Positions 1-41,561 of a DNA stretch of 41,561 bases are shown piece after piece (position 1 is the stretch's first letter; each line of letters begins with the position of its first letter). The stretch lies in contig PBKN01000016.1 of the NCBI GenBank assembly GCA_002721445.1, positions 1 through 41,561 of the forward strand, read 5' to 3'. The notes under the pieces were generated by a model, which worked only from the letters and a program-made list of their open reading frames with translations, was not told the origin of the DNA and searched no databases. Made by a program: the position numbers and the translations under genes. This DNA is from Chloroflexota bacterium (GTDB taxonomy: Bacteria; Chloroflexota; Dehalococcoidia; Lucifugimonadales; GCA-002723415).

Positions 1-1512
1 GACTTTGTATTTTTTTAACAGGTTTTTACCTTCTAAATGTAAATCTTCATCTGTAGCTACATCGAAGTCAAAACCTTTTACTTCCATCCAGTCCAGTAGG
101 TGAAGGTCTGCTGCCAATAAAAGTGAACCCATATTACGTCCATCTGATCCCATACTAGCTTTATGTTTAGGGTTTATATTTAATATTGGTCTCCTTCTAG
201 AAGAATAAGCTACTCCACTGTTGTCAGTATGTCTGTCATATAGGCTTAGAAGTTCATTATCTACCATATATTTATCATCGGGTAAGAAAGGATAATCTTT
301 AGCTGTTTCAAATCCCATTCTATTATATCTTTCCCTAGTTGCTTTGTGGGCTTCTTGATGAGCATTTGCATATGCTATATATGTATTAGTTGGAGCAAGG
401 AATAGGGCATCTGCAGTGGAGGTACCTTCTTTAGGTTTTATAAATAAAGGTATGTAAGATTCAGAGCCTTCTCCTTTTTCAGTACGTAATCTTACTGCAT
501 ACACACCACTTTTTATTGATTCAGGTATTTTCAATACTAGATCTGTATCCCAATTAGCATTATCCATATCATCATCATGGAAATGTATAGCTCCATATTG
601 TTCTGGTGCATGATTAAAATTTGTTTCAGTTCCATCCCAGTTATGTCCAGTCATTGCTCTCGCAGGCATATTGATAGCTATTCCATGTAATTGATTCTCA
701 GATGTATCAGTTACTTTAGAATATGCGAAATCTTTTGAGAAATCCCATGAGCCGATTAGGTTATTTTTAGAAGATGGTATTTTACCGTTGTATATTTCAA
801 TTAATTTTTGTTTAGTTAGTACTTCTTTAAATAAAACAGGGTGATCTATTTTTCCGTTAAAGTGTCCAGTTATTTTGTTTTCAGCCCCCGAGTAAGAAGC
901 TATTAGCAGAGGTTCTTGATTTGAACTCAAATCAGATATTTGAGTTTTAATATTTTTAGTATCTGAAAAATCTTGTTTAGTCCATATATTAAAAGGTTCA
1001 TGAGAAACGGTTACAGAATTATCTTCTGAATTATAGGTTGCATATATAAAATTCCATGTATTATAAGAAATAGGTTTGTCAGTAGATATTTTTTCTATTT
1101 TTTGAGAACTATCACTAATCCATAATTCAAGTTGTTTTTTATCATTTAAGAATAATCCATAACCAGTTTGTGAGGCGTGAGACCATTTTGTAACTATTCC
1201 TTGTATAGATTTTTCAGATTCAGTTGGATATATCCAAGCTTGAATAGTAAAACTAGATTTTATATTTAATTCTGGAGAATTATCTATTTTGATATATGAT
1301 CCATGCTGGAATTCTTGTACTCTACCAGGATGTTTGCCAGTAATATTCGAGGGTATTTCTTCTTCTTTTACTCCAGGCCCATCTGGATGGTCGTTCCCAT
1401 TCATTAATCTGACAAAATCAGCATGATAGTTATCTTGTTTGCAGCTAACCATGATGTTGACTGTATCACCAGGTTGTAAGCTTATTTGATCACTGTATCC
1501 AACTACTTGCAT
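1..1512 (-). CDS. N,N-dimethylformamidase large-subunit-like protein (partial, C-terminus beyond left edge)
   Basis: The frame is open for 504 codons from an ATG at 1512 to the window edge, so the C-terminus is missing. An AAGGAG Shine-Dalgarno lies about 11 bases upstream of the ATG. Residues of roughly 85-200 read as a LamG/concanavalin-like lectin fold (FTIQAWIYPT, then YNTWNFIYATY). After residue 330 comes the conserved core of dimethylformamidase large subunits: SGVYAVRLRTEKG, YIPLFIKP, FLAPTNTYIAYAN, and at the very end DFDVATDEDLH. The His/Glu iron-ligand region described for this family (an HPEY-like motif) would lie just past the edge and cannot be checked. The gene starts 15 bases after the amidase stop, so the two are probably co-transcribed. 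Known members hydrolyse N-substituted formamides; the substrate here is unknown. No separate small alpha subunit is visible. Confidence 0.75.
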   Translation of the reverse strand, partial: MQVVGYSDQISLQPGDTVNIMVSCKQDNYHADFVRLMNGNDHPDGPGVKEEEIPSNITGKHPGRVQEFQHGSYIKIDNSPELNIKSSFTIQAWIYPTESEKSIQGIVTKWSHASQTGYGLFLNDKKQLELWISDSSQKIEKISTDKPISYNTWNFIYATYNSEDNSVTVSHEPFNIWTKQDFSDTKNIKTQISDLSSNQEPLLIASYSGAENKITGHFNGKIDHPVLFKEVLTKQKLIEIYNGKIPSSKNNLIGSWDFSKDFAYSKVTDTSENQLHGIAINMPARAMTGHNWDGTETNFNHAPEQYGAIHFHDDDMDNANWDTDLVLKIPESIKSGVYAVRLRTEKGEGSESYIPLFIKPKEGTSTADALFLAPTNTYIAYANAHQEAHKATRERYNRMGFETAKDYPFLPDDKYMVDNELLSLYDRHTDNSGVAYSSRRRPILNINPKHKASMGSDGRNMGSLLLAADLHLLDWMEVKGFDFDVATDEDLHLEGKNLLKKYKV

Positions 1513-1527
1513 GATTAAAATTACTCC

Positions 1528-3054
1528 TTATTTGTTATTGGTTTTCCAATTCAATATGGTTTCATATCCTTTAGCAACTTGAAGTAGCTGTGCTTCATTA
1601 AAATGTTTGCTAACTAACATTAAGCCAACAGGTAAACCATTGATTTTTCCACAAGGTATAGATATAGCAGGGTGTCCAGTTAGGTTAAATGGCACAGTAT
1701 TTTGCATCATGCTCCATCCATCTTTTATATAATTTACGATATTAGTATTAGAGTTATTTGGATGTGCTGTGATGGGAGTTGTAGGCATAGCAAGTATATC
1801 TATTTCCTCAAAAATATTATTATATGTTTTTTTGAAATCCATTCTTAAATTTTGAGCTTTACCATATAAAAGACCATTAGATTTTTCTTTTATATAACTA
1901 CCAATAATTATTAATAACTTAACTTGAGGAGAAAAACTATTTGATTTATTTTTTCTAGCTGAATTATAAAATTCCATTAAGTCTAGATCATATTCGCCTT
2001 CCCAGTGGTATCCGGAAAGATTACTTGTCAGTGTTTTTGATAAACCTTCTACGCATAATCCCCAGAAAATAATATTTGCATTTAGGTGTTCTGGTAAATT
2101 AATTGACCTTGTTTTTAAACCTAATTGTGATCCTTTTTCTATGCTTTCTAAAACTATTTTATCAACGGCAGGGTCAGAATTCTCACCATCAAAGCCTTGA
2201 GAAAGTATTCCTACAGATAAGCCTTTTATAGAATTATTTATATTTTTTGTATAGTTATGGTTTAAATTATTTGGTATTTTTTGCCTAGGATCTTTTCCAT
2301 CGTATCCTGCAATTACTTCAAGTGTAATTGCTATGTCATCAACATTATTAGCCATTGGTCCAGTTGCATCGAAAGAATGATCATGTCCTACTATACCAGT
2401 GTATGGTATTAATCCATAAGTTGGCTTTAGGCCAACAACTCCGCACCAAGAAGCAGGTATACGTATAGATCCACCTTGGTCTCCTCCTATAGTTATATCT
2501 ATATCTTTGTAAGATAATGCTGCTCCTGAACCGGAAGAAGACCCTCCTGATAAATGATTGTGGTTATGTGGATTCAATGTTACTCCATATGAACATGTAT
2601 TACCTCCTCCAGAGCATCCCAAATGATCCATATTTAAAGAAGCAACTAATTCTGCACCAGAATCCAACAACCTTGTAACTATAGTTGCATCTTTTTTTGC
2701 AATATATCCTTCAAAAACTGATGATCCAGAATTCATTTCCATATCTTTTATAGAGATGCAGCTTTTCAATCCGAAACGTTTTCCATGTAACTTTCCAGAG
2801 GATTTCTCTTTTATACTGAATTTTCTGTATATAGAATTTGTAGGGTCTTCTTTTTTTGTAGGTATTTGCCCGACCATCCTTTTTTGTGATTTTATTTTTT
2901 TTGAAGGCTCGTTTAAATTTTTAAGTTTTTCATATTGGTCAAAATATTCTGGTACCAATTTTTCAAAAGCTGATAATTCATCTGTAGTAAGTTCGAAAAA
3001 ATTTTCTTTAGCTATTCTATTAATATCTTTGTTTGATGGAATTGGTAAATTCAT
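1528..3054 (-). CDS. amidase-signature hydrolase, Rhodococcus enantioselective-amidase type
   Basis: This 508-residue amidase-signature enzyme should hydrolyse an amide to an acid and ammonia in the cytoplasm. The Ser-cisSer-Lys triad is readable: Lys in ISIKDMEMNSG, and the serines in GGSSSGSGAAL and GGDQGGSIRIPASWCGV. The GGDQGGSIRIP form, the following GLVPYTG-like segment (GLIPYTGIVGHDHSFD), the PGD-like GYDGKDPRQ and a long alpha-helical N-terminal extension match the roughly 520-residue Rhodococcus nitrile-pathway amidases rather than GatA. The frame is open up to 3087, but AAGGAG sits 6 bases before the ATG at 3054, so that start (MNLPIPSNK) is preferred. It precedes the dimethylformamidase-like gene by 15 bases, suggesting a two-step or paired amide-degrading operon. 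Substrate not predictable. Confidence 0.9.
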   Translation of the reverse strand: MNLPIPSNKDINRIAKENFFELTTDELSAFEKLVPEYFDQYEKLKNLNEPSKKIKSQKRMVGQIPTKKEDPTNSIYRKFSIKEKSSGKLHGKRFGLKSCISIKDMEMNSGSSVFEGYIAKKDATIVTRLLDSGAELVASLNMDHLGCSGGGNTCSYGVTLNPHNHNHLSGGSSSGSGAALSYKDIDITIGGDQGGSIRIPASWCGVVGLKPTYGLIPYTGIVGHDHSFDATGPMANNVDDIAITLEVIAGYDGKDPRQKIPNNLNHNYTKNINNSIKGLSVGILSQGFDGENSDPAVDKIVLESIEKGSQLGLKTRSINLPEHLNANIIFWGLCVEGLSKTLTSNLSGYHWEGEYDLDLMEFYNSARKNKSNSFSPQVKLLIIIGSYIKEKSNGLLYGKAQNLRMDFKKTYNNIFEEIDILAMPTTPITAHPNNSNTNIVNYIKDGWSMMQNTVPFNLTGHPAISIPCGKINGLPVGLMLVSKHFNEAQLLQVAKGYETILNWKTNNK

Positions 3055-3232
3055 ACATCTCCTTGTGTATAACTTAATGTATTTCAATTAAATTATAATT
3101 TTAATATTTCTTTTTAGCTTTTTATAATTTTAAAGTATGATTAATATACTATATTTTATGTTAAATATACTCTAGTTAATTATTAAATTAAGTAGTTTTA
3201 CGGTTGGATTTTTATCATGTATATGTAATATA

Positions 3233-6200
3233 ATGATTAAGAAAAAATTGTTGGATGTGTTTGTGATCATATATTATTGTAAAAATATTGTTAATAATCC
3301 TAAGGCAAGATTATTTTTACTAGGGATTATTATATTTAGCTTTTTGTATTCGATTAATCTCTCATCTGTTCATGCAGATGGGGAGGTGTTTTTTGAAGAT
3401 GCCCAGTTTGAAAGATTAATACGCTTTACTATTAAAAAGCCTAATGGTCCTATTTACCGTGATGACTTATTTAATATAAGAACCCTTGAAGGGGACAACC
3501 AAAATATTCGAAGTATTCAAGGTATAGAGCATTTAGAGAGTTTATCTTATTTATTCCTTGGAGGAAATCAAATACGTGATTTGATGCCTTTATCTAAATT
3601 GTCAAATTTGAGGGTCTTAATACTTTGGGATAATCAGGTTAAAAATTTAGAACCTTTAAGAGATTTAGCAAATCTAGAGACTTTAATACTCCCAAATAAT
3701 CATATTGAAGATATATCCCCTTTACAAAATCTAATTTACATTGACGAGCTGTCTTTATCCCAAAATCGAATCGAAAACATATCTGCTATAAATAATATGA
3801 AATATTTAGATGTTTTGGAGTTAGGTCAAAATCATATAACGGATATTTCTCCACTTTATGATTTGAATGGTCTTGCAGAATTGTGGCTTGGAGACAACCG
3901 AATATCAGATTTAACTCCACTAAGTAATTTGCAAAATTTGAATTTTTTATATTTGGGAGGGAATAGGGTTGAAGATATAAGTCCACTTGCAGGATTATAT
4001 CGAATCTATCATCTCAATATGGAAGATAACAGGATTAGAGATATATCAACTTTGGAAAATTTAACAGATATTGGTTTTTTGCATTTAAATTTTAATCAAA
4101 TTGAAGATATTTCTCCCCTAGTTAGAAATCTTGGATTGAATTTAGGAGATGAAGTGAAGTTACAAGGGAATCCTTTGAGCAGAAGTTCATATGAAAAAGG
4201 AATCCCTGAATTATTAAATAGAGGAGTAAGGGTTGATTTGCCAGAAGCTGGTTTGTTTGGAGGTAATAATGAAATTTACAATCCTCCAATTAAACAGGAA
4301 TCTCTTATTCAGCAACCTATTAATGCTATTCAAAATTTACTTGGTCAGCAAAATCAGCAGCAACCTCAAAACCCTAGACCTCAGCCAATGCAGCAAACTA
4401 GTTCTTTAGAACTAAAAGTTCCTTCTCATGTTGAAGAATGGGGTATTTCTGATAATGGAATTCGTTGGGGTGTAGCTTTTCTAGGAGAGAATATTTTTGA
4501 CTTAGGAAGTGGAATAATGGGCTGGGCTTTAGCTAATAACGCTGAAGAACAGGCTTTTTTTTATGGACATAAGAGTTTGGTTCAGCCTTTAGGTGGAACA
4601 TCTGACACAGGATTTACTCAATTAATCCCTCCATTTGAAAACAGATGCGTAAGGCCTGGAGAAAATTTAAATGATGATTTTACAGGTTACAGGGGTATTA
4701 AATTTCTTGATGGGTTAACCGATGCAGGTAATTTCGCTTATGATATACCTCATTCAATTAGAATAGGTACTCGTAATTCAGATTGTTATAGTGGTAAATT
4801 ACTTTTTCAACATAATAATCATATAGGAATCATAGATCCTATAGAAATAATTGCTGACCCTAATGTTACCGACAGAGATGTAAGGTATCTTAAAATTCAC
4901 TGGTGGTTAGCTCCTCCAGGTGTTACTGATTTTTCAGATGTGTCAGATCCTGATGAAATGATTGACCAAGAAGACGTTGGTAATTTGCAAATTTATCCAG
5001 GTTCAAGTATAGATAATTCACGATGGCTTTTTGAGGGTCAGCAGGGTAGAGAAGTAGCAATTATGGTGAGAACTGACCAAGGTTCTTTTATAGATCCATA
5101 TGCTGAAATATTACTACCTAATGGTGTATCTGATAAAGAGATTTCAAATGTGATTTCATATGATAGCACTATACCTTTTAATCCTAGTGATATTAAAGGT
5201 CATGTATTTACTTTACCATATAATGGATGGTATGAAATTAATGTTTCTTCCCGCAACGGCCAAGAAGGGAACTACCTTCTTATTATTGACAGCTGTCCTG
5301 ATTTGAACAATTGCAAATATGGGCAACTAAGAGTAGAGAAAGATTCTCAAGCAGTAAAATCTTTTACTGAAGAATATGTTGATGTAGCTCCAAATGCTTC
5401 TGGTATGATTGCGCATAACGGTTTCTTATTCCTGCCTGGAAATAGCAAAGATTCGGTAATTAGAGTTTTTGATAATAATGGAAATTTAGTTAATGAATGG
5501 GGTAGTAGAGGTAGAGGTGAAGGGCAAATTCTTGAGCCTACTAGTATGGCAGTCAACAGAGACAAAGACTGGTTATATATATCAGATGTAGGGAATGATA
5601 AAGTTCATATCTTTGATTTGAATGGTAATTTTATTTCTTCATGGGGAGATTCTGAACCGGCTGCATCCTTTAGAGGTACTCAGGGTTTAGCAGTGTGTGA
5701 TAGATCTACCATGGATCCAGATTATTTTGAAAGTAATGAAGCTAGAGTATATGTTGCAGATAGAGATAATAATAGAATTTTAGCTTTTGATGAAAATGGT
5801 AATTATATTTCTGATTTACGAATTGATAATTTAAATGCTCCAGATGGTTTGGCTACTGACAGATTTTGTAATTTATATATATCTGATAAGCATAATAATC
5901 GTATAATAAAAACTAATCAGGATGGATTGATTTTCGAAGAATTTAACATTAATGGAGCAAATTCATGGGGTGATATCTCTAATGTAGCTTCGTATAATTT
6001 TGGTGATATTCTTCCAACAAAACTAACTTATGATATAAATAATGATTTGCTTTATGTATTAAACGATTTAAATGGAGATGTAGTTGTTTTTAATTCTGAT
6101 GGGATTCTAACTAGAAGAATTGATTCAAGAGAATTGGATATTAGGAGAGTAAGTGAAATTGCTGTTGACAGATTTGGCAAGGCTTATTTCTTTGATGTTT

Positions 6201-6532
6201 CCCAAGGAATTATTAGGTCTTTAAGTTCAGAAGGCCAAGTTTCTTTAAGTGTAGTTTCTAATATTGATTCAGGGAGACGTACTGGCTTAGGTTCTGCTTA
6301 TAATCCACCAAATATGATGCAACCTCCTTTTCCTGGGGTTAATTTAAATCAAGCAAGTAAAACGGAAACTGAAGAATCTGAACCTGAGAACCAAAGAGGG
6401 TTTTTTGTTCCATCTGATACTATTATGAAAGAACTATTAGGAATTGAATGGATAGATCCTACAGTATTAGCTATGTTAGGTATATTTGTAACTATGCTAG
6501 GTACTTTTGCTCAAATGGCTAGAGGTAAGTAA
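3233..6532 (+). CDS. giant secreted/membrane-anchored protein with leucine-rich and NHL-type repeats
   Basis: The 1099-residue product begins with a signal-anchor or long signal peptide (hydrophobic FLLGIIIFSFLYSI at about 28-41, then VHADG). Residues of about 90-330 hold roughly ten 22-residue leucine-rich repeats of internalin type (pattern L..L.L..N.I.DISPL). A Gln/Pro-rich linker follows at 355-395, then an unassigned region at 400-590. A PPC-like beta domain lies near 600-690 (FEGQQGREVAIMV, GWYEINV). NHL/6-bladed propeller repeats fill about 720-1000 (VFDNNGNLVNEWG, LYISDVGNDKVHIFDLNG, VYVADRDNNRI). A single membrane segment at about 1075-1094 with a short basic tail ends it. This predicts a surface recognition protein exposed outside the membrane. 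No good Shine-Dalgarno precedes the ATG. The next gene begins 3 bases after its stop. No enzymatic motif was seen; the ligand is unknown. Confidence 0.85.
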   Translation: MIKKKLLDVFVIIYYCKNIVNNPKARLFLLGIIIFSFLYSINLSSVHADGEVFFEDAQFERLIRFTIKKPNGPIYRDDLFNIRTLEGDNQNIRSIQGIEHLESLSYLFLGGNQIRDLMPLSKLSNLRVLILWDNQVKNLEPLRDLANLETLILPNNHIEDISPLQNLIYIDELSLSQNRIENISAINNMKYLDVLELGQNHITDISPLYDLNGLAELWLGDNRISDLTPLSNLQNLNFLYLGGNRVEDISPLAGLYRIYHLNMEDNRIRDISTLENLTDIGFLHLNFNQIEDISPLVRNLGLNLGDEVKLQGNPLSRSSYEKGIPELLNRGVRVDLPEAGLFGGNNEIYNPPIKQESLIQQPINAIQNLLGQQNQQQPQNPRPQPMQQTSSLELKVPSHVEEWGISDNGIRWGVAFLGENIFDLGSGIMGWALANNAEEQAFFYGHKSLVQPLGGTSDTGFTQLIPPFENRCVRPGENLNDDFTGYRGIKFLDGLTDAGNFAYDIPHSIRIGTRNSDCYSGKLLFQHNNHIGIIDPIEIIADPNVTDRDVRYLKIHWWLAPPGVTDFSDVSDPDEMIDQEDVGNLQIYPGSSIDNSRWLFEGQQGREVAIMVRTDQGSFIDPYAEILLPNGVSDKEISNVISYDSTIPFNPSDIKGHVFTLPYNGWYEINVSSRNGQEGNYLLIIDSCPDLNNCKYGQLRVEKDSQAVKSFTEEYVDVAPNASGMIAHNGFLFLPGNSKDSVIRVFDNNGNLVNEWGSRGRGEGQILEPTSMAVNRDKDWLYISDVGNDKVHIFDLNGNFISSWGDSEPAASFRGTQGLAVCDRSTMDPDYFESNEARVYVADRDNNRILAFDENGNYISDLRIDNLNAPDGLATDRFCNLYISDKHNNRIIKTNQDGLIFEEFNINGANSWGDISNVASYNFGDILPTKLTYDINNDLLYVLNDLNGDVVVFNSDGILTRRIDSRELDIRRVSEIAVDRFGKAYFFDVSQGIIRSLSSEGQVSLSVVSNIDSGRRTGLGSAYNPPNMMQPPFPGVNLNQASKTETEESEPENQRGFFVPSDTIMKELLGIEWIDPTVLAMLGIFVTMLGTFAQMARGK

Positions 6533-6535
6533 ATT

Positions 6536-7204
6536 ATGATATTTAGACATGCTTTAAAAATATTAGGAAAGTTTCTTATTACTTTAATAATTATATGTCC
6601 GTTTTTAATTTCAGGTATTTATGGATTTGTATTTGGAGATTTTCCAATTTGGAGCACTTTAATGCTCTTAGGATTTGGGGGAATATTAGGAATAATTGGT
6701 TTTTATCTTACTTTGACCGCTGTTTTTCCTACCCCTCAATTGCTTAATGAAGAGGAGCAGCTAATGATAAGACATCCTTCAATGAGGCCAGCATATGCCA
6801 GGTTAATAATGAGTGTTCCTTTTGTAGGTATTTCAATATATTTATTTGCTTTTACCATGTCTCCTTATGTATATCCTTTTATAGTTTTTCTTATAGGAAG
6901 TTTTATGTTTTTTAAAGGTATTACGAGGTATTTAAGGAATTTACATGTCACCTATATAGTTACAGATAGACGTGTAATTAAGATATTTAAATTTTTTATG
7001 TTACATACAGATGAAATACCAGTAAGTAGAGTTATATCAATATCAGAAAACCGTAGTTTTTTTGAAATGCTTACAGGTAGAGGAAGTGTTGTTGTAGCAA
7101 GTGGTATTGGTTCTATGCAAACAATAAAAATGGAAGAAATTGATGATCCAGGCCCAGTGGCGCAAACACTTCGAGGTCAATTGCCAAGCTTAAGTGGTAC
7201 TTAA
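6536..7204 (+). CDS. membrane protein with bacterial PH (bPH2-like) domain
   Basis: The 222-residue product has two pairs of hydrophobic helices (about 12-35, 38-62, 90-108, 112-130), then a C-terminal cytoplasmic domain with the bacterial PH signature: YIVTDRRVIKIFKF, the TDEIPVSRVISI strand, and FEMLTGRGSVVVASG. These features match the DUF304/bPH2 family (YdbS-like), whose function is poorly known but membrane-associated. The gene starts 3 bases after the stop of the giant repeat protein, so the two are almost certainly translated from one mRNA, and a role at the same membrane site is a fair inference. No other gene follows in the operon; the next gene has its own Shine-Dalgarno after an 83-base gap. 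Confidence 0.75.
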   Translation: MIFRHALKILGKFLITLIIICPFLISGIYGFVFGDFPIWSTLMLLGFGGILGIIGFYLTLTAVFPTPQLLNEEEQLMIRHPSMRPAYARLIMSVPFVGISIYLFAFTMSPYVYPFIVFLIGSFMFFKGITRYLRNLHVTYIVTDRRVIKIFKFFMLHTDEIPVSRVISISENRSFFEMLTGRGSVVVASGIGSMQTIKMEEIDDPGPVAQTLRGQLPSLSGT

Positions 7205-7287
7205 ATAAAAATGGGTAGGTTGTTTAAGTAATTTTTAGATTTTATTTTTGGCAATATAAATAAAAATTTTAGGAGATATATTTTATT

Positions 7288-8970
7288 ATGTTTGAACATG
7301 ATATTTTAATTGTTGGAGCGGGACTTGCTGGTCTAAGAGCAGCCGTAGAGGGTGTCAAAAATGGTATGAATGTTGCAGTTGTTTCAAAAGTTCATCCAGT
7401 TAGAAGTCATTCAAATGCAGCTCAAGGAGGAATCAATGCGCCTTTAACTGATCGTGGTGATGATTGGGAAGGTCATGCTTACGATACTATAAAAGGTTCT
7501 GATTTTTTAGCTGATCAAGACGCAGTGGAAGTTATGTCTAAAGAGGCTGGAGATGCTGTAATTGAATTGGAAAGAATGGGTGTTATTTTTACTCGAGGAG
7601 AAGATGGGAAACTTGGAACTAGAGCGTTCGGCGGACAAAAAGTAGCAAGGACCTTTTTTGTTGGAGCAATTACTGGATCTGCTCTATTGCATGTACTTTA
7701 CGAACAATCTCTTAAGCTTGGTTTAAATGTTTATGAAGAATGGTTTGTTACTAAGCTTATTATAGAGGATGGGGTATGTAGAGGTGTAATAGCTTATGAT
7801 ATGAAGAATGGTGAGTTACATACGATAAAAGCTAAAGCTGTAATTATGGCAAGCGGAGGAAATGGTAGAGTTTTTGAACCTTCTACACAGGCTTTAATTT
7901 GTACCGGCGATGGTATAGCTTTGGCTTATAAAGCCGGTGTCCCTCTTATGGATATGGAAATGATTCAATATCATCCAACTACTCTTGCTAGAACTGGAAT
8001 ACTACTTTCTGAGGCTGCTAGAGGTGAAGGGGCGTATCTTTTAAATTCAAATGGCGAAAGATTTATGAAAAAATATGCGCCAGATTATATGGAATTAGCT
8101 TCAAGAGACGTAGTATCAAGATCTGAACAGACTGAAATAGATGAAGGAAGAGGAATTAATGGGAATGTTCATTTGGATCTTAGACATTTAGGTAGAGATT
8201 TTATTGAAAAAAGATTAGGTTATCTTCAAGAAGTTTCACTTGAGTTTTTGGGTATTGACATGGCAGAAAATCCTGTACCAGTAAGGCCAGGTATGCATTA
8301 TATTATGGGTGGGATTAAAACTGATATAAATGGATTGACAGAAATTCCTGGTTTATATGCAGCTGGTGAATGTGCAAATGTAAGTGTACACGGGGCAAAT
8401 CGATTAGGAGCTAATTCTTTATTAGATACTGTAGTTTTTGGCAGGAGATCTGCAGAACATGCTCTTGAATATGTGAAATCAGTAAGACCTAATTCTAAAT
8501 CTGAGGATGATTTAAAACTTGAAAAGAAAAGATTACAGGCTATTCTTGATAGACCTAAAGGTGAAAATATTGCTAAGGTTAGAGAAGATATGGCAGTAAA
8601 TATGACAAAGGGTATTGGTGTGTGGAGAGACCAAGAATCTATTGAAGGAGCTTTAGAAAATTTAAAAAATACAAAGCAAAGATTGCCAAATATTTCAGTT
8701 GAAGATAAAGGTAAGTTCTTTAATACCAATTTGATTTTTGCATTAGAATTAGAGTTTATGGTAGATAACGCAGAAGCTATAATTCACGGTGCAATTACTC
8801 GAAAAGAAAGCAGGGGAGCTCATTATAGAACTGATATGCCTGATAGAGATGATGAAAATTGGTTAAAACATACTTTAGTTTATTATGATATTAATAATGA
8901 AAACAATGTTAGAGTTGAAACTTCTCCTGTGACAATAACTAAATGGGAACCAGTAAAGAGGGTGTATTAA
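7288..8970 (+). CDS. sdhA: succinate dehydrogenase/fumarate reductase flavoprotein subunit
   Basis: The 560-residue protein interconverts succinate and fumarate using covalently bound FAD. An N-terminal dinucleotide-binding motif ([11 protein letters not shown]) is followed by the flavinylation segment [14 protein letters not shown], where His41 is the expected FAD attachment site. Substrate-site motifs [42 protein letters not shown] and [14 protein letters not shown] follow in order. An AGGAG lies 12 bases before the ATG. The stop codon overlaps the next start by one base (TAATG), so sdhA and sdhB are translationally coupled. Direction (succinate oxidation or fumarate reduction) cannot be told from sequence; the third subunit type is compatible with either. 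Confidence 0.95.
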
Positions 8971-9920
8971 TGAATGTTAATCTAAAAGTTAAAAGATTTG
9001 ATCCTGCTGATTCTACTGGAGGTAGTTGGTGGCAAGAATATAATATAGATATTCATCAGGATTCAACTGTTTTGGATGCATTGATTCATGTAAGGGAATA
9101 TGAAGATACTTCTCTAGCTTTAAGATGTGCTTGTAGAGCTTCTATTTGTGGTTCTTGTGGTATGAAAGTTAATGGTAGTGCAAAATTAGTTTGTAAGACT
9201 AGAATTGTTGGAGTTTCGCCTAATGGTGAACAGATAACAGTTGAACCTATGGGTAACCAGCCTGTCATAAAGGATTTAGTTGTTTCTTTAGATACTTTTT
9301 TTAACCAAGTTAAAAGAGTTGAACCTTATATGCAGCCAGATTTCATTCCTGATAGTGGAGAATATATTGCTTCTAATGAATCAATGGAAAACTTGCTTAC
9401 AGCAATGAATTGTATAATGTGTGGTTGCTGTGTGTCTGATTGTACTGTATTAGAGGTGGATGATAATTTTATTGGTCCTGCGGCACTTGCTAAGGCATGG
9501 AGATTTGTTGATGATCCCAGAGATTCAAAGAAAAAAGACAGGTTGAAAGATTTAAACTATGAAGATGGTGGTATATGGGATTGTACTAGATGTATGCAAT
9601 GTGTTGAAGTTTGTCCTAAAGGTGTGAATCCTATGGAAAGAATTATGGAATTGAGGGATCAAGCTATAGAAATTGGATTTACAAACACTAATGGAGCAAG
9701 ACATGCTGAAGCGGTATATGGAGATGTTGGTCATAGTGGATGGCTAGATGAATTAAGACTTCCAATTAAAACTTTTGGTATGTTTAATTTCAAAGAATTA
9801 ATTAAATTAATTCCAATCGGTATTAAGTCACAATTAGTTGGTAAGCGCCCACCTATTTTTCACAAGAGTATTCCTGGTGTTGAGAATATTCGTAAAATTT
9901 TTGAAAGGTATAAAAATTAA
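8970..9920 (+). CDS. sdhB: succinate dehydrogenase/fumarate reductase iron-sulfur subunit
   Basis: The 316-residue electron-transfer subunit has an N-terminal plant-ferredoxin-type [2Fe-2S] site (LRCACRASICGSCGMKV with a later LVC), then two C-terminal cysteine clusters (CIMCGCCVSDC and CTRCMQCVEVCPKG), as expected for the [4Fe-4S] and [3Fe-4S]/second [4Fe-4S] centres. The frame is open from an ATG at 8943, but the TAATG overlap with sdhA and a GAGG about 8-10 bases upstream favour 8970. The protein is longer than typical 235-260-residue SdhB, with an extra C-terminal stretch after residue about 255 (hydrophobic-basic FGMFNFKELIKLIPIG), which may help contact the membrane or the third subunit. 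Its partner gene begins 3 bases after its stop. Confidence 0.95.
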   Translation: MNVNLKVKRFDPADSTGGSWWQEYNIDIHQDSTVLDALIHVREYEDTSLALRCACRASICGSCGMKVNGSAKLVCKTRIVGVSPNGEQITVEPMGNQPVIKDLVVSLDTFFNQVKRVEPYMQPDFIPDSGEYIASNESMENLLTAMNCIMCGCCVSDCTVLEVDDNFIGPAALAKAWRFVDDPRDSKKKDRLKDLNYEDGGIWDCTRCMQCVEVCPKGVNPMERIMELRDQAIEIGFTNTNGARHAEAVYGDVGHSGWLDELRLPIKTFGMFNFKELIKLIPIGIKSQLVGKRPPIFHKSIPGVENIRKIFERYKN

Positions 9921-9923
9921 ATT

Positions 9924-10814
9924 ATGAAATATGCATTTTATCCAGGATGTGTTGCAAGAGGTGCATGTCCAGAATTATTTGTTGCCACTGTTGAAGTATG
10001 TAAGTTACTTGGAATTGATTTAGATCATGACGCTATGAAAGGTGCTTCATGTACTGGTTCTGGTGTTTTACAAGAAAAAAATCAAAGATTAGGGGATACT
10101 TTAAATGCTAGAAATTTTGCTTTAGCAGAACGATCAAATTTGCCATTAATGACAATTTGTAGTACTTGTCAAGGAGTAATGTCTCAAGCTCGTAAACGTA
10201 TGTTAGATGACCCCAAATATTTAGCAGAAATAAACTCAGAATTAGCTGAAGAAGGTTTAGAATATAAAGGTATAGCTGAACCTAGGCATCTCCTTTGGAT
10301 TATTTTAGAAGATTATGGTGTGGAAAAATTTAAATCAAAGCTAGTTAAATCTTTAAATGGTTTGAGATTAGCTCCTTTTTATGGGTGTTATTTAGTAAGG
10401 CCTTCAGATGCCTTAGGGTTTAAGGAAAATATTGAAAGAGAAGATTCTTTGGAAAGAATTATAGAAGCTGTAGATGCAGAGGTAGTTGATTTTAGTGGTA
10501 AAACCTTATGTTGCGGTTTCCCAATACTTACAATTAATGAAAAAAATTCTATGAAAATGGTTGCTAAGCATACTACAGATGCTAAAGGCTTGGGTGCAGA
10601 TGCTATGGTTACCCCTTGTCCATTATGTCATTTAAATTTAGATGGATTTCAGTCCAAAGCAGGAAAATCTATAGGGTCTCAAATAAATTTACCTATAATT
10701 CACTTACCTCAGTTATTAGGACTTGCATTAGGTATATCGCCAGAAAAATTAAGATTAAATAAACATATTGTTTCTACTAAAGTATTTCTTTCAGAATTAG
10801 CGTTACAACCTTAA
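9924..10814 (+). CDS. CCG-domain third subunit of type E succinate dehydrogenase/fumarate reductase (HdrB-like)
   Basis: The 296-residue soluble protein has two cysteine-rich CCG halves. The C-terminal half is complete: [25 protein letters not shown]. The N-terminal half has [13 protein letters not shown] and CSTC, but its central motif reads ASCTGSGV, with one cysteine where CC is usual. In type E complexes (known from archaea, cyanobacteria and Epsilonproteobacteria), a heterodisulfide-reductase-B-like subunit replaces the haem-binding membrane anchors and passes electrons to quinone. Its position, 3 bases behind sdhB, supports that role. No SdhC/SdhD-like helical protein lies nearby. The last 25 residues could form an amphipathic helix for peripheral membrane attachment. 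It ends 6 bases from the end of the converging mdh gene, with no room for a terminator. Confidence 0.85.
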
Positions 10815-10820
10815 TAATAT

Positions 10821-11753
10821 TTAGTCATCTTTATCCATTATTTCAATGAGTTCTTTGACTGCATCCGCTGATTTTCTTAATGCAGATAATTCTTCTTTGT
10901 TAAGATCAAATTCTATTATTTCTTCAACTCCATTTGCACCTAATTTTACAGGCACTCCTACATATAAACCTGAGATACCATATTCTCCATCTAAATAAGT
11001 AGTACATGGTAGTATATCTTTTTTATCAAATATTATTGATTCTACCATTTGGACAATAGAAGCTGATGGAGCATAATAAGCACTGCCTGTTTTAAGATAA
11101 GAAACTATTTCTGCTCCTCCATCACGTGTTCTTTGAACTATTTCTTCTAATCTTTCTTCAGTAATTAATTTTGATATTGGAGTACCTCCGACTGTTGTAT
11201 TTCCTACAACTGGTACCATAGTGTCTCCATGTCCACCTAATACAAATGCTGAGACTGATTCAACTGATACATTCAGTTCTTCAGCTAAAAATGTTCTGAA
11301 TCTTGCTGTATCTAATATACCAGCCATTCCTATTACTTGTGATTTATTAAAACCGCTAACTTTTTGAACTTGTTGTGCCATAGCATCTAGAGGATTTGTA
11401 ACCACTATGATTATACTATTAGGTGATCTACTTGATATTTGTTCAGTAACTGAAGAAACAATTTTTTTATTAGTTAATAGTAAATCATCTCTAGTCATTC
11501 CAGGTTTACGAGCTAATCCAGATGTAATTACTACTACATCAGAGTTTGATGTATCATCATATTCGTTTGTTCCAATTATAGATGAGTCAGAATTTAATAT
11601 TGGACCAGATTCTAGCATATCTAGTGCTTTACCTTGTGGTAATCCATCAACAATATCTACTAGTACAACATCCGCGTAACCTTTATCAAATATTCTTTGA
11701 GCAGTGGTTGCTCCTACATTACCTGCCCCTACAACTGTAACTTTTTTTCTCAT
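10821..11753 (-). CDS. mdh: malate dehydrogenase, NAD-dependent, lactate-dehydrogenase-like type
   Basis: The 310-residue enzyme interconverts malate and oxaloacetate. The Rossmann motif [12 protein letters not shown] opens the chain. Asp33 after the second strand (VLVDIVDG) indicates NAD preference. The substrate loop [13 protein letters not shown] carries the Arg that distinguishes malate from lactate dehydrogenases. VTNPLDAM and the catalytic His in [10 protein letters not shown] follow. AGGAG lies about 11 bases before the ATG. It is the last gene of a minus-strand run, 57 bases after pycB, so oxaloacetate made by that enzyme could be reduced directly. The gene faces the SDH operon tail to tail, with only 6 bases between. 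Confidence 0.95.
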
Positions 11754-11810
11754 TATTTTACCAACTCCTATTTATTTGTAACTTTGTTATTTATGTCTAT
11801 TATTACTATT

Positions 11811-13649
11811 TTATTCAATAGTTAGTAAGGTATCCCCTCGAGCTATTAGATTTCCAGGTTCTAATGGTAAAACTTTAATTATTCCATCCTTAGGTGAAGG
11901 AATAGTATTTTCCATTTTCATAGCTTCTATAACTAATAATGGATCACCTTTCTTAATATCTTGCCCTTCAACTACTAAATATTTTGATAAAATTCCAGGA
12001 AGAGGAGATTTAACAATATTATTCTCTTGAGTAGATTCAATTTCCATGTTTTTTGTTTTGGTTTCAACTATATTATTTGTTTTAGTTGATGAGGAGTTAT
12101 CATTTGTAGTTGGGTCTACTGTTACTTGAAAAGATTCATCATTTATATATATATTATACGTCTTTGAATCTGGTGAAAGGTTTTGTAAATTATTATTTAT
12201 AGTTATTATATTTTCTTTAATATTTATTTCAGATTTACTTTGAAGCTTTTCTGCAGTATCTGTAGTAACAGATTTATATAATTTCATATTTTCTGGAACT
12301 TGATCTAACCCATATTTTATCCTTAGAAATTTCATTCCAGTATTTGGAAAGAGAGCATATGTTAAAACATCTTGTATGTTTTTAGATATTTCACTAATAG
12401 AATTTTTAGCATTTTCTAATCCTTCATCAGAAGGATCATTTTTACTTTTTGGGGTAACCATTTCTATAATATCAGGATTAATTGGGGATGGAGGTTTTCC
12501 ATATTCACCTAATATGTAATTTTGCATTTGTTCAGATATTATTTTATATTTTCCAAAGATTACGTTGCTTACAGCCTGAGAACCAACTATTTGGCTAATT
12601 GGAGTAACTAAAGGAGGGTAACCCATATCCTTACGCGTGTTAGGTATTTCATTTAAAACTTCTTCCAATTTATCTAATGAATCAGATTCTTTTAATTGTG
12701 ATAATAGGTTAGAATACATTCCTCCAGGTATTTGGTGTTTCAATACTGTTGAATCTAATATGGAATTATTAGAATTTGAAACCAAATCAGAATATTTAGG
12801 TAAAATTGATTTTAGTTTTTCACTAGCACGAATAAATTCATCTAAATTTAGATTTGGATCACGTTCAGAATTTTTTAACGTAATTAATAGTGGTTCAATT
12901 GGAGGTTGCGATGTTCTTAATGAAAGAGGAGATAAACATGTGTCAACAATGTCTACGTTTGCTTCTATTGCTTTAATTACTGATAAAGGTCCCAATCCAC
13001 TAGTTGAATGTGTATGAAACTGGATAGGTATATCTATTAACTTTTTTAGAGAGGATACAAGTTTAAAAATATCATATGGTGAGATGATACCAGCCATATC
13101 TTTTATACAAATACTATCAGCACCCATTTCTTGAAATCTTTTTGCTTTAGTCTCATAATATTCTAGATTGTAAATAGGACCATCAAGACCAGTGTTTTCA
13201 GTTGCTGAGTAGCATATTGTCATTTGGAGGTGTTTATTTTCTGCTTTAACTGCTTTAGCAGCTTGTTTTAGGTTTTCTTCATCATTTAAAGCATCAAAAA
13301 CTCTAAATATATCAATTCCTGTTTTTGCTGATTCTTTTATAAAAGAATCTATTATTTCATTATTGTATGATTTATATCCCACTAAAGATTTACCTCTTAA
13401 CAACATCATTAAAGGAGTATTGGGTAAAATTTCTTTAAGCAATTTTAACCTTTCCCATGGGTCTTCTGCTAAAAATCTCGTTGCAGAATCAAAAGTTGCT
13501 CCTCCCCATACTTCCATAGAGTAAAAAGGAATATTTTTCATATCTTTAGCAATTTCAATTATATCTTCTGTCCGTAATCTAGTTGCAAGAATACTTTGTT
13601 GTCCATCTCGTAAAGTTGTGTCAGTTATTTTGATAGAGTTGTTAGGCAT
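11811..13649 (-). CDS. pycB: pyruvate/oxaloacetate carboxyltransferase subunit with biotin carrier domain (PycB/OadA/transcarboxylase 5S type)
   Basis: The 612-residue protein moves a carboxyl group between biotin and pyruvate/oxaloacetate. The N-terminal HMGL-like TIM barrel shows ITDTTLRDGQQS (metal and substrate site), MEVWGGATFD, RVFDALND, the carboxylated-lysine segment SICIKDMAGI and the metal ligand pair in FHTHSTSGLG. A PYC/OADA conserved domain follows to about residue 470, then a polar Asn/Ser/Thr-rich linker. A biotinyl domain ends the chain, with Lys578 in VIEAMKMEN as the biotin site. There is no biotin carboxylase domain in it and none in the window. It lies between a tiny subunit and mdh. 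It could work as transcarboxylase, as a pyruvate carboxylase B subunit with AccC encoded elsewhere, or as a sodium-pump decarboxylase. Confidence 0.93.
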   Translation of the reverse strand: MPNNSIKITDTTLRDGQQSILATRLRTEDIIEIAKDMKNIPFYSMEVWGGATFDSATRFLAEDPWERLKLLKEILPNTPLMMLLRGKSLVGYKSYNNEIIDSFIKESAKTGIDIFRVFDALNDEENLKQAAKAVKAENKHLQMTICYSATENTGLDGPIYNLEYYETKAKRFQEMGADSICIKDMAGIISPYDIFKLVSSLKKLIDIPIQFHTHSTSGLGPLSVIKAIEANVDIVDTCLSPLSLRTSQPPIEPLLITLKNSERDPNLNLDEFIRASEKLKSILPKYSDLVSNSNNSILDSTVLKHQIPGGMYSNLLSQLKESDSLDKLEEVLNEIPNTRKDMGYPPLVTPISQIVGSQAVSNVIFGKYKIISEQMQNYILGEYGKPPSPINPDIIEMVTPKSKNDPSDEGLENAKNSISEISKNIQDVLTYALFPNTGMKFLRIKYGLDQVPENMKLYKSVTTDTAEKLQSKSEINIKENIITINNNLQNLSPDSKTYNIYINDESFQVTVDPTTNDNSSSTKTNNIVETKTKNMEIESTQENNIVKSPLPGILSKYLVVEGQDIKKGDPLLVIEAMKMENTIPSPKDGIIKVLPLEPGNLIARGDTLLTIE

Positions 13650-13673
13650 ATTGTATTAACTCCAAAATATAAT

Positions 13674-13865
13674 TTACCATTTAAATTTTGTCCATTTATT
13701 ATTAAGTATAGAATTTTCTGTTAAGCTGATTTGCCATTTATTTAATTTGTTATTAACTGGATCATTTATATTATTATTTTCATTTTGAAAAGTTAAAGCA
13801 GCAGATATAATAGCAGAGATTTTGTCTGTATTTAATTTTGATACATGATTATATGTAATTTTCAA
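13674..13865 (-). CDS. small acyl-CoA carboxylase epsilon / MmdE-like subunit
   Basis: This 63-residue frame starts with TTG, overlapping the mmdA stop by four bases (TTGA). It ends 24 bases before pycB, so it fits tightly into the operon. The pattern DKISAIISAAL, then a polar stretch, then KWQISLTENS and a final tryptophan-bearing tail resembles the small epsilon or delta C-terminal pieces that accompany methylmalonyl-CoA decarboxylases and propionyl-CoA carboxylases (VAAIAAAL..., then W/R-containing end). Those pieces bind and stabilise the carboxyltransferase core. The similarity is short and judged by eye. The overlap and spacing are the stronger evidence that it is a gene. It lacks the transmembrane helix of OadG, arguing against a sodium-pump gamma subunit. 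Confidence 0.6.
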   Translation of the reverse strand: MKITYNHVSKLNTDKISAIISAALTFQNENNNINDPVNNKLNKWQISLTENSILNNKWTKFKW

Positions 13866-15424
13866 AGTGGAATACTTCCATGTTTTTTGGGAGGTATAAT
13901 ATCCCTTTTATTTTTAAGCATATCTAATGATTGTATAATTTTATTTCTAGTTTCAGTAGGATCAATAACATTATCGATTAGACCTCTTGAAGCTGCTACA
14001 TAAGGGTTCATAAATATATCTTCATATTCATTTACTAAGTTTTTTCTTAATTCATCAGGAGTTTCAGAGGCATCTAATTTTTTTCTATGAATTACATTTA
14101 CAGCCCCTTCAGCACCCATTACCGCTACTTGTCCAGATGGCCATGAATAATTGACATCTCCTCCTAGTCCTTTACTACTCATAACTATATATGCACCTCC
14201 ATAAGCTTTTCTTGTTAGTAAGCTTATTTTAGGTACAGTTGCTTCAGCATATGCATATATGAGTTTTGCACCATGACGAATTATACCCCCATATTCTTGA
14301 CTAGTACCAGGCATAAATCCGGGAACATCAATTAAAGTTAAAATTGGTATGTTAAAGGAATCACAAAATCTTACAAATCGTGCTGCTTTAACTGATGCAT
14401 CTATATCTAATATACCTGCTAAGTGGCTTGGTTGTTGTGCTACAATCCCAACTGAATCCCCATTGAATCTGCTAAAACCTACTATTATGTTTTTTGCAAA
14501 TAATTCATGGATTTGAAAAAAATCATTATTATCAATTATTTCGTTAATGATTTCTAACATATCATATGGCTGATTTGAAGCTTCTGGAATTATATTAATC
14601 AAGGATTCATTTTTTCTTTTTCCAATATCATTACTATTTACGATAGGAGTAGTTTCCATATTATTTGAAGGGAGAAAAGTTAATAATTTTCTGATTTTAT
14701 TAATACATTCTTCTTCAGATTCAGTTGCAAAATGTGATACTCCAGATTTAGTAGAGTGGGCTAGTGCTCCTCCAAGTTCTTCATGACTTACAGACTCTCC
14801 TGTAACAGCTTTAATGACATCAGGTCCAGTAATATACATTTGACCTATTTCTTGAACAACAAAAATAAAATCTGTTAAAGCAGGTGAATAAGTAGCACCT
14901 CCAGCTGCAGGCCCTAGTATAGCAGATATTTGAGGTATAACTCCTGAAGCTCTTGTATTTCTGAAAAATATTTCGCTATAACCATTTAAACTATCTATTC
15001 CTTCTTGAATTCTAGCTCCACCAGAGTCAATAAGTCCGATTATTGGTACTCCGCTTTTCATAGCTAAATCCATACATTTACATATTTTTTGAGATACTGC
15101 TTCAGATAGTGAGCCTCCTAGAACAGTAAAATCTTGTGAATATGCAAAGCACAATCTGTTATTAATTTTACCGTACCCAGTTACGACAGCATCACCCAGG
15201 AATTTGTTTTTTTCCAAACCGAAATCTGTAGATCTATGAAGTACAAAAGGATCTATTTCTTCGAAAGTATTATCATCGAATAACAGTTCTATTCTTTCGT
15301 ACGCAGTTAATTTTCCTCTTTTATGTTGGGCATTAATTCGGTTTTCACCACCACCCTTAGAGGATTCTTCTCGTAATTCATTAAGTTTTGTTAATTTAGG
15401 GTCAATTGTATTTTGGTTATCCAT
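13862..15424 (-). CDS. mmdA: acyl-CoA carboxyltransferase (methylmalonyl-CoA/propionyl-CoA type, MmdA/PccB/12S)
   Basis: The 520-residue carboxyltransferase belongs to the biotin-dependent acyl-CoA family. Motifs in order: KLTAYERIELLFD, TVLGGSLSE, LIDSGGARIQEG (first oxyanion hole), ILGPAAGGATYSPALTDF, VTGESVSHEELGGA, IPILTLIDVPGFMPG, and the second oxyanion hole ISLLTRKAYGGAYIVM, then MGAEGAVNVIHRKK. The length equals the 12S subunit of transcarboxylase, PccB and MmdA, which cannot be separated by eye. It heads the operon mmdA, small subunit, pycB, mdh. No Shine-Dalgarno precedes the ATG, so initiation may be leaderless or weak. The 160-base gap to folP must hold divergent promoters. The context favours exchange between methylmalonyl-CoA/propionyl-CoA and pyruvate/oxaloacetate. 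Confidence 0.93.
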   Translation of the reverse strand: MDNQNTIDPKLTKLNELREESSKGGGENRINAQHKRGKLTAYERIELLFDDNTFEEIDPFVLHRSTDFGLEKNKFLGDAVVTGYGKINNRLCFAYSQDFTVLGGSLSEAVSQKICKCMDLAMKSGVPIIGLIDSGGARIQEGIDSLNGYSEIFFRNTRASGVIPQISAILGPAAGGATYSPALTDFIFVVQEIGQMYITGPDVIKAVTGESVSHEELGGALAHSTKSGVSHFATESEEECINKIRKLLTFLPSNNMETTPIVNSNDIGKRKNESLINIIPEASNQPYDMLEIINEIIDNNDFFQIHELFAKNIIVGFSRFNGDSVGIVAQQPSHLAGILDIDASVKAARFVRFCDSFNIPILTLIDVPGFMPGTSQEYGGIIRHGAKLIYAYAEATVPKISLLTRKAYGGAYIVMSSKGLGGDVNYSWPSGQVAVMGAEGAVNVIHRKKLDASETPDELRKNLVNEYEDIFMNPYVAASRGLIDNVIDPTETRNKIIQSLDMLKNKRDIIPPKKHGSIPL

Positions 15425-15584
15425 TAAATGTAATAAATTATGTTTAAAATTTTTAAGTTAAATAAAAAAATAATATATTATAAGTTACCAAATTAGTACG
15501 TTTGTCGCAAGATTATCTATTACAAAAATTTAAATTAGTATATGATAATTAAAATAAATTTATAAATAAAAATTCTATTAATTA

Positions 15585-16442
15585 ATGAATGATAATAAAC
15601 CTAATAAAACAAATATAAATGGGACAGATTTTTTTTGGGGGAAAAAAACATATATTATGGGAGTGATTAATGTTACTCCTGATTCTTTTTCTGGTGATGG
15701 AATTGGACGTAATATTAATTTAGCAATCGAAAAAGCTTTGCTTTTTGAAAAATGTGGAGTGGATATTATAGACGTAGGAGGTGAATCTACTCGACCTGCA
15801 TCGGTGTATAAAGGTGCTAAGCCTATTTCCGAAAAAGTAGAAATGGAAAGAGTAATACCAGTCATTCGTGAATTACGTAAAAGAATAAATATACCAATCA
15901 GTGTAGATACTTATAAATCTAAAGTTGCTTTGAATGCAATAGAAGCAGGGGCAAATATTGTTAATGATGTGTTAAGTTTTCGCAATGATTCAGAAATGAT
16001 TAAAGTTATATCAAAAAGTGGAATACCTGTTATTTTAATGCATAATCAAAAAGATTATCATTACAATAATTTGATTGAAGACATCAAAGATTATTTTGTT
16101 AATATTATTGATTTATCAAGTAATGCTGGAATTAAAAAAGAAAATATAATAATTGATCCAGGAATTGGTTTTGGTAAAAATACTATCCAGAATTTAGAAT
16201 TATATAGAAATTTAGATAAATTTAGATCATTGGGGTATCCAGTTTTAATAGGAATGTCTCGTAAAGCATCTATTGGAGAAGTGTTAAATTTACCTGTGGA
16301 TGATCGTTTAGAAGGAACTTCAGCTGTTGTTGCTTTATCTATTAGTAAAAAAGTCGATATTATAAGAGTTCATGATGTGTGTGAAATGAGTAGAGTTGCT
16401 AAAATGAGTGATGCGATAGTTCGTGGTTGGCAAGATGCATGA
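15585..16442 (+). CDS. folP: dihydropteroate synthase
   Basis: The 285-residue folate enzyme joins p-aminobenzoate to hydroxymethyl-dihydropterin diphosphate. Visible family motifs are MGVINVTPDSFSGDG near residue 25, DVGGESTRPAS, ISVDTYKSKVA, NDVLSF, IIDPGIGFGKN, LIGMSRKASIG and the C-terminal RVHDVCE. The ATG at 15585 has no clear Shine-Dalgarno. Its end overlaps the start of folK by eight bases, so the two consecutive folate steps are coupled in one operon. Neither folB nor folE is in the window. Confidence 0.96.
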   Translation: MNDNKPNKTNINGTDFFWGKKTYIMGVINVTPDSFSGDGIGRNINLAIEKALLFEKCGVDIIDVGGESTRPASVYKGAKPISEKVEMERVIPVIRELRKRINIPISVDTYKSKVALNAIEAGANIVNDVLSFRNDSEMIKVISKSGIPVILMHNQKDYHYNNLIEDIKDYFVNIIDLSSNAGIKKENIIIDPGIGFGKNTIQNLELYRNLDKFRSLGYPVLIGMSRKASIGEVLNLPVDDRLEGTSAVVALSISKKVDIIRVHDVCEMSRVAKMSDAIVRGWQDA

Positions 16443-16929
16443 GTTATATATTGGAATAGGTTCAAATTTAGGAGACAGGAATTCAAATTTACAAAAAGCA
16501 TTTTCAATGTTAGATAAAATATCTTATTCTATGACTAAATCATCTATATATGAAACTGATCCTGTTGGATTTATTTCTCAACCTAAATTTTTAAATGCAG
16601 TTTGTCATATTCAAATTGGATTAAATCCATTTCAATTATTATCTAAGCTCAAAAAATTTGAAAAATCTTTAAGAAGAACCAAGGGGTTTGCTAATGCTCC
16701 AAGGACAATTGATTTAGATATTTTACTTTGTGATAATATGGTTATAAATACACCTAATTTAATTATTCCTCACCCAAGAATGCTAGAAAGATTATTTGTT
16801 TTAGTGCCACTTATGGAATTAAATCCTAAATTAATTAATCCTGTATCTGGTGATTCAATATATAGAATTTTCAAAAGTTTAAAAGATTCACAAGATTTTT
16901 CATCTATTAAGTTAATTAGCTATATTTAA
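16435..16929 (+). CDS. folK: 6-hydroxymethyl-7,8-dihydropterin pyrophosphokinase
   Basis: The 164-residue enzyme makes the diphosphate substrate of FolP. Motifs: YIGIGSNLGDRNSNL, YETDPVGFISQPKFLNAV, RTIDLDILL with the magnesium-binding aspartates, and IPHPRMLERLFVLVPLMEL. The ATG at 16435 gives the usual N-terminus (MHELYIGIGSN). An in-frame GTG at 16423 is possible, but would add four residues inside folP. The usual GPR before TIDLD reads NAPR here, a mild variant. It ends 21 bases from the converging Trm112 gene with no visible terminator. Confidence 0.95.
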   Translation: MHELYIGIGSNLGDRNSNLQKAFSMLDKISYSMTKSSIYETDPVGFISQPKFLNAVCHIQIGLNPFQLLSKLKKFEKSLRRTKGFANAPRTIDLDILLCDNMVINTPNLIIPHPRMLERLFVLVPLMELNPKLINPVSGDSIYRIFKSLKDSQDFSSIKLISYI

Positions 16930-16950
16930 AATCTTTTATTTATAAGAAAA

Positions 16951-17133
16951 TCAGCCTTGTAGATCCGAAGTTAGAAGATTAGGTATCCCATCATTTATCG
17001 GGTAAATTTCAGAACAATTATTACATTTTAATTCCCCTTCAATTATTTCTTCTTTATCTTCTTTTCTTACATTTAGAATTAAATCATTTTTGCATTTTGG
17101 ACATACTAATATATCCATTATGGATTTCTTCAT
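16951..17133 (-). CDS. Trm112-family zinc-ribbon protein
   Basis: The 60-residue protein has two CxxC pairs, VCPKCKND and KCNNCSEIYPI, and the closing motif INDGIPNLL that identifies the Trm112/YcaR (UPF0434) family. The eukaryotic relatives activate methyltransferases; the bacterial role is less clear. It is the last gene of the glyQS-sbcD-CopD-like run, 19 bases behind its neighbour. AAAGGC about 8 bases before the ATG can serve as a Shine-Dalgarno. Confidence 0.85.
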   Translation of the reverse strand: MKKSIMDILVCPKCKNDLILNVRKEDKEEIIEGELKCNNCSEIYPINDGIPNLLTSDLQG

Positions 17134-17152
17134 ATTTTTGCCTTTAATTTAG

Positions 17153-17638
17153 TTAATTATTTAATAAAGTTGTTTCAACAATAATTTTTAATAAATCTGA
17201 TATCAGAAATACTATTAAACCTAATATAATTACCATATTATAACTCGAAATGAATTTATTTAATTTTTTTGGTTGATTATTTTCTAAACTGGTATTTATT
17301 TTTTTGGATTTTCTGCTCCATCTGGCAATTAAGAAAATCCAAATACATAAGACAATTTTAATTGATAATGTAAGTATATATGGTAATTGAATAAAGCTTG
17401 AAGTTAATCTGTCGAATGTTAGTATTATTCCAGTTGCTATTAATACAAAAATACTAGTATCTATTAATATTCTAAGTGAATTCGAAGTATCAGAATATAG
17501 TATGTTTGAAATTTTATTATGTTTTGATAATATTGGCTTGTAGACTATCATAAAGAATATGCTACCACCTATCCATGTAGCAGCAGATATGCCATGTACC
17601 CATCTAACTATTAATAAAAATATATCTCCGATATCCAT
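17153..17638 (-). CDS. CopD-like four-helix membrane protein
   Basis: The 161-residue protein has four predicted membrane helices, at about 5-30, 53-75, 83-103 and 130-155. The first carries RWVHGISAATWIGGSIFF, a histidine- and tryptophan-bearing pattern seen in CopD and related families of uncharacterised membrane proteins. It begins five bases after the sbcD stop. The family is sometimes linked to copper or haem, but no metal role can be shown here. The assignment rests on the first helix and the topology only. Confidence 0.6.
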   Translation of the reverse strand: MDIGDIFLLIVRWVHGISAATWIGGSIFFMIVYKPILSKHNKISNILYSDTSNSLRILIDTSIFVLIATGIILTFDRLTSSFIQLPYILTLSIKIVLCIWIFLIARWSRKSKKINTSLENNQPKKLNKFISSYNMVIILGLIVFLISDLLKIIVETTLLNN

Positions 17639-17643
17639 TTAAA

Positions 17644-18876
17644 TTATTCTTTTTCGTTTTCAATTAATTCTGATGCATATTTCATTAAAGTGTCAATTTT
17701 ATTTTTATCAAAATTTTTTGATTGAAAATATTTTTTCAAATATTCATTAGGATTCATATTGGATGAATATGTTAATCCTAAACGATTGCTATGGTTAGAA
17801 TTAATTATTGTTGATATTGAAGCAATATAATGAGCTTCTTTTAATGATGTTCTTATTTCACTTTCTCTTATAATTTCCTTTAAATTTTTAGGAGATTCAA
17901 TATTGATTTTTACTATAGAATCTTTTATGTTGAATTTATTTATAGAAGAAATAATAGTATTGTTCGGATTTTCATCATCATCAGAAATGTTTATATTAAT
18001 AGTAACAAATTTTCTAGCATTAGTTGGTATAAACTCAAAATTAGTTACTCTATTTCCAATATTATTACTTGGGTTTATTTCTATAGCACAAAAACCTTTT
18101 ATATCATTTTCTTCTCCAAAATCAACTCTTTCAAGACTTCCACTATATACTATATAAGGGTTTTTATTTAAAATTTGATGTTTATGTATATGTCCAAGTG
18201 CTATATAATCTAATTCTGGTAATGCTATGTCACTTGTTAAAAGTAAATAATCTCTTCCTAAAGTCATTAACTGTTCTGAGCTGGTTTTAGCACCACTAAC
18301 TGTAACATGGCCTGCAAGAATAGCTGGTATAGTTGGATCTAATTTATTTGTTTCAATTTTTATCATATTGGATAAGCGCTCTTGAATTGCTTGATTAATC
18401 TCGTTTGGTGTTAAATCTCTTGTATCTTCTCTTGATAAGAACCCACTTCTTCTGATCCATGGTAATGTAATTATTTGAATACTTCCTTTAGGTGTATCTA
18501 TTAAATGAGTTTGAATAGAATCTCCTATATAAATATTCGGCACATCTAATGTTCCAAATATTTCTAACGCTGAAGCTCTTTCTAAAACATGAGGGACATC
18601 ATGATTACCAACTACTAAAACTACTGGTATATTGTTGTTTGAGAGCTTAGATATTCTCTTAGCAAATTCTCTTTGATGGGTTTGAGTAGGGTTTCGGCTT
18701 TTATACATATCACCACATAAAAGAATTAAATCTGCTTTATTTACTATAGCGTATTCTACGAATTCATCAAATGATTTTAAAAAATCTAATAATCTTGTAG
18801 ACAATCCAGTTTCTGGATCTATAGTACTGTAGTTTTCTACTCCAATATGTATATCTGCAACATGAAGAATTAGCAT
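17644..18876 (-). CDS. sbcD: SbcD/Mre11-type DNA repair exonuclease
   Basis: The 410-residue protein is a calcineurin-like phosphoesterase. Metal-binding motifs in order: HVADIHIG, LLCGDMYKSRNP, VVGNHDVP, an ILAGHVTVSGA segment and YIALGHIHKHQ. Then comes the SbcD capping region (IVYSGSLERVDFGEEND). In this family the nuclease acts with the ATPase SbcC on hairpins and protein-blocked DNA ends. No sbcC is present on either side, so the partner is elsewhere or absent. The gene starts one base after the glyQS stop, indicating co-translation. The C-terminal 120 residues are divergent and contain a long lysine/asparagine-rich helix. Confidence 0.9.
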   Translation of the reverse strand: MLILHVADIHIGVENYSTIDPETGLSTRLLDFLKSFDEFVEYAIVNKADLILLCGDMYKSRNPTQTHQREFAKRISKLSNNNIPVVLVVGNHDVPHVLERASALEIFGTLDVPNIYIGDSIQTHLIDTPKGSIQIITLPWIRRSGFLSREDTRDLTPNEINQAIQERLSNMIKIETNKLDPTIPAILAGHVTVSGAKTSSEQLMTLGRDYLLLTSDIALPELDYIALGHIHKHQILNKNPYIVYSGSLERVDFGEENDIKGFCAIEINPSNNIGNRVTNFEFIPTNARKFVTININISDDDENPNNTIISSINKFNIKDSIVKINIESPKNLKEIIRESEIRTSLKEAHYIASISTIINSNHSNRLGLTYSSNMNPNEYLKKYFQSKNFDKNKIDTLMKYASELIENEKE

Positions 18877-18877
18877 A

Positions 18878-20236
18878 TTATTTTATATTGTTTAATTTTT
18901 TAATTATAGATAGTTCTAAATTTTCTATTTTAACTCTATTTTGCAACATTGTATTTCTATCTCTAATTGTAACTGAGTTGTCATTTAATGAATCAAAGTC
19001 TATTGTTATACAAATTGGAGTTCCTATTTCGTCTTGCCTTCTATATCTTCTACCTATACTTTGAGAGTCATCAAAATCGATTGAACCATTAATAGACTTT
19101 GATTTAAGTAATAATTCATATATTTCGTTAGATAATGGCAGTATAGCTTCATTTCTACTTAATGGTAAAACAGCTATTTTAATAGGTGCTATTTCAGGAT
19201 CAAATTTTAGAAATACTCTTTTTTCAGAATTACCTTTTGCATTTATAGATTCTTCTTCATTATACGCATCTAGTAATAAAGTCATCACTGTTCGGTCAAT
19301 ACCTATTGATGGTTCTATAACATATGGTGTTATATGTTGGTTAGTTTTATCATCAAAAATTGATAAATTCTCTCCGCTAGCATTTGAATGAGCTTTTAAG
19401 TCAAAATCAGTTCTATTTGCTATACCTGTTATTTCTCCCCATCCCCATGAGAAATTATATTCAATATCTGCTGTTGCTTTTGAATAATGAGCCATTTCTG
19501 TTGAGCCATGTTCGCGCACTCTTAATTTATTTGAATTTATTCCGATAGATTTATACCATTCTAAAGATTCATTTATCCAGTATTTATGCCATTTTTCATC
19601 TTCTCCAGGAAATACGAAATATTCCATTTCCATCATTTCAAATTCGCGAGTTCTAAATATAAAGTTTCCAGTGGTAATTTCATTTCTAAAAGCTTTTCCA
19701 ATTTGCGCAATCCCAAAAGGCAGTTTTTTTCTTGTTGTAGAAGTTACATTATTGAAATTTACAAAAATACCTTGAGCAGTTTCTGGACGTAAATAAATTG
19801 GAGTTGAGTCTTTTTCAACAGGGCCAATACTAGTTTTAAACATTAAATTAAATAAACGTGCTTCAGATAATTCTCCTGAACAGGCAGGACAACAGTTTTT
19901 ATTTAACTGGTCCTCTCTCCATCTTTGATTACATTTCTGGCATTCAACAAGTGGGTCAGTAAAATTGTCTAAATGGCCACTTGCTTTCCATATATCTGGA
20001 TTCATTAGTATGCTAGAATCTAAGCCTACAATATCTTTTCGCTCAAGTACCATTTTATTCCACCAGGATTCTTTAATATTACGTTTTAATTGTGTTCCAA
20101 GTGGACCGTAGTCCCATATACTACCTAATCCTCCATATATTTCACTATTTTGAAAAATAAACCCTCTTCTTTTACAAAGTGAAACTATTTTATCTAAATT
20201 ATTAATTGGCTCATTATCTTTTGTTGTATTTTTCAA
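18878..20236 (-). CDS. glyQS: glycyl-tRNA synthetase, single-chain dimeric type
   Basis: The 452-residue class II synthetase charges tRNA-Gly. Family signatures: LCKRRGFIFQNSEIYGG, WDYGPLGTQLKRNIK, a zinc ribbon (CQKCNQRW, CCPAC), YLRPETAQGIF, GIAQIGKAFRNEI with the class II motif 2 arginine in FRTREFEMMEMEYF, and motif 3 in PSIGIDRTVMTLL. The length fits the alpha2 type of Thermus, mycobacteria and eukaryotes, not the alpha2-beta2 type of E. coli. The start appears to be TTG at 20236; no ATG or GTG lies between it and the conserved DKIVSLCKRRGF. It heads a four-gene minus-strand operon. Confidence 0.95.
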   Translation of the reverse strand: MKNTTKDNEPINNLDKIVSLCKRRGFIFQNSEIYGGLGSIWDYGPLGTQLKRNIKESWWNKMVLERKDIVGLDSSILMNPDIWKASGHLDNFTDPLVECQKCNQRWREDQLNKNCCPACSGELSEARLFNLMFKTSIGPVEKDSTPIYLRPETAQGIFVNFNNVTSTTRKKLPFGIAQIGKAFRNEITTGNFIFRTREFEMMEMEYFVFPGEDEKWHKYWINESLEWYKSIGINSNKLRVREHGSTEMAHYSKATADIEYNFSWGWGEITGIANRTDFDLKAHSNASGENLSIFDDKTNQHITPYVIEPSIGIDRTVMTLLLDAYNEEESINAKGNSEKRVFLKFDPEIAPIKIAVLPLSRNEAILPLSNEIYELLLKSKSINGSIDFDDSQSIGRRYRRQDEIGTPICITIDFDSLNDNSVTIRDRNTMLQNRVKIENLELSIIKKLNNIK

Positions 20237-20273
20237 TTTAATACCCAGTAATCTATTTTGTATTTATATTTTT

Positions 20274-20303
20274 ATAATAGTTCATTAATTTAATATTAGA
20301 CAA
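20274..20303 (-). promoter_or_regulatory. predicted sigma-70 promoter for glyQS operon
   Basis: On the minus strand TTGTCT at 20303-20298 is separated by 18 bases from TATTAT at 20279-20274. The -10 hexamer matches five of six consensus positions and the -35 four of six. Transcription would start near 20267, giving a roughly 30-base leader before the TTG codon. The AT-rich background makes chance matches common. Confidence 0.4.
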
Positions 20304-20339
20304 TAGCATATTTTATAACTATTAGGTAATTTATAAAGA

Positions 20340-20368
20340 TTGTAATTTTATATATTTTTTTTTATAAT
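20340..20368 (+). promoter_or_regulatory. predicted sigma-70 promoter for the class IV aminotransferase
   Basis: TTGTAA at 20340-20345, a 17-base spacer and a perfect TATAAT at 20363-20368 lie just upstream of a strong AAGGAGG ribosome binding site at 20379. The transcript would begin near 20375 with a leader of about 15 bases. Spacing is ideal; the -35 matches four of six positions. Confidence 0.5.
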
Positions 20369-20389
20369 TTATAAGTTAAGGAGGAAAAC

Positions 20390-21316
20390 ATGAGTTTAAT
20401 TAGTTATTTTAATGGTGAATATATACCAGAACGAGATTGCATAGTTCATGTCACTGATAGGGGTTTTCGTTATGGAGATGCTGTATTTGATATCCAAAGA
20501 ACTTTTAATGGCAAGCCTTTTAGAGTTAGAGAACATTTAGAAAGGTTTATGCGTTCATTAAAATATGCTAGATTAGATACTGGGTTAGATATAGATGATT
20601 GGGAAAATTTGACTTTAGGTCTGCTAGAAAAAAACGAACACTTGAGAGTTCCTGGAGGAGATTTTTTCATAGGTCAGTATGTTTCAAGAGGTGCAGGTAA
20701 GGATGCCCTTGATCCTGTTAAACCTACAATTGTTATTAGGCCTTGGCATTTACAGCCTTCAAAATGGACTGGCGGTTATAAAAATGGTGTACATGGAGTT
20801 ATAGTAAAAACTCTTAGTTATGCTCCATCTGCATTAGAATCTAGAGTTAAACATGATAATAGATTGAATTTTGCTCTTGCAGCTTTAGAGGCTGCTGATG
20901 TTGATAGAGAATCTTATCCAATTTTAACAGATGGTAACGGTAATATTACTGAAAACATTCAAGGGAATGTCTGGATTGTTAAAGATGGAGTATTGAAAAC
21001 TCCTACTAACCGTAGTTCTTTAGCAGGTGATGCACAAAAATTAATATTTGAGTTAGCAAAAAATTTATCTATTGAGGCTAAATCAGAAGATATACAGGCA
21101 TATGATATGTATACTGCTGATGAGTTATTCTTTTCGAACACAGCTTATTGTTTAATGCCTATTTCGAAGATGGATAACAGACCAATTGAAGGTAATATTC
21201 CTGGACCAATTACTAGTCAATTAATGGCTGCTTGGGGTGAAAGAGCTGGAGTAGATCTTATAGATCAAGCTAATAGTTATAAAGCACCAGATGATCCTGA
21301 TTTAGTTACTAATTAG
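20390..21316 (+). CDS. class IV (fold type IV) PLP aminotransferase
   Basis: The 308-residue enzyme belongs to the branched-chain/D-amino-acid aminotransferase and aminodeoxychorismate lyase superfamily. DRGFRYGDAVFD near residue 23 is the family's N-terminal signature. Lys154 in SRVKHDNRLNF is the expected PLP Schiff-base residue, and Glu188 in NITENIQGNVWIV should contact the cofactor ring nitrogen. TADELFFSNTAYCLMP is the late conserved strand. Substrate specificity cannot be fixed: the active-site segment differs from classic IlvE (no YGTGVFEGIR) and is nearer the D-amino-acid/lyase form. A perfect AAGGAGG precedes the ATG, so high translation is expected. The last eight bases overlap the end of the converging lipoprotein gene. 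Confidence 0.88.
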   Translation: MSLISYFNGEYIPERDCIVHVTDRGFRYGDAVFDIQRTFNGKPFRVREHLERFMRSLKYARLDTGLDIDDWENLTLGLLEKNEHLRVPGGDFFIGQYVSRGAGKDALDPVKPTIVIRPWHLQPSKWTGGYKNGVHGVIVKTLSYAPSALESRVKHDNRLNFALAALEAADVDRESYPILTDGNGNITENIQGNVWIVKDGVLKTPTNRSSLAGDAQKLIFELAKNLSIEAKSEDIQAYDMYTADELFFSNTAYCLMPISKMDNRPIEGNIPGPITSQLMAAWGERAGVDLIDQANSYKAPDDPDLVTN

Positions 21317-23570
21317 ACATATTAATAGGTTTTATTTCTCTTATATAATAATTTTGTTTATTTTCTTCTATTAATAATGATTTATTAATAGGGACATTTT
21401 TAAATATTTGTACATTAGAAGAATTAGGCCAATTTATTTGAATTTCTTTTATTCTTTTGGCTGAACCAAGTCCTATATGTTGTTCAAAAGTGGATGATCC
21501 AAAACTTCCACCTGAACTAACTAAAGAATGTATTTCTTCTAAATCTTTATTTTCTTTAATTATTATAATTTTTATTCTAGCTCCAATACCTATAGAATTT
21601 GAATTTTCACCTTTTAATTTAATTGAAATCCAGTTATTGGATTTTGTTGGGTTTTTATAAAGAAAATTATAAAAACCATCACCAGGATAGAATCCTCCAA
21701 TTTGTGAGAATATATCTTGATCACCATCCCTATCAATATCTCCAAAAGAAATACCATGTCCTTTGTGAAGTTGACCTAACCCAAGTTCAAAAGTTACATC
21801 AATGAAACTTTTACCTTCATTATTTAAGTATGCTATATTAGGAGTTATTACATCATATGAAGGATATCCTGTACCTAAATAAATATCAGGCCATCCATCA
21901 TTGTTAAAGTCTCCATAATTCGCAGCCATAGTTAAATGGATTCCATTCAAACCCACTATTTCAGTTACATCAGTAAATCCTCCATTTTGGTTATTTTGAT
22001 ATAATTTCATTTGTTCTCCATTATTTTTTATACCTAAATAACTTGAAGCTACATCTTCTACTTTACTTCCATAACCTGCAACAAATATGTCAAGCCATCC
22101 ATCATTGTTGAAATCCCAAAACCAAGTGGTAAAGCTAGATATAGGGTTTTGAATTTTTAAATCTATTGCAATATCTGTAAAAGTGCCATCTCCATTATTA
22201 TTAAATAAACGATTTTCTGAAGCAAAATTTGAAACATATAAATCTAAATCTCCATCATTGTCATAATCACCCCAACTGCTTCCTTTACAATAGCCGTTGT
22301 TTTTAACATTTGCGTTTCCAGATATATCTGTAAAAGTTTCATCTCCATTATTTTTAAATAACTGACTAGGAAATTTAAATGATGTAGTATCAAAATCATC
22401 ATCTGGTTCAGATTCATTACAAACATACAAATCTAAATCTCCATCATTATCATAGTCACCCCATGCAGAATTTTGGTTTGGATAATTAGGAAAATCTAAT
22501 TTAGATTCTTTAGTTACATCATTAAATACATTGTTACCAATATTTTTTAAAAGAGAGGCTCTCATTTGCCCATTATTTCTCATCCATCCTCCTCTCATTA
22601 CTAGAATATCAATTAGTCCATCATTGTTATAATCAGTATGATTGATATTTAAGCCACCAAGTTGGTTGTCTAAATTTGCATCTATAGTAAGTTTGGAGAA
22701 TACTCCATTTCCTTTATTATGGTAAAGTATTAATGATTCATCGGGGTTCCATGTTGAAGTAACAATATCAAAGTACCCATCATTATCAAAGTCTTCAATT
22801 ATACTTCCACCTGATAAATTTATATCAGTAATTCCTACCTTCGAAGAAATATCTGAAAACCTATCAAGGTTTAGATTTTGTTTTCTTTCATTGATATTAA
22901 TAAAAAATTTATTTGGTATAGAATCAGGGTAATTTCCTAAAGTCATATAAGCTATATTAAGCAACCATCGGGCTTTTAAATTTTCAGGTTCAATATCTAA
23001 CCATTGATTTAGATAATTTATTGCTAAATATGTGTAATCAGTATTACTATAGCCGCTATTATTACTTATAGGTAATGTGCAAACTAATTTGGAAGAACCA
23101 TTAGATTGGTTAAGTAATTCAGCTGATTTCAAATATGTTATGGATAAATCTTCTAGCAAATCCAAAAGATATAACTTGTCTTTGGAGTTTTTATTTTCTT
23201 CAGCTAATGCATCTTCCAATACTTCTATAGCTTTTTCATATTCACCAAATCTTAAATAATCAAATGATAGTAATTGTCTAATTGTTATTTTGCTACTGTG
23301 ACTCTGAAATTGAGGGTTAGATAATAAGTTTATTAATTTTTGTCTTTGTAATGTTCCAAAGTATGGATCATTACTTCCTTTTAACTTTTTAGAATAATTT
23401 TCTAAATCTGTTAATTGATTAAATTGACTTACTTCTAATTTTTTTATTTCTTCTGATGGTAGATTTATATCAGATTCTTTTTGATCTGATATCGAGTTTT
23501 CAGAACAAGATATTAAAGTTGATAAAAACAATATACATATAAAGATTTTTATTTTTTTAAAGAGATTCAT
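21309..23570 (-). CDS. FG-GAP/VCBS repeat lipoprotein with C-terminal ASPIC/UnbV domain
   Basis: The 753-residue exported protein starts with a lipoprotein signal (hydrophobic IFICILFLST, lipobox LISC, Cys22). Residues of about 55-220 look helical and TPR-like (YEKAIEVLEDALAE, AINYLNQWLDIEPENLKARW). From about 245 to 640 come at least seven calcium-binding FG-GAP-type repeats, with motifs such as DFDNDGYFDIV, DYNNDGLIDILV and DYDNDGDLDLYV (twice), consistent with a beta-propeller. The ASPIC/UnbV domain ends it (GIGARIKI, SSGGSFGSSTF, HIGLG, INWPNSS). Such proteins are attached outside the membrane, but their function is generally unknown. No Shine-Dalgarno is evident. Its 3' end overlaps the aminotransferase gene on the other strand by eight bases. 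Confidence 0.88.
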   Translation of the reverse strand: MNLFKKIKIFICILFLSTLISCSENSISDQKESDINLPSEEIKKLEVSQFNQLTDLENYSKKLKGSNDPYFGTLQRQKLINLLSNPQFQSHSSKITIRQLLSFDYLRFGEYEKAIEVLEDALAEENKNSKDKLYLLDLLEDLSITYLKSAELLNQSNGSSKLVCTLPISNNSGYSNTDYTYLAINYLNQWLDIEPENLKARWLLNIAYMTLGNYPDSIPNKFFININERKQNLNLDRFSDISSKVGITDINLSGGSIIEDFDNDGYFDIVTSTWNPDESLILYHNKGNGVFSKLTIDANLDNQLGGLNINHTDYNNDGLIDILVMRGGWMRNNGQMRASLLKNIGNNVFNDVTKESKLDFPNYPNQNSAWGDYDNDGDLDLYVCNESEPDDDFDTTSFKFPSQLFKNNGDETFTDISGNANVKNNGYCKGSSWGDYDNDGDLDLYVSNFASENRLFNNNGDGTFTDIAIDLKIQNPISSFTTWFWDFNNDGWLDIFVAGYGSKVEDVASSYLGIKNNGEQMKLYQNNQNGGFTDVTEIVGLNGIHLTMAANYGDFNNDGWPDIYLGTGYPSYDVITPNIAYLNNEGKSFIDVTFELGLGQLHKGHGISFGDIDRDGDQDIFSQIGGFYPGDGFYNFLYKNPTKSNNWISIKLKGENSNSIGIGARIKIIIIKENKDLEEIHSLVSSGGSFGSSTFEQHIGLGSAKRIKEIQINWPNSSNVQIFKNVPINKSLLIEENKQNYYIREIKPINMSN

Positions 23571-23767
23571 AATATTACTTTATATTAAAAGTTTATCATA
23601 TATAACTTTGATTGCTGAAACTATTTTCAAAAGTTTTAGTTTTATATTATTATTTCAACTTAAAATTAGTATTTGATAAGAAAAAACAAATAAATTGAGA
23701 AATATAGAAGAAAATTTTTTAAAATAAGATCAATGAACTAACCGATAAGTTATAATATGGGGAAATT

Positions 23768-24835
23768 TTATCCTCTTCTACGTAATTTAGGATCTAATGC
23801 GTCACGAAGTCCATCACCAACTAGGTTAACTGCAAGAACCATTAATGCTACCATTAATCCAGGAAAGAATATTGTCCATGAAGAAATACTTGCATATATT
23901 CTAGATTCACCCATTTGATTACCCCAGCTTGGAGTAGTAGGAGGAATTCCAGTACCTAAGAAACTTAAACCTGCTTCAGTTAAAATAGAATTTGCAAAAA
24001 TATATGTTCCTGCAACTACTATGGGAGCTATAGTTTGCGGAAATATATGGATAAAGAGAATTCTAAGTGGTTGAGCTCCAATAGCCCTGGCAGCTTCAAC
24101 ATATTGTGATTCTCTAAGAGTTAATACTAAGCTTCTAATTATTCTAACAACACCAGGTATACCAGTAATCCAAAGTGCGATTACAACATTTTGAAAACTT
24201 GGACCTAGTATAGCTACTAATGCAATTGCTAGTAAGAAAGAAGGAAAGGCCATTAATCCATCCATAAATCTCATTACTATATTATCTACTCTTCTAAAAT
24301 ATCCAGTAGGTATACCGATAAGAGCAGCTGTAAGCATAACTAATAAAGATACAGTTGCTGCAACAGCGAGCGATAATCTTCCTCCGTGTAAAGTTCTAGA
24401 ATACACATCTCTACCCATTAAATCTGTTCCAAACCAATGACTAATATGAGTTTCAGCTCGCTCCTTAGCTCTCATTGTTTCAATTTGATCTTCAGTCGCA
24501 TTTGGTGGAACGTTTTTAAGATTTTCAGGATAACCCGGAGGGTTCAATCGAATAAATGGCTTAATATATATAGCTGGGGAACAATCTACAACCGCGTAAT
24601 GTTCTTTATATTTATCTTTTCCATGTTTTTCTATAGCATTTGTTTTTCTTATTTGTGAAGATTCTTCACACTTAGGGTCATTAGCTTTATCAAGTATTCC
24701 TGCACCTAAAGAAACTATGACAAAAAAAGTAACTAGTATAACTCCAAGTAAAAGATTTGGATTGCCTTTTAAAATCCTTTTGGTAGTTTTTAAATTTTCT
24801 CTAAACCTTGAATAAGATTGAACTTGAGTTGTCAT
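23768..24835 (-). CDS. dppC: peptide/nickel-type ABC transporter permease (DppC/OppC family)
   Basis: The 355-residue inner-membrane permease is the second of a pair. HWFGTDLMGRDVYSRTLHGGRLSL is the start of the conserved DppC core; the EAA loop reads YVEAARAIGAQPLRILFIHIFPQ, followed by LSFLGTGIPPTTPSWGNQMG and GDGLRDALDPKLRR. One helix (about 28-48) precedes and five follow. Between helix 1 and the core, residues 50-132 form an unusually long extracytoplasmic loop with two cysteines (Cys56, Cys85) and proline-rich segments. Typical relatives have a much shorter loop. The gene starts 18 bases after dppB. No ATPase gene follows; the next gene on this strand is the FG-GAP lipoprotein after a 197-base gap. 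Confidence 0.92.
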   Translation of the reverse strand: MTTQVQSYSRFRENLKTTKRILKGNPNLLLGVILVTFFVIVSLGAGILDKANDPKCEESSQIRKTNAIEKHGKDKYKEHYAVVDCSPAIYIKPFIRLNPPGYPENLKNVPPNATEDQIETMRAKERAETHISHWFGTDLMGRDVYSRTLHGGRLSLAVAATVSLLVMLTAALIGIPTGYFRRVDNIVMRFMDGLMAFPSFLLAIALVAILGPSFQNVVIALWITGIPGVVRIIRSLVLTLRESQYVEAARAIGAQPLRILFIHIFPQTIAPIVVAGTYIFANSILTEAGLSFLGTGIPPTTPSWGNQMGESRIYASISSWTIFFPGLMVALMVLAVNLVGDGLRDALDPKLRRRG

Positions 24836-24853
24836 CTTTTTTATCTTTACTAA

Positions 24854-25798
24854 CTATTTATATCTTATTTTTGGATCTAAATATCCATAACTTAAATCAA
24901 TTAATAGATTTATTAAAACATATGATACAGTTGTTGCTAAAACAACTCCTTGAATTATTGGGAAATCTCTTCTAGCAACTCCATTTACCATTAGCCTTCC
25001 TACTCCAGGTATTGCAAAAACTGCTTCAGTAACAACTAATCCAGTAACTAAACCTGCAATACCTAAACCAATAACAGTAATTACAGGAAGTCCGGCATTT
25101 TTAAATGCATGCCTAATTAATACAGGGAATTCTGCTAATCCTTTTGCTCTAGCAGTACGTATATAATCTTCACGTAAGATTTCTAACATACTAGAGCGAG
25201 TCATTCTAACGATTAAAGCTGCCCCAATTGTTCCAATACTTATACATGGCAATGTAATAGATTGTATCCATGGACCTATACCATCTGTAAAAGAATTATA
25301 CCCTATAGCAGGAAACCAACTTAATTTAACTGCAAATAACCAAATGAGATTATATCCCAACCAAAATGAAGGTATTGCAAATCCACCAACTGCGAATATC
25401 ATTATTAACCTATCGTATAATGTATTAGATTTCCATGCAGCTATGATTCCAAGAGGTATTCCAATAAGAATTGCTAAACCTTCAGCTACAAATGCTATTG
25501 ATAGAGTAGGTTCTAATCTTTGTACAATTAAACCTCTTACATCGTGGTTGTTAAATATAGAATGACCTAAATTACCTCGAGATATATCTTTAAAGTAATT
25601 CACTAATTGAATATGGATTGGCTTGTCTAAACCTAAATCTTTTCGAAGGGCATCGATCTGTGCAGGCGTTGCTTCATCTCCTGCCATAAGTAATGCAGGA
25701 TCACCTGGTGTAATATGTATTAACATAAATACTGTAATAGCAACAATCATAAATACAGGGATAATGGCTAACAAACGTTGTATGAGATATCTACCCAA
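24854..25798 (-). CDS. dppB: peptide/nickel-type ABC transporter permease (DppB/OppB family)
   Basis: The product is the usual 315 residues long if translation starts at the TTG at 25798. A GGAG lies eight bases upstream and the DppB N-terminus (LGRYLIQRLLAIIPV) follows directly. The frame is open further upstream to 25930, but that extension is AT-rich low-information sequence and overlaps the promoter at 25851-25879. Family motifs: ITPGDPALLMAG, LGLDKPIHIQLVNYF, the EAA loop YIRTARAKGLAEFPVLIRHAFKN, TEAVFAIPGVGRLMVNG and the C-terminal YLDPKIRY. It forms a channel with DppC for import of peptides or similar solutes, fed by a binding lipoprotein and driven by ATPases not present here. Confidence 0.92.
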   Translation of the reverse strand: MGRYLIQRLLAIIPVFMIVAITVFMLIHITPGDPALLMAGDEATPAQIDALRKDLGLDKPIHIQLVNYFKDISRGNLGHSIFNNHDVRGLIVQRLEPTLSIAFVAEGLAILIGIPLGIIAAWKSNTLYDRLIMIFAVGGFAIPSFWLGYNLIWLFAVKLSWFPAIGYNSFTDGIGPWIQSITLPCISIGTIGAALIVRMTRSSMLEILREDYIRTARAKGLAEFPVLIRHAFKNAGLPVITVIGLGIAGLVTGLVVTEAVFAIPGVGRLMVNGVARRDFPIIQGVVLATTVSYVLINLLIDLSYGYLDPKIRYK

Positions 25799-25850
25799 AG
25801 TATTAACTCCAATAAATATTAATTCAAACTCAATAAAAAAATTTAACAAA

Positions 25851-25879
25851 ATTATAACAAACAGAATATATTCTTTCAA
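25851..25879 (-). promoter_or_regulatory. predicted sigma-70 promoter for dppBC
   Basis: Minus-strand TTGAAA (25879-25874), a 17-base spacer and a perfect TATAAT (25856-25851). The start of transcription would fall near 25844, giving a 46-base leader with the GGAG and TTG start of dppB. This also argues against the longer upstream reading frame. Confidence 0.6.
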
Positions 25880-25923
25880 GATACTATATTCGTATTTATA
25901 AGACAATATCACTATGGTTATTC

Positions 25924-25952
25924 TTGACACTGTATATTTTTGATATTAAATT
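25924..25952 (+). promoter_or_regulatory. predicted sigma-70 promoter for the cyclophilin-like gene
   Basis: A perfect TTGACA at 25924-25929, a 17-base spacer and TAAATT at 25947-25952 (four of six). The transcript would begin near 25959, 37 bases before the ATG at 25996. It is divergent from and about 45 bases away from the dppBC promoter. Confidence 0.5.
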
Positions 25953-25995
25953 ATTTTATGAAAGTAAATAAAAATCAAGAAAGGCAGTATTTAGG

Positions 25996-26832
25996 ATGTT
26001 GATTAAAAAGTCTAATATTGCAGTAATATTAATTTTAAGTATTTTATCTATTGTTTATTTAAATTGCGGTGGAGGAGAGTCTACTACTGACAGTGTAAAA
26101 GCTGGAGCTGGAGCTGATAGGTCAGTTACAGAGAGACAAGGTTCAGGGACTGGGGAGAATGAGACAGCAGCTTTAATGACTGTAGTCGATGGAGTTAAGC
26201 AATGGGATGAGAGACCAAAGAACATAGCTGGTGGAATGCTAATAGCATATAAAGATGAATATAGGGCTACAGTTGAGATGGAAACTGTAGGAGGAGATCC
26301 AGCTGACGGTAAATCTTTTAAGTTTGATATGTGGTATTCTCATTCACCAATTTTTCATAATTCTGCACTTAGTTTCACCGTGAATAATTTTGTATTTTTA
26401 GCACGACAAGGGTTTTACGATGGATTAACATTTCATAAAGTTATTGCTGGAGAAATGGCATTAACAGGAGATCCTCCAGGTCCATTAACTGGAGCTGGAT
26501 ATACATTTGATAATGAAGTTAATAACAAGATGAAACATACAGGAGAAGGAATAATATCATTTTACAATGAAGGATTGGATGAGAATAATAGAGGTACAAA
26601 TAGTAGCCAATGGTTTATAGCATATAAAGCTTTTCCAGAATATAACTATTATGATGAAGAATTTTATAAACGAGATTGTGCTAGTCCTGATATTAAATGT
26701 TATACACCCTTTGGTATGATATTTGAGGGACTGGATATAGCAAAATCAATTACTGAAGGTGATATAATTAAGACAGTTACTATTGAGAAACTTGAAAGAG
26801 GTACATCTAATTTACCACCAGGTAATAGATAA
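25996..26832 (+). CDS. degenerate cyclophilin-type peptidyl-prolyl isomerase lipoprotein
   Basis: The 278-residue exported protein has a hydrophobic leader ending in YLNC (Cys24, a lipobox with unusual Asn at -1), followed by a Gly/Ser/Thr-rich linker. Residues of about 85-275 follow the cyclophilin fold: VNNFVFLARQGFYDGLTFHKVI, GPLTGAGYTFDNEV and GTNSSQWFIAY. Key positions differ. The catalytic Arg of FHR is Lys (FHKVI), the pocket Phe/Met line reads GEMALTGDP instead of GFMxQGGDP, and the late FF is WF. It is therefore probably a weak isomerase or a binding protein at the outer face of the membrane. An insertion with two cysteines (RDCASPDIKCY) precedes the last strands. Its own promoter and a perfect terminator make it monocistronic. 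Confidence 0.8.
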   Translation: MLIKKSNIAVILILSILSIVYLNCGGGESTTDSVKAGAGADRSVTERQGSGTGENETAALMTVVDGVKQWDERPKNIAGGMLIAYKDEYRATVEMETVGGDPADGKSFKFDMWYSHSPIFHNSALSFTVNNFVFLARQGFYDGLTFHKVIAGEMALTGDPPGPLTGAGYTFDNEVNNKMKHTGEGIISFYNEGLDENNRGTNSSQWFIAYKAFPEYNYYDEEFYKRDCASPDIKCYTPFGMIFEGLDIAKSITEGDIIKTVTIEKLERGTSNLPPGNR

Positions 26833-26856
26833 GAATTATAAATATAGTTTTAATAT

Positions 26857-26895
26857 AAAAGTAGGGCACGGATTAACGTGCTCTACTTTTTTTTT
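26857..26895 (+). terminator. rho-independent terminator after the cyclophilin-like gene
   Basis: An 11-base stem (AGTAGGGCACG with CGTGCTCTACT, one G-U pair), extendable by A-T pairs, closes a six-base loop (GATTAA) and is followed by eight or nine T residues. It lies 27 bases after the stop codon. Confidence 0.92.
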
Positions 26896-26923
26896 AATAA
26901 ACTAGCAATAAAGAGGTTTTATT

Positions 26924-28333
26924 ATGGAAAATAATGTTCATTATAAATCTATAACAGAAATATCTAAGTTAATAAAAAATAAATCTATTTCTCCAGTAGA
27001 ATTAACAAAGTATATTTTTGAAAGAATTGACAAGTTAGATAATGTATATAAAAGTTTTATAACATTGATGAAAGAGGATGCTCTATATTCTGCAATTAAT
27101 ATAGAAAAAGAGATATATAATGGAAATTATAAAGGGTATTTACATGGAATACCTATAGCTTTAAAAGACTTAGTATTTACAAAAGGAATCCCTACAATGG
27201 GTGGGTGTAAAGTATTAAGTGACCATATTCCATCTTTTGATGCAACAGTTGTCAATAAGCTAAAAGCATCAGGAGCTATAATTTTAGGTAAATTAAATTT
27301 AACTGAAGCAGCTGTAGGTGGTTATAACCCTGAATTTGATATACCTAGAAATCCATGGGGAATAGAATATTATACTGGTGGATCATCAAGTGGATCTGCG
27401 GTAGCTACATCATTAGGATTATGTTTTGCTTCACTAGGAAGTGATACTGGAGGCTCAATTAGATTTCCATCAGCCTCTTGTGGTGTCGTTGGGCTTAAGC
27501 CTACTTGGGGTAGAGTAAGTAGATATGGATTACTTGATTTAGCTCCATCTTTAGATCATCTTGGTCCAATTACAAGAGAGGTAGAAGATGCAGCAATAGT
27601 TTTTGATTCAATTGCTGGATATGATGTCTATGATCCTACTTCTTTAAATGAAACTGTACCTGATACTTTACCTTATATAGATAAAGGAATAGATGGTATG
27701 AAGATTGGATTAGATGAAAAGTATATATCAGATAATGTAGATTCTGAAATAGTTGAGTCAGTTTTTAATTGTATAAATATTTTGCAAAAACATGGAGCTG
27801 AAATTGTTAAAGTAAAAATGCCTGAATTAAAGGATTATTTACCTGCTTGGAATATAATATGTTCTACTGAAGCATCTATAGCTCATAAAGATAATTATCC
27901 TTCAAGAAAGAATGATTACGGTGGTTGGTTTAGAACTTGGCTTGAAAATGGCAATAATTATTCTGCAATTGATTATGCTAATGCTAATTTTTTAAGAATA
28001 GAGTTGAATAGCATAATTAAGAATGTGTTTTCTAATATCGATGTTTTAATTTGTCCATCGATGACTAAATTACCTCATAAAATTGATGAAGCTGTACTTT
28101 ATGGTGATTATGTAAAAAGAGATACTTATTTTGGTAAATTTACTCAACCATTTGATTTTAATGGAGCCCCAACTTTATCTATTCCATCAGGTTTCAGCAA
28201 ATCAGGATTACCTCTTAGCGTTCAATTTGTTGGCAAGCATCTTCAAGAATTAAAGTTGTTTCAAGTTGGCAAATTATACGAATCAAATACTGAATGGCAC
28301 AATATTAATCCTGTAATTATCTCTGGAGAATAA
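26924..28333 (+). CDS. amidase-signature hydrolase (GatA-like fold)
   Basis: The 469-residue cytoplasmic amidase has the catalytic Lys in IPIALKDLVFTKG and the two serines in TGGSSSGSAVATS and GSDTGGSIRFPSASCGVVG. KPTWGRVSRYGLLDLAPSLDH continues the family pattern. No gatB or gatC is adjacent, so it is more likely a free-standing amidase or a catabolic hydrolase than part of the tRNA amidotransferase. AGAGG lies eight bases before the ATG. It is only distantly like the amidase at 1528-3054 (different N-terminus and GSDTGGS versus GGDQGGS). It sits between the permease pair and the solute-binding protein, so it may act on the imported solute. It is closed by a perfect terminator. Confidence 0.92.
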   Translation: MENNVHYKSITEISKLIKNKSISPVELTKYIFERIDKLDNVYKSFITLMKEDALYSAINIEKEIYNGNYKGYLHGIPIALKDLVFTKGIPTMGGCKVLSDHIPSFDATVVNKLKASGAIILGKLNLTEAAVGGYNPEFDIPRNPWGIEYYTGGSSSGSAVATSLGLCFASLGSDTGGSIRFPSASCGVVGLKPTWGRVSRYGLLDLAPSLDHLGPITREVEDAAIVFDSIAGYDVYDPTSLNETVPDTLPYIDKGIDGMKIGLDEKYISDNVDSEIVESVFNCINILQKHGAEIVKVKMPELKDYLPAWNIICSTEASIAHKDNYPSRKNDYGGWFRTWLENGNNYSAIDYANANFLRIELNSIIKNVFSNIDVLICPSMTKLPHKIDEAVLYGDYVKRDTYFGKFTQPFDFNGAPTLSIPSGFSKSGLPLSVQFVGKHLQELKLFQVGKLYESNTEWHNINPVIISGE

Positions 28334-28365
28334 TTTATTAATAACTACATTATAAAAAAGAGATT

Positions 28366-28383
28366 ATTCTATTAGAATAGAAT
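28366..28383. repeat. 18-base palindrome (8-base arms, 2-base centre)
   Basis: ATTCTATT and AATAGAAT flank AG exactly. It lies 33 bases after the amidase stop and may be a weak hairpin or a protein-binding site. The flanking AGATT and AATCT offer an alternative longer, bulged stem. Confidence 0.6.
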
Positions 28384-28508
28384 CTTTCGTACTTCGGAAC
28401 TTATGAAACTGAAAAAGGATTCCATTCGATTAAACGATATACGCCATAAACAATAATTTAGTATTAAATTCCAGAATCCTGTTTGCAGTTATATATAAGT
28501 TTATCCAT

Positions 28509-28555
28509 GGCTTCATTAATATTTGTGAATTTCGGCTTCATTAATATTTGTGAAT
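28509..28555. repeat. tandem direct repeat, 22-base unit, two copies
   Basis: The unit beginning GGCTTCATTAA occurs at 28509-28530 and again, identical in all 22 bases, at 28534-28555, separated by TTC (25-base period). Two copies only, with no flanking target duplication or inverted ends seen. Confidence 0.95.
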
Positions 28556-28579
28556 ATCTTCTTCTGTTCTCCACAAAAT

Positions 28580-28617
28580 AAAAAAGAGGTGCAAGAATAA
28601 TCCTGCACCTCTTTTTT
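28580..28617. terminator. bidirectional rho-independent terminator between amidase and solute-binding genes
   Basis: A perfect 14-base stem (AAAAAAGAGGTGCA with TGCACCTCTTTTTT) closes a ten-base loop. The T run on the right serves the plus-strand amidase and the A run on the left serves the minus-strand binding-protein gene. Confidence 0.93.
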
Positions 28618-28647
28618 ATTACCTATGTAATAGGGTATTGGTTATAT

Positions 28648-30453
28648 TTACCTATCTAACCATACACCTTCGATGTTAACATTTCGGAATGGTTGGTAAT
28701 CCATAACGTCTTGTTGCATCACCATTAAGAAGCTGAATGATCCGTAGTTAATATTAGGTGGATCTTCTGTTAAGTAAATTCTTTGAATTTCATCAACAAT
28801 AGCTTCAGCGTCTGCTTTAGACTTGGCTTTAGAGAAGTCTTCAACTAATTTGTAACCTCTCTCATTACCCCAGCCACCATTCCAGGACTTACCAATTCTA
28901 GGATCTCCAATTGGATCCATGAATCCACCCCATGAATGGTAGAAGTGCCAACCACCTTCTTGTGGTGACTTGTCTAAGTTCGCAATTTTTCTAGAAATTA
29001 CTGTAGCCCAGTCAGTAACAACGAAGTCAACTTCTGCGCCAAGTTCTTCTAAAATTCTCTTTGTAATTAAAGCTGCTGCATAGAAGTCAGAGTAGTCGGT
29101 ATTAGTTAATAGAACCATTTTACCTTCGAATCCGCTTTCAGCTACAGCTTCATCCCAAAGTTTCTTTGCCTGAGCTTTATCAACATTCCAATAGTTATCT
29201 GTGTGTGCATCAGTAGCCCATGTAGAACCACAGAAGTAAATAGCACCACAAGTATTCCATAATGCTGCATCACCATAACCTGCAGCCATATATTCAGCAG
29301 GGTCAGTCATGAGCAATAGAGCTAATCTTGACTTTGGATTGTTTAGTGGAGGCCATAATTTGTTAGTAGCTAAGTTAGGTATAGCCCAGTTAGGAATCAA
29401 ATGAACTTTTAAGTTACCATCAGCTGATACTGTACCATAGAAGTCATTTGGAAGACCTTCTGTAAAGTCAACCTGCTTAGTCTGAAGTGCTGCTACTCTT
29501 GTTGCAGCATCAGGAACCTCTAATACCTCAAAGCTATCTAATAAAGCAACACGGCCACCAGCCATACCACTCTTAGGCTCATCTCTAGGTATATATGCTT
29601 CATTTCTTTTAACTAAGTTTCTAGCTCCTGGATCCCATTCAACGTGTTGGAAAGGTCCTGAACCTGTATAGTCAGTTAAAGTTTCTTCTTCTCCTGTAGC
29701 ATCTAGAGTAGATTTAGGAATTACATTTGTTTTGTCTTGTGCCCAATAGTCAACCCATAAACCGAATGGTTGTGTTGGGCTTACTTTAAAGGTCTTGTCG
29801 TCAACTTTTGATGTAGTTGGTTTTGCTAGGTCCCACATGACACCTGGTGTTCCAACCTGAGTTCTCCATCTCTCTATTGATGCAAGTACATCATCAGAAG
29901 TTACCGCAGAACCATTATGAAATGCTAAGCCATCTCTAAGAGTAAAAGTATAATCTGTGGCGTCTGCATTCATAGACCAGTCTGAAATCATCTGTTCAGT
30001 AGCGATTAAGTCTTGATCCCATGTGAAAATGTAATCATACCAGTGAGCTACTAAAGTGTGAGTCACGAAAGACGTATTTCTTGTTGGATCTAAGCTACCA
30101 ATACTGGCTTGGTTAGTCCATTTAAGATGTCCTCCTACCTTTGGTCCTGTTGGTGCTGCTGCTGCTACAGGCCTAGCAGTTGGAACTGCTGTTGGCTGAG
30201 CTGCTGGTGCTGCCGCCGCTGCCGGTGCTGCAGGTTTTGCTGCCGCTGCTGCCGCTGGTGCCGCAGGTGCTGCTGGTGCTGCTGCTGGAGCCGCTGCTGG
30301 TGCTGCTGCTGGTGCTGCTGCTGGTGCTGCTGCTTTAGGTGCAGCCGGTGCTGCTGGTGCTGCAGGCGCTGCAGTATCACTGCTAGAGCAAGCTATTGAT
30401 GCCATAAGGGCTACCATAGACCCAAAGGCAATTATTTTATAAGAGAGCTTCAT
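28648..30453 (-). CDS. ABC transporter solute-binding lipoprotein, family 5 (peptide/opine/nickel type)
   Basis: The 601-residue extracytoplasmic receptor delivers a solute to a Dpp/Opp-type permease. A lipoprotein signal ends in SIAC (Cys22). Residues of about 28-100 are almost only Ala and Pro, a flexible stalk. The family 5 fold starts at KVGGHLKWTNQASIGSLDP and continues with YDYIFTWD, DYTFTLRDGLAFHNG (the SBP_bac_5 signature) and TDYTGSGPFQHVEWDPG. The ATG at 30453 is preferred because GGAGG lies nine bases upstream; the frame is open to 30471, but that would place the Shine-Dalgarno inside the gene. A consensus promoter precedes it. Codons and base composition are richer in G+C than neighbours, as often seen in highly expressed genes. 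The permeases lie 2.8 kb away. Confidence 0.93.
   Translation of the reverse strand: MKLSYKIIAFGSMVALMASIACSSSDTAAPAAPAAPAAPKAAAPAAAPAAAPAAAPAAAPAAPAAPAAAAAAKPAAPAAAAAPAAQPTAVPTARPVAAAAPTGPKVGGHLKWTNQASIGSLDPTRNTSFVTHTLVAHWYDYIFTWDQDLIATEQMISDWSMNADATDYTFTLRDGLAFHNGSAVTSDDVLASIERWRTQVGTPGVMWDLAKPTTSKVDDKTFKVSPTQPFGLWVDYWAQDKTNVIPKSTLDATGEEETLTDYTGSGPFQHVEWDPGARNLVKRNEAYIPRDEPKSGMAGGRVALLDSFEVLEVPDAATRVAALQTKQVDFTEGLPNDFYGTVSADGNLKVHLIPNWAIPNLATNKLWPPLNNPKSRLALLLMTDPAEYMAAGYGDAALWNTCGAIYFCGSTWATDAHTDNYWNVDKAQAKKLWDEAVAESGFEGKMVLLTNTDYSDFYAAALITKRILEELGAEVDFVVTDWATVISRKIANLDKSPQEGGWHFYHSWGGFMDPIGDPRIGKSWNGGWGNERGYKLVEDFSKAKSKADAEAIVDEIQRIYLTEDPPNINYGSFSFLMVMQQDVMDYQPFRNVNIEGVWLDR
30165..30380. 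repeat. Ala/Pro-coding GC-rich triplet repeat tract inside the solute-binding gene
   Basis: On the plus strand the tract is built from GCTGCTGGT-like units (minus strand: Ala and Pro codons). It forms a G+C-rich island in an AT-rich region. Near-identical 9- to 12-base units recur, for example GGTGCTGCTGCT between 30300 and 30330. It encodes the flexible stalk after the lipoprotein cysteine. Confidence 0.85.
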
Positions 30454-30527
30454 AATTAGCATCCTCCTCAATTAGTTTTTATTTGGCCAAATGACCGTTT
30501 CCTATACATAATTATTATAGATATGCA

Positions 30528-30556
30528 ATAATATAACAGTATTTTGCAATTGTCAA
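30528..30556 (-). promoter_or_regulatory. sigma-70 promoter of the solute-binding protein gene
   Basis: Minus-strand TTGACA (30556-30551), an exact 17-base spacer and TATTAT (30533-30528). The -35 is perfect and the -10 matches five of six. Transcription should start near 30521, leaving a leader of about 68 bases. Within that leader lies the 12-base palindrome ATTTGGCCAAAT (30481-30492), a possible operator. Confidence 0.75.
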
Positions 30557-30584
30557 TTTAAAAATTTTATTTATTTTACTAAAT

Positions 30585-31226
30585 TTATTCGACTTCCATC
30601 TCTTCAACATTGCTTATACGCCATTCATTATTTTTCTTTTCTGTTTCCTTAAATGTCATGTAAAATTTCAACTCCCCTTCTGTAGGGTGAGTAACAAAAA
30701 CAGTCATTCCTAAAGTTGTAGAACCTGTTCTTGCTGCAGTTCCGTCTGTCTCAAAAGTTATTTTGGATCCTTCTGATTTTAATGAATTAATTTGTTCATC
30801 TATTGTCATAGAGCCTTTTTCAAGATATTCAGCATGTAGAAGTTCTTTTGCTATTTCTGGGGTGTATTCAATATGAGAAGTCCAATATGCTTCTAAAAGT
30901 TTATTTGTTTGTTCTGCTTTGGCCATGTTTACATCAAATTCTGATGTGCCGCTTCCCCATCCAGCACCAGATGCCACAGTAACATTCCCTGCAGCACTTT
31001 CTGCAGCTTTGTTCGCAGCTTTATCTTGAACTTTTGCCATATCTTGAGCATCAACAGATTTTGACTTATCTGAGGTTTTTGGTTCTTCGTTGTTGGTTGT
31101 CGGAGCTGCAGCCGCTGCAGCCACCGACGGTGCTGAGTCAGTCTTAGTTTCATTAGAACTACCGCATCCATTTATTAATAATATAATTAGAATTGATGTG
31201 TATATTATAGTTATTTTCTTGAACAT
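30585..31226 (-). CDS. small lipoprotein of unknown function
   Basis: I do not recognise this 213-residue protein. It has a lipoprotein signal (ILIILLINGC, Cys21), then a low-complexity region to about 85, rich in Ala, Ser, Thr and Lys (VAAAAAAPTTNN, DKAANKAAESAA). A small alpha+beta domain follows (about 95-213): an amphipathic helix around KAEQTNKLLEAYW, a TIDEQINSLKSEGSKITFE helix-strand, and strands TTLGMTVFVTH and GELKFYMTFKE ending in NEWRISNVEEMEVE. The last part resembles NTF2-like or DUF4878-type small domains in layout, but that is only a shape argument. An AGGAG lies seven bases before the ATG. It is on the same strand as the solute-binding gene, 131 bases upstream; that gene has its own promoter. 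Confidence 0.75.
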   Translation of the reverse strand: MFKKITIIYTSILIILLINGCGSSNETKTDSAPSVAAAAAAPTTNNEEPKTSDKSKSVDAQDMAKVQDKAANKAAESAAGNVTVASGAGWGSGTSEFDVNMAKAEQTNKLLEAYWTSHIEYTPEIAKELLHAEYLEKGSMTIDEQINSLKSEGSKITFETDGTAARTGSTTLGMTVFVTHPTEGELKFYMTFKETEKKNNEWRISNVEEMEVE

Positions 31227-31433
31227 TATTATCTCCTAATTTATAAGGATTATAATTTATTAATATTTATAATAAAAATTATTAGAATATTAACATCTGT
31301 TCAGATAAATCGCTACCCCTTTTTTGAAATACTATTTACTTTAATTATATAGTTGTTAGTTCCACCTTCTGTGTGATATTCTCTTTATCGTTAATTATAA
31401 ATTTTATTATTAAAAATTATTTGGAGAATTATT

Positions 31434-33089
31434 ATGAATGGTGATACTGCTATAGCAAAAATCTTAAAAGCTGAAGGGGTTGATTGGTTGTCATGTTTTC
31501 CTGCACAATCTTTAATAAGTGCTGCTGCCGAACAAGGTATACGTCCTATATTATGCAGGCAAGAAAGGGCAGGGGTTAATTTTGCTGATGGATTTAGTAG
31601 AGTAAATAACGGATCAAAAATAGGTGTTTTTACTATGCAAGCTGGTCCAGGAGCAGAGAATGCTTTTGGTGGAGTTGCTCAAGCTTTTTCTGATTCAGTT
31701 CCTATTTTACTATTACCTGGAAGTGCTCCAACAACTGCATCCGGTATTCATCCGGGTTTTCAATCGGTTGATCATTATAAAGGTATAACTAAATGGTCAG
31801 GTTATGTTAGTCATGCTTCAAGAATACCAGATTTCATGAGAAGAGCTTTTACTCAGTTAAAAAATGGATCCAAAGGGCCAGTATTACTAGAAATACCTCA
31901 AGATGTTCAAGATCAAGAATTTCCTGATAGTGACTTTAAATATGAACCAGTTAAATTTACAAAATCACAAGCTAATCCAGACGACGTACGTGATTTAATT
32001 AAAGCAATAGTAGCGGCTGATTCTCCGGTAATTAATGCAGGTCAAGGAGTTTTGTATGGAATAGCAACTAAAGAACTTATAGAGTTTGCTGAATTATCAA
32101 ATATACCTGTAATGACAACTTTAGCAGGTAAAAGTTGTTTTCCTGAAAACCATGTATTGTCTCTTGGAGCTGGAGCAAATTCAGGCACATTGATGGTTGA
32201 TCACTTTAGACGTAAGTCTGATTTAATAATCGGAGTAGGAACAAGTTTTACTAAAGCTCCTTTTAGTACAATGATGCCAAAGGGAACACCTTTAGCTCAG
32301 ATAACTGATTCTCCTGATCATATTAATAAGGATTATAAGATAGACCTAGGTTGTGTAGGGGATGTAAAGCTTGTTTTGAGACAGATGATAGAGGAATTGA
32401 AACGTCAAGTAGGTGATAAAGGTATTACTAAATCATCTGGAGTTGCTGATGAAATCAAATCAGTTAGAGATGAATTTTATAAAGAATGGACGCCAAGATT
32501 AACTTCTGATGAAATACCTTTAAGTCCATATAGAGTGTTTAATGAATTAGCTTCTAATGTAAATGTGGCAGAAACTATAATTACTCATGATTCTGGATAT
32601 CCAAGGGATCAATTAGTTCCATTTTGGAAACCTGTGACACCATGGGGTTATATTGGGTGGGGTAAATCAACACAATTGGGTTACGGACTAGGTTTGGCTA
32701 TAGGTGCGAAAATCGCAAAACCTGAAAAACAAGTAATAAATATTATGGGTGATGCAGCATTTGGTATGGCTGGATTGGATATCGAGACAGCTGTAAGGTC
32801 AAAAATTCCTATTTTAACAGTTGTTTTAAATAATGGAGTAATGACAAATTACACTAGCCCTAGGCCTTATTTGGAATATGCTGCTAAAGAATGGGATTTA
32901 CATAAATTAGGTGGAGATTACACGAAAATTGCTGAAGGCATGGGAGCTTTTTCTAAGAAAGTCACTACGCCTGATGAAATTGCTCCAGCTATACGTGAAG
33001 CAGTAAATGCTAATAAATCTGGGCAACCAGCATTATTAGAAATGATGACTAAAGAAGAGCTAAATGTACCTAAATATTGGGGTAAATAA
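31434..33089 (+). CDS. thiamine-diphosphate enzyme, acetolactate synthase-like
   Basis: The 551-residue enzyme has the three domains of the acetolactate synthase/benzoylformate decarboxylase family. Glu44 in LCRQERAGVNFADGFSR is the glutamate that activates the cofactor, and MQAGPGAENAFGGV follows it. The central domain spans about 185-330 (SPVINAGQGVL). The C-terminal ThDP/magnesium motif begins at Gly439 (GDAAFGMAGLDIETAVRS) and ends LNNG. True IlvB signatures are partly missing and no ilvN regulatory subunit is nearby, so the reaction may be another 2-oxoacid decarboxylation or carboligation rather than acetolactate formation. A GGAG eight bases before the ATG supports the start. It stands alone and ends before a long hairpin. 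Confidence 0.85.
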   Translation: MNGDTAIAKILKAEGVDWLSCFPAQSLISAAAEQGIRPILCRQERAGVNFADGFSRVNNGSKIGVFTMQAGPGAENAFGGVAQAFSDSVPILLLPGSAPTTASGIHPGFQSVDHYKGITKWSGYVSHASRIPDFMRRAFTQLKNGSKGPVLLEIPQDVQDQEFPDSDFKYEPVKFTKSQANPDDVRDLIKAIVAADSPVINAGQGVLYGIATKELIEFAELSNIPVMTTLAGKSCFPENHVLSLGAGANSGTLMVDHFRRKSDLIIGVGTSFTKAPFSTMMPKGTPLAQITDSPDHINKDYKIDLGCVGDVKLVLRQMIEELKRQVGDKGITKSSGVADEIKSVRDEFYKEWTPRLTSDEIPLSPYRVFNELASNVNVAETIITHDSGYPRDQLVPFWKPVTPWGYIGWGKSTQLGYGLGLAIGAKIAKPEKQVINIMGDAAFGMAGLDIETAVRSKIPILTVVLNNGVMTNYTSPRPYLEYAAKEWDLHKLGGDYTKIAEGMGAFSKKVTTPDEIAPAIREAVNANKSGQPALLEMMTKEELNVPKYWGK

Positions 33090-33127
33090 TAACTAAGTTA
33101 TTTTCAATTCAATCTTTGTTTAAATAG

Positions 33128-33168
33128 ATATTCTTGATTCATATTAACAAGATATGAATCAAGAATAT
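33128..33168. repeat. perfect 17-base inverted repeat between converging genes
   Basis: Arms 33128-33144 (ATATTCTTGATTCATAT) and 33152-33168 are exact reverse complements around a seven-base loop (TAACAAG). It lies 38 bases after the thiamine-enzyme stop, toward the converging regulator. It may stop transcription from one or both sides, although only short T runs flank it. Confidence 0.85.
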
Positions 33169-33243
33169 AATTTTGTTAATTGATTCTAGAAATAATCCAT
33201 TGGTGGATAAAATGAAAAAAGTTTATATAAATTTTGTTGTGAG

Positions 33244-33261
33244 TATAGATTGCAATCTATA
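33244..33261. repeat. 18-base perfect palindrome next to the response-regulator stop
   Basis: TATAGATTGCAATCTATA is self-complementary with no spacer and ends one base from the regulator stop codon. It could be a short hairpin at the 3' end of that mRNA or a binding site. Confidence 0.8.
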
Positions 33262-33262
33262 A

Positions 33263-33928
33263 TTATTTTTCAACAGATGTATTATGCCAAAAAGCTACGC
33301 CAAGTAATACAGCTTCTATTTTAGAAGAAACTCCAAGTTTATTAAATATACTATTAAAATGGCCTTCTACTGTTCTAACACTAATATTTAAGTCCACTCC
33401 TATATCTTTATTTCGTAGGCCTTTGATTGCTAGTTTTAAAACTTCAACTTCCCTAGTAGATAAAGATTCAATTCCTATAGTTTTCTTTATATTTCCACGT
33501 CTCTTTTCATTCCATATTCTAGCTAATCTTAAAGATATCTTAGGGTCTAAGACAGATTCGCCTTGATGTACAGTTCTAATTGCTTCAGCTAATTCATTTG
33601 GCTCTACTGACTTAAGAAGGTAGCCTGCAGCGCCAGCTTCCATTGCGTCAAGTATATATTCATCGTCAGCAAATGCAGTTAGTATTAATCCACGAGTATT
33701 TGTTCCAGTTTTCTTTAAATCCTGCAGTACTTCAACACCGTTAAGAATTGGCATTCTAATATCAATAATTGCAATTTCAGGTTTTTTAGATTTAATTAGT
33801 TCTAGAAATGATTGACCATTAGAAGCTTCCCCTATAATTTGAAAGTCGTTAAATTCCCCTAGAATCCTTTTGATTCCTTCACGTACTAATGAGTGGTCTT
33901 CTCCTATAACTATAGTGATTGGATTCAT
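33263..33928 (-). CDS. NarL/FixJ-family response regulator (orphan)
   Basis: The 221-residue two-domain regulator has an N-terminal receiver with acidic residues in VIGEDHSLVREG, the phospho-acceptor Asp56 in IAIIDIRMPILNG, the Thr of LTAFADDEY and the Lys of GYLLKSVEPNE. A linker leads to a LuxR-type helix-turn-helix at about 155-215 (LSTREVEVLKLAIKGLRNKDI, NISVRTVEGHFNSIFNKLGV). The KDIGVDLNISVRTVE segment is the DNA-recognition helix region. No histidine kinase is adjacent, so the partner is unlinked. The gene is divergent from the fibronectin-domain surface protein, which it might control. A weak GTGAGA precedes the ATG. Confidence 0.95.
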   Translation of the reverse strand: MNPITIVIGEDHSLVREGIKRILGEFNDFQIIGEASNGQSFLELIKSKKPEIAIIDIRMPILNGVEVLQDLKKTGTNTRGLILTAFADDEYILDAMEAGAAGYLLKSVEPNELAEAIRTVHQGESVLDPKISLRLARIWNEKRRGNIKKTIGIESLSTREVEVLKLAIKGLRNKDIGVDLNISVRTVEGHFNSIFNKLGVSSKIEAVLLGVAFWHNTSVEK

Positions 33929-34030
33929 ATTAATCTCACATGTTTTTCAAGTATTTATACCTATAAAATGGCAGGAGTAATTTCTGTTGTTTAAGTTAAT
34001 TATACTAAATATTATATTAATATATTTCAG

Positions 34031-34058
34031 TTGTTAATTAATATTAATATAGTATAAA
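34031..34058 (+). promoter_or_regulatory. possible sigma-70 promoter for the fibronectin-domain surface protein
   Basis: TTGTTA at 34031-34036, a 16-base spacer and TATAAA at 34053-34058 (five of six). The spacer contains TTAATATTAA, a palindrome. The leader would be about 73 bases. Confidence 0.4.
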
Positions 34059-34136
34059 CTTACTAAAATAAACAATCAATAACGTTAACTTAACTTTATT
34101 TGTGTTTATTTATTAAGCTTAGTTATGGAGATGAAT

Positions 34137-37100
34137 ATGGATACGTTATTTACGAAGATTCAAGCTTGGAGTCTGCAAATAATACTAATTTTAATTGTAA
34201 TTATTGCAGCTTTAATATTTAGAATGTCAAATGGTTCTGTTCTGGGTTTTGGTGTTGCAACTGGATTAACATGTGAACAGTTATACCCTGCAGAAACGTC
34301 TATTCCTGGAGGCCCTTTAGAATATTTTGTTTCAGGTGCCATAAATGAAGAAAATAAATTCGATTGTTTTTGGATACCAGGTAATGATGGAGATGAGATT
34401 AATATAGGATTTACTGCAGAAGCAATAACTGATTTAGATTTTTATAATCCAAGTGAAACATTAACTGACGACCCATATAACTTCGGCCATAATTATGCTG
34501 TATCCTCAGGGGATATTAAAGTGATTGAATGGGCAATTCCTATGCCTTCTTCATATTACGAAACTCTATCAGGAGGAACAGGGGATTATTATTTTAAAGT
34601 TCATCAATATGGAGGATTTGTTGAAAATAGCAGATATTCGTTAGAAATTATAAGAGCAGAAACTCCACTTCTTAAAGACGATATGGTTGCAACTATGCCT
34701 GAACCAATATCTGCTCCTTTTGATGTCAGTTTATATGGATATGATTATTCTAATCCATCCTTTGTAGAACATTTATATGTAAGCCATAATAATGATTCTT
34801 ATACAGGAACTTATTGGTATATAGGAAATGACTTCAATAACTATCCAGTTTGGTTAAACCCAGATTGCGGAGAATCATGTTATATATATAGATATCCTGT
34901 AGCATTTACAATGAGTGGATGGGTATGGGTACTTCAACCTTCACCTCCAAGTACTGAATGGCTTGCTAATGCATATATAGATTCTGACTGGCCTTGGGAG
35001 ATGGTGGTTGGTGGGGATAACTGGGGCCCTGATGTGGAATTTGTAGATATATTACCTTCAGCAGCTGTAGCTGCAGCTGAAGTAGGTAGTACAGGCAGTT
35101 CGTATGCAGAGCCTGCAACTGATTGTTTAGAGCTTGAATATAATGAAACATATAGCGGATTAATAACTAGTTCAGATCATTATGACTGCTACTTTTTTAT
35201 AGGTGAAGATTCTGACTTTATTACTTTTGAATTTGATGCTACATCTAACTTAGATTTAGAAGTTTATAACCCATTTGAGATTTTAACTCCAGATATTAAT
35301 AATTATGGACCTACTGCATATGCAAATAGTTACACTTTACCGTATTTAAATTTAATGCTTGAAGATGGTCCTGGTTTCTATGGATTGAAAGTTCATAATT
35401 TTGGTAAAGAAATATCTTTAATCGAAGATACTTCTTATGTATTAAAAGTAGCTTCAGATACTGAAACTTATACTAGTGATTCTGTTTATTCTACTAGTAC
35501 TACTGCTATAGTTGCTTGTGATACATTAGCTCCTCCTGACTATATTACTGGATATATACCTGAAACTGGTCTCGATGAGATGGTGTTAGAATGGACTGTT
35601 CCATGTAGTATTACTGAAAATCCAATCGTTGGTTATGTGATTGATTCAGTGAAAATTAATAATCCTTTTGATCCAACTTGGTCTTATGGACCACTTACCA
35701 GTGTTGGAGTTGATAATGATCAAGATCAAGGCGTTATAGGAGATGGATATTTTAATTATGTACTTATAAATGATCTTGAAGCAGGATCAGCTTATGAAAT
35801 TACTGTTTCCTCTATAGATAGTACAGGCATGAAAAGTGCTCCTTCTTATCCGTTATTTTTAGAGGCACCTATTTCTAGCCCTTCTAAACCTGGTAATGTG
35901 ATCGCTAGTTTAATTAATAATAAAGAAATAGTAATTAGCTGGAATAAATCTATTGAAGACGGAGGTTCTCCTATAAATGGATATCAAGTTTTATTAAATG
36001 CTAGTCCTAATCCTTCAACTTCTGATGATTGGTCTATAGCAGTTGACTGGGTTCCATCTGCAGAATCCTTATTAATGAGTTCTTCTACTGCAGGATATGC
36101 GCCAAAAGCTGAAGATATAGATGATTACTATGAGATTTTATTTAATGTAGATTCTGTTGTTCCTTTTGGATCTGAATATCAGTTTGTTGTGTTAGCTTAC
36201 AATGACGCTGGATTTACGACTTTTTCTGATCCTACAGATATAATAATTGCTCATAATTCAGATAATATGCTTTCAACGCCTGATGGAGCATATGCTGAAA
36301 TAATTGTAGATACTTTTAATATAAATTTGGAAGAATATCCTTCTGCTCCATCAGCACTTGTAGGAAGTACTTATAAAGCTGATGCTGTTAGGGTTGTTTG
36401 GGGAACTACACCATTATTAGATAATGAATCTTATGTTGTTTACATGTATAAAGGACAGAATTCCATGAACAATATTACTGGAAACCCAGATTGGGTATTT
36501 GGATCTGGGTCAAAGAAAATTACAACTAATGAATTAATAATCCCACGTCATTTCTTTGCTAGAACTGCAGAAGATGGCAAGTTGAACTCGGATTATTCTG
36601 ATGGATATGAGAATTGGTTTTTTACAATAAGATTGATAAATTCGGCTACGGGAATGGAAAGTGATGAGTCGCATCCTAGTAATTTCATAACATTACGGCC
36701 TGAGTATAGAACATTTGATATGGGGTATCTAACTGGAGGTAATATATCTAATACTGGCTGGATGGCTTATAGTGACCAACAAGATATATGGTTTTTTGAA
36801 GGATCTGAAGGTGAGAAGATAGATTTAAAAATAAATAATAATTTGTCTTCCTTTGAGCCTTTAATAGCTTTATTATATATATATGATAAAGATCAAAGTG
36901 CTATATATAATTTAATAAATAATTATGGAGGTTATGATCTTTTAGATTGGAGTGCTCCTCCTAACTATGAGTTAGGTATAACAAGTATAAATAATTATGA
37001 ACTACCTATATCTGGGACTTACGCTGTTAGAGTTATTACGTCAAGTCATGTAAATAAAGATGGTTATGAAATATATTTAAATAAAACTCCCCCAATCGCT

Positions 37101-37427
37101 CCTGTTACTCAGACTCCTATTTATATAGAATATCCATCTTGGATGGAATATATAGAGGCTAATCAAGAAACATATATTACTTGGACTAGTGTTCCAGAAG
37201 CAATTTCTTATAAAGTAGATATTTATAATACAAATAACCCAATGAGTACAATTAGGTGGTCAAAAACCGTAAGTACAAATCAACTCAAAGTTCTGTTTTC
37301 GAATTTAGAAACTGGCGATTATTATGTTAGGGTTGCTTATGAATATTTGGATGAGAATAATAGCCTACGTTTAAGTGAGTGGAGTTATCCTTTAATGTTT
37401 AGCGTTGGGATAAATTTAGTACCTTAG
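34137..37427 (+). CDS. giant cell-surface protein with PPC-like and fibronectin type III-like domains
   Basis: The 1096-residue product has an N-terminal signal-anchor (LQIILILIVIIAALIF) and is otherwise extracellular and acidic. Two related beta domains, at about 45-175 and 325-445, align with each other: DCFWIPGNDGDEINI near 76 and DCYFFIGEDSDFITF near 350, each followed by a YNP motif and a YxFKVHQYG or YGLKVHNFG strand. They look like bacterial pre-peptidase (PPC) domains. Fibronectin III-like domains follow at about 463-575, 581-710 and 731-850. A third PPC-like region lies near 855-960 and a last FN3-like domain at about 990-1090. No catalytic motif was seen. Three in-frame ATGs (34125, 34131, 34137) compete; GGAG six bases before the third favours 34137. 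A strong terminator follows. Confidence 0.85.
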   Translation: MDTLFTKIQAWSLQIILILIVIIAALIFRMSNGSVLGFGVATGLTCEQLYPAETSIPGGPLEYFVSGAINEENKFDCFWIPGNDGDEINIGFTAEAITDLDFYNPSETLTDDPYNFGHNYAVSSGDIKVIEWAIPMPSSYYETLSGGTGDYYFKVHQYGGFVENSRYSLEIIRAETPLLKDDMVATMPEPISAPFDVSLYGYDYSNPSFVEHLYVSHNNDSYTGTYWYIGNDFNNYPVWLNPDCGESCYIYRYPVAFTMSGWVWVLQPSPPSTEWLANAYIDSDWPWEMVVGGDNWGPDVEFVDILPSAAVAAAEVGSTGSSYAEPATDCLELEYNETYSGLITSSDHYDCYFFIGEDSDFITFEFDATSNLDLEVYNPFEILTPDINNYGPTAYANSYTLPYLNLMLEDGPGFYGLKVHNFGKEISLIEDTSYVLKVASDTETYTSDSVYSTSTTAIVACDTLAPPDYITGYIPETGLDEMVLEWTVPCSITENPIVGYVIDSVKINNPFDPTWSYGPLTSVGVDNDQDQGVIGDGYFNYVLINDLEAGSAYEITVSSIDSTGMKSAPSYPLFLEAPISSPSKPGNVIASLINNKEIVISWNKSIEDGGSPINGYQVLLNASPNPSTSDDWSIAVDWVPSAESLLMSSSTAGYAPKAEDIDDYYEILFNVDSVVPFGSEYQFVVLAYNDAGFTTFSDPTDIIIAHNSDNMLSTPDGAYAEIIVDTFNINLEEYPSAPSALVGSTYKADAVRVVWGTTPLLDNESYVVYMYKGQNSMNNITGNPDWVFGSGSKKITTNELIIPRHFFARTAEDGKLNSDYSDGYENWFFTIRLINSATGMESDESHPSNFITLRPEYRTFDMGYLTGGNISNTGWMAYSDQQDIWFFEGSEGEKIDLKINNNLSSFEPLIALLYIYDKDQSAIYNLINNYGGYDLLDWSAPPNYELGITSINNYELPISGTYAVRVITSSHVNKDGYEIYLNKTPPIAPVTQTPIYIEYPSWMEYIEANQETYITWTSVPEAISYKVDIYNTNNPMSTIRWSKTVSTNQLKVLFSNLETGDYYVRVAYEYLDENNSLRLSEWSYPLMFSVGINLVP

Positions 37428-37450
37428 TCTTAGGCTAAATAAATTAAAAA

Positions 37451-37489
37451 TTAAAAAAGACAGCCTAAATGTCAGGCTGTCTTTTTTAA
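37451..37489 (+). terminator. rho-independent terminator after the fibronectin-domain gene
   Basis: A perfect 16-base stem (TTAAAAAAGACAGCCT with AGGCTGTCTTTTTTAA) closes a seven-base loop (AAATGTC), with six T residues on the 3' arm. It lies 23 bases after the stop codon. Confidence 0.93.
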
Positions 37490-37507
37490 TTGACTTATTA
37501 TTTATTA

Positions 37508-37543
37508 TTGTAGAAAGTATATTAAATACTTATAATATACTTT
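37508..37543 (+). promoter_or_regulatory. promoter of the antiporter gene overlapped by an inverted-repeat operator
   Basis: TTGTAG (37508-37513), a 17-base spacer and a perfect TATAAT (37531-37536) form a likely promoter. An exact ten-base inverted repeat, AAAGTATATT at 37514-37523 and AATATACTTT at 37534-37543, covers the spacer and the -10, the usual position for a repressor site. Confidence 0.5.
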
Positions 37544-37577
37544 ATTTAATTTATTTGTATTGATAAAGAGGATTTTA

Positions 37578-39320
37578 ATGCCTGAAAATTTAGTTTCAGA
37601 AATAGGTACAGTAGTTATTATAGCTATTGGCTTAGCATATGTTGCTAGAATTTTAAAGCAGCCTCTAATTTTAGCCTATGTACTTGCTGGGATAATTTGT
37701 GGTCCAAAAATAGGCTTTGGATTAGTTCATGATCATAATATACATACAATTCATAGTTTAGGTGAACTAGGCCTTATTTTCCTTTTGTTTATGATTGGGC
37801 TTGAAATCAATTTGAAAAAACTTATTGCTTTAGGTAAGCCAGTTATATTTACAGGTATTGGTCAAGTTAGTATTACTGTTGCTGCAGCTATGGCATTTTT
37901 TATTCTTATAGGAACTTCAGCATTTACTGGGGAATTTGATCTAATATATATAGCTGCTTCAGTATCTTTAAGTAGTACTATGGTAGTAGTAAAGCTTCTA
38001 TATGATAAAAGGGAATTAGATACTGTTGTTGGTAGAACGACTTTAGGGATTTTAGTAATACAAGATATATGGGCAATTTTGTTTATTGCCCTGCAACCAA
38101 ATTTTAGTAACCCTCAAGTTAATTCAATTTTATTTTCATTAATTAAGGGTATTGGTCTAGTAATATTTTGTATGCTTGCTAGTAATTATATTTTACCTAG
38201 AATATTTAAAGTAGTCTCCAGGCAACCAGAAATATTACTTCTATTATCTATTGCTTGGTGTTTTTGTATTGCAGGCCTTGCTGGATATAGCGGACTGTCT
38301 AGGGAAATGGGTGCATTAGTTGCTGGCGTTTCTTTAGCTACTTTTCCATATAATCACGATGTTATTGATAGAATTATTACTCTCAGAGACTTTTTTGTAA
38401 CTTTGTTTTTTGTAGCTTTAGGTTTAGAAATACCTATGCCTACATGGACTATGGCGACGTATACTTTCATGCTTGTTGGGTTTGTTTTAGTTATAAGATT
38501 TATAACTATTTTTCCTATTTTATATACTATGAAGCAAGGAGTAAGGGTTTCTTTAATGACAACTATAAACCTTGCGCAAATGAGTGAATTTGCATTGGTT
38601 TTTATGGCCTTAGGAACTGCTTCAGGGCATATTTCTGGAATTATGTCTTCTAGTATAGTATTAGCTATTATTATTACATCTACTATTTCAACTTATAGTA
38701 TTCAATATAACCATAATATATATGTATTTTTCGAAAAAATTTTGATTTTCTTAGGAATTAGAGATAGGTTCCCTCATCATGAAGTTTTAGCTGACAAGCA
38801 AACTGATTCAGCACATATTGAAGATTCTATTGTGATTTTAGGGTTTTTTAGAGAAGCAAGTTCATTATTATTTAATATTAAATCTAAGTTTCCAAAACTA
38901 TTAGATAGATTAATGATTATAGATTTTAATCCTGAAGTAACCAAAGGATTGGTTGACCATGGAGTCAAATATGTATATGGAGATATTAGCAGGATGGGTC
39001 TACTTGAAGAATCAGGTGTTTCAAGAGCTAGTATTATTTTACTTACTGTACCTGATATGGTTTTAGCTGGGACAAATAATTTATTATTAGTTAGAGAACT
39101 TCGTAAAATGGCTCCTAATGCAGATATAATTGTTACAGCGGAAACTTTTTCTTCACACGATGAATTGTATGACGCTGGGGCTAATTATGTTGTCTTACCA
39201 AGGTTGATTACTGCAGATTATGTACTTGATATTATGAATAAAAGTATCTCAGGTGAATTATTAGAGCTTGCTAAATTAGATTCTAGAAAAATTTCAGGAC
39301 GTGACGAAGTAATTCAATAA
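37578..39320 (+). CDS. CPA2-family cation/proton antiporter with C-terminal RCK (TrkA-N) domain, KefB-like
   Basis: The 580-residue membrane protein has about twelve helices over residues 1-385, opening with LVSEIGTVVIIAIGLAYVA and carrying the CPA2 motifs QPLILAYVLAGIICGP, LFMIGLEINLKKL and LGILVIQDIWAIL with the conserved Asp. Residues of about 415-560 are a TrkA-N/RCK nucleotide-binding domain (DSIVILGFFREAS, MIIDFNPE, YGDISRMGLLEESGV, ILLTVPD). It would exchange K+ or Na+ for protons across the inner membrane. The glycine motif of the RCK domain reads GFFREA at 422-427 instead of GxGxxG, so nucleotide binding may be altered. The ATG at 37578, six bases after GAGGA, is preferred over an in-frame TTG at 37560. 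No regulatory KefF/G gene is nearby. Confidence 0.9.
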   Translation: MPENLVSEIGTVVIIAIGLAYVARILKQPLILAYVLAGIICGPKIGFGLVHDHNIHTIHSLGELGLIFLLFMIGLEINLKKLIALGKPVIFTGIGQVSITVAAAMAFFILIGTSAFTGEFDLIYIAASVSLSSTMVVVKLLYDKRELDTVVGRTTLGILVIQDIWAILFIALQPNFSNPQVNSILFSLIKGIGLVIFCMLASNYILPRIFKVVSRQPEILLLLSIAWCFCIAGLAGYSGLSREMGALVAGVSLATFPYNHDVIDRIITLRDFFVTLFFVALGLEIPMPTWTMATYTFMLVGFVLVIRFITIFPILYTMKQGVRVSLMTTINLAQMSEFALVFMALGTASGHISGIMSSSIVLAIIITSTISTYSIQYNHNIYVFFEKILIFLGIRDRFPHHEVLADKQTDSAHIEDSIVILGFFREASSLLFNIKSKFPKLLDRLMIIDFNPEVTKGLVDHGVKYVYGDISRMGLLEESGVSRASIILLTVPDMVLAGTNNLLLVRELRKMAPNADIIVTAETFSSHDELYDAGANYVVLPRLITADYVLDIMNKSISGELLELAKLDSRKISGRDEVIQ

Positions 39321-39394
39321 TATTTAAATCTATATTTAACATTATATTTGCTTTCACTTGTTAATTGTTATGATTCTTATGTAGAATTGATAAT

Positions 39395-39416
39395 ATATAG
39401 GTGAGAATACCTATAT
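39395..39416. repeat. hairpin-forming inverted repeat upstream of the kinase gene
   Basis: ATATAGGT and ACCTATAT flank GAGAAT exactly. It lies 75 bases after the antiporter stop and 94 before the kinase start. No T run follows. GTGAG in it can alternatively pair with CTCAC at 39430-39434. Confidence 0.7.
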
Positions 39417-39436
39417 TAGAACGAGTAAACTCACGG

Positions 39437-39474
39437 AAGTTATTTAATTTATAAAATATAAAATTAAATAACTT
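39437..39474. repeat. 14-base inverted repeat just upstream of the kinase gene
   Basis: AAGTTATTTAATTT at 39437-39450 and its exact complement at 39461-39474 flank a ten-base AT loop that can pair further with one bulge. It ends 35 bases before the kinase ATG, so it may lie in the leader or act as an operator. Confidence 0.75.
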
Positions 39475-39509
39475 TGCTAAATACTTCTTGTAAGTAGAAA
39501 ATATTGAGT

Positions 39510-41561
39510 ATGGATAAAAAACAAATAGGCAAATACCAACTTCTTGAAAGAATTGCTTCTGGTGCTCAAGGTACTGTATTTAGAGCATATGATACAAGTC
39601 ATGGACAGATTGTAGCTTTAAAAGTAATTCAGGTTGGCCCTAGTATGGGAGATGATTTTCTTGAAAGATTTCATAGAGAGTCATCAATTGCTGCATCCAT
39701 AGATCATCCAAATGTGGTAGATATATATGATCAAGGTGAAGCTGACGGTGAACATTATATAGCTGTAGAGTTTGTACCTGAAAATTTATCTAGGATTATT
39801 GAGAGTGGCGGTCCAATGAATCCTAAGCGAGCTGTAGAAGTTGCAATACAGATTGCAAGTGGTTTAACAGCAGCTCATGATGCTGGGATTTTACATAGAG
39901 ATATTAAACCTGCAAATATATTAATTCAAGCTGATGGAGCACCCAAAATTACAGATTTTGGGATTGCATCAGCTGACGTTTTACCATCTATGACTGGGAC
40001 TTTAGAATCTTTAGGTACACCAAATTACATGTCACCTGAGCAAATATCTGCTCAGGATGTAGACCATAGATCAGATATATATTCATTAGGATGTTTAATA
40101 TATGAGATGTTAACAGGCCAGCCACCTTTTACTGGTAAAAATACATTTGAGGTGTTGAAAAAGCAAACGGATGAAACGCCTGCACCAGTTAAAGATTTTC
40201 GTGATGATGTTCCTAATGAATTAGATGAATTAATTTTAAAGTCACTAGAGAAAAAACCAGATAAAAGGCCTCAAACTGCAGCTGAGTTTGCAGAAGATTT
40301 ACAATATATTTCTGAATCTTTAGGTGAAGAGTCAGCTGGAGGAACTCGAAAGCTGCCTGTATCATTACCGACTAGAAAAATTATACGATCTGGAAAAAGA
40401 TTTGGGAAGAGAAATTTTGTTACAAGTATAGTTGGAGTTTTAGCAATAGCTGCAATAAGTGGAATAGCTTATTTTGGTGCAACTTCAGGATTAATTGGTT
40501 CTGCAATAGGCTCTGGAGATTCTTCAACTTTGTCATCTGTTGAGTGGTTGCAAAAAGCTCAGACAACTCCTGATTTAGCTAGTGTGGAGCTTCTTGATGA
40601 AATAAATGAAGATTCTGAATTAGCTGCTGAAGGAATAATATCTGCAAGTAATGACGATATTAATGCTATAGCTAATGTAGTTAGTTTTGCTGCTAACAGT
40701 GATTCTGAGAAAATCGGACTTATGATGAGCCAAGGAGCTAGATTAGACTCTGCAGTAATGTCTAATATTATCTCAATAATTTATGATACTGCAGTAGATG
40801 AAAAGTCAAAGCAAAATATAGCTGACGCCTTTATTATTGCAGCTGAAATTGATGCTGATATCGTTTCTTCTATACTATCAGATAATTCTTCTGAAGATAA
40901 TTCTGAAGCATTAGGTTATGTTCTAATAAAAAACACTGCAGAATCTATAATATGGAATGATTTAGTTGTAAATGCTGTAAATTCAAATGCAGCAATTTCG
41001 GCTAAAGTTTTAAATGCTGCAGGTAAAATCGACCCTGAAAGTGCAACTAGCAGACTTTCAGAAGTAGTAGATTCAATTTCTTCATCTGAAGGTAAAGAAT
41101 TTATTAAGAGTTTAGGTTCTGAGATGCCAGTAGATATTTGGCTTAAGGAATCTTTACCAAATCCTGGATGGGATCCATATGGAAACGGAATATGGGGTGA
41201 ACTATCTCAAGGAGGCTCTGGCAGCGGTTCTTTTGCTAGAATTTTTGGTAAATTTAATGATCTTCCACAGACTGCAGTAAGTATAAACATTGATGAAATA
41301 AATCCTAGTGTACCTGATTCAAGAGAAGGTAGAGTAGTAAAAGAGTATTTTCAAATTGATAAGACAGGATTTGAAAATGAAGATTTAGTATCTGCACATT
41401 TAATTGTTCCGATTGAGAAGTCATGGTTTGAAGAGAATGATTTACATGAATGGTCTATTGAATTTAGCAGATTTAATGAAAGTAATTCAACTTGGAATTC
41501 TGTAACAGCTAAAAGAATGTCTGAAGATGAAAGTGCCGTTTATTATAGTATTCCAATTTCA
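39510..41561 (+). CDS. membrane Ser/Thr protein kinase with PGF-pre-PGF-like extracellular domain (partial, right edge)
   Basis: The frame is open for 684 codons to the window edge. Residues 1-270 form a Hanks-type kinase with all key residues: glycine loop IASGAQGTVF, Lys38 in VALKVI, Glu57 in RFHRES, HRDIKPAN at 129-136, DFG at 149-151, GTPNYMSPEQ and DIYSLGCLIYEML. A basic juxtamembrane stretch leads to one membrane helix at about 303-330. The outer part first has an Ala/Ser/Asp-rich helical repeat-like region (about 345-540). It then has a beta domain whose last 65 residues (VVKEYFQID, IVPIEKSWFEEND, WSIEFSRFNES, YYSIPIS) fit the PGF-pre-PGF pattern known from archaeal and some bacterial surface proteins. 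No PASTA repeats. No clear Shine-Dalgarno before the ATG. Ligand and targets unknown. Confidence 0.88.
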   Translation, partial: MDKKQIGKYQLLERIASGAQGTVFRAYDTSHGQIVALKVIQVGPSMGDDFLERFHRESSIAASIDHPNVVDIYDQGEADGEHYIAVEFVPENLSRIIESGGPMNPKRAVEVAIQIASGLTAAHDAGILHRDIKPANILIQADGAPKITDFGIASADVLPSMTGTLESLGTPNYMSPEQISAQDVDHRSDIYSLGCLIYEMLTGQPPFTGKNTFEVLKKQTDETPAPVKDFRDDVPNELDELILKSLEKKPDKRPQTAAEFAEDLQYISESLGEESAGGTRKLPVSLPTRKIIRSGKRFGKRNFVTSIVGVLAIAAISGIAYFGATSGLIGSAIGSGDSSTLSSVEWLQKAQTTPDLASVELLDEINEDSELAAEGIISASNDDINAIANVVSFAANSDSEKIGLMMSQGARLDSAVMSNIISIIYDTAVDEKSKQNIADAFIIAAEIDADIVSSILSDNSSEDNSEALGYVLIKNTAESIIWNDLVVNAVNSNAAISAKVLNAAGKIDPESATSRLSEVVDSISSSEGKEFIKSLGSEMPVDIWLKESLPNPGWDPYGNGIWGELSQGGSGSGSFARIFGKFNDLPQTAVSINIDEINPSVPDSREGRVVKEYFQIDKTGFENEDLVSAHLIVPIEKSWFEENDLHEWSIEFSRFNESNSTWNSVTAKRMSEDESAVYYSIPIS

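Follow-up and report, generated by a model that had tools for sequence, protein, structure and literature searches.

A Chloroflexota receptor Ser/Thr kinase with a PGF-pre-PGF-like surface-protein ectodomain

The locus

The stretch of DNA analysed here (the window) is 41561 bp long and constitutes an entire contig, C16. At its 3′ end lies a gene for a Ser/Thr kinase that is joined through a membrane helix to a long outer part (Table 1). The reading frame opens with a TTG codon at 39504, from which the residues of this protein are numbered throughout, and stays open through 41561, the final base of the window, where it leaves the contig. The third residue, encoded by the ATG at 39510, lines up with the Met-Asp start (MDLKEIGGYQ...) of distant relatives; because these begin at the same Met-Asp, the ATG appears the likelier start, and the alignment thereby backs the start chosen in the initial annotation.

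Contig C8 carries, at its right end, an ORF that is open on the 5′ side and encodes repeated PPC-like domains (L049 5032-6687, minus strand); it could continue the kinase gene. The join is tentative, because the CARDB and stalk part is missing from the assembly and the closest relative, SP321, also stops within a PPC-like domain. Elsewhere, the window encodes a large protein (34125-37427) that looks secreted and contains FN3 domains and weak PPC-like ones, and which by eye has a segment of the VWVLQPGPPTTEW type in common with the C8 ORF, and a 1099-residue protein in which leucine-rich repeats are followed by a six-bladed propeller/NHL region (3233-6532).

Table 1. Features of the kinase gene and a possible signalling partner, in window coordinates
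Feature	Position	Strand	Evidence and remarks
NarL-type response regulator, possible partner	33263..33928	-	47% identity to the regulator beside a fused kinase in G247; 5.6 kb upstream of the window kinase
Fused receptor kinase, coding region	39510..41561	+	ATG at 39510; in-frame TTG upstream at 39504; 3′ end lost at contig edge
Hanks-type Ser/Thr kinase domain, catalytic motifs intact	39534..40277	+	PF00069, 5.6e-55; VALK, HRD, DFG, SPE
Single transmembrane helix, positive charge on kinase side	40413..40484	+	Hydropathy maximum 2.1 over 19 residues, at 304-327
Helical region, probable α-solenoid; the 15-residue repeats known from standalone relatives are degenerate here	40536..41093	+	Low-confidence model; 15-residue period in L066, L069 and L059; 50% identity to SP321
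Conserved stretch leading into PGF-pre-PGF, KEFIKSLGSEMPVDIW...GKFN	41094..41303	+	93% identity to SP321; aligns in relatives
PGF-pre-PGF-like domain, model positions 59-140 of 153	41304..41549	+	TIGR04213, 31.9-34.9 bits (cut-off 28)

Kinase domain and membrane helix

The Pkinase domain spans residues 11-258 in a Pfam scan (E 5.6e-55), and its catalytic motifs are all present (the lysine of VALK at residue 40, HRD at 131, DFG at 151 and SPE at 177). The combination of this domain with the catalytic lysine, HRD and DFG identifies the product, as judged from its sequence, as a Hanks-type Ser/Thr kinase, and a complete one, as initially annotated. The one membrane helix that had been proposed corresponds to the single hydrophobic stretch, at about residues 304-327, which is preceded by the basic sequence RSGKRFGKRN. 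The window genome holds three Hanks kinases.

The outer part

The first portion of the outer part is a helical region in which a low-confidence AlphaFold model based on three sequences (mean pLDDT 49) places helices every 15 residues. The 15-residue repeats are degenerate here in comparison with standalone relatives, and the repeat matrix of one such relative (L066) scores the region only slightly better than shuffled sequences, 17 of 500 shuffles being as good.

The PGF-pre-PGF domain takes its name from archaeal proteins sorted by archaeosortase. Its NCBIfam model, TIGR04213, matches residues 601-682. The whole protein scores 31.9 bits and the outer part alone 33.5 bits, both above the curated cut-off of 28 bits; the HMM search proposed with the initial annotation has thus come out in favour of the domain. 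The match is not full-length, as it covers positions 59-140 of 153, the first ~58 model positions being unmatched and 13 being lost at the contig end. TIGR04213 matches nothing else in the window genome. No SLH domain was found in Pfam scans of the window protein and the scanned relatives. Nor was a PGF-CTERM seen by eye in the Chloroflexota members that were read, where relatives end in a transmembrane helix and a basic tail; the C-terminus of the window protein lies beyond the contig.

An ortholog in a second family

The closest relative found is encoded in the Chloroflexi MAG SP321 (L035), with an identical order of parts and 78% identity. Beyond the point at which the window ends, its frame runs on through GFSTWSISG; a CARDB-like Ig domain and a long TPTPVPPTATP stalk follow, and then a PPC-like domain, inside which this frame too leaves its contig. 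TIGR04213 scores 40.6 bits in this protein, with the match reaching from position 60 to 153, the last of the model, and the first third unmatched. Between the window and SP321 copies, identity amounts to 89% in the kinase, 95% in the PGF part and 50% in the solenoid, with corresponding dN/dS values of 0.19, 0.19 and 0.49. By these values, the PGF-pre-PGF domain is constrained like the kinase, with the solenoid freer to vary.

The two genomes are assigned to different families, and the similarity of their kinase genes is unusual. At the DNA level, 82% identity extends along the whole kinase gene (window 39478-41561 against SP321 L127 781-2918), whereas the rest of the SP321 contig, which is 16.5 kb long in all, finds only short patches in the window genome. 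Likewise, a 20 kb portion of the window that takes in housekeeping genes finds only short patches in the SP321 genome, the longest being 348 bases at 72%, and two further protein pairs are 50% and 38% identical. There is no conserved operon around the window kinase, the SP321 neighbours being different. A similarity so largely confined to this gene would be explained by lateral transfer or by one contig having been misbinned. Within the gene, synonymous distance is uneven, from 0.05 in the transmembrane segment and 0.13 in the PGF part to 0.35 in the kinase and 0.83 in the solenoid.

Recurrence of the fusion

Using the outer part as query, 250 genomes of the order were searched, and the frames around the matches were read. 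A kinase and a PGF-pre-PGF domain lie in one frame in five genes from four genomes, all of family f34 (G240, G242, G243 and, with two genes, G247), and a 5′-cut fragment was found in G244. These, together with SP321, provide the count of kinases of this architecture that the initial annotation had called for. Both G247 frames are complete, at 1961 and 1765 residues, and in both the PGF part is followed by Ig domains that Pfam assigns to Big_13. The PGF domains of f34 fall below the TIGR04213 cut-off, with 18.7 and 18.5 bits in two members and the other two that were scanned going unlisted; they were identified by way of the SP321 domain, which the first copy per gene resembles with E 2e-9 to 4e-19. 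In G240, the fused kinase (L128 13-1743) ends within Big_13, and an overlapping frame (1722-4877) seems to continue it, pointing to a frameshift or an assembly error. Viral contigs yielded no relatives.

The window and SP321 copies both run off their contigs and the source genomes are MAGs, which could raise the suspicion that assembly or annotation created the fusion, or that the outer part is a separate gene. We regard this as very improbable: the junction between kinase and PGF part is in frame inside contigs in six genomes from three families, and the complete 1961-residue frame lies deep inside a 291 kb contig. The fusion of kinase and surface module can be taken as real because it recurs in other genomes of the order, and the single frame in SP321 and in family f34, two independent lineages, confirms that kinase and outer part form one gene in relatives.

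In a tree with 20 further kinases from the order, among them both paralogs from the window genome, the seven fused kinases form one clade (support 100/99). In a tree of the PGF and CARDB parts, one standalone protein, the lipoprotein L059, groups with the fused members at 99/96. A single origin of the fusion is not rejected (p-AU 0.25). The PGF part of L059 nests inside the fused kinases (81/80), compatible with a loss of the kinase. The simplest reading of these trees is one fusion event, possibly followed by kinase loss in L059.

Surface proteins with the same ectodomain

The ectodomain also occurs without a kinase, at about 30 loci of the order and at more in the class. Residues 329-912 of the SP321 protein align along L069, and similar ranges align along L059, L065, L066 and L073. 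These standalone proteins are built alike: a signal or helix at the N-terminus is followed by 15-residue repeats, the PGF-pre-PGF and CARDB domains and a Pro/Thr stalk, usually with a transmembrane helix at the C-terminus. L148, a standalone protein from a different order within the class, is arranged in the same way (TIGR04213, 48.5 bits). The repeats give a lag-15 autocorrelation of 0.40-0.57 in L066, L069 and L059 and are matched by MgtE_N in L030 and L070. L059 itself (2496-6434) is lipoprotein-like, with YHYH and PDZ domains after the ectodomain. In the ~1.5 kb read upstream of strong class-level ectodomain matches, no kinase was found. A paralogous kinase of the window genome, on contig C9, has an outer part whose end looks similar by eye; it proved to be unrelated to the PGF/CARDB profile.

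Because the ectodomain exists without a kinase in surface proteins of relatives, the domain exchange with such proteins that had been suggested from the window alone gains support. What kinases and surface proteins have in common is a larger module than PGF-pre-PGF alone, comprising the helical solenoid, the PGF-pre-PGF-like and CARDB-like domains and the Pro/Thr stalk. The earlier description of an outer part ending in PGF-pre-PGF therefore stands as to the presence of the domain and not as to its position, since PPC and Big_13 domains follow in longer members.

The occurrence of this module in kinase-free anchored surface proteins, where a signalling role is unneeded, and the fast evolution of the solenoid would both suit an outer part that is a tether rather than a sensor, anchoring or placing the kinase in the wall or at the cell pole while regulation comes from the cytoplasmic side. 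We consider this unlikely, given that PGF-pre-PGF and the stretch preceding it are as conserved as the kinase, beyond the needs of a plain spacer, and that two lineages have retained the fusion.

The additional domains bear on a second alternative, in which a soluble compound such as a sugar, peptide or ion is sensed instead of a surface layer, being bound by the PPC, CARDB or Big domains. Among solved structures, the outer part is matched in its CARDB-like part only, and weakly, by the Ig domains of carbohydrate enzymes, and it is in the long members that PPC-like and Big_13 domains follow, both in keeping with a soluble ligand. No binding pocket or conserved ligand site was identifiable, however, and the relatives of the ectodomain resemble anchored surface proteins and not solute-binding proteins, which makes a soluble signal rather unlikely in our view.

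Signalling neighbourhood

In one other genus, genes for further signalling proteins lie close to the fused kinase. A PP2C phosphatase is found nearby in G242 and G243 (by sequence start) and in G247 (by Pfam), and a divergent NarL-type response regulator in G243 and G247, the stretch being masked in G242. In G247, the fused kinase is directly followed by an FHA domain-guanylate cyclase, while further upstream there is a histidine kinase that includes a cNMP-binding part. The window genome was found to contain a single PP2C and a single FHA protein, 43% and 41% identical to the neighbours of fused kinases; their genes adjoin the C9 paralog and not this kinase. We infer that the window kinase shares the phosphatase and the FHA reader with this paralog.

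Two FHA-domain proteins encoded beside kinases, L125 10225-11079 and L052 4936-5847, are 41% identical to each other. In the former, the FHA part is joined to a class III nucleotide cyclase, with a cNMP-binding histidine kinase nearby, and this fusion suggests a point of contact between Ser/Thr kinase signalling and cyclic nucleotides.

Proposed mode of action

Taken together, and with moderate confidence, we favour a single-pass receptor Ser/Thr kinase that has an outer module drawn from a family of membrane-anchored surface proteins of Chloroflexota and that senses through surface contact. The architecture places the N-terminal kinase in the cytoplasm, with the helix crossing the membrane and the surface-protein module outside, predicted to run from the helical solenoid through the PGF-pre-PGF-like β-domain, the CARDB-like Ig domain and the Pro/Thr-rich stalk to PPC, with Big_13 Ig domains in some members. 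The long outer part may reach through the wall and bind other surface components. PknB-type kinases are switched by pairing (reviewed in PMC6213207), and here a changed surface contact could pair or separate the kinase domains and so govern trans-autophosphorylation. The signal would then pass to FHA-domain and response-regulator proteins, with the PP2C phosphatase of the genome reversing it.

What such a receptor monitors is probably the condition of the cell surface; that it is the S-layer which is sensed is a plausible guess. An S-layer has been demonstrated for Tepidiforma, a genus of the Dehalococcoidia (PMC10284905), and in SAR202 it is predicted only (PMC5395668). More tentatively, the ectodomain, being homologous to the anchored surface proteins of the cell itself, might bind these homotypically, in which case the kinase would represent a distinct class of bacterial receptor kinase, would read the assembly of or damage to the coat and would spread between families laterally; we think this possible rather than probable. 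In the open-access literature, no ligand or binding partner for any PGF-pre-PGF domain was found, nor any paper on this domain in kinases.

A clade of kinases that has acquired a surface-protein ectodomain would connect, in a way open to experiment, the outer coat of the largely uncultured Chloroflexota with phosphorylation signalling. The fused kinases also give the PGF-pre-PGF domain a functional context outside archaeal surface proteins.

Comparison with known systems

The known sensors of bacterial Ser/Thr receptor kinases are mainly peptidoglycan-binding PASTA repeats, along with a few propellers. The window protein resembles the PASTA receptor kinases (PknB, PrkC and Stk1) in its Hanks kinase, which its best NCBIfam match assigns to their subfamily (NF033483, 5.8e-94, residues 9-271), its one transmembrane helix and its outer sensor part. 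It differs from them in lacking PASTA repeats in a Pfam scan, in reaching 316 bits where the equivalog cut-off of NF033483 is 450, and in having an outer part composed of solenoid, PGF-pre-PGF and CARDB. The PknD-type β-propeller kinases likewise combine a kinase, a transmembrane helix and a large outer domain, whereas the outer part of the window protein has no propeller matches. The absence of the usual PASTA or propeller sensors, noted in the initial annotation, is thus borne out.

With the archaeal PGF-pre-PGF surface proteins, the window protein shares a domain scoring above the TIGR04213 cut-off, and the pattern EKSWFEEN...R....S.W...ED..YY is found in an Aenigmatarchaeota protein (L036) too. 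Unlike these proteins, it is bacterial, fused to a kinase and anchored in the membrane upstream of the domain, and no PGF-CTERM was seen in the Chloroflexota members read. The standalone Chloroflexota proteins (L066, L069, L073 and L148) align along the whole ectodomain; they lack the kinase, and most are anchored by a C-terminal transmembrane helix, in contrast to the kinase-side helix of the window protein. Set against these systems, the fused kinase is a variant of the receptor Ser/Thr kinases and not a new kind of system.
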